DNA of 38,226 nucleotides from a virus, in the IMG/VR virus record IMGVR_UViG_3300037852_000093, positions 1-38,226 of that record, one strand, 5' to 3'. The position numbers were made by a program, and so were the translations under genes. The notes below the pieces were generated by a model, which had not been told where the DNA came from, did no database searches, and saw nothing but the letters and a program-made list of their open reading frames with translations. Of this stretch, positions 1 to 38,226 are shown piece by piece (within the stretch, counting starts at the first letter, position 1; every line of letters starts with the position of its first letter).

Positions 1-127
1 GGCAGTACGCCTGACAGCCGCTTTTGGATCTTGGTCCACGCATTTAGCCGGTTATGCAGCCCTTGCAGTTCCAAGGCGGTAACTAGTTCGGCGAGTGCTG
101 TCTCAAGCTCGCGGATGCGGACGTCAG
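1..127. repeat. Assembly overlap, left copy
   Basis: Bases 1-127 are identical to bases 38100-38226. The length of 127 equals a common assembler k-mer size, and a gene reads through the join. This is the redundant end of a circular contig and not a biological terminal repeat. Unique genome length is therefore 38,099 bases. Confidence 0.95.
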
Positions 128-251
128 AATCAGCCGCAAGCACGTACTCCACCGGATCTTGCTTGATGCTGATAGACGGAGTTGTAGGCTGCATTCCTGA
201 CGGCGCCATCATTATGGCGTGATCTATGGTTGTGAGCTTCCAGCGGATCAT
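1..251 (-). CDS. Small coiled-coil protein spanning the contig join (5' part)
   Basis: This is the first 83 or so codons of a 95-aa protein. Its remaining codons lie at the right end of the window, where it stops at 38063. The start at 251 is preceded by a GAGAGG ribosome binding site about eight bases upstream. A heptad-like helix (VRIRELETALAELVTALELQ, about residues 44-63) suggests a coiled coil, and the C-terminal end is Gly/Ser/Asn-rich. It follows the SPFH lipoprotein gene by 25 bases in the same leftward operon, and its stop overlaps the GTG of the next gene at 38066. No family was recognised. The coiled coil resembles in style that of the 77-aa protein two genes downstream (37753-37986). 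Confidence 0.75.
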   Translation of the reverse strand, partial: MIRWKLTTIDHAIMMAPSGMQPTTPSISIKQDPVEYVLAADSDVRIRELETALAELVTALELQGLHNRLNAWTKIQKRLSGVL

Positions 252-276
252 TCGCCAACCTCTCTTTGCAGTGCTG

Positions 277-1110
277 TCACTTTGCCGGCGCGAGATTTAT
301 AAAAGGCGTATTGCCACCGCTGACGGTCGGCAACTTGCCGTCCCACTTGTCCACGGCCTGCCATTGCACCAGGGAGGCCGACTCCTTGAGCGCGTCAGCC
401 TTTAGCTTGATGGCCTTGGCTTCGGCTTCCGCGACAATCAGCTTGGATTGTGCTACGCCTTGCGCAGCGGCGATTTCCTTGTTGGCCTCGGCGGTTGACT
501 GGGCGACCTCGTTTTGCCGCTGCTCGGCCATTTGCGTGGCTTTGATCTTGGAATTGATTGACGCTACAACCGCATCCGGCAGAATCAGGTCATCGACCAG
601 ATAGACCTTCTCGACCACCAGGCCGATATCCGTCACAGCAGCCTGCACCTTCGATTGGACGGCAGCGACAAGCTCTGCTTTACCCTTACCGTAAATAGTC
701 TCGATTGGCAGCTTGGAAGACTCTTCCACGAATGCGTCTCGGACCATGTTGTGGATATAGATATCCGTGATTTCCTCGATGCCGCGCCGATATTTCTGGA
801 ACAACAACGACGCCTTGTCAGGCGTGATGCGGTACGTGATGCCAACATCCGCGGTGATAGACAGCCCTTCGACCGATTGAAACTTTATCTGCTCACCGTT
901 TTTGGTGGACCAGGTGTAGGTCTGAGTGAATGTCGGGAACAGATACAAGTTCTCGTTTGGCGTGAGCCAATAACGTCCGGTTCCAACCTCGCGCATCTGC
1001 ACACCCTTGGAGTCCCCATATAGGTTGACCAAGATGCCGACATTACCAGGCGGCACTTTGCTGCAAGCGACAAGCCCCAGCACCACGGCAACCATGAATA
1101 GCTTTTTCAT
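277..1110 (-). CDS. SPFH/Band-7 (prohibitin-like) lipoprotein
   Basis: A 277-aa protein. The start at 1110 follows an AAAGGA site; a longer upstream extension would lose the signal peptide. The N-terminus MKKLFMVAVVLGLVAC is a lipoprotein signal peptide with lipobox LVAC and Cys16 as the lipidation site. Residues of about 20-190 resemble the SPFH/Band-7 fold of prohibitins, HflK/HflC and stomatins. The next 60 residues are Ala/Glu/Lys-rich helix (EANKEIAAAQGVAQSK and AEAEAKAIKLKADAL), the usual oligomerising coiled coil of this family. Family members form ring- or cage-shaped membrane assemblies, and HflKC modulates the FtsH protease. A role in modifying host membrane proteolysis or the lysis/lysogeny choice is inference. 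It overlaps the upstream membrane-protein gene by four bases (ATGA). Confidence 0.85.
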   Translation of the reverse strand: MKKLFMVAVVLGLVACSKVPPGNVGILVNLYGDSKGVQMREVGTGRYWLTPNENLYLFPTFTQTYTWSTKNGEQIKFQSVEGLSITADVGITYRITPDKASLLFQKYRRGIEEITDIYIHNMVRDAFVEESSKLPIETIYGKGKAELVAAVQSKVQAAVTDIGLVVEKVYLVDDLILPDAVVASINSKIKATQMAEQRQNEVAQSTAEANKEIAAAQGVAQSKLIVAEAEAKAIKLKADALKESASLVQWQAVDKWDGKLPTVSGGNTPFINLAPAK

Positions 1111-1310
1111 TTCAATTGTTCCTTTGCTTTGGTTATTAGTCCTGAAATCCATTGTTCCCAACTCCACAGCCCGAGACCGACTAGGAGCGCTACCCCGAAT
1201 AGCACGGCGAGAGTCGAGGCGGTCGATATCAGCATGGGCACCACGAAGAAGCCGATGACGACCATCGCTACAATGTAGAGCCACCATCCAAGTTTCTGTT
1301 TCTTAGTCAT
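1107..1310 (-). CDS. Small two-helix membrane protein
   Basis: A 67-aa protein starting at 1310 after an AAGGAAGG ribosome binding site. It has a basic N-terminus (MTKKQKLG), then two hydrophobic stretches (about residues 9-31 and 33-48), then a charged C-terminal tail ending KAKEQLK. Its stop overlaps the start of the SPFH lipoprotein gene (ATGA), so the two are translationally coupled. It may be a membrane partner of the SPFH protein. That is inferred only from coupling; no family was recognised. Confidence 0.7.
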   Translation of the reverse strand: MTKKQKLGWWLYIVAMVVIGFFVVPMLISTASTLAVLFGVALLVGLGLWSWEQWISGLITKAKEQLK

Positions 1311-1542
1311 TTTTGACACCTTCCTTTGCATTAGATGACGCTTGAAACAAAGTTCCTTCCCTTCCATCGCACTCCGAGATCCGCACGGTCACACATGGCA
1401 TCGGCTTTCCGTCTACCTTGTCGCGCGCTCGGTGGTGTCCGCAGCGTTCATTGAACATCAGCCCAGGGAAGAAAATTCGCATGAAAAGGCTCGGCTTTAT
1501 GTACCAGGCGCATTCGATACATGGATGCTGATCGTTGTTCAC
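1303..1542 (-). CDS. Small Cys/His-containing protein
   Basis: A 79-aa protein with a GTG start at 1542 and an AAAGG site nine bases upstream. A CxxC pair (CIEC, residues 8-11) and a later C-G-H-H cluster (about residues 34-37) could bind a metal, giving a small zinc-ribbon-like domain. Its 3' end overlaps the next membrane-protein gene by eight bases, in line with the rest of the leftward operon. Function unknown. Confidence 0.65.
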   Translation of the reverse strand: MNNDQHPCIECAWYIKPSLFMRIFFPGLMFNERCGHHRARDKVDGKPMPCVTVRISECDGREGTLFQASSNAKEGVKND

Positions 1543-1581
1543 TCAAGGTACCTTTGCTTGCGAAGTTCCACTCATTTTCCC

Positions 1582-2394
1582 TTATCTGAGCGGCTGGACT
1601 TCGCGCCGGTTCCTGTCATAAACGCCGCGCGTCATTTTTGGATCTATGTGTCCAGCCAATAAATATGCGGCGTCGAAATTCGGGTTATCCGATATGCATT
1701 TCGCGCGCAGATCGTGGAAGTGGAAGCGCTCATTTCCGAGTCTCTCCCACTCGCGGCAGTAGCGTTGCCACATCGCGCGAAACCCATCTTCAGTGTGACG
1801 TAAGCCGTAGCTGGTGCGAACCACGTACTCACGCGGCCAGTGTGGCTCCATAAGCCACGCTCTATCCAGGACTTCCTCCACGGCCGGTGAAATGACTATG
1901 GCGAGTTTCTTCCCGGTCTTACCTTGATCAATCTCAATTTTGTTGTCATTGATCTGCGACCATTTCATGCCGATTATGTCCCCTTGGCGCTGACCTATCA
2001 GCAGTGCAAGGTCCATTGCAATCTGGACCTGCGGGCGGCAGATTGCTCGAAAGCGGTTGAACTCATAGTCAGTGACGTAGCGCTTGCGCGGCTTTGTCGG
2101 CCAGCGCTCGATCACCGTGCATGGATTGGTTAGATTCAAATCCAGGCACCAGCGGCCCATCGCCTTTTTAAAAACCGTGGACAGGATCGTGACCATGCGA
2201 TTACGGTGGACGCGTCCGGTTGGCACATTGATAAACTCGGCTACGTCCTTCGGGCGCATTTCGATCACCGGTTTGTGACCGAATGTGCGCCGCAGAATGA
2301 TGATGATGCTTCGATAGTCGCGCTGCGAGCGCCACTGCAGACGTGGGATGCACTCGGTCTCGTACAGGTCGAACAGATCATTCATCGTGGTCAT
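1582..2394 (-). CDS. int: Tyrosine recombinase (phage integrase)
   Basis: A 270-aa protein. The N-terminal ~100 residues form the SAM-like core-binding domain (NRMVTILSTVFKKAM) and the rest the catalytic domain. All catalytic residues of the family are visible: R136 in GQRQGDI, K159 in QGKTGKK, H227 and R230 in HFHDLR, H249 in LLAGH and nucleophile Y259 in RGVYDR. At 270 aa it is on the short side for a phage integrase, with a reduced arm-binding N-terminus. It would insert the circular genome into the host chromosome, so the phage is temperate. The start at 2394 uses AGGA about seven bases upstream. It lies downstream of the recombination genes in the same leftward transcript. No separate excisionase was recognised. 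Confidence 0.95.
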   Translation of the reverse strand: MTTMNDLFDLYETECIPRLQWRSQRDYRSIIIILRRTFGHKPVIEMRPKDVAEFINVPTGRVHRNRMVTILSTVFKKAMGRWCLDLNLTNPCTVIERWPTKPRKRYVTDYEFNRFRAICRPQVQIAMDLALLIGQRQGDIIGMKWSQINDNKIEIDQGKTGKKLAIVISPAVEEVLDRAWLMEPHWPREYVVRTSYGLRHTEDGFRAMWQRYCREWERLGNERFHFHDLRAKCISDNPNFDAAYLLAGHIDPKMTRGVYDRNRREVQPLR

Positions 2395-2491
2395 TTTCGA
2401 ATCCTAAAATCAGGTGTGCGGCGGTACTGATGCAGATCGGCATAGGATACGAACAGCGCGCGACACTTGAACCATTTTAAAAGTGTCCGGA
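2395..2491. other. Intergenic region upstream of int with inverted repeats; possible attP neighbourhood
   Basis: This 97-base gap lies between int and the AAA ATPase gene. It holds an imperfect inverted repeat, TCGAATCCTA (2397-2406) and TAGGATACGA (2443-2452), with nine of ten bases matching. A hairpin GACACTT (2462-2468) / AAGTGTC (2481-2487) with a 12-base loop lies just past the ATPase stop codon. The hairpin lacks a clear U-tract. The repeats could be integrase arm or core sites, or transcription signals. TTCGAATCC resembles the T-loop of a tRNA gene, a frequent attB location, but it also contains the int ribosome binding site on the other strand. Confidence 0.35.
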
Positions 2492-3421
2492 TCACGGCGC
2501 TGTACCCCGCAATGCTCCCTTCTGTCCGTCGTACACCGCCTTTAACTTCTTCATGGCGCGCTGGTCAGGTATTTTCTTGGCCCTGGTGTACGCCTTACCG
2601 AACGAGGTTTCCAGTTCCGACATGCTTTTGACATCCATGGTCATGCAAAGATCGTCCAATTCGGCGTCGGTTAGCGGCCCAGGCTGTCGCGCGGCACACC
2701 ATTCTGCCAGGCGTTCGCCAGTGGACTCGTCGATCTGCTTGCCCGCTAGAAACACCGGCTCCATGTCCGCTTCTAGTCGCTTGACGTGTTGCGGCACACC
2801 GGCGTTGTCGGCAGTCATCATGCATCCCACCAACATTTCGTACATGAACATTTTTTCGCAAATTGGCACGTAGCCAGCGTCCACAATTTGTGTCTTGCCG
2901 TTCGCGTCCTTCACAAACTTGACCTTCGGCTCAGCTCGCAGGCAAACGATCAGTAAGGCCGGATAGCGGATAAGGTAAGACATGAACTTTGACTTGTGCC
3001 GCAGCTTCGCATCCTTCCAGGACGGCGCTGTGAGGGCGTCCATGCGCGCCTCGTTGCCTTTCGACATTCGTTCGAGCGTCGCCATCTGAATATCCTGCAG
3101 GCCGCCAGGCCCTGCGTATTCGTGGCTGCCGCTGTCTAGGATTACAGCTTTGTAGCCGCGGCCGGCCTCAAGCGCTTCGGCGCACGCCTCCGGTGTGAAC
3201 GGCGGCTGAAAGTCCATCCAATCCCAAGGCTGATAGCGGGCCTTCTTATACAGTGCGCGCTTCTCCTCGGTGTCGATCACCAAAAACTTATCCTTTCCGC
3301 AGTACCCGCGCGCAAGGCGCATGGCAGACTCGGTTTTGCCACTGCCAGACGGACCTGCAATCGCGATGGCTGGAGCCTTGGAGAACTGAACTTCCAGCGA
3401 ATCTTTGATCTGGAACGTCAT
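2492..3421 (-). CDS. AAA ATPase, RecA-like phage recombination protein (AAA_24/Sak4-like)
   Basis: A 309-aa protein starting at 3421, where ATG overlaps the stop of the exonuclease gene (ATGA). Walker A is GPSGSGKT (residues 23-30). A FLVIDTEEKR strand-loop (about 46-55) and Walker B AVILDS (92-97) followed by HE (100-101) are typical of RecA-fold ATPases of the AAA_24 type that phages use for single-strand annealing or recombination. The C-terminal third is helical and Lys/Arg-rich. Pairing with the PD-(D/E)XK exonuclease gene just upstream suggests a RecE/RecT-like or exonuclease/Sak4-like module. An in-frame start 36 codons upstream exists but would lie within the exonuclease gene. Confidence 0.8.
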   Translation of the reverse strand: MTFQIKDSLEVQFSKAPAIAIAGPSGSGKTESAMRLARGYCGKDKFLVIDTEEKRALYKKARYQPWDWMDFQPPFTPEACAEALEAGRGYKAVILDSGSHEYAGPGGLQDIQMATLERMSKGNEARMDALTAPSWKDAKLRHKSKFMSYLIRYPALLIVCLRAEPKVKFVKDANGKTQIVDAGYVPICEKMFMYEMLVGCMMTADNAGVPQHVKRLEADMEPVFLAGKQIDESTGERLAEWCAARQPGPLTDAELDDLCMTMDVKSMSELETSFGKAYTRAKKIPDQRAMKKLKAVYDGQKGALRGTAP

Positions 3422-4254
3422 TGCAAAGCGGCCTCTTCTGCCTGAGTGAGATCCCAAGGACGCGGCTCCGCGTAGTGAATGCGCGTGTTGTAGGATGGCC
3501 ACGAGTTCTGCAGCAGACAGGTTTTCCATAGATCGAGCGCGCGAGTCACTTTGTCTTGCCCGACGAACTGGTAGGAATTGGATAGCGCCACGAGCGAGCA
3601 GGCGTACGGCTTGGTGATTTCCTGCGCCAAAAATACGAAGATCGGGAGCTTGCCGGTTAGCACCTCGACACCGCGACTATAGAACTGGTCCTGCAGATCG
3701 TAGCCCATGCGCCCTATTTGTCTGGCGAAGGCTCCAGGCTCAGCACTCGCGGTGGACTTGTAGTCCAGGACAATCTTACGATCTTTTGACATGATATCGG
3801 GTCTGGCGCGACACCACACACCGTTATCCTGCCAGACCAGTGTCTGTTCAGCTTCACCGGTGTCCAGAATGTTGCCAAGTTCTGTCCGCATGAGAAACTT
3901 GCGAGCCGCATCACACATCTCCTTAATGTCGCAGTATTGACGTTCTAAAACCGCGTACTTGCCTTGCGCCTGCGCTGCATCGCGCGCTTCTTTCGCCGTC
4001 TTGGTGCGCCAATCGTCCGCTTCGACTCGCACGATCCGATCGTCCCGCCTCTCAAGTAACATCATGTGCGCTGCGGACCCTAAGTCAAAGCGCGAGTCGG
4101 TCTCAGGCTCAAACTTCGGATTCAATCGCGGATGCGCAAGCCAGGCGTGCAGCGGCGACTGATCGAGCAGGATGTGTGCGATAGATGAAGATAGCGATGG
4201 CCGCGGCGCAGGGTCTGCGTGGTACTTATCGGCGCTGAGCGCTTCGATGCTCAT
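3418..4254 (-). CDS. PD-(D/E)XK exonuclease, RecE-like (DUF3799 type)
   Basis: A 278-aa protein. The PD-(D/E)XK core is visible in order: GSAAH (residues 59-63), a Glu pair near 134-136, RPD (D153), the D-x-K motif LDYKS (D164, K166) and the QxxxY-like helix YDLQDQFY (185-192). This layout matches phage exodeoxyribonuclease VIII-like proteins, which resect double-stranded ends so that an annealing protein can load. The N-terminal LSSSIAHILLDQSPLHAWL is also usual for the family. It is coupled through ATGA overlaps to the upstream 66-aa gene and to the downstream ATPase, its likely partner. Confidence 0.88.
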   Translation of the reverse strand: MSIEALSADKYHADPAPRPSLSSSIAHILLDQSPLHAWLAHPRLNPKFEPETDSRFDLGSAAHMMLLERRDDRIVRVEADDWRTKTAKEARDAAQAQGKYAVLERQYCDIKEMCDAARKFLMRTELGNILDTGEAEQTLVWQDNGVWCRARPDIMSKDRKIVLDYKSTASAEPGAFARQIGRMGYDLQDQFYSRGVEVLTGKLPIFVFLAQEITKPYACSLVALSNSYQFVGQDKVTRALDLWKTCLLQNSWPSYNTRIHYAEPRPWDLTQAEEAALQ

Positions 4255-4451
4255 ACCTCGCGTTCCTGCAACACGGTGATCTCATGCTCACCGGACTTGC
4301 GCGTCGCCATTTTGTCCATACGGATGCGCACATAATCCAAATCAGGTCCGCTGGTGACGACATGCCAACAATCCGCGGCTGCTATGTACTGCTCAAGCCG
4401 ATACCACGGCTGGGTGGATGTGTCGTGATCTTGGACAATGCGAAGTTTCAT
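4251..4451 (-). CDS. Small hypothetical protein
   Basis: A 66-aa protein starting at 4451 with an AAAGGA site about nine bases upstream. It is mixed alpha/beta in character and charged, with no membrane segment. It overlaps its neighbours by four bases at both ends, so it belongs to the recombination operon. No family was recognised. Confidence 0.7.
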   Translation of the reverse strand: MKLRIVQDHDTSTQPWYRLEQYIAAADCWHVVTSGPDLDYVRIRMDKMATRKSGEHEITVLQEREV

Positions 4452-4651
4452 GAGTTTAGGTCCTTTAAGTCTTGCATGACGGCGAAACGACTGCGCTCCT
4501 CATTCGGCAGGCTCGCCAAGAATTTACGCATAGCGCGCTTATGAGCGCGGCTCTGGCGGATTATTTCCGATACAAAGGCGCCGACGCCTAAGATGACCAG
4601 CATAATGCCGAAGGCGAGGATCAGCGCCGGACCCCAGCCCCACTCACTCAT
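4448..4651 (-). CDS. Small single-span membrane protein
   Basis: A 67-aa protein. An N-terminal hydrophobic helix (ALILAFGIMLVILGVGAFV, about residues 9-27) is followed by a basic cytoplasmic tail (RQSRAHKRAMRK) and an acidic end. It couples to both neighbours by ATGA overlaps. A run of nine G lies just before its start, at the end of the upstream gene. Function unknown. Confidence 0.7.
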   Translation of the reverse strand: MSEWGWGPALILAFGIMLVILGVGAFVSEIIRQSRAHKRAMRKFLASLPNEERSRFAVMQDLKDLNS

Positions 4652-4869
4652 TTTCTACCCCCCCCCAGCGTCAACTGCTCCGGCGCGACGGCGTCTAGCA
4701 CATCGAAGGCCTTGGCCTGCACGGCATGGTAGACATCGTCGGTGCTGGAGGCGGAAGCCTCAAATACCTCGCGAGCATGGGCGCGGATCGCAGCGTTGAG
4801 CGAATTGGCCCGCACGTAGCGCTGAATCTCGCCGGTTTTCTTATTTATCACCGTGTAGATGCGACTCAC
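4648..4869 (-). CDS. Small hypothetical protein, GTG start
   Basis: A 73-aa protein. The GTG at 4869 is chosen because it overlaps the stop of the preceding micro-gene (GTGA), and a longer reading to 5139 would cross the promoter region. The sequence SRIYTVINKKTGEIQRYVRANSLNAAIRAHAREVF forms a beta-hairpin plus helix common in small phage proteins that carry a 'VRAxSxxAAxR' segment. The gene ends in a nine-G tract. No function is known. Confidence 0.65.
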   Translation of the reverse strand: MSRIYTVINKKTGEIQRYVRANSLNAAIRAHAREVFEASASSTDDVYHAVQAKAFDVLDAVAPEQLTLGGGRK

Positions 4870-4952
4870 GGCCAGATGCTCCAGATCTGAAAGACAATGA
4901 CGATTGCGCCCACGCCGATCGTGAAATACATGAAGCGATCTTGCGTGTTCAT
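4866..4952 (-). CDS. 28-aa membrane micro-protein, first gene of the leftward operon
   Basis: A 28-residue ORF starting MNTQDRFMYF, followed by a hydrophobic helix (TIGVGAIVIVFQIWSIW) and ending in Pro. It is the first ORF after the proposed leftward promoter, and its stop overlaps the GTG of the next gene (GTGA). Only a weak AAGA-type ribosome binding site is visible. It could be a single-span membrane peptide or a leader whose translation couples the operon. Confidence 0.5.
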   Translation of the reverse strand: MNTQDRFMYFTIGVGAIVIVFQIWSIWP

Positions 4953-4988
4953 TTTCTTGATTACGTCCACTAGGCGTCTCCGTTGTTT

Positions 4989-5012
4989 CACTGTTTTGCG
5001 AGAATACCAGTG
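4989..5012. promoter_or_regulatory. Candidate operator overlapping the leftward promoter
   Basis: Inverted repeat CACTG (4989-4993) and CAGTG (5008-5012) with a 14-base centre. The repeat encloses the proposed -10 box of the leftward promoter, so binding by the adjacent HTH repressor would block transcription. A further TTGC...GCAA dyad lies at 5013-5028 over the -35 box. Confidence 0.45.
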
Positions 5013-5028
5013 TTGCCCAAGAAAGCAA
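5001..5028 (-). promoter_or_regulatory. Candidate leftward early promoter
   Basis: On the minus strand, TTGCTT (5028-5023) and TATTCT (5006-5001) are 16 bases apart. A TG one base before the -10 gives an extended -10. It lies about 50 bases upstream of the first leftward gene and would drive the recombination/integration operon. Confidence 0.5.
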
Positions 5029-5044
5029 CTCTTTTCGGTGTCTA

Positions 5045-5073
5045 TTGCGGCAACGGTTGTGTTTTGCTATAAA
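5045..5073 (+). promoter_or_regulatory. Candidate rightward promoter giving a near-leaderless repressor mRNA
   Basis: TTGCGG (5045-5050), a 17-base spacer, then TATAAA (5068-5073) with TG one base before it (extended -10). The expected start of transcription, about seven bases downstream, falls at 5080-5081. That coincides with the ATG of the HTH gene at 5081. Confidence 0.6.
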
Positions 5074-5080
5074 GGCGCCC

Positions 5081-5275
5081 ATGACACCAATCCAGCGGGC
5101 AGCCGAAAGGCTCATAAAGAGGCATGGCGGCCTTCGCAAGGCTTCCGCGGCAGTAGGAATAAAGGCTCCTTACCTTTCCCGCCTAAAAAACGGCATACAA
5201 GATAACCCTGGGGACGAGGTACTGGCAAAGCTCGGTATTGAGAGGCGCGTCACATACTGCAAAGCAGAATCGTGA
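5081..5275 (+). CDS. Small HTH transcriptional regulator (Cro/CI-like)
   Basis: A 64-aa protein. A helix-turn-helix of XRE/Cro type is visible at about residues 11-38 (LIKRHGGLRKASAAVGIKAPYLSRLKNG). It has no cleavage or dimerisation domain. The start at 5081 is the only one that leaves room for the promoter just upstream, and AAAGG lies six bases before it. It is divergent from the leftward recombination/integration operon and is the likely repressor or Cro of that promoter. Its stop overlaps the GTG of the next gene (GTGA). Confidence 0.75.
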   Translation: MTPIQRAAERLIKRHGGLRKASAAVGIKAPYLSRLKNGIQDNPGDEVLAKLGIERRVTYCKAES

Positions 5276-5643
5276 CCGAGCGGATGTCGGTCGAGGAATT
5301 TAAGGCGCTGAAGTCCGCCGCACCGCGGCGCAAGTACCACAACACGCCAACCATCGTCGACGGGTGGAAATTCGACTCTAAGCTCGAGGCGAGGCGGTAC
5401 GTGGAACTGAAGATGCTCCAGGCTGCCGGTCACGTCGCCTGGTTTCTCTGTCAGGTACCATTCCGATTACCAGGTCACATCATTTACCGGGCAGATTTTA
5501 TGATCTGCTGGTGGAACGGCACCGCAAGATTGTCGGTGGAAGATTGTAAAGGGGTATCAACCAGAGTCTCTATCAACAAAATCAAGCAGGTCGAGGAGCT
5601 TTACGGACTCAAAGTGACGATTGTGCGGCCGCCGCGTTCTTAG
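5272..5643 (+). CDS. DUF1064-family protein (predicted PD-(D/E)XK-like)
   Basis: A 123-aa protein with a GTG start coupled to the HTH gene. The pattern RKYHNTPTIVDGWKFDSKLEARRY, then 'LQAAGHVAWFLCQVPFRL', 'YRADFMI' and 'VEDCKG' matches the phage DUF1064 family. E (SKLEA), D (RADF) and D-x-K (EDCK) sit where a nuclease core is expected, so a Holliday-junction or structure-specific nuclease role is plausible. Its 3' end overlaps the convergent gene at 5609 by 35 bases, so there is no room for a terminator between them. Confidence 0.75.
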   Translation: MTERMSVEEFKALKSAAPRRKYHNTPTIVDGWKFDSKLEARRYVELKMLQAAGHVAWFLCQVPFRLPGHIIYRADFMICWWNGTARLSVEDCKGVSTRVSINKIKQVEELYGLKVTIVRPPRS

Positions 5644-6415
5644 GCTTCTTGCGCTTCCTGAATTTGCGCTTCTTCCTGATTGGCTGAGGCTTCGTTGGCT
5701 CACCGCTCACCAAGGCGTGCTGGGCGCGCACCGAGGCGCACCAATCCTCGATCATGGGCAACTTTGACACCGTGGCTGCCAGAAGCGCTGGTAAGCCTTC
5801 CGGGTCACCCAAACGGCTACGCAAGGTCATTGGCGTCAATTCCGGATCATCCGGCGCCTGCAGTTCGCCAAAAACTTCAGCGTGGACCTGCTTCTCCAGT
5901 TCTGGGCAATGATAGGCCGCGCGGCAGGACTTACAGTACGGGCCTGTGGTCAAGTGCGAGAGCGCTGAGACATCGCCGCGGACCGACAGAGCCACCGCGG
6001 CGGCCTCTGTGACCTTGGCGCCAAGCACGTAGAGTTCGTCCGGCGTGCCGACATTGGTTTCGGTGAAATTGTGCAGCAGCTGGTACTTCAAGAGCGCCGC
6101 AAGCGCCATGATCTGCCGCTCCGACTCTGATCCTGCATGTTCCACGTGGAGCACGGAGTGGGAATCGAACTCGCCGATCAAAATGGCATCACAGACGCTT
6201 AGCGCGCCGCGCTCTGCCGTGATCACTCCCACATCCAATGGGATCAGGCGGGCGATCTCCACCCTGGCGCCTGTGGCTTCCAGCGCGGTTTTAGCAGATT
6301 CGATGTCGACGGACGCGCGCTTCGGCCGCGCCGGCGTTAGTTCCAACTCCTCGAGCGCCGGCTTGCCGTTGCAGAGGCCCCAAGCGTCAAAATCAGCTGG
6401 CTCCAAGTAATTCAC
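5609..6415 (-). CDS. DUF2800/Cas4-like protein with Cys cluster and possibly degenerate nuclease site
   Basis: A 268-aa protein. The region 68-115 resembles the PD-(D/E)XK core of phage DUF2800 proteins: D76 in SVCDAIL, then LHVEH where an LxVxDYK-type motif is expected, then the Q101 helix. The usual Asp/Lys pair reads E92-H93, so catalysis is doubtful. GPYCKSCRAAYHCP (158-171) supplies Cys161, 164 and 170, as in the C-terminal cluster of Cas4/AddB-like nucleases that binds Fe-S. The last 25 residues are extremely basic (RKKRKFRKRKK), probably contacting DNA. It couples to the upstream coiled-coil gene (ATGA) under control of the repressor at 6819. A non-catalytic end-binding role is possible. 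Confidence 0.65.
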   Translation of the reverse strand: MNYLEPADFDAWGLCNGKPALEELELTPARPKRASVDIESAKTALEATGARVEIARLIPLDVGVITAERGALSVCDAILIGEFDSHSVLHVEHAGSESERQIMALAALLKYQLLHNFTETNVGTPDELYVLGAKVTEAAAVALSVRGDVSALSHLTTGPYCKSCRAAYHCPELEKQVHAEVFGELQAPDDPELTPMTLRSRLGDPEGLPALLAATVSKLPMIEDWCASVRAQHALVSGEPTKPQPIRKKRKFRKRKKPKNAAAAQSSL

Positions 6416-6783
6416 GGGCCGACCTTGGTGGCTTCGAGCACTTCGGCGTACTTTGATGGATCAGCCTTGAGGTCTTTGATGATCTTGGCCCCAAATTTCG
6501 TCAAGAGCGCGATCGCCGCGGCTTGGCCGAACTTGTCAGAGTAGCCAAGTACCGCCTTGTTAATTTGCTCGTACGATATTGGCTCGGCAACCGGCGGCCT
6601 GTTGCGTGCGTCCAGCTCTGCCTTGGCAGGAGCTTCTATGTTCCTTACCACCGCGTCCGCAAGTGTAGACGCTGGGTTGCGCGCCGCTGCAAGTGCTTTG
6701 AGGCTCGCCTCAGAAGCATCGGCCATGCGCTCAAGCGCCTTCGCCATGCGCTCAAAAGTGTCCTCAATGTTAGCTAATCCCAT
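6412..6783 (-). CDS. Small coiled-coil/helical protein
   Basis: A 123-aa protein starting at 6783, with GGGAG upstream. An N-terminal amphipathic helix rich in Met/Ala/Glu (FERMAKALERMADASEASLK, residues 10-29) suggests a coiled coil. The C-terminal half (ISYEQINKAVLGYSDKFG... LTKFGAKIIKDLKADPSKY) resembles the helical domain of small phage accessory proteins found near DNA recombination genes. It is the first gene of a two-gene leftward unit with the DUF2800-like gene, driven from the palindromic control site at 6809-6826. Confidence 0.65.
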   Translation of the reverse strand: MGLANIEDTFERMAKALERMADASEASLKALAAARNPASTLADAVVRNIEAPAKAELDARNRPPVAEPISYEQINKAVLGYSDKFGQAAAIALLTKFGAKIIKDLKADPSKYAEVLEATKVGP

Positions 6784-6801
6784 TGCGCGCTCCCACTGAA
6801 T

Positions 6802-6829
6802 TCGATAAGTTAACGCGCATGTTAACCAA
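6802..6829 (-). promoter_or_regulatory. Leftward promoter with embedded palindromic operator
   Basis: GTTAACGCGCATGTTAAC (6809-6826) is a near-perfect 18-base inverted repeat: GTTAAC ends flank a partly symmetric core. On the minus strand, TTGGTT (6829-6824) and TATCGA (6807-6802) form a weak promoter with a 16-base spacer. The palindrome covers that spacer and the -35 box. It also contains the ATG of the divergent repressor (6819), so one bound dimer could shut both directions. Confidence 0.5.
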
Positions 6830-7073
6830 AGAAGATCGAAAAAACCAGTATAAGGCGCTGGAGGCAACATTTAGGCGCCGCGCCGAGAACCTGCGCAAGT
6901 GCCGTGACGCTGCGGGGAGCTGGTCGGAACTCGCGCGCTGGACTGGCGAAAGCGAGCCTATGCTGGTGCAGGTGGGGAGCGATAATGCGGTGCGCACGAT
7001 CGGCGAGAAATTCGCACGCAAGATCGAGCAGCGGCTGGGACTGGCGCCTGGCTGGCTTGACTTGAAGCACTGA
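6819..7073 (+). CDS. HTH repressor-like protein (no peptidase domain)
   Basis: An 84-aa protein. The order 'LRKCRDAAGSWSELARWTGESEPMLVQVGSDNAVRTIGEKFARKIEQRLGLAPGWLD' matches the HTH plus the IGxxxARxIExxLGLPxGWLD end of phage CI-type repressors. It lacks the S24 cleavage domain, so SOS-type self-cleavage is not expected. The ATG lies inside the GTTAAC palindrome, which points to autoregulation. No ribosome binding site is visible upstream, and the mRNA may be leaderless. An upstream ATG at 6783 is rejected because it would begin opposite the start of the divergent gene. Confidence 0.75.
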   Translation: MLTKEDRKNQYKALEATFRRRAENLRKCRDAAGSWSELARWTGESEPMLVQVGSDNAVRTIGEKFARKIEQRLGLAPGWLDLKH

Positions 7074-7209
7074 AGAGCGGATATGTCACATCCGTGGCGC
7101 CCACGGTGAGGGTTGATCTCCTCGCTGCCATGGCGGTTTTTCTCCCCAAGTTACGCTTTGGGCGCCACATCTTAATTTGGGGAGGGCTTTGTAACTTTGG
7201 GGACATAAT
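7074..7209 (+). promoter_or_regulatory. Leader of the replication operon with repeated GGGG motifs and alternative hairpins
   Basis: This gap follows the repressor gene. Two weak five-base-pair stems compete for bases 7092-7094: CGGAT (7078-7082)/ATCCG (7090-7094) and CCGTG (7092-7096)/CACGG (7102-7106). Further on, CCCCAAGTTAC (7144-7154), TTAATTTGGGG (7172-7182) and GTAACTTTGGGG (7191-7202) are three copies of one motif, the first inverted. The first and last can pair as a long-range stem. The last GGGG also serves as the ribosome binding site of the gene at 7210, so pairing would hide it. Confidence 0.4.
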
Positions 7210-7398
7210 ATGCGCCGATATTCCGCCCGAAAAATCCCGGAAGGCACGCACACGCACCGCTTTTGGTTGCTATCTAAAGAGGATCAGGCCGCGAGCGTCA
7301 AGAAGCTCCTGACGAGTGGCATGAGCCGCGGCGCGGTGAGCGATTTGACCGGCCTTAAGCTGCACGAAATAGCGGCGATCATGGAAGTGCAAAGGTGA
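7210..7398 (+). CDS. Small HTH-like protein
   Basis: A 62-aa protein with GGGGA seven bases upstream. The C-terminal half (VKKLLTSGMSRGAVSDLTGLKLHEIAAIM) looks like a helix-turn-helix of the 'GxSxxxIAxxTGLxxxxI' kind. It is the first gene of the replication operon and overlaps the zinc-domain gene by GTGA. A transcription or replication-initiation accessory role is likely; no exact family was recognised. Confidence 0.6.
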   Translation: MRRYSARKIPEGTHTHRFWLLSKEDQAASVKKLLTSGMSRGAVSDLTGLKLHEIAAIMEVQR

Positions 7399-7814
7399 GG
7401 GCGGCAGAGACCATTTTAGCGAGATTGGAAGGCGTCCGAGCGACCGGCGGTTCAAGGTGGATGGCGAAATGCCCTGCGCACGATGATGGCAGCCCATCCT
7501 TATCGATTCGCGAGCTAGAAGATGGTCGCGTTCTAATCTACGATTTCGGCGGCTGTGGATCCTCGGAGGTGCTTGATTCATTGGGTCTGCAGCTCTCGGA
7601 TCTTTACGCCGACAAATTGACGCACCACGCCCCGCCATTGGCTGGCGGTTTTACTCACGAAGAATTGCTGATGTCGATCAAGCATGAAACGTTCGTCGCG
7701 CTACTGCTCTTCAGGGAGGCGCGGGAAAGTGTTTTGACACCGCTCGCAATGGATCGTTTGGAGCGGGCTTGTAGGAGAATTTCCACTACTGTACAGCTCA
7801 CACGCCGTGATTAG
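7395..7814 (+). CDS. CHC2-like primase zinc-ribbon protein without a catalytic domain
   Basis: A 139-aa protein with a GTG start. Residues of about 20-65 match the zinc ribbon of DnaG-type primases: CPAHDDGSPSLSI, then LIYDFGGCGSSEVLDSLGL. Where most members have CxxC (as in C-H-A-G-C), this one has D-F-G-G-C, so the third ligand is Asp or absent. No TOPRIM or primase-polymerase domain follows. The rest is a helical tail. Next to the helicase gene, it could recognise template for a host or fused primase, or regulate the helicase. The two genes overlap by eight bases. Confidence 0.7.
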   Translation: MRAAETILARLEGVRATGGSRWMAKCPAHDDGSPSLSIRELEDGRVLIYDFGGCGSSEVLDSLGLQLSDLYADKLTHHAPPLAGGFTHEELLMSIKHETFVALLLFREARESVLTPLAMDRLERACRRISTTVQLTRRD

Positions 7815-8991
7815 GCCCGATGTCATGGTGACAGGCCAGAATCTGGATGAGTTTGCGGATCTCCCGCCGGTCGAGTCGTACCAGGACGTGCAAGTAGTGA
7901 ATGGCCACGACGGGGACGAGCCTTTGAAGCCGCCAGAACCGCCGATCGATTGGCCTAGTTTAGAGGGGGAACCACCCCCGCGAACTTGGTGGATCCAGGA
8001 CTGGTTGGGTCCGTGGCCAACCCTCACAGCCGGCGCCGGCGGGGCTGGGAAGACTCGGCTTTGGCAGGCTGTCGCGACATCTCTTGCAACCGGTCGACCT
8101 TACCTTGAGGCGCAGTGCAAACCGTTGAAAGTGCTGATGTGGCTGTGCGAGGAGTCGCGTGACGAGGTTTGGCGTCAACAGGTGGCCATCAACGCGCATT
8201 TTACTCTGTCGATGGAGAGTTTGAGCAATTTGAGCATCGTGCCGCGCTATGGCTTGGACAACACATTGCTCGCGGTTCTGCACGGAAACCCAGTGTTTAC
8301 CGGCCTGCTCGAGCAGTTGAATCAGCAGGTCAACGATCTGAAGGCAGACGTGCTGGTGCTGGATAATCTGGCCCAGGTGTTTGGCGGCAACGAGAACGAC
8401 CGACACCAAGCGACCTATTTCGTGAATGCTGTAGCCGGACTGGTGAAAGGGCGTCCATTCGCGCCGGTTTTTGTCGGGCACACTGCGCGAGCCTTCGGAT
8501 CCGAGTTTTCTGGTTCTGCCGCATGGGAGAATGCGGTGCGCATGCGCTGGTACTTAGGCCCAACTCTGCCAGATCAGAAACCAGCGGCCGAGGATGAGCC
8601 GATCGACACCGATGTGGTGTACCTAGCTAGGCGAAAAGCGAACTACACCGCTAAGGACTGGCAGAAGCTGAAATTTGAGAACGGCGTGCTGATACCGGAA
8701 AGCACTAGTGGGGATGCCAAGGCGGATGACATGTTCCGCAATGACGCCGCTGACACGGTGGTTCTGGGTGCGCTGCAGAAGCTGGCGGCCGCTGGAATCC
8801 TTGCCACAGATGGTGTGACCTCGCCAGACTATTTGCCGAAGCAAATAATAGCGAAGGGCTTTGCCAACCGACACACAAAGCGCGATCTCACCCAGGCAAT
8901 GAACCGCTTGATGGGTGCTGGGCGCCTGAAACGCGATATCGTGGGGAAGTATCCAAACCGATCCCCGCGCTTCGGACTGGTTCTGCTCTAA
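7807..8991 (+). CDS. RepA-like hexameric replicative helicase (AAA_25)
   Basis: A 394-aa protein. Walker A is AGAGGAGKT (about residues 76-84), Walker B VLVLDN (about 180-186), and 'PVFVGHTAR' with 'GSAAWENAVRMRWYL' (about 220-250) are the sensor and arginine-finger region of RepA/AAA_25 helicases. A C-terminal winged-helix-like part (about 315-390) follows. It unwinds the phage genome at the origin. The GTG at 7807 overlaps the zinc-domain gene; the ATG at 7825 (codon 7) is an alternative. The likely origin lies directly downstream, which fits a self-contained replicon. Confidence 0.85.
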   Translation: MIRPDVMVTGQNLDEFADLPPVESYQDVQVVNGHDGDEPLKPPEPPIDWPSLEGEPPPRTWWIQDWLGPWPTLTAGAGGAGKTRLWQAVATSLATGRPYLEAQCKPLKVLMWLCEESRDEVWRQQVAINAHFTLSMESLSNLSIVPRYGLDNTLLAVLHGNPVFTGLLEQLNQQVNDLKADVLVLDNLAQVFGGNENDRHQATYFVNAVAGLVKGRPFAPVFVGHTARAFGSEFSGSAAWENAVRMRWYLGPTLPDQKPAAEDEPIDTDVVYLARRKANYTAKDWQKLKFENGVLIPESTSGDAKADDMFRNDAADTVVLGALQKLAAAGILATDGVTSPDYLPKQIIAKGFANRHTKRDLTQAMNRLMGAGRLKRDIVGKYPNRSPRFGLVLL

Positions 8992-9013
8992 CTACCTGCA
9001 CAATCTGCACACA

Positions 9014-9038
9014 CTCTCCCCCCTAAGAAGGGGGAGAG
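9014..9038 (+). terminator. Strong hairpin after the helicase gene
   Basis: CTCTCCCCC (9014-9022) pairs with GGGGGAGAG (9030-9038) around a seven-base loop. It lies 23 bases after the helicase stop. No U-tract follows (AGAGTGCGCG), so it would be an atypical intrinsic terminator or an mRNA 3'-end stabiliser. Confidence 0.5.
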
Positions 9039-9212
9039 AGAGAGTGCGCGCAGGTGCAGGGGGTAGATTTAGCAGTTTGTGCTAAGTTTGAGCGGTACTT
9101 TGTGCAGTAGTTTGTGCAGATGAACGATTGGGGGACGGAAAAGTCACCAGCCGCGCGGTTCATTCGCGCTAATGAGCGGACTCAATAGACCGCCCTATTA
9201 AACGGATAATCC

Positions 9213-9293
9213 ATATGGATCAAAGGACTAGCGAACTCTCCACACGTTTGATCCATATCGCATAGTTTGTAGGACACTGTGGATAACTATGCG
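9213..9293. repeat. Two adjacent inverted repeats around a DnaA box
   Basis: ATATGGATCAAA (9213-9224) and TTTGATCCATAT (9247-9258) are perfect 12-base inverted copies. The left arm also sits in the palindrome ATCCATATGGAT (9209-9220). Immediately next, CGCATAGT (9259-9266) and ACTATGCG (9286-9293) are perfect eight-base inverted copies. The second loop contains TGTGGATAA (9278-9286), the exact complement of the DnaA box TTATCCACA. This is the core of the candidate origin. Confidence 0.65.
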
Positions 9294-9510
9294 GACTCGT
9301 GGGTAAGTTACTGATATCGTTAGGAACCGAGTGACACAATCTATCGTGGAATGTGAACGTCGAATGTTATGTTGGATTACTGTATATGCGATCAGTTATT
9401 TATGTTAAAGGAATCCATTGGGTTTTCGGCTGGCGTGACGGTGACCCTCACCTCTCCCCACAACAAAAATTTTTGCTTTCCACACATTAGCGGCGCACAT
9501 TAGCGTCAAC

Positions 9511-9759
9511 ATGAGCGCGGAACCATTTCAGGCGATTAAGGTGGACCTGCCATTGCCATCGAACAAGCGCAAGGCGGTGATGCGCGACAAGGTTTTCGCG
9601 ATGCTGGAGTCTTTGGAGGTTGCCGAGATGCGCGAGGTGAACCGCGGGCGCCGCGCTGCCAATGCGTATGTGTACCGATTTAAGTTGACGAGCGAGAAGG
9701 TTTTTACGGTGCGCGCGAGTGATCGGCCTGGCTGGTCGCGGATCTGGAGGGTGAAATGA
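9511..9759 (+). CDS. Small basic hypothetical protein
   Basis: An 82-aa protein with a beta-rich, basic C-terminal half (NAYVYRFKLTSEKVFTVRAS, WSRIWRVK). No ribosome binding site is seen; instead the tandem repeat CACATTAGCG precedes the ATG. It begins the rightward packaging/structural gene series and couples to the next micro-gene (ATGA). It may bind DNA. There is no clear small terminase in this genome, so one of the genes between 9511 and 10329 or at 12118 might fill that role. Confidence 0.6.
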   Translation: MSAEPFQAIKVDLPLPSNKRKAVMRDKVFAMLESLEVAEMREVNRGRRAANAYVYRFKLTSEKVFTVRASDRPGWSRIWRVK

Positions 9760-9887
9760 ACATCTGGCCGCTGATCGGATTGGGCGGGCTGCTCTTTGGC
9801 TTAGGCTACGTAGTGGGCTTCGTGCGCGGTTATGAGAGTTGGGTGCTGCAGGAGCGGCGCGCGAATGGTGAGGGACCAAAACGATGA
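9756..9887 (+). CDS. 43-aa single-span membrane protein
   Basis: The start overlaps the preceding stop (ATGA), and its own stop overlaps the next start in the same way. Residues 4-24 are a Gly/Leu-rich hydrophobic helix (WPLIGLGGLLFGLGYVVGFV), followed by a charged tail (LQERRANGEGPKR). GAG upstream (CTGGAGGGTGAA) gives a good ribosome binding site. Function unknown. Confidence 0.6.
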   Translation: MNIWPLIGLGGLLFGLGYVVGFVRGYESWVLQERRANGEGPKR

Positions 9888-10111
9888 ACCGGCGGCCGGT
9901 GTCATCCGCCAACATTCTCTCGGTGGGCTGGCAAGAGAGTGAGGAAGGCTCCTCTGGAGGCACGTTGGAAGTCGCGTTTCGTTCGGGGCACATTTACCGC
10001 TATACAGATGTGCCGGAGTCCACGTACCAATCGTTGCTCGGCGCCTCGAGTGTCGGCAAGACTTTCAGAGCGATCATCATGGACCGATACGATCAGACAC
10101 GGGTCGCTTGA
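9884..10111 (+). CDS. KTSC-domain protein
   Basis: A 75-aa protein that is one KTSC domain: SSANILSVGWQ, LEVAFRSGHIYRYTDVP, then YQSLLGASSVGKTFRAII. The family is found in phages and in lysyl-tRNA synthetase C-termini. Here the name-giving KTSC reads as GASSVGK. It is a small beta-rich domain with a proposed nucleic-acid-binding role. It is coupled to both neighbours. Confidence 0.85.
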   Translation: MNRRPVSSANILSVGWQESEEGSSGGTLEVAFRSGHIYRYTDVPESTYQSLLGASSVGKTFRAIIMDRYDQTRVA

Positions 10112-10329
10112 TGGACAGCATCGAACAAGAACCAGTGCCATCCGTTCCGTGTCCCTTCTGCGCGGGCTCGCGCGTCTTTGCCACGCAGGTCACGAACGAG
10201 CAAGGATTCTCAGGGCCATTTCAGATCGAGTGTCCATGCGGCGCGGCGGGACCTAAGCACGACTCGTTGGTTGAGGCGATCAAGCTCTGGAATAGTCGAG
10301 GCGTAGCGCAGCGGCGTAAACGCGCGTGA
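10111..10329 (+). CDS. Lar-like zinc-ribbon protein
   Basis: A 72-aa protein. CPFCAGSR and ECPCGAAGPKHDSLVEAIKLWNSR match the restriction-alleviation (Lar) family: two Cys pairs that bind zinc and the conserved 'AIxLWNxR' end. Some Lar proteins dampen host type I restriction; most phage copies are uncharacterised. The ATG at 10111 overlaps the stop of the KTSC gene (TGATG), and its stop overlaps the terminase GTG. Confidence 0.8.
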   Translation: MDSIEQEPVPSVPCPFCAGSRVFATQVTNEQGFSGPFQIECPCGAAGPKHDSLVEAIKLWNSRGVAQRRKRA

Positions 10330-12146
10330 TTGATTCTCTCGCGCCAGTTGATGCCGAGGCGTTTAACGCTGCCCGCTTCGAGTCCTTCTGCGGCAAGCTC
10401 ATCATCGATTCGAAAGAAGTCGGCCGCGTGCCGCTGCATTTCATGGGCTCCCAGCGCTACGCGGTGGAGCAGATTCAGGACGGCCTGCGCAACGGCATCC
10501 ATGAGTTCGTGATTTTAAAAGGCCGGCAGATGGGGATTTCCACCGTCACCCTGGCGCTCGACATGTACTGGCTGTTTAAAAATTCAGGCCTGCAGGGCGC
10601 GGTGGTCACCGACAACGATGAGAACCGCGAGCTATTCAGGTCCTTGCTTTCTGGCTACATCGCCTCTTTGCCGGCCCACGCCCGCGCGCCGATCGAGCGG
10701 CACAACCGCGCGCAGATAGTTTTCAAAAATCGCTCTCGTCTGATGTACATGGTGGCAGGAGAAAAAAAGAAAGGCGGGTTGGGGCGCGCCAAGGGCGTCA
10801 ACATGCTGCACGCCACCGAGTGCTCATCGTGGGGCGATGAGGAGGGATTTGCCTCACTCATGAATTCTCTTGCGCAGAAAAACCCAAAGCGCCTATATGT
10901 GTTTGAATCGACCGCGCGCGGCTACAACATGTTCTACCAGACTTGGGAGGTCGCGAAGAAATCCGAAACCCAACGCGCCATCTTCATCGGCTGGTGGCGC
11001 AATGAGTTCTACTCCTGGCCTGAAGATTCGAGCCAATTCAAAACCTACTGGGACGGCGCGCCAACCTCCGATGAGCGGGTGTGGCTCGGCGAAGTGTTCG
11101 GCCGCTACGGGGTCGAGGTCTCACCTGAGCAGCTCGCCTGGTGGCGCTGGTATGTCGCGGAGAAGATGAAGGGCGATGAGATGCTCGCACTTCAGGAGAT
11201 GCCGCCCACCGAGGAGTATGCCTTTCAGCTCTCAGGCAGCAAATTCTTCTCCGCCGAGCGCGTCAATCGGCACTACCAGTACGCTCTCAAGCAGCCGTGC
11301 CTGTACTTTCGCTACGAATTTGGCCTAAATTTCGAGGACACGCAGTTCTTAGAAGCGAATGAGCAGACGGCGGATGTCACGATTTGGGAGACCCCGGTCA
11401 AGCCGGAGAAAGTCGGCGAGACACAAGGCACTTATGTATTGGGCGCCGACCCTGCCTTCGGATCTTCAGAGTGGGCGGATAACTTCGTGGGGTGCATGCT
11501 GCGCTGCTACTCGGATCGCATCGTGCAGGTCGCCGAGCTCGCAACGCCGAACTGGACCGAACAGCAGTACGCCTGGGCGATTGCGCACATGGCAGGCTGG
11601 TATGGGGAGTGCATGCTGAATCTGGAAATGCAGGGTCCAGGAGGCGCGGTATTCAACGAATTGCAGAACTTGCGCCGCCAGACAGGCTCGATGGCTCCTG
11701 GGGATCCGCGCTTGGGAGCCTTTGATGCGGTGGGGCGTATTCGCGACTATTTGTGGAAGAAGCAGGATTCGATCAGCGGCAACTTCGCCTACCAGTGGCA
11801 GACCAACTTTAAAGAAAAGGTGCGCATGTTCTCCACCCTGCGCTCCTACTTCGAGCGCGATATGGTGGAAATCAATTCCCCTGCCTGCGTGCAGGAGTTT
11901 CGCAATATCCATCGGGTAGGGGATAGAATCGGCGGCGAGGGCCGGGCGAAGGATGATCGGGTCATTGCCTTGGCGATTGGCACGGTGGCCTGGAATGATT
12001 GGATCATGCCGGAGATGCAGGCGATGAATCGCACCTACCAGCGCGAGAACCGCCCGGCCGAGGAAGCGAAGAAGTTCTCACCGGTTGAGAATTCGGTGAT
12101 CAATTACCTGAAGAAAAATGGAATCAAGGTCCGCGGACTCACCTGA
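10326..12146 (+). CDS. terL: Terminase large subunit
   Basis: A 606-aa protein with a GTG start. The ATPase domain carries a Walker A variant in ILKGRQMGIST (about residues 63-72), the Walker B region MLHATECSSW (about 160-169) and the coupling motif FESTARG (about 193-199). The nuclease domain shows the Asp/Glu metal ligands in GADPAFG (about 373), NLEMQGPGG (about 432) and KDDRVIALAIG (about 541). It pumps DNA into the procapsid through the portal and cuts the concatemer. Its end overlaps the next gene by 29 bases. Confidence 0.95.
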   Translation: MIDSLAPVDAEAFNAARFESFCGKLIIDSKEVGRVPLHFMGSQRYAVEQIQDGLRNGIHEFVILKGRQMGISTVTLALDMYWLFKNSGLQGAVVTDNDENRELFRSLLSGYIASLPAHARAPIERHNRAQIVFKNRSRLMYMVAGEKKKGGLGRAKGVNMLHATECSSWGDEEGFASLMNSLAQKNPKRLYVFESTARGYNMFYQTWEVAKKSETQRAIFIGWWRNEFYSWPEDSSQFKTYWDGAPTSDERVWLGEVFGRYGVEVSPEQLAWWRWYVAEKMKGDEMLALQEMPPTEEYAFQLSGSKFFSAERVNRHYQYALKQPCLYFRYEFGLNFEDTQFLEANEQTADVTIWETPVKPEKVGETQGTYVLGADPAFGSSEWADNFVGCMLRCYSDRIVQVAELATPNWTEQQYAWAIAHMAGWYGECMLNLEMQGPGGAVFNELQNLRRQTGSMAPGDPRLGAFDAVGRIRDYLWKKQDSISGNFAYQWQTNFKEKVRMFSTLRSYFERDMVEINSPACVQEFRNIHRVGDRIGGEGRAKDDRVIALAIGTVAWNDWIMPEMQAMNRTYQRENRPAEEAKKFSPVENSVINYLKKNGIKVRGLT

Positions 12147-12612
12147 AATACTCTCGCTAGTCGAATTGGAACGCCGGTTGTCCGAAGTGCGCCGCGGCGA
12201 GTTTCACCTGCGCCGAGAACTGCCCTTGGACAACCCCCACAACGCTGTTTTGCGCTTCTCCGATGTTGCGCGCTATATTGACGTGCAACTGCCTGAGATG
12301 TATCAGGCGTTCCCCGGCATGGAGCGGGTGTACAACCGGATGAAGCCCGATCGGAAGGTGAAGAAAACCTTCAGCAAGGGCAGCGCCCGGCGCGATGAGA
12401 TACAACTGCGGCTCTCGCAGTTCTTTCACGGATGGGACAATGGGTCACTCGTTAAACAATGCGACGGCAAGCGCTGGCTCATCCTCTCCCGTCACGGAAG
12501 TGAGAAACTGGCGCAAGTGGATGCCGCGCCGCGCCCGCAAGCCATTGCGCGGGATATCAAGATGCGCATCGATATGACCACTCTGGGTCCTAAGCTGCGA
12601 GGTGTGCGCTAG
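12118..12612 (+). CDS. Hypothetical protein between terminase and portal
   Basis: A 164-aa protein rich in charged residues, with a central basic region (KPDRKVKKTFSKGSARRDEIQLRLSQFFHGW). The start overlaps terL by 29 bases and has no strong ribosome binding site. Later in-frame starts would shorten it. Its place next to terL suggests a packaging or head-assembly role. No family was recognised. Confidence 0.65.
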   Translation: MESRSADSPEILSLVELERRLSEVRRGEFHLRRELPLDNPHNAVLRFSDVARYIDVQLPEMYQAFPGMERVYNRMKPDRKVKKTFSKGSARRDEIQLRLSQFFHGWDNGSLVKQCDGKRWLILSRHGSEKLAQVDAAPRPQAIARDIKMRIDMTTLGPKLRGVR

Positions 12613-13115
12613 TGGCGATCATGAAAGAATGGCTGTGTCTCGAGCACGGCACCTTTGAGCGCACACACGGAATTTGCCCAGGGAATGGCTGCGATTCGAA
12701 ACATGTTTCACAGGAATTTCGCACGCCTGTGGGCATCGGGCGAAACTCCACCAAGCATTTCGATCAGGGCCTAAAGCGCACCGCCGATACCTACCGCATC
12801 GATAACTTTAAGTCCGCTCGCGCTGGAGAGACTTCCTTCCAAGGCCGCGCGGATCCTCAAGGACCGCAGCTTTTATGGGGCGATGACTCGCGCAAAGTGT
12901 TGGGAAAATCCTTTGCAGAACTCGCCCAAGTGGCCGCGAAGCCTTTCGAGATGACCACAAAATCCGGCAATCACGTGAAACTTGAGCACAATAACGGAAT
13001 GCGCGATGCAGCCACGCAGGTTGGCATTACTCGCCGGCGCATACCGACTGCGGAGTTCTCGGCGCATAAGAGTGAGCAAAAATCAGTTGAGCGGGCCAAA
13101 GCCCTGGTGCAGTGA
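12612..13115 (+). CDS. Hypothetical protein with N-terminal zinc-ribbon motif
   Basis: A 167-aa protein with a GTG start overlapping the preceding stop; the ATG at 12621 is an alternative. The N-terminus CLEHGTFERTHGICPGNGC has C-x2-H and C-x4-C spacing like a zinc knuckle. The rest is a mixed, positively charged domain. It overlaps the portal gene by four bases. The position suggests a virion or packaging accessory protein. Confidence 0.65.
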   Translation: MAIMKEWLCLEHGTFERTHGICPGNGCDSKHVSQEFRTPVGIGRNSTKHFDQGLKRTADTYRIDNFKSARAGETSFQGRADPQGPQLLWGDDSRKVLGKSFAELAQVAAKPFEMTTKSGNHVKLEHNNGMRDAATQVGITRRRIPTAEFSAHKSEQKSVERAKALVQ

Positions 13116-14815
13116 AACTTCCGACTGACATGCTGGATCGGAACAAGCTCTGTCAAGAGCTGGTGCGCCAATGCACGGCCTCGAGGCGTGATCGATTCAC
13201 TTTCTATCAGGCGTGCAGGAATTATTATTTGTTTGGCTCAGGCGATGCTCGCGGTGCCCCGTACAACAAGATTGGTTCGACAGTGGATACGCTGTCGAGT
13301 TTCATCTACTCGCCAGACTCGATGCGCTTCTCCCTGCACTTAGGCACCGAGGCGCCGGTCGATGACATCGCGAAATCCGTGCCGCTCGCGAAAGAAGTGA
13401 CTGAACAGTGGCGCGCTTCAAAGACTCACACGCTCTTTGGCGTAGGCGTTCGATGGTCGAATGTATTCGGCGTGATGATCGTGAAGACTATGTGGATGCA
13501 AAATCGTGTGCGCACCTATCTGGTGGAACCACACCAGTTCGGCGTGCTCCGCGAAGACATCATGGAATTGGCGGACCAGGAAGCCTTCACGCATCACTAC
13601 ACGATCACGAAGACACAGTTGGAAGCGAGTCTCGAGGGAAACCCCCGCAAGAACTCGATCCTCTCGCGCGTCGGGCGAGCCACGAGTAACGACTTGCCGC
13701 CCATGTCGACGGGGCTCTCGCGCCTGATTATCGGCTCCCCGGTTGGCGGTGTTCCTGGCTCCGTGGCGATCCCCGGCAACATGTCAGGCACCACCGGGGG
13801 ATTGGCGGGGGGGGACTCCATGGGTCCGCAGTACGACTACGCGCCGCGTGTTGAGGTGGAACTGGTAGACATGTGCGACCTATATGTGTGGTCGGACGAC
13901 GCACAAGACTATCAGGTCATCACCCGCGCCGCGCCAGATGTTGTTATTTACGACAGACCTTCCAACTGGCTGGGTCACGTGCAGGGCATCGCGCCTTTCA
14001 CCGTGATCCGCCCGGCCTTTAACCTGTACGATTATTTCTGGGGCGACTCCTTCGTCGCGCAGCTCACCTGGCTTCAGGACTGGCGCACCGATCGGACCAT
14101 GCAGGTGCGCATGATTTTGAACAAGCAGGCAGATCCTCCGACCTCAATCACCGGCGGCGTTGGAATCAGTGAGGAGAAGATAGCGGCGCTGCGCGCCGCG
14201 GGAGGCATGGTGAATTTCCCGACCCCCAACGCCAAGGTGCAGCAGCACGCGCCGCAAATGCCATCGGATATTTTCGCCGAGATGAGCCAAATCGATGCGA
14301 TGTTCGATGATCGCGCCGGTTTGGGTCACGTACTGCAGGGGAAGGGCGAGCCTGGCGTTCGATCCCGCGGACAGGCAGACCTTATGGCGAGACTCGGCTC
14401 ATCGCGTCCAAAGGAGCGCGCTATCAGCGTCGAGGAATCCGCTGAAGAAGTCGCCGGACAGATGTTGCGATTGACGCAGGATCACTCTGAACAGCGTTTT
14501 CAGTGCGAAATTCACGTCGAAGGCAAGAGCGAGAATTTGACATTTACTGCCGAACAGTTTACACGTGATTATGAGGTTAAAGTGGATGCGCACTCATCGA
14601 GCCCGATATTTGTCGAGGATCGAAAACACGATGCGATCACTCTGCTCGAAGCCCACGCAATCGATCGCGAAACGCTTCTTGATTTGTTTGATCCGCCGAA
14701 CCTCCAGGATTTGAAAGAGCGCTTGAAGAAGATGGAAATTCAGGAACTCGAGGCTAAAAAGTTGGAAATGCAGTCAGGTCAACATCCACCGGCTCACAAG
14801 GGTAAGCACAAATGA
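13112..14815 (+). CDS. Portal protein
   Basis: A 567-aa protein. The call rests on length, on the place between terminase and scaffold/capsid genes, and on the pattern of a portal: an N-terminal alpha/beta wing, 'FNLYDYFWGDSFVAQLTWLQDWRTDRTMQVRMILNKQ' and a tunnel-loop-like region (about 370-400), then a helical C-terminus ending in a charged coil (KERLKKMEIQELEAKKLEMQ). A Gly-rich loop (residues 208-236, including an eight-G DNA run) is poorly ordered. It is the dodecameric channel through which DNA enters. Confidence 0.9.
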   Translation: MKLPTDMLDRNKLCQELVRQCTASRRDRFTFYQACRNYYLFGSGDARGAPYNKIGSTVDTLSSFIYSPDSMRFSLHLGTEAPVDDIAKSVPLAKEVTEQWRASKTHTLFGVGVRWSNVFGVMIVKTMWMQNRVRTYLVEPHQFGVLREDIMELADQEAFTHHYTITKTQLEASLEGNPRKNSILSRVGRATSNDLPPMSTGLSRLIIGSPVGGVPGSVAIPGNMSGTTGGLAGGDSMGPQYDYAPRVEVELVDMCDLYVWSDDAQDYQVITRAAPDVVIYDRPSNWLGHVQGIAPFTVIRPAFNLYDYFWGDSFVAQLTWLQDWRTDRTMQVRMILNKQADPPTSITGGVGISEEKIAALRAAGGMVNFPTPNAKVQQHAPQMPSDIFAEMSQIDAMFDDRAGLGHVLQGKGEPGVRSRGQADLMARLGSSRPKERAISVEESAEEVAGQMLRLTQDHSEQRFQCEIHVEGKSENLTFTAEQFTRDYEVKVDAHSSSPIFVEDRKHDAITLLEAHAIDRETLLDLFDPPNLQDLKERLKKMEIQELEAKKLEMQSGQHPPAHKGKHK

Positions 14816-14976
14816 ACACGCTGCGCGCGGTCCACATCGATCGCAAAACCACTGGAGAGGGCGGACATCAACCGGGACACGCATTTAAGCGGGATTTCAA
14901 TCACGCGCCTCGCGGCAAATACGCGGTGAAGATGCACCGCGGCAAGGGATCTCGTTCGAAATCGGCGCGCAGTTAA
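14812..14976 (+). CDS. 54-aa basic peptide
   Basis: The ORF starts at the ATGA overlap with the portal gene. It has many Lys/Arg/His residues (His 8, 19, 23, 31 and 42) and ends MHRGKGSRSKSARS. There is no hydrophobic segment. It is the first of three consecutive basic micro-genes. It may bind DNA or act in head assembly; no family was recognised. Confidence 0.55.
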   Translation: MNTLRAVHIDRKTTGEGGHQPGHAFKRDFNHAPRGKYAVKMHRGKGSRSKSARS

Positions 14977-15036
14977 TTTGACACGTGGTATGGCTGCTCC
15001 ACGGTAAAAGTGGCCTCTCTTAAAAAGGAGACTCGA

Positions 15037-15069
15037 ATGGCTCGTCATCGTCGTCGGCACAAGCGCTAA
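15037..15069 (+). CDS. 10-aa Arg/His peptide MARHRRRHKR
   Basis: An 11-codon ORF with the strongest ribosome binding site in the area (AAAAAGGAG, eight bases before ATG). Eight of its ten residues are Arg, His or Lys. The strong site suggests it is really translated, or that it primes translation of the next micro-gene four bases downstream. Confidence 0.4.
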   Translation: MARHRRRHKR

Positions 15070-15072
15070 GTT

Positions 15073-15141
15073 ATGGCGCTTCCACTCACCCGTCGTGGCA
15101 TGAAAGTGCGCGGCGGTAAAAGAACCCCGCGTCGGGTCTGA
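15073..15141 (+). CDS. 22-aa basic peptide
   Basis: The ORF lies three bases after the previous stop and couples to the next gene through TGATG (stop 15139-15141, start 15141). Its sequence has nine Lys/Arg among 22 residues. It may be a real DNA- or RNA-binding peptide or a translational coupling element. Confidence 0.4.
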   Translation: MALPLTRRGMKVRGGKRTPRRV

Positions 15142-15632
15142 TGTCGGTCCCGCCGGAATTGCTGCAGCAAATGATGTCGGGCGGTGGGGCCGGTGCCCCG
15201 CCCCCCGGCGCAGCCCCAGGTGGCGCACAGCCGCCATCCGCGATGCCAGGTCCTGGCGGCCCGGCAGCTGCCGCGGCGCAAGCGCCTGGCGCAAAACCCC
15301 CAGGTCAATCACCAGCGGCCGGACCACTGTCGACGCCGCAGGATAAGCGCGGACTTAAGGCCGCGGCGCAGACCAACATTCACATCGCGGTGAACATGCT
15401 TGAGGAGGCGTTACCTGCCTTCGGCAGTGAGTCACCGGAGGGCGCCAAAGTCATCAAGGCGCTCAACATACTTGCATCTATGGTTGCAAAGAAGGACACT
15501 TCCGACCTAGTTCCGGCAGAAATCCTACAAATGGTGCGGCGTTTGCCGCAGATGGGTGGCGGGACAGCGGTGCAACAGCAGATCATGAAGCAGATGGCGC
15601 AAGCGAAACAGCAACCGGCTCCGGCCGCGTAA
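15141..15632 (+). CDS. Pro/Ala/Gly-rich protein, probable capsid assembly accessory
   Basis: A 163-aa protein. Residues 1-68 are low-complexity Pro/Ala/Gly. Residues 70-150 are helical (IHIAVNMLEEALPAF, KVIKALNILASMVAKK). The C-terminus is Gln/Ala-rich. It lies between the portal and the scaffold-like protein and is likely to act in head assembly. No exact family was recognised. Confidence 0.6.
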   Translation: MSVPPELLQQMMSGGGAGAPPPGAAPGGAQPPSAMPGPGGPAAAAAQAPGAKPPGQSPAAGPLSTPQDKRGLKAAAQTNIHIAVNMLEEALPAFGSESPEGAKVIKALNILASMVAKKDTSDLVPAEILQMVRRLPQMGGGTAVQQQIMKQMAQAKQQPAPAA

Positions 15633-15642
15633 GGAACTGAAA

Positions 15643-15828
15643 ATGCCGGCGAGATATTTGGAACCTGCGACGACTGGCCTTCGGAAGCCCACCGATCCTG
15701 AGAAGGACAACGGACAAATCATCAATCAGCCTCGCTACGCTGAACACGGCGGCCTCGACAAGCCGGCTCGCATCGCGCAAAAGAATCCTCTTTCGATCAG
15801 TAAGCCAGGCGGCGGGCGGGCAGGCTGA
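15643..15828 (+). CDS. Small hypothetical protein
   Basis: A 61-aa protein with an AAGGAAC ribosome binding site. It is rich in Pro, Gly and charged residues and probably unstructured. Its stop overlaps the start of the scaffold-like gene (TGATG). It may be a small virion component. Confidence 0.6.
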   Translation: MPARYLEPATTGLRKPTDPEKDNGQIINQPRYAEHGGLDKPARIAQKNPLSISKPGGGRAG

Positions 15829-16418
15829 TGCCAAACCTAGAAGATTTGACAGTCGATCAACTCTTGGCGCACGCCAAGTCCACGCAGGGCGATGCCGAAC
15901 TTCTGCGCACGCTCGCGAAAAATCCTGAGACACGCGAGATCATGCAGGCAGCGATCAAAAAGGTCGCGCCCAACACTTCAATTCCTGAATTCGACGCGAA
16001 GCAGCAGATTCGCGCCGAGATCAAAGCCGAACGCGATGAGCGCTTGAAGCTCGAGCGCTCGATCATGGAGCGCGACGCGCGCGACAACGTTCGTGAGCGG
16101 CGCCAAGCGATCAAGGACAAGTACAAGTTGTCGGACACCGATGTAACTGCGGTTGAGCAGATGATGGTGGATGACAAAGAGGTTAACTGGACGCACGACG
16201 CTGCGGCGCGTGTCTACCTTGCATCCAAGCAGTCGCCCACGCCGACTCCAGCAACCTTCTCCCCGCCTACCTATGACATGCCTGAGAAGGATGTCTGGGG
16301 CAAGGGCTTGGGAGATCGAGCGGCACTCGACAAGATTGCGATGAATCAGGCTTTCGAGGCGTGGAATGAGATCTCTTCGGGCAAGGTTCCAGGATTGGGA
16401 GGCGCAAAAGCGCACTAG
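15828..16418 (+). CDS. Probable scaffolding protein
   Basis: A 196-aa, strongly charged, helical protein with a long predicted coiled coil (IRAEIKAERDERLKLERSIMERDARD, about residues 61-86). A short disordered Pro/Thr stretch (SPTPTPATFSPPTY) follows, then a C-terminal helical part. Composition and position before the capsid gene match podovirus scaffolding proteins. The scaffold guides assembly of the procapsid and leaves before packaging. Confidence 0.7.
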   Translation: MPNLEDLTVDQLLAHAKSTQGDAELLRTLAKNPETREIMQAAIKKVAPNTSIPEFDAKQQIRAEIKAERDERLKLERSIMERDARDNVRERRQAIKDKYKLSDTDVTAVEQMMVDDKEVNWTHDAAARVYLASKQSPTPTPATFSPPTYDMPEKDVWGKGLGDRAALDKIAMNQAFEAWNEISSGKVPGLGGAKAH

Positions 16419-16420
16419 CT

Positions 16421-16900
16421 ATGCTGCCACTCGATCCAGCAAAGCACGAAGAATACCGAGCGAAAATCCGCGCCGGTAGAGCGCGCCAGCAAGCGCCTTG
16501 GCCGATAGGATCAAAAAAGTCTGATGAAACTCGCGCCCGTATGAGAGCTGGATGCAAGGCAAGTTCTGAGCATCGAACAAAACACCAGCAAGGCGCAAAG
16601 AATACCAATTACGGTAACGGCAAATGGCTGGACAAGAACGGATACGTGTACTTGTCGAATAACGGCAAGATGGAACTTGAGCACCGTGTCATTATGGCGC
16701 GCATCATCGGACGCCAGTTGCTGACGGAAGAAACGGTTCACCACAAAAACGGCAACCGTTCAGATAATCGCGAAGATAATTTGGAGTTGTGGAGTTCCAG
16801 AAATCCGAAAGGACAGAGAATTCCTGACAAGTTGAAGTACGCCCGCGAAATACTTTCTCTGTATGGCGGGAGTGTTTATGACCAGGATTGGCTCGATTAA
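16421..16900 (+). CDS. HNH homing endonuclease
   Basis: A 159-aa protein. LEHRVIMARIIGRQLLTEETVHHKNGNRSDNREDNLELWS carries the H-N-H motif with its H-H-x-N core (HHKNG). The N-terminal part is basic and may bind DNA through a NUMOD-like region (KKSDETRARM). It stands alone between the scaffold and capsid genes, where free-standing phage HNH genes often sit. It is inferred to be a mobile element that interrupts the head operon without breaking a gene. Confidence 0.85.
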   Translation: MLPLDPAKHEEYRAKIRAGRARQQAPWPIGSKKSDETRARMRAGCKASSEHRTKHQQGAKNTNYGNGKWLDKNGYVYLSNNGKMELEHRVIMARIIGRQLLTEETVHHKNGNRSDNREDNLELWSSRNPKGQRIPDKLKYAREILSLYGGSVYDQDWLD

Positions 16901-16916
16901 CGCTTAATTTTTACGT

Positions 16917-16947
16917 TCCTACTGTGTTTGACAGGCACAAAGTAGGA
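16917..16947 (+). promoter_or_regulatory. Stem-loop in the leader of the capsid gene
   Basis: TCCTACT (16917-16923) pairs with AGTAGGA (16941-16947), and an inner GTG/CAC can extend it. It lies 24 bases before the capsid ATG and upstream of its TTAGGAGA ribosome binding site. A TTGACA (16928-16933) in the loop could be a promoter -35, but no good -10 follows. It may stabilise or terminate the mRNA between the HNH and capsid genes. Confidence 0.4.
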
Positions 16948-16971
16948 GCCTTGTCTTAGGAGATTAGTCTC

Positions 16972-17985
16972 ATGCCTGTGCTCGGTACTGGTGTATTCCC
17001 CGCTGGCGGCGTTAACTCGCTCGGACAGGAGCTGCAATACGTAGTTCGCCGAGCCTTCGTCAAAAAGCTGGTTGTTCAGCTTTACAACACCTCGCCGCTT
17101 GCCGCGGCACTGATCGCAAACTCTCAGCCTGCAACCGGCGGTGTATCGTCAGTCACGATCCCGGCGCAGGGCGCGCAGTTCGTCAACCTGCAGTGGGTTG
17201 GATACGACGGATCCTTCAATCAGCCGGCGGTGCAGCCTGCGGTCACGAATCTTGAATTCAATTTGAAAGGCGCGGTCATCCCGATCCCATACCTTGGGTT
17301 TGAAGGGTTGATTCAGGACGCGCACGAGATTATTCCCCTGCTCGCGGCGCGCATGAACGATGCTGGTAACGTGTACTGCGACGGTGTTGCGACCGCGCTC
17401 TTGAATAACGTCGGGAACACCCAGCAGATCATCGGTCTGCCGGCCGCGGTCGATGATGGCACCAATTCTGTCAACTACGGCAATCAGAGCCGCACCACCA
17501 ATCCGTGGCTGAAGGCCAAGCGCTACACGGCGGCCGGTAATCCGACACGCGCGACCGTCGCGCAGTACATCACAGGGACTTTCAAGTACGGCGGCGAACT
17601 GCCAACCTTCGGCATCATGGGGCCGGCCACTTGGCAGACCTTGCAGAATGACTATTTGGGCAACGAGTCCTTCGTCGTCACCCCGGAAAAGGGCTTTGAT
17701 GATGAGCCGTGGGGCGCGCGCTCGGCGTTTCGCGCCTGCATGGTCTCAGGCGTGCCGATTTACATGGATCCGTATGTTCCTGAAGGGACGCTGTACCTGC
17801 TCAACACCGGATATCTGGCATTCTACATCCACGAGCGTGCGGCGTTCGCCTTCACCGGGTTTGAGTCCACACTGTCCAATTTCCAGATAGGCTACATCGG
17901 CGCGGTACTCTCGCTGCTGGAGCTCGTCTTGGCGAAGCCTAAGGTCACAACCGTCGTCACTGGCTTCACCTTCGTCGCGATTTGA
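16972..17985 (+). CDS. Major capsid protein
   Basis: A 337-aa protein with a strong AGGAG ribosome binding site. Its size, absence of signals, position after the scaffold and beta-rich HK97-like composition support the call: an N-terminal arm, an E-loop-like region around SVTIPAQGAQFVNLQWVG, then a P-domain and A-domain, ending in the hydrophobic EL..LVLAKPKVTTVVTG. No homology search could be run, but the gene context is decisive. Confidence 0.85.
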   Translation: MPVLGTGVFPAGGVNSLGQELQYVVRRAFVKKLVVQLYNTSPLAAALIANSQPATGGVSSVTIPAQGAQFVNLQWVGYDGSFNQPAVQPAVTNLEFNLKGAVIPIPYLGFEGLIQDAHEIIPLLAARMNDAGNVYCDGVATALLNNVGNTQQIIGLPAAVDDGTNSVNYGNQSRTTNPWLKAKRYTAAGNPTRATVAQYITGTFKYGGELPTFGIMGPATWQTLQNDYLGNESFVVTPEKGFDDEPWGARSAFRACMVSGVPIYMDPYVPEGTLYLLNTGYLAFYIHERAAFAFTGFESTLSNFQIGYIGAVLSLLELVLAKPKVTTVVTGFTFVAI

Positions 17986-17996
17986 GGAGTTAGCAC

Positions 17997-19346
17997 ATGG
18001 GTTTCATGGATATCTCTGGCCAGGGCAACAACTACGCTCAAGTGCCGATCGCGGTTCCAGCCGGCGCCACCTTCCTTTTGCCGCCAGGCCAGGGAGTCGT
18101 GGGTGCGTTCGGCGCCATCTCTACACCGCAGATCGGGACCAACAACCCGCTATCTGGACAGTATTTCCTGCAGCTAGGGCAGTACACGACGCTGCAAATG
18201 TACGACGAAGGGATGGGGTACTGGCAGAACGTCGATGTCACACCCTATGCGCTCGTGACGATTTCCTCAGACGGCGCTAACTTCCGAGTGTCGAACAGCA
18301 CCGGCGGGCCAGTGGGCGCGGTGATCACGGCGGCCGGCTCCGGCGGCACGAACGGCTTCTATGGCTATAGCCAGTTTGGCGCAGGCCAGGGCGGCCAGAT
18401 CGTCATCCAGAACGGTACCACGACGATCGGCAACTCGATTTTCACTATCACGCCGTCCGCCGGCGGATCGTTGTGGAATGCCATCGTTGGAGGTGCAATC
18501 AACGCGACCATTTCCTTCTCTGGCACGGTGTTCAACGGGAATCTGTCGAGTCAGAACCCTTCTGGAGTCGGGCAGTCCCTCACCGCGTTCGGCCAAGGAT
18601 CCGCAGCCGGCGGTATCACTGCGAGCGCTGGTACCAACTATACGAAGCCGCCGCTGATCGTCTTTACGCCGCCGTTGAACCAGGGCAACCAGCCTTATGT
18701 GCTCCCCATCGCGGTCTGCACCATATCCGGTGGTGCCATCAATGCGGTGACCGTGATTGATCAGGGCTGCGGCATGATAAGCCTGCCTGGAATCAACGTG
18801 GTCCCGCAGCCTGGGGATACCACTGGCGGCGGCGCGTGCTTAGGGTGGCTATTCGGTGCCACTGGCACGGCAGGATTGGGTGCTGGCACAGGATCAGGAT
18901 CGGTCCTTGCCATGTGGCCGTACTACACCGGCACGGCCCTGGCTGCGGCTCCGACCTTCACGTACGGCGGCACGAGCAACCCGGCACCTACCGCCACCCC
19001 GATCATGAACTGGACGATCACGTCCATCACCAACACGACTCCTGGCTCAGGGTACACGAACGCGTTCGGCGTTGTGCAAGGCGGCGTGCTGGTGGCGACA
19101 CCGGCGGCGAACACTTCTACCAGTTACACGCAGAAGATCTCAAATCCTGTGTATCCGCCGCTCGTCGTGGCGCCGACCACTGGCGTGACCACCTTGTCAG
19201 GCAACGGCTTCGGCGGCGTGAACTTCCAAGTCGCCCCGACGCTCGCTTTCGGCACGCAGTTGGCTGCCGGCACGGTTACAACGGTGGCGGTGCAGACGCC
19301 GGTCATGGGTGGAGCGTCTGATATCGTGAAGCTGCAGACCTTCTGA
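17997..19346 (+). CDS. Probable capsid-surface (decoration or fibre) protein with GxGY modules
   Basis: A 449-aa protein directly after the capsid gene, with GAGGAG upstream. It is Gly/Thr/Ala/Asn-rich and almost all beta. Residues 1-100 form a base domain (YAQVPIAVPAGATFLLPPG). From about residue 200 on there are repeated 'GxxY...PP' units: AGTNYTKPP (about 209), SGGAINAVTVIDQGCG (about 245) and PGSGYTNAF (about 348). These match the module in the adaptor, nozzle-like and tailspike proteins. Such repeats decorate the capsid in other phages; the exact function is not known. Confidence 0.55.
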   Translation: MGFMDISGQGNNYAQVPIAVPAGATFLLPPGQGVVGAFGAISTPQIGTNNPLSGQYFLQLGQYTTLQMYDEGMGYWQNVDVTPYALVTISSDGANFRVSNSTGGPVGAVITAAGSGGTNGFYGYSQFGAGQGGQIVIQNGTTTIGNSIFTITPSAGGSLWNAIVGGAINATISFSGTVFNGNLSSQNPSGVGQSLTAFGQGSAAGGITASAGTNYTKPPLIVFTPPLNQGNQPYVLPIAVCTISGGAINAVTVIDQGCGMISLPGINVVPQPGDTTGGGACLGWLFGATGTAGLGAGTGSGSVLAMWPYYTGTALAAAPTFTYGGTSNPAPTATPIMNWTITSITNTTPGSGYTNAFGVVQGGVLVATPAANTSTSYTQKISNPVYPPLVVAPTTGVTTLSGNGFGGVNFQVAPTLAFGTQLAAGTVTTVAVQTPVMGGASDIVKLQTF

Positions 19347-19492
19347 TGAAAAAGGCGGTGCAGATTCTGGGTCGCAGAGTTCCACCGCCTTATCACGGCA
19401 CAAAGCAGGAGTTTTTTGACATGATGAAGAAATTGCAAGGCAAGCGCGACGGCGGTCCAGGCCGCAGCGGCGCGCGCCCTTCGCGCGTCTGA
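19346..19492 (+). CDS. 48-aa basic peptide
   Basis: The ATG overlaps the preceding stop (TGATG). The N-terminal half has a hydrophobic/Pro-rich part and the last 20 residues are Arg/Gly-rich (KRDGGPGRSGARPSRV). It has a good chance of being translated by coupling. No function was recognised. Confidence 0.45.
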   Translation: MKKAVQILGRRVPPPYHGTKQEFFDMMKKLQGKRDGGPGRSGARPSRV

Positions 19493-19524
19493 AAGTTTTT
19501 CACCAACACATCCGGAGTTGACAT

Positions 19525-19842
19525 ATGGATGGTATTTTCGTTACGAACAAGAACAAGTTCTTGCACACTGATCGCTACGACGGAGAGGACTTCGTGTTTC
19601 CTCCGGGCGAGAAGGTGTTCATCTCAAAGCCTGCCGCCACGCACATGTTCGGCTGGAACTTGAACGACACCACTGAGGTGTTGGTGCGCTTAGGCTGGGC
19701 CACGGCCTATGACAAGGAATTGAAAAACTTCGTCGAGGACAAGGAAGGGGTGGCGAAACTTGCGAACTTCGTGTTCGATGAGGCGGTGATGGTGTCCAAG
19801 TCGTCGCTCGCGAAAGCGATTGAGAGTCCGGCGGCAGCTTAA
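19525..19842 (+). CDS. Hypothetical structural protein
   Basis: A 105-aa protein with CGGAG upstream of ATG. The order YDGEDFVFPPGEKVFISKPAATHMFGWNLNDTTEVLVRLGW looks like a compact beta-domain protein, and the C-terminal part is helical. It lies between the capsid and adaptor genes and may be a head-completion or head-tail joining protein. No family was recognised. Confidence 0.65.
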   Translation: MDGIFVTNKNKFLHTDRYDGEDFVFPPGEKVFISKPAATHMFGWNLNDTTEVLVRLGWATAYDKELKNFVEDKEGVAKLANFVFDEAVMVSKSSLAKAIESPAAA

Positions 19843-19851
19843 GAGTGGTAA

Positions 19852-20724
19852 GTGACAACTCTTGGCCCCTCGACCACTCCAGGCACCTATGAGTTTCAGG
19901 TCTACGACCAGCTCCACGATCCGAATGGCAATCGCTGGACCGAACCGCAGATCGACGGATACATCAACGAGGCGCGCAAGCAACTGGTCATGGACACCGG
20001 TTGCCTGCGTACTCTTCAGACGACCTACATCACGGGCGGCACCGAGCAGTATCAGTTTGGTGCAGTCAGTGGCGCGTCAATCCTTACACCGGGGGCGAAC
20101 TACTCAAATCCCTCGGTATCTTTCAGCGGTGGTGGGGGAACTGGGGCGGCAGCGACGCTGACGCAAAGTGGTGGTGCTGTCAACACCATCACCTTTACGA
20201 ATTTTGGCTCCGGCTACACTTCGGCCCCCACCGCCGTTGTCTCTGATACCGGCGCCGGCACTGGCGCCACCATTCAAACTGGCGTCATCAACGTCAACAC
20301 CTATGATGTGTTGGGACTGCACTTGATATGGGGAACCGAGCGATACACGCTGCAGTGGTATCCGTTTCGATTGTTCTCAGCATGGTTTAGGCCCTTCACT
20401 GCTGCGAGTTATCAGCGCCAGCCGGTATCGTGGGCAGTGTACGGCGACAATGCCATTTTTTTGGGTCCAACTCCTGACCAGACCTACGGGATCGAAGTTG
20501 ACTCGGTCATCCTGCCGACACCGTTTGCGGTCGGCGACACTACGACAATCGACAACATACCGCCGATGTCGCAGGATCCGATCAAGTTCTATGCTGCATA
20601 TCTAGCCAAGTCGAACGCGCAGAGCTACGGTGAGGCTGAGAAGAAGCTCGAGGAGTATCAGCGTCGCGTGCGCGAGGTGGTGAGCGTGTACACCGGCCGC
20701 CTGCCGGATGTGTATCAAGGATAA
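19852..20724 (+). CDS. Head-to-tail adaptor protein with an inserted GxGY module
   Basis: A 290-aa protein with a GTG start. The N-terminal 75 residues (WTEPQIDGYINEARKQLVMDTGCL) and residues 146-290 (DVLGLHLIWGTERYTLQWYPFRLFSAWFRP, PPMSQDPIKFYAAYLAKSNAQSYGEAEKKLEEYQRRV) resemble podovirus adaptor/connector proteins of the SU10 and gp4 type. Between them, residues of about 76-145 form a Gly-rich module (PGANYSNPS, then GSGYTSAPT, then GTGATIQTG) that is not part of the usual fold. Family members sit under the portal and bind the tail nozzle. Confidence 0.7.
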   Translation: MTTLGPSTTPGTYEFQVYDQLHDPNGNRWTEPQIDGYINEARKQLVMDTGCLRTLQTTYITGGTEQYQFGAVSGASILTPGANYSNPSVSFSGGGGTGAAATLTQSGGAVNTITFTNFGSGYTSAPTAVVSDTGAGTGATIQTGVINVNTYDVLGLHLIWGTERYTLQWYPFRLFSAWFRPFTAASYQRQPVSWAVYGDNAIFLGPTPDQTYGIEVDSVILPTPFAVGDTTTIDNIPPMSQDPIKFYAAYLAKSNAQSYGEAEKKLEEYQRRVREVVSVYTGRLPDVYQG

Positions 20725-20727
20725 GAC

Positions 20728-22713
20728 GTGGCACGGTCGCAGAACGTAGGAGGAGAAAACCCAGAGTTCATCCTTCGCGAATTCATGGGCGTGAATTTGC
20801 TCGACGGCCGTGAGGCAATCAACGATAACGAATTCTACTGGGCTGAGAACATCATCCCTGTGGCGCCGGCTCAAGCCTATCCGGTCGCGCTCGCCAATCT
20901 TTCTGTCAATATCCTTGCAGAAACCAACATTCCTTCGTACACGATGTCCTTTGCCGCGAATGGGCAGAACTACGTTTTCGTGGTGTTTGAAGTAACCGGC
21001 AATGGATATATCGCGAGTATCCCGATCGGATCACCTGTGCTCATCATCACCGGACTTACTTCCGGCCAGACCTACGCGACGCCTTATAACAATCAGGGAA
21101 TTTTGATCATCGATCCGACCGGGTACTGGGATTACGGCGTCACCGCACCTAACACGCTCACGCCGCAGAACAACACTGCCGCGTTCGCAACCCTTACGGG
21201 GGTGGCACAAGCTGTGCTGGGCGGCACGCAACTGAAGCAAATCGTCACGGCAACCGGAACTGGAGCTACATTCCAAGCTGTCTATCAAGTAATCAATGTG
21301 CAATTGCAGAACGCTGGAACCGGCTACGCCGTTGGCGACACCATTTATCTGACGGACGGTAATCCAACCGTACCAGCCACCATTGTTGTGGCATCTATCA
21401 GCGGCGGCGGCAGCACCGGACCCATCACTGGCATTACGCTATCCGCAGGTGGTCAATATCCAGGTCCACCCACATCGACCCTGGTGGCTACAGGTCCGAC
21501 CGGCACGGTCATTACGACTACCGGAGCAGGCACTGGTGCCACGTTCGCCGATCATATTCAAGCAGTGTCGATGCAGATATTGACGCGCGGCTCAGGCTAC
21601 ACTGGCACTACTACGGTGGCGGATGAAACTTCCACAAAAACCATAGATACGTGGAATATTACCTCGAGCGGCGTGATTGGAGGCCAGTCCATCGCAACAT
21701 ACCAGGGGCGCGTGTGGATCAGCTTTAATCGTACTGTCTACTTCACCGACATTAATTCGTACAATTCATTTGGCGGCGCCGGGGGATCGTTCTTCATTTC
21801 TGACTCGTACCTCATTGGCAACATCACGGTTCTCTACGCCGCCAACAACTATCTTTATATTTTTGGCCAGTCATCGATAGATGCGCTCTCCAATGTGACG
21901 ATTACACTAGGTGTGACCTCGTTTTCGCGAATCAATGTCACCGGCACGGTCGGCACCAATTTCCCTGCGTCAGTCACCGCATACTTTCGCGCGATACTGT
22001 TTTATCACTCCTCGGGGATTTACTTACTTGCTGGCGCTACACCGGAGAAGATCTCAGAGAAAATATCGCAAATCATTGCGCTGCCGAACACCGGGCAGCC
22101 GTACGGATTCACAGTGCAAGTGCAAGGTGAGATTTGCGCAGGAATGCAGATAAGTTTCGTGGATAATTTCACGCAAGCCACCTTGCAGAGACCACTATGC
22201 GTGCTCTATTTCCGCGGTCGCTGGTGGTTCTCCTCGTATATGAATCCGAGCCCCACATTCGTGACCACGGCCATCACTAGCATTCCGATAAATGGTGTCG
22301 CAACGGCTTTCGGATGGCGCGCCAATGTGTCCGGCGCCGGTGCCCAGCTCTACGAACTATTCGCAAGCGGAACACTGTCGTCGTGGCTCTTAAAAACCAA
22401 ATTCTGGGACGGTGGCTCCCCAACTCGAGAAAAGCAGTCAATCAACGCCGGGGTAGCGGGTCTGTGGCCGAATGGGGGGGTGTCAGGGGCTGGTCTCACG
22501 GTCAACGTCGATACCGAGTTTGGAACTTCTGCCGCGAACATCACTTCTCCAGCGCCAAACGTCGGCTACAACTTCGAGGTAACTATTGGCAATGAGGGAG
22601 GCAGTCAGTATTTGGGGCTTACTGTGGCCGGAGCATCCGCTGGCGCGCCCGCTATGACCCGCCTTGACATGCTGGCGCTGCGCGGCAAGACCGAGCGGGA
22701 CATGCTGCAATGA
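20728..22713 (+). CDS. Tail nozzle-like protein with an inserted GxGY module
   Basis: A 661-aa protein with a GTG start. It is beta-rich throughout: TYQGRVWISFNRTVYFTDINSYNSFGG, YLYIFGQSSIDALSN, then WWFSSYMNPS and a C-terminal beta-sandwich. This is the pattern of the beta-propeller tail nozzle or stabilisation proteins that follow the adaptor in podoviruses. Residues of about 190-295 carry two or more copies of the Gly-rich module (AGTGYAVGD, GGQYPGPP, GSGYTGTTTV). It overlaps the next gene by four bases (ATGA). Confidence 0.65.
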   Translation: MARSQNVGGENPEFILREFMGVNLLDGREAINDNEFYWAENIIPVAPAQAYPVALANLSVNILAETNIPSYTMSFAANGQNYVFVVFEVTGNGYIASIPIGSPVLIITGLTSGQTYATPYNNQGILIIDPTGYWDYGVTAPNTLTPQNNTAAFATLTGVAQAVLGGTQLKQIVTATGTGATFQAVYQVINVQLQNAGTGYAVGDTIYLTDGNPTVPATIVVASISGGGSTGPITGITLSAGGQYPGPPTSTLVATGPTGTVITTTGAGTGATFADHIQAVSMQILTRGSGYTGTTTVADETSTKTIDTWNITSSGVIGGQSIATYQGRVWISFNRTVYFTDINSYNSFGGAGGSFFISDSYLIGNITVLYAANNYLYIFGQSSIDALSNVTITLGVTSFSRINVTGTVGTNFPASVTAYFRAILFYHSSGIYLLAGATPEKISEKISQIIALPNTGQPYGFTVQVQGEICAGMQISFVDNFTQATLQRPLCVLYFRGRWWFSSYMNPSPTFVTTAITSIPINGVATAFGWRANVSGAGAQLYELFASGTLSSWLLKTKFWDGGSPTREKQSINAGVAGLWPNGGVSGAGLTVNVDTEFGTSAANITSPAPNVGYNFEVTIGNEGGSQYLGLTVAGASAGAPAMTRLDMLALRGKTERDMLQ

Positions 22714-23114
22714 TCATCGATCTTTCGGCCACCACCGGTTTTGGCGATGACTCTGGCATGAAGAACTTCTTTCTCGTGCATCGCTTCATACACGATCAGA
22801 CGGCCGCCGCGCTCACCGCTAAATTTAACGTCGCCGCGTCCAGTTTCGGCATATTCGACTCAAAAGCGGACGATGAGTGGCTCAATTTGATGAAAAACGC
22901 GAAGCCCGGCACTACACCGCCGCCCAGCTTGCGCAATTGGCTGAAAATCCACGCTGATATCCATGTCGCTACTTACACGCTTTTGGGGCAAACTCCTACC
23001 ACAGCGCCTGACTTGTCGCTAGTGGATTTTGGTGACCAGGAACAGTTCTACGACTGGATGTATGTGCATCAGCAAATGCACGATTTCGAGCAAGCCTCAC
23101 TGGGGTTACATTGA
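22710..23114 (+). CDS. Hypothetical tail or virion protein
   Basis: A 134-aa protein coupled to the nozzle-like gene by ATGA. It is helical and aromatic/His-rich (FFLVHRFIHDQTA, WLKIHADIHVATYTLLG, YDWMYVHQQMHDFEQASLGLH). Similar small proteins precede the GNAT-fold gene in podoviruses. No function can be given. Confidence 0.6.
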   Translation: MIIDLSATTGFGDDSGMKNFFLVHRFIHDQTAAALTAKFNVAASSFGIFDSKADDEWLNLMKNAKPGTTPPPSLRNWLKIHADIHVATYTLLGQTPTTAPDLSLVDFGDQEQFYDWMYVHQQMHDFEQASLGLH

Positions 23115-23608
23115 ACGCACAACTGAAGCCTGATATTCGAATTGAGCAGGAGACTTTTACGGAAGCACTCGCGGCTGAGATGTTTCCGCTTGGGCAAGCG
23201 TGCTGGGACGAGAGCACAGAGGTAAAAAAGTCCACGTGCGCGTTTTACGGTGAAAGGAACTTCGCCGTTGATCCGGATATTGAGCGCTACAAGGCGCTGG
23301 CCAAATCTGGGGTTATGATAGTGGTCACTCTGCGAGATGGCGCGACGCTCAATGGCTATGTCATCGGTCTCACGTATCGCAGCCTGCATCAAAAGAAAAT
23401 TGTCTGTGGTTCGATAGATTCCATTTACATCGATCCTCAGTATCGAGCGTACGCGGCTATCGTGTGCGAGAAAATTGAACAAGCGATGAACGTGGAAATC
23501 ATCGGATGGGCCACGCACATAGATGGACCGGTCTATCAAGTCCTAAAAGCGCGCGGCTACGTTGGGGATGATGTGATCATGGAAAAACGCTTCGTGCGGA
23601 GGAACTGA
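23111..23608 (+). CDS. GNAT-fold protein in the ejection-protein cluster
   Basis: A 165-aa protein with a TTG start coupled by TTGA. The acetyltransferase-like fold is suggested by GVMIVVTLRDGATLNGYVIGLTY, 'GSIDSIYIDPQYRAYAAIVCEKIEQAMN' (the position of the acetyl-CoA loop), then 'KARGYVGDDVIMEKRF'. The residues of the usual Q/RxxGxG/A motif are not intact (DPQYRAYAA). A similar GNAT-like protein accompanies internal virion proteins in many podoviruses, with unknown activity. Confidence 0.7.
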   Translation: MNAQLKPDIRIEQETFTEALAAEMFPLGQACWDESTEVKKSTCAFYGERNFAVDPDIERYKALAKSGVMIVVTLRDGATLNGYVIGLTYRSLHQKKIVCGSIDSIYIDPQYRAYAAIVCEKIEQAMNVEIIGWATHIDGPVYQVLKARGYVGDDVIMEKRFVRRN

Positions 23609-23610
23609 TT

Positions 23611-24954
23611 ATGTGCGTAGTCACTGACGCTGTGTTGGCCTTTGTGGAAGAGGCTGGCCCGTTGCTTGAGGGCGCAGGCGATGTCGCGGCTGCCGCTGGA
23701 GCTGCGGACGTTGCTGGAGCGTTTGGCGGAGCTGATTCCACGAGTGCAGGCCTTGGAGATGCCGGCGTGCAGCCAGGGGCTGGAGATTTGAGTTCTTCTG
23801 TGAACGCGAGTTCTTTAGGTCCCAGTACCGACACGGCCGGTGGGGCTGGGCAGACAACCTCAGCACTCGCACCTGGCACGACATCTGATATCCCAACGCT
23901 TACGGTGACAGGAACTCAAAGCGGCGGCGGAGGCTTGAGCGCGGCGCTCGATCAGCTGGGTGGCGGCATTGCCCCCATTGCGGCCTCAGGACTTGCTGCT
24001 GCTGGAGCTGGCGGCGGTGGTAGTGGAGTACCAGGGCAGGCTGGTATCAACGGTCCTGAGAGTGCGCCGGCGCCCAGCAGCCTGTCAGATCAAGGGCCGT
24101 TGCTTGCCAACAATGACATCACGCCTGGGGCTGTGACCGATACTGGTTCAACGCTTGATTCAGGCGGTGGGTTCCTGCCAGCCACTGGAGATTCCAGCGT
24201 CCAGGCCCTCTCGCCGGATGCCATGCAATCCCTTGGAATTACCCCGGCAGATACCACCAATACGGCGCTCACCGACACTTCTGGCGCGTTCGATCCCTCC
24301 AGCGTCGGCGATCCGAACGCTGTCGACATTCAAGGGCCGAGTCTTTTGGATCAGGCTGGCAGCAAGGCCGGAGATATTGGCAAGTGGCTCTCAAGCCCTA
24401 AAAATGCTGCTACCGCCGGCATGTTGGGGCTCTCCCTCAAGAACGCGCTCATTCCCCCTGGGCTGCCGGCCGCCGATAAGGCGGCGCAAGCGAACGCTGC
24501 GGCCTTGACCAAGCAGGCACTGCCGATCATCCAGTCAGGCGGTACGGCGACGCCTGAATGGGCGAGCCAGAAAGCCTCGATCGATGCGACCATCGACAAC
24601 CAGATCAAGCAGCAGACCGAATCCATCATGCAGGCGGCAGCCTCATCTGGAGAGGGAGGTCAGAACTCCGGCATCGTGCAGCAGCAGATCGCGGCCATGA
24701 CGCAGCAGGCGAATCTGAACCGTCAGCAACTCTACGCGCAGGCGCAGCAGCAGAACGTCCAGGCTGCGCTCTCATCTCTCTCAGGTGGGGATCAGACACT
24801 CACGTCCATAGGCTCTACCCAGTTGCAGCAGTCCGAGGAAGCGCAACAATTGGCAGCGCAGACCGCAGAGATGGCGTTGCTGCTGCAGACAGGCCAGAAA
24901 TTGCCTGGCCAAGGCGGTACCGGTATCCAGAGTAGCGGCGGCGGGCCTGGCTGA
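23611..24954 (+). CDS. Internal virion (ejection) protein 1
   Basis: A 447-aa protein with GGAGGAAC upstream. Residues 1-260 are low-complexity Gly/Ala/Ser/Thr/Pro. Residues 265-447 are helical and Gln/Ala-rich (PPGLPAADKAAQANAAALTKQAL, QQQIAAMTQQANLNRQQLYAQAQQQNVQAAL). Position, size and composition match the first of the set of internal proteins that are ejected to form a channel across the cell envelope. Confidence 0.65.
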   Translation: MCVVTDAVLAFVEEAGPLLEGAGDVAAAAGAADVAGAFGGADSTSAGLGDAGVQPGAGDLSSSVNASSLGPSTDTAGGAGQTTSALAPGTTSDIPTLTVTGTQSGGGGLSAALDQLGGGIAPIAASGLAAAGAGGGGSGVPGQAGINGPESAPAPSSLSDQGPLLANNDITPGAVTDTGSTLDSGGGFLPATGDSSVQALSPDAMQSLGITPADTTNTALTDTSGAFDPSSVGDPNAVDIQGPSLLDQAGSKAGDIGKWLSSPKNAATAGMLGLSLKNALIPPGLPAADKAAQANAAALTKQALPIIQSGGTATPEWASQKASIDATIDNQIKQQTESIMQAAASSGEGGQNSGIVQQQIAAMTQQANLNRQQLYAQAQQQNVQAALSSLSGGDQTLTSIGSTQLQQSEEAQQLAAQTAEMALLLQTGQKLPGQGGTGIQSSGGGPG

Positions 24955-26300
24955 TGAGTTCGCCCGCTGACCAGTTGATGCTGGATCGCACGCAGGACAT
25001 TAAAACTGCTGGCGATCGACAGTCCGCGCTTGATGCGCAGCGCACGGCGTCTGCCGGCGCTCGAGAGAAGGAACTGGCGCCGATGGAATCGGCCGTGAAT
25101 AAGGAAATCAGCGGACTTTCGAGTATCAAGCCGCCAAAACAGACGCCGCTGCCGACATACGAGCCAAAGCCGCTAATAGACGCGAAGGAATACCAGGGCT
25201 TGTCGCTGGGACTGATATCCATGGCTTTGATTGGCGGTATCGCCTCAAAAGGCAACTGGATGGGGGCTTCGGCGTCGCTCAATGGCGCATTGAAGGGGTA
25301 CTTGGAGGGAAATCAGGCGGCCGCTGAGAAGGATTACAAGGACTACCAGACCAAGTTCAAGGAAGCGCAGGCGAAAAGTGCCGCGGAGCAGAAGGAATTT
25401 GAGGACATCCTGCAAAACAAGCGCCTGTCGATCAACGACATGCTCACGCAGATCAAAGTCGCGGCCGCGAAGTACGGGCGCGACGATGTGCGCGCGGAGG
25501 CTGAGCAGAAGTCGATCGACGGTATTTGGCGGCGCGTGGAGACCATGGACGCAACGATTGCCAGAATTACGGATGCAGATCAACGCCAACGCGCTTCCCT
25601 TGATGCCGCGCTCGAGAAGCGACAAGAAGGAGAATTCACCGACCAGCAGTCCAAACTGCTTGCGGCGATGGCCGATAAGAATGTCAGCCTACCGGCTGGC
25701 CTGCGCTCGCAGAAGCAGATCAAGTCCACACTCGATGGCCTCATGAAGGAGCATCCGGAACTAGACGCGCAAGGTATTGCTGAGGGCCTCAAGAGCGGCA
25801 AATTGAAGTTTGCGGCCGAGACTAAGGCCGCAAGCACCGCCGGGACGCAGATAGGCAAGGTGGCCTTGGCGTCCAATGAACTGGATAGCTTCGGCGATCA
25901 GGTGTTGGAGGCATCCAGGAACTTGCCGCGCGGTACCAGCATGACATTGAACGGCCTAATGCAGGCGAGCGAGACGCAGTTATCGGATCCAAAGCTGTTG
26001 CGTCTCAAAGTGAAGTTGCAGGCGCTAAATAATGCCTACGATCAGTTATCTGCCCGCGGCGGGACAGACAAGGACAAGCGCGCCCATATACACGAGCTTT
26101 TCAACCAGCAACTATCCGACAAGGCTATTCAGGAGTTGGTGAAATCTGTGAAGGAGGAAGCTGCCGGCGCGCGCGAGGCAGCCAACAAAACGATTGCTGA
26201 GACCTCCAACACCGCCATCCCAGGCGCAGGTCCGCAGGCTCCGGTTTCAGGCGCGCATCCGCCTGATGTGCAGTCGCTCTTGGACAAGTACAACAAGTAA
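24954..26300 (+). CDS. Internal virion (ejection) protein 2
   Basis: A 448-aa, mostly helical, charged protein. It has an early coil (residues 1-55), a hydrophobic GLY-rich segment (SLGLISMALIGGIASKGN, about 83-100) and a long coil (NQAAAEKDYKDYQTKFKEAQAKSAAEQKEFED, about 123-154). It couples to both neighbours by one-base overlaps. It is likely a component of the channel through which DNA crosses the envelope. Confidence 0.65.
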   Translation: MSSPADQLMLDRTQDIKTAGDRQSALDAQRTASAGAREKELAPMESAVNKEISGLSSIKPPKQTPLPTYEPKPLIDAKEYQGLSLGLISMALIGGIASKGNWMGASASLNGALKGYLEGNQAAAEKDYKDYQTKFKEAQAKSAAEQKEFEDILQNKRLSINDMLTQIKVAAAKYGRDDVRAEAEQKSIDGIWRRVETMDATIARITDADQRQRASLDAALEKRQEGEFTDQQSKLLAAMADKNVSLPAGLRSQKQIKSTLDGLMKEHPELDAQGIAEGLKSGKLKFAAETKAASTAGTQIGKVALASNELDSFGDQVLEASRNLPRGTSMTLNGLMQASETQLSDPKLLRLKVKLQALNNAYDQLSARGGTDKDKRAHIHELFNQQLSDKAIQELVKSVKEEAAGAREAANKTIAETSNTAIPGAGPQAPVSGAHPPDVQSLLDKYNK

Positions 26301-27898
26301 TGGCCGACCTAGCTCAAGTCTACGACGCTCTGAAGAAGGCCGACGCGGCAGGCGATACCGCGGGCGCGAAGCGCTTGGCCGACTACATTCGCTCAAGTTC
26401 CTCTGCCCCCCCAAAAGAAAATTCTGATAATGCTGCAATGCAGCGTGAACAACAGATTCAGGCTGGCAACGTTGAGATGAACAAACCACAGCCGTTACCA
26501 GGCTTCTCGCAACTTCGCGACATGGTCACATCGATTCCAAAGGGACTCAACACAGCGGCAACTGGCATAGTAGACGCAGCTTCGCACCCGCTCGATGCCA
26601 TTACTGGCGCGTACAAGAAAGGCTTGAGCGCGATCGACACAGGCATCAACGCGGTCGCGGATCCTGTGGACACCACGAAAAAGGTTGGCGAGCTGCTGAA
26701 GAACACCACTCCGCAGCAGGTAGGCGAGATGATCGGCTCGACCGCGATGGGCGGCGCTGCCGGCAAGGCTGCGGGCGTGCTTGGCGATGTTGCCGGACCT
26801 TCCGTGAAGGCGGCTATGCAGCGCGCTGGCGTCGGCAAACCCGCGTCGCCTACGGTCCGAGACCTCGCGGGAAAAGGAGTTGTTATGACTCCTGGAATGA
26901 GGGGCGGGAAAATTCCCAGCGCTATCGAGCAACGATTGACCAGTATTCCAATCGTCGGCGATGCCATCAAGGCTGCGCGTGGCAAAACCGCTGAACAATG
27001 GAACCGAGCGGAACTGAATGACGCGATCAAAGACGCTGGCGGCAAACCTTTGCCAAAAGACCGCCATGGCCGCGACGCTATATTCCACACTGAGTCTGAG
27101 ATGGACAAGGCCTACGATAGAGTGCTGAGCGGCATGAAGGCTGATTTGAATTCGGCGGACTCTTCCGGCACAACGTTCAGACAGTTCCTTGATCAGACGA
27201 AAACTCTAGCAACGCAAGGCCTTGAGCCAAGCGCGGCCAAGATTGTGAACGATATAGTAGATAAAAAAGTGATAGGAAAATTCGACAAAGCCGGCAATGC
27301 CACCGGTGAAAATGTGAAGGAAATCCAGGAAGCTCTGCGCACAGAGATCAGCGATCTTAAAAGCGGCAACTACCAAGAGAGAAAAGTGGCGCAGGCCTTA
27401 CAGCAGGTCAGCGCAGAGATGAAGGCCATGCTCAAGCGCGAGAATCCGGTGCTTGCTCCAGAATTGGACAAAGTTGATCGCGGCTACGCGAAATTCAAGA
27501 CTTCAAGCCAAGCGTCTCTATATTCGACAAAAGGTGCAGGAGGATACACGCCAGCGCAGAAGCTGCGCGCCATCAAAGCGCGGGACACATCGAAAGGCAA
27601 GCAGCGATATGCGAGCGGTACGGCTCCTGGGCAGAAAGAGGCTGAGGCAGTGGAGAGCGTTATCGGAAATACTGAGCCTGATTCTGGTACCCCAGGTCGA
27701 TTGGCTGCCATGGAAGGTCTGTTGAAAGCAGTGGTAGCGGCGCCAGTGTCTGCCGCGTACTCTCAACCGGTACTTAAGTTCCTGCAGAATCGTGCTCTCA
27801 AGAAGGGCGGTCCATACAAGCCGATCGGAAAATCTGCGCCTATAGCCGGCGCCGCACTTGGCGTGGCGCCATCAGATGATACCGGTGTGGCTCAATAG
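26300..27898 (+). CDS. Internal virion (ejection) protein 3
   Basis: A 532-aa protein. The N-terminal repeat unit LAQVYDALKKADAAGDTAGAKRLADYIRS is a helical pair seen at the start of many podovirus ejection proteins. A Gly/Ala-rich membrane-active stretch (STAMGGAAGKAAGVLGDVAG, about residues 149-168) follows, then a helical body and a C-terminal hydrophobic part. It ends the rightward cluster; its last seven bases overlap a leftward gene. No transglycosylase motif was recognised. Confidence 0.65.
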   Translation: MADLAQVYDALKKADAAGDTAGAKRLADYIRSSSSAPPKENSDNAAMQREQQIQAGNVEMNKPQPLPGFSQLRDMVTSIPKGLNTAATGIVDAASHPLDAITGAYKKGLSAIDTGINAVADPVDTTKKVGELLKNTTPQQVGEMIGSTAMGGAAGKAAGVLGDVAGPSVKAAMQRAGVGKPASPTVRDLAGKGVVMTPGMRGGKIPSAIEQRLTSIPIVGDAIKAARGKTAEQWNRAELNDAIKDAGGKPLPKDRHGRDAIFHTESEMDKAYDRVLSGMKADLNSADSSGTTFRQFLDQTKTLATQGLEPSAAKIVNDIVDKKVIGKFDKAGNATGENVKEIQEALRTEISDLKSGNYQERKVAQALQQVSAEMKAMLKRENPVLAPELDKVDRGYAKFKTSSQASLYSTKGAGGYTPAQKLRAIKARDTSKGKQRYASGTAPGQKEAEAVESVIGNTEPDSGTPGRLAAMEGLLKAVVAAPVSAAYSQPVLKFLQNRALKKGGPYKPIGKSAPIAGAALGVAPSDDTGVAQ

Positions 27899-28026
27899 CC
27901 CATGATCAACTTAAGCGCTCCGGCCACCTCCTGCACGTACTCATTGAGTGTGAGGTATCCGTAAATGAGCGCGGCGCCGATGACGACGGTGATGATGAAA
28001 GTTTGCGTTGTGACCGACTTGTTCAT
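27892..28026 (-). CDS. 44-aa membrane protein on the opposite strand
   Basis: The only leftward gene inside the late block. The start at 28026 has AAAGGAGA eight bases upstream, which is close to ideal. Residues 8-25 are a hydrophobic helix (QTFIITVVIGAALIYGYL), followed by an amphipathic tail. It overlaps the 3' end of the third ejection gene by seven bases. It may be a lysogenic or moron gene with its own promoter. The gap to the right (28027-28133) has no obvious strong promoter on this strand. Confidence 0.6.
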   Translation of the reverse strand: MNKSVTTQTFIITVVIGAALIYGYLTLNEYVQEVAGALKLIMGY

Positions 28027-28133
28027 GTGCGTCTCCTTTGACTGGCGATCCCAGTGTAAGTGGGCAATATCGGCGAAACCACGGTGTTTTGCCATAATGG
28101 GTGTCTTTGGGGTAAAACTGTGAGCCAATCGTG

Positions 28134-28589
28134 ATGAAAACTCTAAGGGAAAGATTCGACGCCAAGCATAAGGTCGATGCCTCGACCGGATGTTGGCTAT
28201 GGACCGCGTGGCGCGACCGGGACGGCTACGGACACATTGCGAGAGGCAAGGCAGGGGAACGGATGATTAAAGCGCATCGAGCGTCTTGGATACTCAATGT
28301 TGCAGAGATACCTGCTGGACTGCAGGTCCTGCATCGTTGTGATACCCCTTCATGCGTAAATCCGGACCATCTTTTCCTGGGAACAAATGCTGACAACCGG
28401 AAAGATAGCGTTTCAAAAGGTAGACATCAGCACGGCTCGCGCCGTAGAGATTCAAAGTTGGATCAGACCACTGTTTTGGAAATAAGAAAATCGACAGATC
28501 CTCTCCGAGTCGCCGCCGCTAGATTTGGCGTTTCCGAATCTTACGTGAGCCTGCTGCGACGTAATTTGCGGTGGAGTCACGTGGAATGA
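28134..28589 (+). CDS. HNH endonuclease
   Basis: A 151-aa protein (ATG 28134; a GTG one codon earlier is possible). CWLWTAWRDRDGYGHI is the N-terminal zinc/beta part. LQVLHRCDTPSCVNPDHLFLGTNADN is the H-N-H motif with the CxxxxC zinc pair. The end is a helix-turn-helix (LRVAAARFGVSESYVSLLRRNLRW) that may set site specificity. An extended -10 (TGC-CATAAT, 28090-28098) lies just before the gene. It is a free-standing homing-type nuclease and not related closely to the one at 16421. Confidence 0.85.
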   Translation: MKTLRERFDAKHKVDASTGCWLWTAWRDRDGYGHIARGKAGERMIKAHRASWILNVAEIPAGLQVLHRCDTPSCVNPDHLFLGTNADNRKDSVSKGRHQHGSRRRDSKLDQTTVLEIRKSTDPLRVAAARFGVSESYVSLLRRNLRWSHVE

Positions 28590-28774
28590 GCGACTCAGAG
28601 CAAGAAGAATCTCCTAACAAAGAGATAGACAGAGCTATAAAGAAAATGTTGAAAGAAATAGGAAATCATCCGGCAGACGTACAGGTAAAGATCATAAACA
28701 GCGCTGTTGGCTGGGAGAAGTGCAAGCATGCAATTACAGACAAGGTCGAAGACTTCGACCCAGATGGACTCTAG
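28586..28774 (+). CDS. Small acidic protein
   Basis: A 62-aa protein starting at 28586, coupled to the HNH gene (ATGA). It is acidic and helical (SPNKEIDRAIKKMLKEIGNHPADVQVKIINSAVGWEK). It may come as a package with the HNH gene. No family was recognised. Confidence 0.6.
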   Translation: MSDSEQEESPNKEIDRAIKKMLKEIGNHPADVQVKIINSAVGWEKCKHAITDKVEDFDPDGL

Positions 28775-28783
28775 GAGTATCAC

Positions 28784-29113
28784 ATGAAAAACGATTTCTT
28801 CCGCCGCGGCGTTCGCATGCAGCATAAATTTGGCGAACTTGAGAAGCACGATTCGCCACTCGGCATTGGCACGTGGGACATCGACGCGCCAATCAGGGTT
28901 TCTTCTTTGGGAAACAACGGCGCTGATGATCGCCCGCGTGAGATTCAGCAAAACGGCGAACACATCTATAGGCCGTTCTCTTCTCCGGTGTGTAAGCCAG
29001 GTGGCGGCTACGCTGACACTAACGGCCCGGCTCCTGACATTTCGCAGTTTTTAGCTATGCCAGTCCCGGTAGGAACCAAGCGGCGCCTCGGACCGCTGAA
29101 GACAGACAAATGA
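28784..29113 (+). CDS. Hypothetical protein, probably structural
   Basis: A 109-aa protein with TAGGAG upstream. It is rich in Gly/Pro with no membrane segment; a disordered appearance is likely. It begins the tail-fibre gene cluster and couples to the next gene (ATGA). Confidence 0.6.
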   Translation: MKNDFFRRGVRMQHKFGELEKHDSPLGIGTWDIDAPIRVSSLGNNGADDRPREIQQNGEHIYRPFSSPVCKPGGGYADTNGPAPDISQFLAMPVPVGTKRRLGPLKTDK

Positions 29114-29451
29114 GCGCTCCATATTCGACCGGACTTGCATGCACTCCTGCGGTCATTGTTGCGAACACCGCAGGCACGCAGTTGGGTGTGTGCGGACCAA
29201 ATGCAGCACAGGCAGCGAGCCAGCCGCTTATATTTGGCGTGCTGCACACCATTACAGTAGCCGCCGACTCAACAGCAAACACGATTACGGTATATGACGG
29301 CACTTCCACATCTGGAACTGTGATAGCTAAAATCATCACGGCGACCACGGTCGTTCCGCAAACATTCACGTTTGACGTGCAGGCCCACATCGGACTTTTC
29401 ATAGCGGTTTCTGGAATGACAACCGGTGCCGTGACCGTCTCCTACGCGTGA
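29110..29451 (+). CDS. Small beta-sandwich virion protein
   Basis: A 113-aa protein rich in Val/Thr/Ala. The order VLHTITVAADSTANTITVYDGTSTSGTVIAKIITATTVVPQTFTFDVQAHIGLFIAVSGMTTGAVTVSYA is a jelly-roll-like repeat seen in small head- or tail-decorating phage proteins. Its exact place in the virion is unknown. Confidence 0.65.
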   Translation: MSAPYSTGLACTPAVIVANTAGTQLGVCGPNAAQAASQPLIFGVLHTITVAADSTANTITVYDGTSTSGTVIAKIITATTVVPQTFTFDVQAHIGLFIAVSGMTTGAVTVSYA

Positions 29452-29454
29452 TCC

Positions 29455-29991
29455 GTGACCGCCCAGCCATCTCCACCAAACACGGTTAATTTCTGGACAG
29501 CTGACGGGTTCAATCAGTGGACTGCGGACGGCTTCTACGGCTGGACTGCTGATGGGTACGAGCCGACGACGATTGAAGCAGCCGTTGCGGCATTTGCCGC
29601 TGCCGGCAAGAACGTGACAATTACTCTAGTGTTTGATCCTCTCGTACCGGTCGGATACGTCATCAGCGGATGGGGACAGCTACTGACGGCCGCTGTCCCA
29701 GGGTCGTACACCAATTTGCTGGTTAGCCAAGGGCCTGCTCCGGTGCCGGTGCCGGTTGCTGTGCCAAATGTCGTTGGCAAGTTCTACTACGACGCTCAAC
29801 TCGCCATACTTGATGCTGGCCTCTTTATCGCGTGCCCAACGTTTCAGCTATCCACATCTGTGCTGCCGCAGTACGTTATCAGCCAATCAATCCCTGCAGG
29901 AACGATGGTGTTGCCGCAGACTCAGGTGACCATAGTCGTATCAGGCTTCACAGTGCTTCAGCAACCCGGCGTGCCGACGCCAGTTCCATGA
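29455..29991 (+). CDS. Virion-associated protein with WTADG repeats and two PASTA-like domains
   Basis: A 178-aa protein with a GTG start. Residues 14-35 hold three eight-residue repeats: WTADGFNQ, WTADGFYG, WTADGYEP. Residues of about 37-94 are a PASTA-like unit ending LLVSQGP. After a Pro/Val linker, residues 103-164 form a clear PASTA domain (VPNVVGKFYYDAQLAILDAGL, then YVISQSIPAGTMV, then VTIVVSG). PASTA domains bind cell-wall peptides in kinases and penicillin-binding proteins. Here they sit one gene upstream of the tailspike, so a role in cell-surface binding is plausible. It overlaps the tailspike by four bases (ATGA). Confidence 0.75.
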   Translation: MTAQPSPPNTVNFWTADGFNQWTADGFYGWTADGYEPTTIEAAVAAFAAAGKNVTITLVFDPLVPVGYVISGWGQLLTAAVPGSYTNLLVSQGPAPVPVPVAVPNVVGKFYYDAQLAILDAGLFIACPTFQLSTSVLPQYVISQSIPAGTMVLPQTQVTIVVSGFTVLQQPGVPTPVP

Positions 29992-32210
29992 CACAGACGG
30001 TAATCAACACTGGTGTTGTTGCCGGTGATGGCACCGGTTCTCGCGGCCAAGTTCCGTGGAACGCGTTCAACACCAACTCCACCGAGCTTTACTCGAAAGC
30101 GTATTTCTTCGGAGTAGATTCTGGCGCGACTAATGCGTATGTCGCGACACTTGCGAGTCTGATACCAAATCCAGCAGTTGCGCCAGCACTTGCCGCAGGC
30201 GTAGCGGTGCGGATCACGCCTACACACGTCAACACTGGGGCATCCACGTTTAATTTCGCTGGAACCGGCGCTGTTGCGATCCAAACTATCGCAGGATCTG
30301 CGCTCGTTGGTGGCGAGATGCAACCTGTGCCACTGATCCTGCAGTACAACGGAACAGCGTGGCAAATAGTGTCGTCGTCTGCATCTGCGACCCAGGCAGG
30401 CATTGGCTCCATCCTCTACCCCCAGACCGCAGCGGAACTCGCCGCAGGCGTCACGCCGGTGAATTTTTTCTGGCCGGTGGGCTATGTAGATCGTTACGGC
30501 ACGAACACGACGCCCGGCACGACTAACATGACGACAGCGATCACGAATGCGATTGCGGTCATCAAACAGCAAGGCGGCGGCGAAATAGTTTTCCAGCCCG
30601 GGGTGGATTACTTTGTGGTCCCGGCAGCGGGTGGACCCACCGGAGTCACCGCCTTTACGATGAGCGCGATGAGCAATGTGACTATCCGAGGACGCGCCAG
30701 GATAGTCAGTAATACGCCGACTCCCAGCATCCCGGTCATCTTCTTGCTTCAGGACTGCAACCAAGTCACTTTCGATAGCCTGCGCTTCTATGATACAGGC
30801 GCCAATATTTCGGTCGATTTCCAAGGTCCGTGGTGTGTGTACCCGACCACCACGACATCGAATGACTGCGGGGGCATTCACCTGAAAGATGTGGAGACGC
30901 AGAACGTCTTAGGCCCCTTTGCTGCGGTACTGACCACGGGCACCGGGCGAGTGCGCGGAATCCACTTCTCTAACTTGAAGGCCGATACGTGCTACTACGG
31001 CACCCCTAGCCTTCAAAACCAAGGCGATGCTGTTACGGGCAACGTGATCGTGAATAATTGCCGCCGCGCAGGGTTCCCTTATGGGATCACCGGCATGAAC
31101 ATGACCTACGACATTTGGCACGATGCTAGTTCGGTCGGTGCCAACGCGACGCTCGATATAAAGCGTTACACCCGCGATACCTCTGGGATCAAGATCCGGG
31201 TGAGCTTCCACGGCTTTCTGACCCAATTCGGCTCCCTTGTGAACTTCGAGTCGCAATCAACCCTTGCGAATCTCGGCATTACCGGATTTGGCGCGATCAC
31301 TGCCGGGTCAGGGTATGTGAGCGGCTGGTATGCGAATGTACCGCTCACGGGAGGCACGGGAACCGGCGCTACCGCAACCATTGAGATCGTGAGTGGGGCG
31401 GTCGCGGGAGTATGGATTTGTAACCGCGGTAACGGGTATCTGACCAGCGATAGTCTCAGCTGCGCGGCTGCGAGTGTCGGTGGGACTGGTTCAGGATTTG
31501 CGGTAGCTGTCTCTGCGGTAGGCGGCACGATCAGCAACGTGGATATAGACTTGGATCTATCGGGTGCGACTTATGCAGACCCGACAGTGACCGGTACCAC
31601 CCCTTTCCCGGTCCAGTTTCGCTCACTCGCCCCAGGGGGATCTCTCAATACGACCACCACCGATGTGTACGACAACATCACCATTCGCGGCAACTTGGGC
31701 GATTGGTCCTTTGCTCAACCAGGGCAGACTCCCCAAGCCATAAATATTCTCTCCGTTCAAACTGGACTTCCTGGTCGGCTGCACCTAGGCGGAGATTTCT
31801 TCGGCAACTTTGGTGGCTCCCCGCAGTGGTATCCGGGTTTTGTGGTTCGCACCACGGCGGACACCGATGTATTCACCAAGCTCGGAGACTTAACTGCCGC
31901 TCCCGTCGCGGTCGATCTGTCGAAGTACGATGGTCAGTCCTTCGCGCTTCGCATAACCATACATGCGGTATTGAACTGGGCTTCGGGTGGAAGTGCGACC
32001 AACAACGAGTACATCATCACGGGTTATAAGATTGCTGGCAGTGCGCCTAATCTTGCCACAACGACTGCTGGACTTTCATCCACCGTGGGCACCGTCTCAA
32101 CCGTGTCCTTTGCCTCATCTGGCGGAAACTTGAATGTGAGTTTCACCAACTACAATAACGCTCAGTCGTACCTGAAAATGAGTGTTCAGCATTTAGACCG
32201 GTTCCTGTGA
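29988..32210 (+). CDS. Tailspike with beta-helix and a GxGY module
   Basis: A 740-aa protein. The start at 29988 follows the ATGA overlap. Residues 1-150 form the particle-binding part. Residues of about 180-430 show parallel beta-helix (pectin-lyase-like) features: GGGEIVFQPGVDYFVV, then 'MSNVTIRGRARIVSN', 'CNQVTFDSLRFYDTG', 'VRGIHFSNLKAD' and 'VIVNNCRRAG'. A Gly-rich GxGY module follows at about 435-518 (AGSGYVSGW, GTGATATIEI, RGNGYLTSD), then a C-terminal beta-sandwich. The protein binds and probably cleaves a host surface polysaccharide. Confidence 0.8.
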   Translation: MTQTVINTGVVAGDGTGSRGQVPWNAFNTNSTELYSKAYFFGVDSGATNAYVATLASLIPNPAVAPALAAGVAVRITPTHVNTGASTFNFAGTGAVAIQTIAGSALVGGEMQPVPLILQYNGTAWQIVSSSASATQAGIGSILYPQTAAELAAGVTPVNFFWPVGYVDRYGTNTTPGTTNMTTAITNAIAVIKQQGGGEIVFQPGVDYFVVPAAGGPTGVTAFTMSAMSNVTIRGRARIVSNTPTPSIPVIFLLQDCNQVTFDSLRFYDTGANISVDFQGPWCVYPTTTTSNDCGGIHLKDVETQNVLGPFAAVLTTGTGRVRGIHFSNLKADTCYYGTPSLQNQGDAVTGNVIVNNCRRAGFPYGITGMNMTYDIWHDASSVGANATLDIKRYTRDTSGIKIRVSFHGFLTQFGSLVNFESQSTLANLGITGFGAITAGSGYVSGWYANVPLTGGTGTGATATIEIVSGAVAGVWICNRGNGYLTSDSLSCAAASVGGTGSGFAVAVSAVGGTISNVDIDLDLSGATYADPTVTGTTPFPVQFRSLAPGGSLNTTTTDVYDNITIRGNLGDWSFAQPGQTPQAINILSVQTGLPGRLHLGGDFFGNFGGSPQWYPGFVVRTTADTDVFTKLGDLTAAPVAVDLSKYDGQSFALRITIHAVLNWASGGSATNNEYIITGYKIAGSAPNLATTTAGLSSTVGTVSTVSFASSGGNLNVSFTNYNNAQSYLKMSVQHLDRFL

Positions 32211-32310
32211 GTACAGGTATGGCGGCGCTCGCTGGCGTTAACTAAGCAAGTCCTACATCCGCTATGTGCGCTATCCGACAGTAAAAGCATGAGAAGCTGG
32301 CTTACATTCG

Positions 32311-32327
32311 GTATTGGTACACAATAC
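32311..32327 (+). repeat. Short stem-loop before the lysis genes
   Basis: GTATTG (32311-32316) and CAATAC (32322-32327) with a five-base loop, 12 bases upstream of the first lysis gene. It has no U-tract. It may be an operator or an mRNA processing site between the tailspike and lysis genes. Confidence 0.3.
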
Positions 32328-32339
32328 GGACAATCATGA

Positions 32340-32570
32340 ATGCTACCCGCTGTCACTTGGATCACTATCGTGGATAACGACGAAATCGACCTTCGCGTCA
32401 AGATGCAGAAGGACCTGATCAAGGAAGCCATGAAGGATGCGTTAAAGGAATGGCTGGATGAGAAGTTCCAGACCTTCGGCAAATGGTCATTGGGAGCAAT
32501 TGCCGCCGCTGCGTTGGTGGCTTTTGCGTGGCTGATGCTTGTCAGTCACGGATGGGAATTGAAGCGATGA
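32340..32570 (+). CDS. Candidate holin or membrane-anchored lysis protein
   Basis: A 76-aa protein. A charged, amphipathic N-terminal helix (LRVKMQKDLIKEAMKDALKEWLDEKF) leads to one membrane span (LGAIAAAALVAFAWLMLVSHG, about residues 51-71) and a basic end. Ribosome binding sites are weak for ATG 32340; GTG 32370 (starting VDNDEIDL) is a credible alternative start. It couples to the endolysin gene (ATGA), the usual holin-endolysin arrangement. Single-span topology fits a class III-like or accessory holin. Confidence 0.55.
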   Translation: MLPAVTWITIVDNDEIDLRVKMQKDLIKEAMKDALKEWLDEKFQTFGKWSLGAIAAAALVAFAWLMLVSHGWELKR

Positions 32571-32935
32571 CAAAACTAGCAGAGGCTATCGCCCATGAAG
32601 AAGGATTCTTCGTTCCAGGAAGCCTACCAAACCGAGACAATAACCCGGGTGATCTTCGACACTCTCCGCACTCCTTCCATACGGCAGACGCTCCCAATGC
32701 TATCGGCCAGATTGATAACCCAGTGGATGGGTGGGACGACCTCGAATTGCAGCTCAAAGAAGACGCCGCACGTGGTTGGAACTTGCAAGAGTTGATTTAC
32801 ACCTACGCCCCGCCAACGGAAAATGACTCGGCCGGATATTTGGCGTATGTTATCGAGTACTTAGGACCGCTAGCGAGTGCTGCTATGTTAGTGTCAGATG
32901 CGCTGCTGATTCCAGGTGATCCGAGCATTCCATAG
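32567..32935 (+). CDS. Endolysin-like (transglycosylase-type) protein
   Basis: A 122-aa protein. AIAHEEGFFVPGSLPNRDNNPGDLR has the catalytic-Glu region (E11 or E12) and 'NNPGDLR' of small phage lytic transglycosylases. 'GWDDLELQLKEDAARGWNLQELIYTYAPPTENDSAGYLAYV' continues the family pattern. It has no signal peptide, so it needs the holin for export. It is short but complete for this type. Confidence 0.75.
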   Translation: MTKLAEAIAHEEGFFVPGSLPNRDNNPGDLRHSPHSFHTADAPNAIGQIDNPVDGWDDLELQLKEDAARGWNLQELIYTYAPPTENDSAGYLAYVIEYLGPLASAAMLVSDALLIPGDPSIP

Positions 32936-32944
32936 GGAGATTTT

Positions 32945-33319
32945 ATGTCAACACCTACCCCAGTTCCTGCGCCAGCAGTCCCTTGGTACCAATCAAAGGT
33001 TCAGATCGCGCAAGTGGTGACGCTCGTATCGGCTCTTGCGGCAATTTCGCCCAAGGTCGCCAACACCTTCGGTCTAACCAGTTTGGCGGCAATCCAGACT
33101 GCTGTTGAATCAATCTTCGGCACAATCGCGGTGCTCGCCCCAGTGCTTGGCACCATTTGGCGGGCACGCTCGAACCTTCAGCCGCTCACTCTTACTAAGG
33201 CGTCTGCTGCTGCCCATCCGGCCACGGTTTCTGCCGCAGTAGCTGCTATGCCTATCTCTCAAGCGCCAGCAGCAGCATCTGCGCCGATCGTCGATCCAGC
33301 CAAACCTTGGGGAAAGTAA
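32945..33319 (+). CDS. Two-span membrane protein, candidate holin
   Basis: A 124-aa protein with AGGGAGA upstream. Two hydrophobic segments (QVVTLVSALAAISPKVANTFG, about residues 23-43, and IFGTIAVLAPVLGTIWRA, about 57-74) fit a class II holin. The N-terminus is Pro-rich and the C-terminus Ala/Pro-rich. It is in the lysis cassette and couples to the lipoprotein gene (TAATG). Confidence 0.55.
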   Translation: MSTPTPVPAPAVPWYQSKVQIAQVVTLVSALAAISPKVANTFGLTSLAAIQTAVESIFGTIAVLAPVLGTIWRARSNLQPLTLTKASAAAHPATVSAAVAAMPISQAPAAASAPIVDPAKPWGK

Positions 33320-33690
33320 TGCCAATCAGACTCTCGTTTTTGATCGCGCTGCTGCTCACCGCATGCGCCACCACCAGTGCATCTGGCACATTCACGCAGG
33401 CGCTTACCGCCGCCGAGACCGCCGATGATGCAATCGTGCTCACAGCCAATACGCTGCTGCAGCAGGGCACGATCACCAGTGCCCAGGCCAAGAAGCTGCT
33501 GACCATCACCGATGGCATCAACGCAACCTTGACGCTTGCCAACAATGCGTATCAGGCAGGCAATCTCACCAGTGCCAACGCGCAAATTGCCACCGTGGTG
33601 ACGCTACTGACGACTGTGCAGGCATGCCTCAATACAGCAGCCGCCAAACAACCGATCGATAGCTGCCTTGCACCAGTGAGCACGCCGTAA
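33319..33690 (+). CDS. Lipoprotein of the lysis region
   Basis: A 123-aa protein. The N-terminus MPIRLSFLIALLLTAC is a lipoprotein signal with lipobox LTAC and Cys16. The mature part is Ala/Thr-rich helices (FTQALTAAETADDAIVLTANTLLQQ). It could be an outer-membrane spanin-like subunit, but an inner-membrane partner is not identified. It may equally be a periplasmic accessory. Confidence 0.6.
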   Translation: MPIRLSFLIALLLTACATTSASGTFTQALTAAETADDAIVLTANTLLQQGTITSAQAKKLLTITDGINATLTLANNAYQAGNLTSANAQIATVVTLLTTVQACLNTAAAKQPIDSCLAPVSTP

Positions 33691-33887
33691 TGCCAGTGTC
33701 AGAAATTGTGACTATTTTGATGGGCCTGCTTCAAGCAGCACCGGAACTCGTGACGGCCATCACTTCCGCCCAGACCACCAACGGAGTGGTGCCGGCCGCG
33801 ACGATCACGGCCATTTTCAACAAGTACGGAATCGATCGCGCGGTTCTATCGGCCTCGATCGCGACGGCAGCCGCTGCTGGCAAGTAG
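33690..33887 (+). CDS. Small hypothetical protein
   Basis: A 65-aa helical protein coupled to the lipoprotein gene (TAATG). It is Ala/Thr/Val-rich (VTILMGLLQAAPELVTAI) with a final GIDRAVLSASIATAAAAGK. There is no clear membrane span. It belongs to the lysis/late tail-end gene group. Confidence 0.55.
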   Translation: MPVSEIVTILMGLLQAAPELVTAITSAQTTNGVVPAATITAIFNKYGIDRAVLSASIATAAAAGK

Positions 33888-33971
33888 AGCGATTGTCCTA
33901 CACGTCAACTGTTAAATAGAGAGTATTAGTCTTCATCTGATCGAAACCACACATTTCAAAGGAATTTCCTC

Positions 33972-34358
33972 ATGTCCGCAACTTTAGTATCCGTAGTCAT
34001 CACGCCAAATATCACCAACACTGCGCTTCCGGCTGGAATCACGGCTGGAGGCATCTCTGCGGTCGTTACCGACAGCACTGGAGCGGCGCAACCGGCCCAG
34101 GTGCTCACATCGGCACCCTACGCTCTGACAACCTCGCTACCGGTCTCATCGGACGGGATTACCGTCTCGGCGAGTGTCGAATACACCTCCTTGGATTCGA
34201 CCGGAGCGCCGATTGTCGCCACCGGGAACCCTAGTTCGTCAATTGCGCTCACCTTGACAGAGCCTTCCTTCCCACTGGCCACTGGCGCGTCAATGGTTCT
34301 GACGCCTGCCTCAGCAGCCGCGAACCCGGCGGTAGCCGCAGCCGCTAAGAAGGCGTAA
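33972..34358 (+). CDS. Ig-like secreted or virion protein with a FPLATGA tail
   Basis: A 128-aa protein with AAAGGA upstream. It is a beta-sandwich of Ig-like type (LVSVVITPNITNTALPAGITAGGISAVVTD). Residues 97-119 (starting EPSFPLATGASM) recur, with small changes, at the end of the next gene. The final KKA gives a basic end. It is likely exposed on the virion or in the periplasm. Confidence 0.6.
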   Translation: MSATLVSVVITPNITNTALPAGITAGGISAVVTDSTGAAQPAQVLTSAPYALTTSLPVSSDGITVSASVEYTSLDSTGAPIVATGNPSSSIALTLTEPSFPLATGASMVLTPASAAANPAVAAAAKKA

Positions 34359-34547
34359 ATGATCATCTTCGAGTACCCGGAACAGGGTATGTCGGAGGAG
34401 CGCAAGCAGGCTCACCGGATCGAGCGACTGTTGCAGGAGGAAATCAAACTCCTGCAGCGGATCGCCGCGTCTTTCCCAGAGCCAACGTTTCCTCTGGCAA
34501 CTGGGGCAACCATGGACTTCTCACCGCTAGCCGCCAACCCAAGGTAG
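34359..34547 (+). CDS. Small coiled-coil protein with a FPLATGA tail
   Basis: A 62-aa protein. Residues 11-36 are a charged coiled coil (EERKQAHRIERLLQEEIKLLQRI). Residues 41-61 (EPTFPLATGATMDFSPL) repeat the end of the gene before it. AAGAAGG gives a ribosome binding site for ATG 34359; the ATG at 34389 is an alternative start. Function unknown. Confidence 0.6.
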   Translation: MIIFEYPEQGMSEERKQAHRIERLLQEEIKLLQRIAASFPEPTFPLATGATMDFSPLAANPR

Positions 34548-34551
34548 AAAA

Positions 34552-34908
34552 ATGAAAAATCTTGCCCTGTTTCTTGCTCTATTCACGACGCTGGCGCTCG
34601 CCCAGACGCCACCCACCGCCACCCTCACGTGGACCGCGGTTACTACCTATGTGGACGGTACGACCATCCCCAGCACGGTGGCAGTTACCTATAATATCTA
34701 TCAGGGTACGAGCGCCACGAGCTTGACCAAGGTGGCTACTGGGGTGACGACGCTGACCAGTTCTATCAGCACAGGTCTTACCGACAACCAAACCTATTTC
34801 TGGGCCGTGACAGCTGTAGCTGGCGGTATCGAGGGCGGGCAGAGCAATGTCGGGTCAAAAACTTTTGCCGCCGTCGCACCAGGCACTGTCACTCTCACGG
34901 TTAAGTGA
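34552..34908 (+). CDS. Secreted fibronectin type III-like protein
   Basis: A 118-aa protein. The N-terminus MKNLALFLALFTTLALAQ is a signal peptide with cleavage probably after ALA-Q. The rest is one FnIII-like domain (LTWTAVTTYVDGTTIPSTVAVTYNIYQGTS, NQTYFWAVTAV). It may be periplasmic or exported and could coat the cell or virion. Confidence 0.65.
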   Translation: MKNLALFLALFTTLALAQTPPTATLTWTAVTTYVDGTTIPSTVAVTYNIYQGTSATSLTKVATGVTTLTSSISTGLTDNQTYFWAVTAVAGGIEGGQSNVGSKTFAAVAPGTVTLTVK

Positions 34909-34915
34909 TGGCGGC

Positions 34916-35110
34916 GTGACTTGGAAAGAGGCGCTGAAGCAGTTCGAGCGTCAGTTCATTGAGGACGCGCTGAAAGAGTACGGATCCGTCAGAGCCGCAG
35001 CTCGCGCTGTAGGCATGAACCGCACCTTCATGCACGACAAGATGCGCGGTTATGGACTGCACTCGCCGGTATCTTCAACCTTTAGTCGGCGTGGGCGTGC
35101 GCACTTCTAG
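34916..35110 (+). CDS. Fis-type HTH protein
   Basis: A 64-aa protein. Residues 7-44 (LKQFERQFIEDALKEYGSVRAAARAVGMNRTFMHDKMRGYGL) match the Fis/NtrC C-terminal helix-turn-helix. GTG 34916 is taken as start because the earlier ATG would overlap the secreted protein's gene. It is the last gene of the rightward block and overlaps the convergent gene by 36 bases. It might act as a late transcription or DNA-bending factor. Confidence 0.6.
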   Translation: MTWKEALKQFERQFIEDALKEYGSVRAAARAVGMNRTFMHDKMRGYGLHSPVSSTFSRRGRAHF

Positions 35111-35287
35111 GCAGCGACCGTAGATATCAGAATCGCCGTACCGCGAGGTAATGGCATCTGCCTCTTTGCGGCATGATTTAAGCGTGCTGTACGAGCCTCG
35201 AGAGTCAAGGCGCAAGGTAGCCGCTTTGCTGTATTCGCAGCCCTGGGCGCCGTGTAAGCAAACGAAAAGTAAGATCCAGAATGTCAT
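35075..35287 (-). CDS. Small secreted Cys protein, last gene of the leftward operon
   Basis: A 70-aa protein with GGTGGAG upstream. MTFWILLFVCLHGAQG is a signal peptide, with Cys17 possibly a lipidation or disulphide residue. The mature part has Cys 39 and 59 and aromatic residues. Its 3' end overlaps the Fis-like gene on the other strand by 36 bases, where the leftward and rightward transcripts meet. Confidence 0.6.
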   Translation of the reverse strand: MTFWILLFVCLHGAQGCEYSKAATLRLDSRGSYSTLKSCRKEADAITSRYGDSDIYGRCLEVRTPTPTKG

Positions 35288-35493
35288 TTTGAGTCTCCAC
35301 CGGCATCAGATTGTGAGGTTGGTTCTATGCCGGTGCCGTTACACGTCTCGCATTCGATTTTGATACCGAACACTTTTCCGCGCCTAACTCCACGGCCGTC
35401 GCATATCTGACAGTCGAAAGCGTGGCCGCTCGGATGTCCTTCAGGCAAGCAGCATTGACCTTTCCCTTCGCCCCACCATTGGCAATATCTCAT
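35284..35493 (-). CDS. Small zinc-finger protein (DnaJ-like CxxCxGxG repeats)
   Basis: A 69-aa protein. Its start at 35493 overlaps the stop of the gene before it (ATGA). AGGTGG lies upstream. It has CDGRG and CETCNGTG repeats as in DnaJ zinc fingers, with CQIC upstream. It probably binds zinc. Function unknown. Confidence 0.65.
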   Translation of the reverse strand: MRYCQWWGEGKGQCCLPEGHPSGHAFDCQICDGRGVRRGKVFGIKIECETCNGTGIEPTSQSDAGGDSK

Positions 35494-35693
35494 GTGCCAC
35501 CTAATCCGCTGGTTGGCCATCTGTGCTGCCGATATCGATTGACGGCGAGCACAACGTTGCGCATCAGTTCATCCGTAGGCAGCCCATTGTTGTGATTCAG
35601 CGCCAAGTGGTCGGCGGCTTCAAATATGGCCCGACGCAGTTCCGCCGTGCGACGTTGCTTTGGTGCCTGTGATTCGGGTGGCAGCCTACTCAT
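35490..35693 (-). CDS. Small helical protein
   Basis: A 67-aa protein with a near-ideal GGAGGAAC upstream of ATG 35693. It is basic and helical (TAELRRAIFEAADHLALNH, ELMRNVVLAVNRYRQHRW). Its start overlaps the previous gene by eight bases. No family was recognised. Confidence 0.6.
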   Translation of the reverse strand: MSRLPPESQAPKQRRTAELRRAIFEAADHLALNHNNGLPTDELMRNVVLAVNRYRQHRWPTSGLGGT

Positions 35694-35976
35694 CGACAGT
35701 TCCTCCGCTGGCAGGAGAGCCAACCGCATCTTTGAGCCGCTGCCTGCAAAGTTCTGCCGCCTTCTCGAACATCTGCAAGGCCGCGTCCACGCCGCGCCGA
35801 GAGTTTGGCAGCCAAAATGTCACGGCGCTGCGATCATCGTCCTTCGGCGGATGGTGGAGCATCGGCGAGGAGTGCATCACGAATTGAATCGCGTGATACT
35901 CCAACCCCGTGTTGCTTTCCTTGCTGATCGGCAATACCTCGGACGTTAGTTCCTGGCTGTACACATTGATTCTCAT
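35686..35976 (-). CDS. Paralogue A of the MRINVYSQEL family
   Basis: A 96-aa protein with GGAGG upstream of ATG 35976. About 50 of the first 62 residues are identical to the protein at 36809-37138 (MRINVYSQELT, KESNTG, HHPP, DDDRSAVTFWLP). The C-terminus differs. The family is uncharacterised; the His-His-Pro-Pro and Asp-Asp-Asp-Arg motifs are conserved in both and may be functional. Confidence 0.75.
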   Translation of the reverse strand: MRINVYSQELTSEVLPISKESNTGLEYHAIQFVMHSSPMLHHPPKDDDRSAVTFWLPNSRRGVDAALQMFEKAAELCRQRLKDAVGSPASGGTVDE

Positions 35977-36067
35977 GGCTCGACCTCCAAAATTGTTTAT
36001 AGCAACGGCAATCACCTTCCGTCCCGGCATCGCAGGGCATGCCGTATCTCATGCAGGGGTTACTCAT
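35834..36067 (-). CDS. Doubtful Cys-rich ORF overlapping paralogue A
   Basis: A 77-aa ORF starting ATGAGTAAC at 36067. Its first 27 residues (NPCMRYGMPCDAGTEGDCRCYKQF) look like a genuine Cys-rich peptide, and the start overlaps the previous stop. But the rest overlaps paralogue A by 143 bases in another frame. Either only the 5' part is a gene, or a frameshift has fused them. Low confidence. Confidence 0.25.
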   Translation of the reverse strand: MSNPCMRYGMPCDAGTEGDCRCYKQFWRSSHENQCVQPGTNVRGIADQQGKQHGVGVSRDSIRDALLADAPPSAEGR

Positions 36068-36392
36068 GCTCCGCACGTCCATCGGACTGTGGCACTTTGC
36101 GCGAACCGACTAGCCAAGGCGCTGGCGGCAGCTTCATCCAATGCGTGACATTTCCGGACTCGCGTGTGGTACCTGAGAACCATCCCCAATCGTCACCCTC
36201 GCACGCATACCGGCGCAGGCCGATGTAGGCCATGCCGTCAGGCGTGACGATCCAGACGATGCAGCGGCCGTCTCCGTTAGGCGCCGGGGCCGATCCGGGG
36301 TACTCGTACCACCTCAGTTCGCTCGCGGAATCGAAGCCGTGCTTCAGCCCTCTTGCGTAGGCTTCGTCCTCGCGAGTCGGCAGGATGCTCAT
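36060..36392 (-). CDS. DUF551-like protein
   Basis: A 110-aa protein with AAGGAAAC upstream. The C-terminus VTHWMKLPPAPW matches the 'tHWmpLPepP' motif of DUF551, a small domain found in phage and prophage proteins. The middle part (GRCIVWIVTPDGMAYIGLRRYACEG) is beta-rich. Function unknown. Confidence 0.7.
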   Translation of the reverse strand: MSILPTREDEAYARGLKHGFDSASELRWYEYPGSAPAPNGDGRCIVWIVTPDGMAYIGLRRYACEGDDWGWFSGTTRESGNVTHWMKLPPAPWLVGSRKVPQSDGRAEHE

Positions 36393-36550
36393 TTTTGGTT
36401 TCCTTCTGGATTGGGAGTTGACTCAGGTAGCCATGTCCAACAGGCAATGACCACGAGCAATAAAATAAGGGCGATGAGTTCATGATTCCATCCCGCAACG
36501 GCAACACCGCCTACGCAGATCGTCAGTGTTTTCTTATCCGTATATGTCAT
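36389..36550 (-). CDS. 53-aa membrane protein
   Basis: Found by eye between two coupled genes: both ends overlap neighbours (ATGA). AAAGGTGGCGA precedes ATG. Residues 8-43 are hydrophobic, with one or two spans (TICVGGVAVAGWNHELIALILLLVVIACWTWL). The tail is Pro/Asn/Glu-rich. It is short but well placed. Confidence 0.65.
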   Translation of the reverse strand: MTYTDKKTLTICVGGVAVAGWNHELIALILLLVVIACWTWLPESTPNPEGNQK

Positions 36551-36777
36551 TCGCCACCTTTGGATTTATAGAGTGGATTTGCCTGTGGCATTTTGCTCGG
36601 GATACAGATGTCGTCGCCGACGGTATAGCAGCTCACGCAGACGAACGTATCCATGTCGCAGCGATCGCGTCCCGGTGTGCCTGGATTGACAGGCGTGAAA
36701 GAGCCGCTAGCGCCCCAGTCGGAATCCAAGCGGAAATTGTAGAGGCCGGTGCTGCCGCAGTTCTTGCAGTGTTTCAT
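36547..36777 (-). CDS. Zinc-ribbon protein
   Basis: A 76-aa protein. HCKNCGSTGLYNFR at the N-terminus and FVCVSCYTVG in the middle form two CxxC pairs (Cys4/7 and about 47/50), a classic zinc ribbon. It may bind nucleic acid. It couples to the membrane protein gene downstream (ATGA). Confidence 0.7.
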   Translation of the reverse strand: MKHCKNCGSTGLYNFRLDSDWGASGSFTPVNPGTPGRDRCDMDTFVCVSCYTVGDDICIPSKMPQANPLYKSKGGE

Positions 36778-36808
36778 GTCTTAGACTCAGAGGCGGATTG
36801 ACGTGCTG

Positions 36809-37138
36809 TCACTTTTGGTCCTTGAGACGCTGCTCGGACGTTCGCATCAGATGCCTTGCGAATCGATCAGCGCCGTTGATCGTGTCGAGCTTTTGATACT
36901 CAACGTCCACCAGGCTCAACGCCTTACCTAGCGCGTTCTTGAAGTCCTCCAAGCCGCGCTGCGACTGTGGAAGCCAGAACGTCACGGCGCTGCGGTCATC
37001 GTCCTGTGGCGGATGGTGGAGCTTATCCGATGAGTGCAGCACGAATTGCACGGCATGGTAGACAATGCCGGTGTTGCTCTCTTTCGTGATCTTCAGAACT
37101 TCTGCCGTCAATTCCTGGCTGTAAACGTTGATTCTCAT
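36809..37138 (-). CDS. Paralogue B of the MRINVYSQEL family
   Basis: A 109-aa protein. It starts at 37138, inside the ATGA overlap with the gene before it. Its first 62 residues match paralogue A at about 50 positions. The last part (YQKLDTINGADRFARHLMRTSEQRLKDQK) is longer than in A. The two copies lie about 0.8 kb apart in the same operon, so they arose by duplication or by acquiring a relative. Function unknown. Confidence 0.75.
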   Translation of the reverse strand: MRINVYSQELTAEVLKITKESNTGIVYHAVQFVLHSSDKLHHPPQDDDRSAVTFWLPQSQRGLEDFKNALGKALSLVDVEYQKLDTINGADRFARHLMRTSEQRLKDQK

Positions 37139-37344
37139 GGCTTGACACCTGGTGAAGTACGTGCTGAGGCAGGATAGAAGCCAGTCATCTCCACGATGAC
37201 CTTGCCGCTGTCTTTGCTCGGCACCGATAGTTGGTACTTGTACTTGGCTGGTTCGCCGATCTGCTTCTTGGCAGGATCGTAGACGACCCAAAACCGGATC
37301 TTGCGGAACGGACTCCATTTAGCCACCAGACTCTCCTGCGTCAC
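37135..37344 (-). CDS. Small beta-rich protein
   Basis: A 69-aa protein with a GTG start that overlaps the preceding stop (GTGA). It is beta-rich (KIRFWVVYDPAKKQIGEP, YKYQLSVPSKDSGKVIVEM). It has no membrane or zinc features. Function unknown; it is fully coupled to its neighbours. Confidence 0.6.
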   Translation of the reverse strand: MTQESLVAKWSPFRKIRFWVVYDPAKKQIGEPAKYKYQLSVPSKDSGKVIVEMTGFYPASARTSPGVKP

Positions 37345-37541
37345 TCAACGATGTTGCGACGATCGTAGATCGCCTTGGCTGCACCAGCGTGATAGGCAGC
37401 TTCGGCAACCTGCGTCCAGTCCAATGATCCGCGCTGACCGTGGCCACCAGCGAAGGCGCGCTCAAGCGCCAGGCAGGCGTACCACTGATGGCGGTCACTC
37501 TCCTCCTTCAGTTTGTCGATATCTGCTTTCGATGCTTTCAA
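37341..37541 (-). CDS. Small helical protein, TTG start
   Basis: A 66-aa protein. TTG 37541 is chosen because GGAGG lies eight bases upstream and it overlaps the previous stop (TTGA). It has a charged N-terminal helix (SKADIDKLKEESDRHQWYACLALERAF) and 'WTQVAEAAYHAGAAKAIYD'. No family was recognised. Confidence 0.6.
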   Translation of the reverse strand: MKASKADIDKLKEESDRHQWYACLALERAFAGGHGQRGSLDWTQVAEAAYHAGAAKAIYDRRNIVE

Positions 37542-37756
37542 GGCTTTCCTCCCCGGTTCGGAACTGTCGCGTAGCCTTTGAGAAACTTGCACAGTTCGGG
37601 AACAGTCTCGCGATTCAGTACGATGACGTTCTCGCGCTGTTGAAGACATAGCGTGTCGCCGTTGTCGATGTATACGCTGATGGCCTCGTTCGCCATCTCA
37701 TCCTCAGACGATTCCTGGTAGATCACATGCGGCAGGTTGATTAGTTTCACGATCAT
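37538..37756 (-). CDS. Small hypothetical protein
   Basis: A 72-aa protein with AAAGGAGAAC upstream. It is acidic and beta/alpha mixed (MANEAISVYIDNGDTLCLQQRENVIVLNRETVPELCKFLKGY). It couples to both neighbours. Function unknown. Confidence 0.6.
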   Translation of the reverse strand: MIVKLINLPHVIYQESSEDEMANEAISVYIDNGDTLCLQQRENVIVLNRETVPELCKFLKGYATVPNRGGKP

Positions 37757-37986
37757 CCATGTTCTCCTTTCGTTTCCAAAGATGTCATCGCCTTTAAAGC
37801 GATAGCCTGCATCTCTGCCATGGTGTAATTGCGCGGAGCGTCCTCGGCGGCGATTTTCGCCAGCGCCGCGTACAGACTGACGTTGGCAGAGTCCCTCACA
37901 ACTAGCGCAGCCTCAAGTTCGCGGATACGCGTTTCCAGACGATCATATTCCGCGTAAACGTGGTCCCACGGGGGTTTAGCGGTCAT
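37753..37986 (-). CDS. Small coiled-coil protein
   Basis: A 77-aa protein with a predicted coiled coil (EYDRLETRIRELEAALVVRDSANVSLYAALAKIAAED, about residues 13-49). It couples to both neighbours by ATGA overlaps. It resembles in style the join-spanning protein. Function unknown. Confidence 0.6.
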   Translation of the reverse strand: MTAKPPWDHVYAEYDRLETRIRELEAALVVRDSANVSLYAALAKIAAEDAPRNYTMAEMQAIALKAMTSLETKGEHG

Positions 37987-38066
37987 TGCTTAGGCCCCAT
38001 TGCGACTGAGAACGTCGCGGCTCCAAGGGCGAGTAGAAGCACTGCGATAAGAAGTAAAGCGATCAC
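37983..38066 (-). CDS. 27-aa membrane micro-protein
   Basis: GTG start at 38066 overlapping the stop of the join-spanning gene (GTGA). It is nearly all hydrophobic (ALLLIAVLLLALGAATFSVA) with a KQ end. Its stop overlaps the next ATG. It is probably a single-span membrane peptide. Confidence 0.5.
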   Translation of the reverse strand: MIALLLIAVLLLALGAATFSVAMGPKQ

Positions 38067-38226
38067 GGGTTATTCCCCGAGCCGCTGGTGGGGATTTCTG
38101 GCAGTACGCCTGACAGCCGCTTTTGGATCTTGGTCCACGCATTTAGCCGGTTATGCAGCCCTTGCAGTTCCAAGGCGGTAACTAGTTCGGCGAGTGCTGT
38201 CTCAAGCTCGCGGATGCGGACGTCAG
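38063..38226 (-). CDS. Small coiled-coil protein spanning the contig join (3' part)
   Basis: Continuation of the gene that begins at 251. In the circular genome this part is 38063-38099; the remaining 127 bases repeat the left end. The stop TGA at 38065-38063 overlaps the GTG of the 27-aa gene. See the 5' part for a description. Confidence 0.75.
   Translation of the reverse strand, partial: DVRIRELETALAELVTALELQGLHNRLNAWTKIQKRLSGVLPEIPTSGSGNNP
38100..38226. repeat. Assembly overlap, right copy
   Basis: Identical to bases 1-127, as described for the left copy. It should be removed to give the circular sequence. Confidence 0.95.

Follow-up and report, generated by a model that had tools for sequence, protein, structure and literature searches.

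Gene order and position of the modules

The window, by which we mean the whole stretch of DNA analysed, is a virus record of 38,226 bases from a short-tailed environmental phage. Its genes follow a podovirus-like order: terminase, portal, major capsid protein, capsid-associated protein, a 105-amino-acid protein, adaptor, nozzle, further proteins, a PASTA protein and tailspike. Two putative HNH-like open reading frames, recognized from their sequence, lie at 16421-16900 and 28131-28589, the former directly 5' of the major capsid protein gene.

Four of the virion proteins, all encoded on the plus strand, contain glycine-rich GxGY units. The gene for the capsid-associated protein (17997-19346; 449 amino acids) is directly 3' of the major capsid protein gene, and every relative that carries this gene has it between those for the major capsid protein and the adaptor. 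Its module (18609-18836, about residues 205-280) consists of two units, one beginning AGTNYTKPP and one ending GGAINAVTVIDQGCG, and a further unit is encoded at 19008-19112 (about residues 338-372, TITSITNTTPGSGYTNAF). The tail adaptor gene (19852-20724; 290 amino acids, SU10/GP4-type fold) carries an inserted module with six predicted strands at 20059-20289 (residues 70-146). The nozzle gene (20728-22713; 661 amino acids, platform plus beta-propeller) contains an array at 21217-21663 (residues 164-312), and the tailspike gene (29988-32210; 740 amino acids, with its ATG at 29988) contains a module at 31275-31547 (about residues 430-520).

A single module family shared by four virion proteins

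The initial annotation proposed that one GxGY module occurs in these four proteins and quoted seven motifs, all of which we found in the translations: AGTNYTKPP in the capsid-associated protein, PGANYSNPS and GSGYTSAPT in the adaptor, AGTGYAVGD and GSGYTGTTTV in the nozzle, and AGSGYVSGW and RGNGYLTSD in the tailspike. The proposal of a single family is supported by profile ranking, shuffled controls, profile-profile comparison and orthologues. A unit profile of 39 columns, built from 232 units of relatives that do not belong to the window lineage, ranked the four proteins as the top four among the six-frame open reading frames of the window, with scores (null2 correction off) of 79.4 bits for the adaptor, 52.6 for the capsid-associated protein, 35.1 for the nozzle and 27 for the tailspike; the next open reading frame scored 10.7 bits. 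When each protein was shuffled 2,000 times with doublets preserved, the real score was reached by none of the shuffles of the adaptor, capsid-associated protein and nozzle and by one shuffle of the tailspike, the weakest of the four. An earlier profile made from only three cyanophages, with units of L009 and L010 as seeds, again placed the four proteins at the top of the six-frame open reading frames, with a weaker result for the nozzle, whose score was reached by 15 of 2,000 shuffles. An HMM built from six adaptor sequences was too narrow and matched the adaptor alone, and tblastn with the adaptor module alone returned no phage match, probably as a result of low-complexity filtering.

With the HMMER composition correction switched on, only the adaptor was significant and the other three proteins were weak as single sequences; the claim for the capsid-associated protein, nozzle and tailspike is therefore drawn from their families. 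In profile-profile comparisons the adaptor module matched that of the capsid-associated protein at 94%, that of the tailspike at 88% and those of distant nozzles at 99%; the match to nozzles of the window lineage was 44%, with a score of 27 against at most 14 in 20 column-shuffled controls. Each of the links from the adaptor module to the capsid-associated, tailspike and nozzle modules exceeded 20 such controls, and some pairs of modules, such as capsid-associated and tailspike, gave no direct match. Homologues of the capsid-associated protein carry clear units (148 bits in L099 and 131 bits in L097), and such homologues were also recovered in several relatives when the profile contained no capsid-associated sequence. 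It could be argued that the likeness is a chance outcome of a composition rich in glycine, serine and threonine, as the loss of significance in three of the four proteins under composition correction would allow. The shuffled sequences, with the exception of one tailspike shuffle, and the column-shuffled profiles, however, fall below the real scores, orthologues reach 131-216 bits, and an equally Gly/Thr-rich CBM-like insert found in other adaptors gave no profile-profile match to the GxGY profiles, so that we regard chance composition as very improbable.

An exchangeable insert in the adaptor

The window adaptor is an SU10/GP4-type podovirus adaptor. It matches the Pfam family SU10_adaptor (PF24175) at 47.1 bits, above the 27-bit threshold, and fold comparison gave a VIA Z of 15.7 to 8jov_2 (GP4) and 12.4 to SU10 7z47_A. 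An AlphaFold model made with 35 sequences (pLDDT 88.7) has six strands at residues 72-145, and the insert sits in the beta part of the protein between helices. The module had been placed at about residues 76-145, inside a fold that would be continuous without it. The model agrees with this placement, putting it at 72-144, and relatives that lack it align across the site: the SU10_adaptor profile runs unbroken through the insert-free adaptor of L100. The adaptor dock loops and Ig-like nozzle domains of SU10 are likewise additions to the same two proteins, but they are other domains, and a GxGY unit does not fit into the SU10_adaptor profile, whose length is 194.

We found three states between the conserved segments ..CLRxxQ and ..NTxDVxxI: a linker of 20-25 amino acids, the GxGY module, or an unrelated CBM5/12-like insert. 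Among 111 distinct adaptors, 13 have the short linker, 27 the GxGY module and 71 the CBM-like insert. On an adaptor tree built without the insert columns, three state changes are needed and GxGY occurs in two separate places; its two changes are forced by the starred branches, and the module was therefore gained or lost at this site more than once. The best PDB match of the alternative insert is the chitin-binding domain of chitinase A1 (E 0.0043); its other top matches include chitin deacetylases and the receptor-binding domain of a cyanophage tailspike (E 0.004-0.044 overall), and Pfam gave weak matches to the K1-lyase C-terminal family and CBM_5_12. The GxGY module itself does not appear to be a CBM5/12 chitin-binding domain, as Pfam returned no such match for it and its profiles do not match the CBM-like insert. 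Adaptor genes with a CBM5/12-like domain at the site of the GxGY module include those of L009, L039-L090 and others.

A variable array in the nozzle

The nozzle protein, a platform with a beta-propeller, resembles the nozzle proteins of Pa223, crAss001, GP4, SU10 and P22 (Z 22-26). Its GxGY array is confined to one site, at which relatives have from zero to about seven units: the L098 nozzle has 18 amino acids and no units there, and the others have two to seven. In four records (L124, L135, L138 and L145) a CBM-like domain lies between the GxGY units of the array, and the adaptors of the same records have no insert. A nozzle homologue of 1171 amino acids encoded at L099:9959-13471 has additional fn3 and lactonase-type propeller matches.

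A variable array in a propeller-type nozzle, present both in the window and in its relatives, is what might be expected if the modules were spacers or stabilizing beads, with the nozzle copies replacing the Ig-like nozzle domains of SU10 and setting the length of the tail tip, and the copies elsewhere only stabilizing the virion. In SU10 such domains interrupt the propeller between its blades and form the nozzle by straightening (PMC9509320). Spacing would not account for the single copies in the adaptor and tailspike, however, nor for a nozzle without any units such as that of L098, and we consider this role unlikely.

The tailspike and the neighbouring PASTA protein

The N-terminal ~190 amino acids of the tailspike are conserved in relatives and the remainder is not. 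This N terminus was matched in three of 20 records, too few to correlate with the type of adaptor insert. The GxGY module was not found in the few related tailspikes, which share only the N-terminal part, and since it was not seen there, the tailspike module may be the youngest of the copies.

The tailspike gene is adjoined by a gene for a PASTA-domain protein (PF03793; 29455-29991) that starts with three WTADG(F/Y) motifs, their tryptophans spaced 8 amino acids apart; the motifs are conserved in L165, L167 and L021. In SU10, three spaced tryptophans of the dock loop clamp the trimeric fibre (PMC9509320), and by this analogy the PASTA protein may be a spike dock.

Distribution and age of the copies

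One query found the module in 105 phage records, mostly marine cyanophages, and each of the 20 relatives tested carries it somewhere in its genome. The sheath of cyanophage S-PM2, cyanophage gp7 and fibres contain GxGY units as well. The virion proteins of marine cyanophages (gp7, gp8, tail fibres and S-PM2 gp18; PHROGs 701, 708, 5342, 19630 and 460) share the GxGY unit with the window, and, as in the window, it is found in several of the virion proteins of a single phage. Those proteins are long and belong to large T4-like phages, whereas the window has one to few units per protein in a 38 kb short-tailed phage, and its lineage adds a clear insertion site, shown by the insert-free relatives. 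A two-unit GxGY module is also inserted in the SusD domain of a SusD/RagB protein from a Niabella MAG (L188:1690-3576), so that this carrier is bacterial, a glycan-uptake lipoprotein; the search for cellular carriers was a single-sequence scan and samples such carriers only. No description of the module was found in the open papers searched, and a prior description elsewhere is possible.

The initial annotation had suggested that the module was copied or shuffled within one genome. As a recent event, this does not agree with our comparisons. Four genes of one genome do carry the module, and the tailspike copy was not seen in relatives, as gene-to-gene copying within the window genome would predict. 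Against it, in 221 of 227 comparisons the closest counterpart of a unit from the adaptor, nozzle or capsid-associated protein was at the same site in another genome, no direct DNA repeats were found among the module regions of the genes, and profile-aligned identity between modules of different genes is only about 20-30%. Recent copying is thus highly improbable. The similarity of same-site units across genomes, together with the lack of DNA repeats, indicates that the copies are old in these lineages; recombination may have spread them at an earlier time, whether within a genome or from one genome to another.

A distant relationship of the module to T4 gp18 domain I

The adaptor module alone (residues 72-144) aligns with residues 98-185 of T4 gp18 with a Z of 5.8-6.5, where values of about 6 are in the range of common arrangements and a Z below 8 alone is no proof (rmsd 2.8-3.1 over 71-73 residues; 16-22% identity). 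This part of gp18 is domain I, a six-stranded barrel with a helix (PMC3004832; PMC8570332). A sequence link was found through the nozzle. In hhalign, a profile of gp18 domain I from 12 T4-like phages matched the nozzle module of the window lineage at 76% (E 2.8e-6, 91 columns), with a score of 33 against at most 6 in controls and with GSNYAVGDKI aligned to GTGYAVGDTI; domain I is covered in full by the stretch of the nozzle array encoded at 21274-21588 on the plus strand (residues 183-287). Of 177,635 PDB sequences, gp18 sheaths came first and second in a search with a nozzle-module profile made without T4 (E 0.005 and 0.049), the matches falling on domain I. The Pfam family Gp18_dom_I (PF22639) matches the nozzles of L100, L093, L002 and L022 with E values of 4e-4 to 0.009; these matches lie below the curated cut-off of 27 bits, the best relative scoring 20.6 bits and the window nozzle 11.9.

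In profile-profile comparison the adaptor module did not match gp18 domain I (0.03%). When a profile was built from adaptor- and tailspike-type units alone, it hit no relevant solved structure, and single-sequence PDB searches with the adaptor and tailspike yielded nothing useful. The link of adaptor-type units to gp18 therefore consists of their fold and of the nozzle-type units. We describe the GxGY module as distantly related to gp18 domain I, with the fold evidence coming from the adaptor module and the sequence link from nozzle-type units, but do not assign it to PF22639 because the Pfam scores are below the cut-off and adaptor-type units are unmatched. Like gp18 domain I (PDB 3FOA and 3FO8), the module has six predicted strands and a glycine/serine loop before the last strand, is of about equal size and is inserted into another domain; nozzle-type units also have a GxNY/GxGY loop followed by VGD. 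The two differ in that the T4 barrel has an alpha-helix beside it, which is absent from residues 72-144 of the adaptor model, and in their hosts, which here are a podovirus adaptor, nozzle, capsid-associated protein and tailspike but in T4 a contractile sheath.

Domain I of T4 gp18 is outermost, protrudes from the tail without inter-subunit contacts and binds the retracted long tail fibres, and the substitutions G106S, S175F and A178V inhibit fibre retraction (PMC3004832). When the T4 gp18 sequence is numbered without the initial Met, all three mutated wild-type residues fit: G106 is the first glycine of GSNY, and S175 and A178 lie in the loop SSSGLAA. These sites align with the GxGY and GTGA loops of the module, respectively. 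That mutations blocking fibre retraction fall on both signature loops raises the possibility that the module serves specifically to dock fibres or spikes of the phage itself, like gp18 domain I or like the adaptor dock loops of SU10, which hold the long fibre (PMC9509320); the position of the adaptor insert, in the beta part between helices, would suit such a dock. Yet adaptors of the same family have no module there or have a CBM5/12-like domain instead, L033 has a GxGY adaptor in a record without this tailspike N terminus, and the copies in the capsid-associated and SusD proteins would be left unexplained. By analogy with T4 and SU10, a dedicated dock is conceivable but rather doubtful.

A possible adhesion role

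On the reading we prefer, the module would be a small all-beta surface domain, distantly homologous to gp18 domain I, that entered exposed loops of several virion proteins on separate occasions and was then inherited at its sites in short-tailed phages. Because only permissive loops would accept it, it could be gained, lost and multiplied, as from zero to about seven copies in the nozzle, without disturbing the assembly core, and the adaptor site could be left empty or filled with either a GxGY module or a CBM5/12-like domain. The two glycine-rich loops, GxGY and GTGA, would form a weak binding patch, present in many copies between the capsid and the tip of the tail, through which the whole virion might stick to the cell surface or its glycans, or hold a tail fibre or spike. 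The shared module, its insertion, the swapping at its site and its relationship to gp18 domain I are computed results. As a whole, the explanation that a single gp18-domain-I-like module, inserted in permissive loops and facing outward, acts as an interchangeable, multivalent adhesion or docking domain is probably correct.

Outward display, with the orientation taken from homologues, as well as binding and the class of ligand, are inferred. A binding role of the two loops is favoured because of the sites of the T4 mutations, the swap with a CBM-type domain and the copy in a SusD lipoprotein; the glycine loops may instead be conserved for folding. The relationship to gp18 domain I and the exchange with a CBM5/12-like domain give specific support to surface adhesion, and the cell surface or its glycans would be the likeliest class of ligand, an assignment that we make tentatively. 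Among the possible roles we accordingly rank adhesion first, docking second and a spacer or stabilizing role third. Phage Ig-like domains, for which weak carbohydrate binding has been proposed (as discussed in PMC9230969), are also optional, exchangeable beta domains of capsid and tail proteins on virion surfaces, but the nearest solved fold of the GxGY module is gp18 domain I; none of the four proteins matched an Ig family in Pfam, and the absence of Ig folds from the fold lists is no proof.

It is possible, although we would not yet favour it, that the adaptor loop is a natural exchange socket, either left empty or filled with a gp18-domain-I-like module or a domain of the chitin-binding type, and that the gp18-like module is a general virion adhesin which reached the capsid, neck, nozzle, spike and contractile sheath in unrelated phages as well as SusD proteins of bacteria. 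These results give a fold lead for a very common, unannotated repeat of environmental phage virions and tie it to a T4 domain for which mutants exist. They also point to defined insertion sites, one in the adaptor and one in the nozzle, at which binding domains are exchanged in nature, and they make the role of optional virion surface domains testable, with the insert-free relatives as natural controls.
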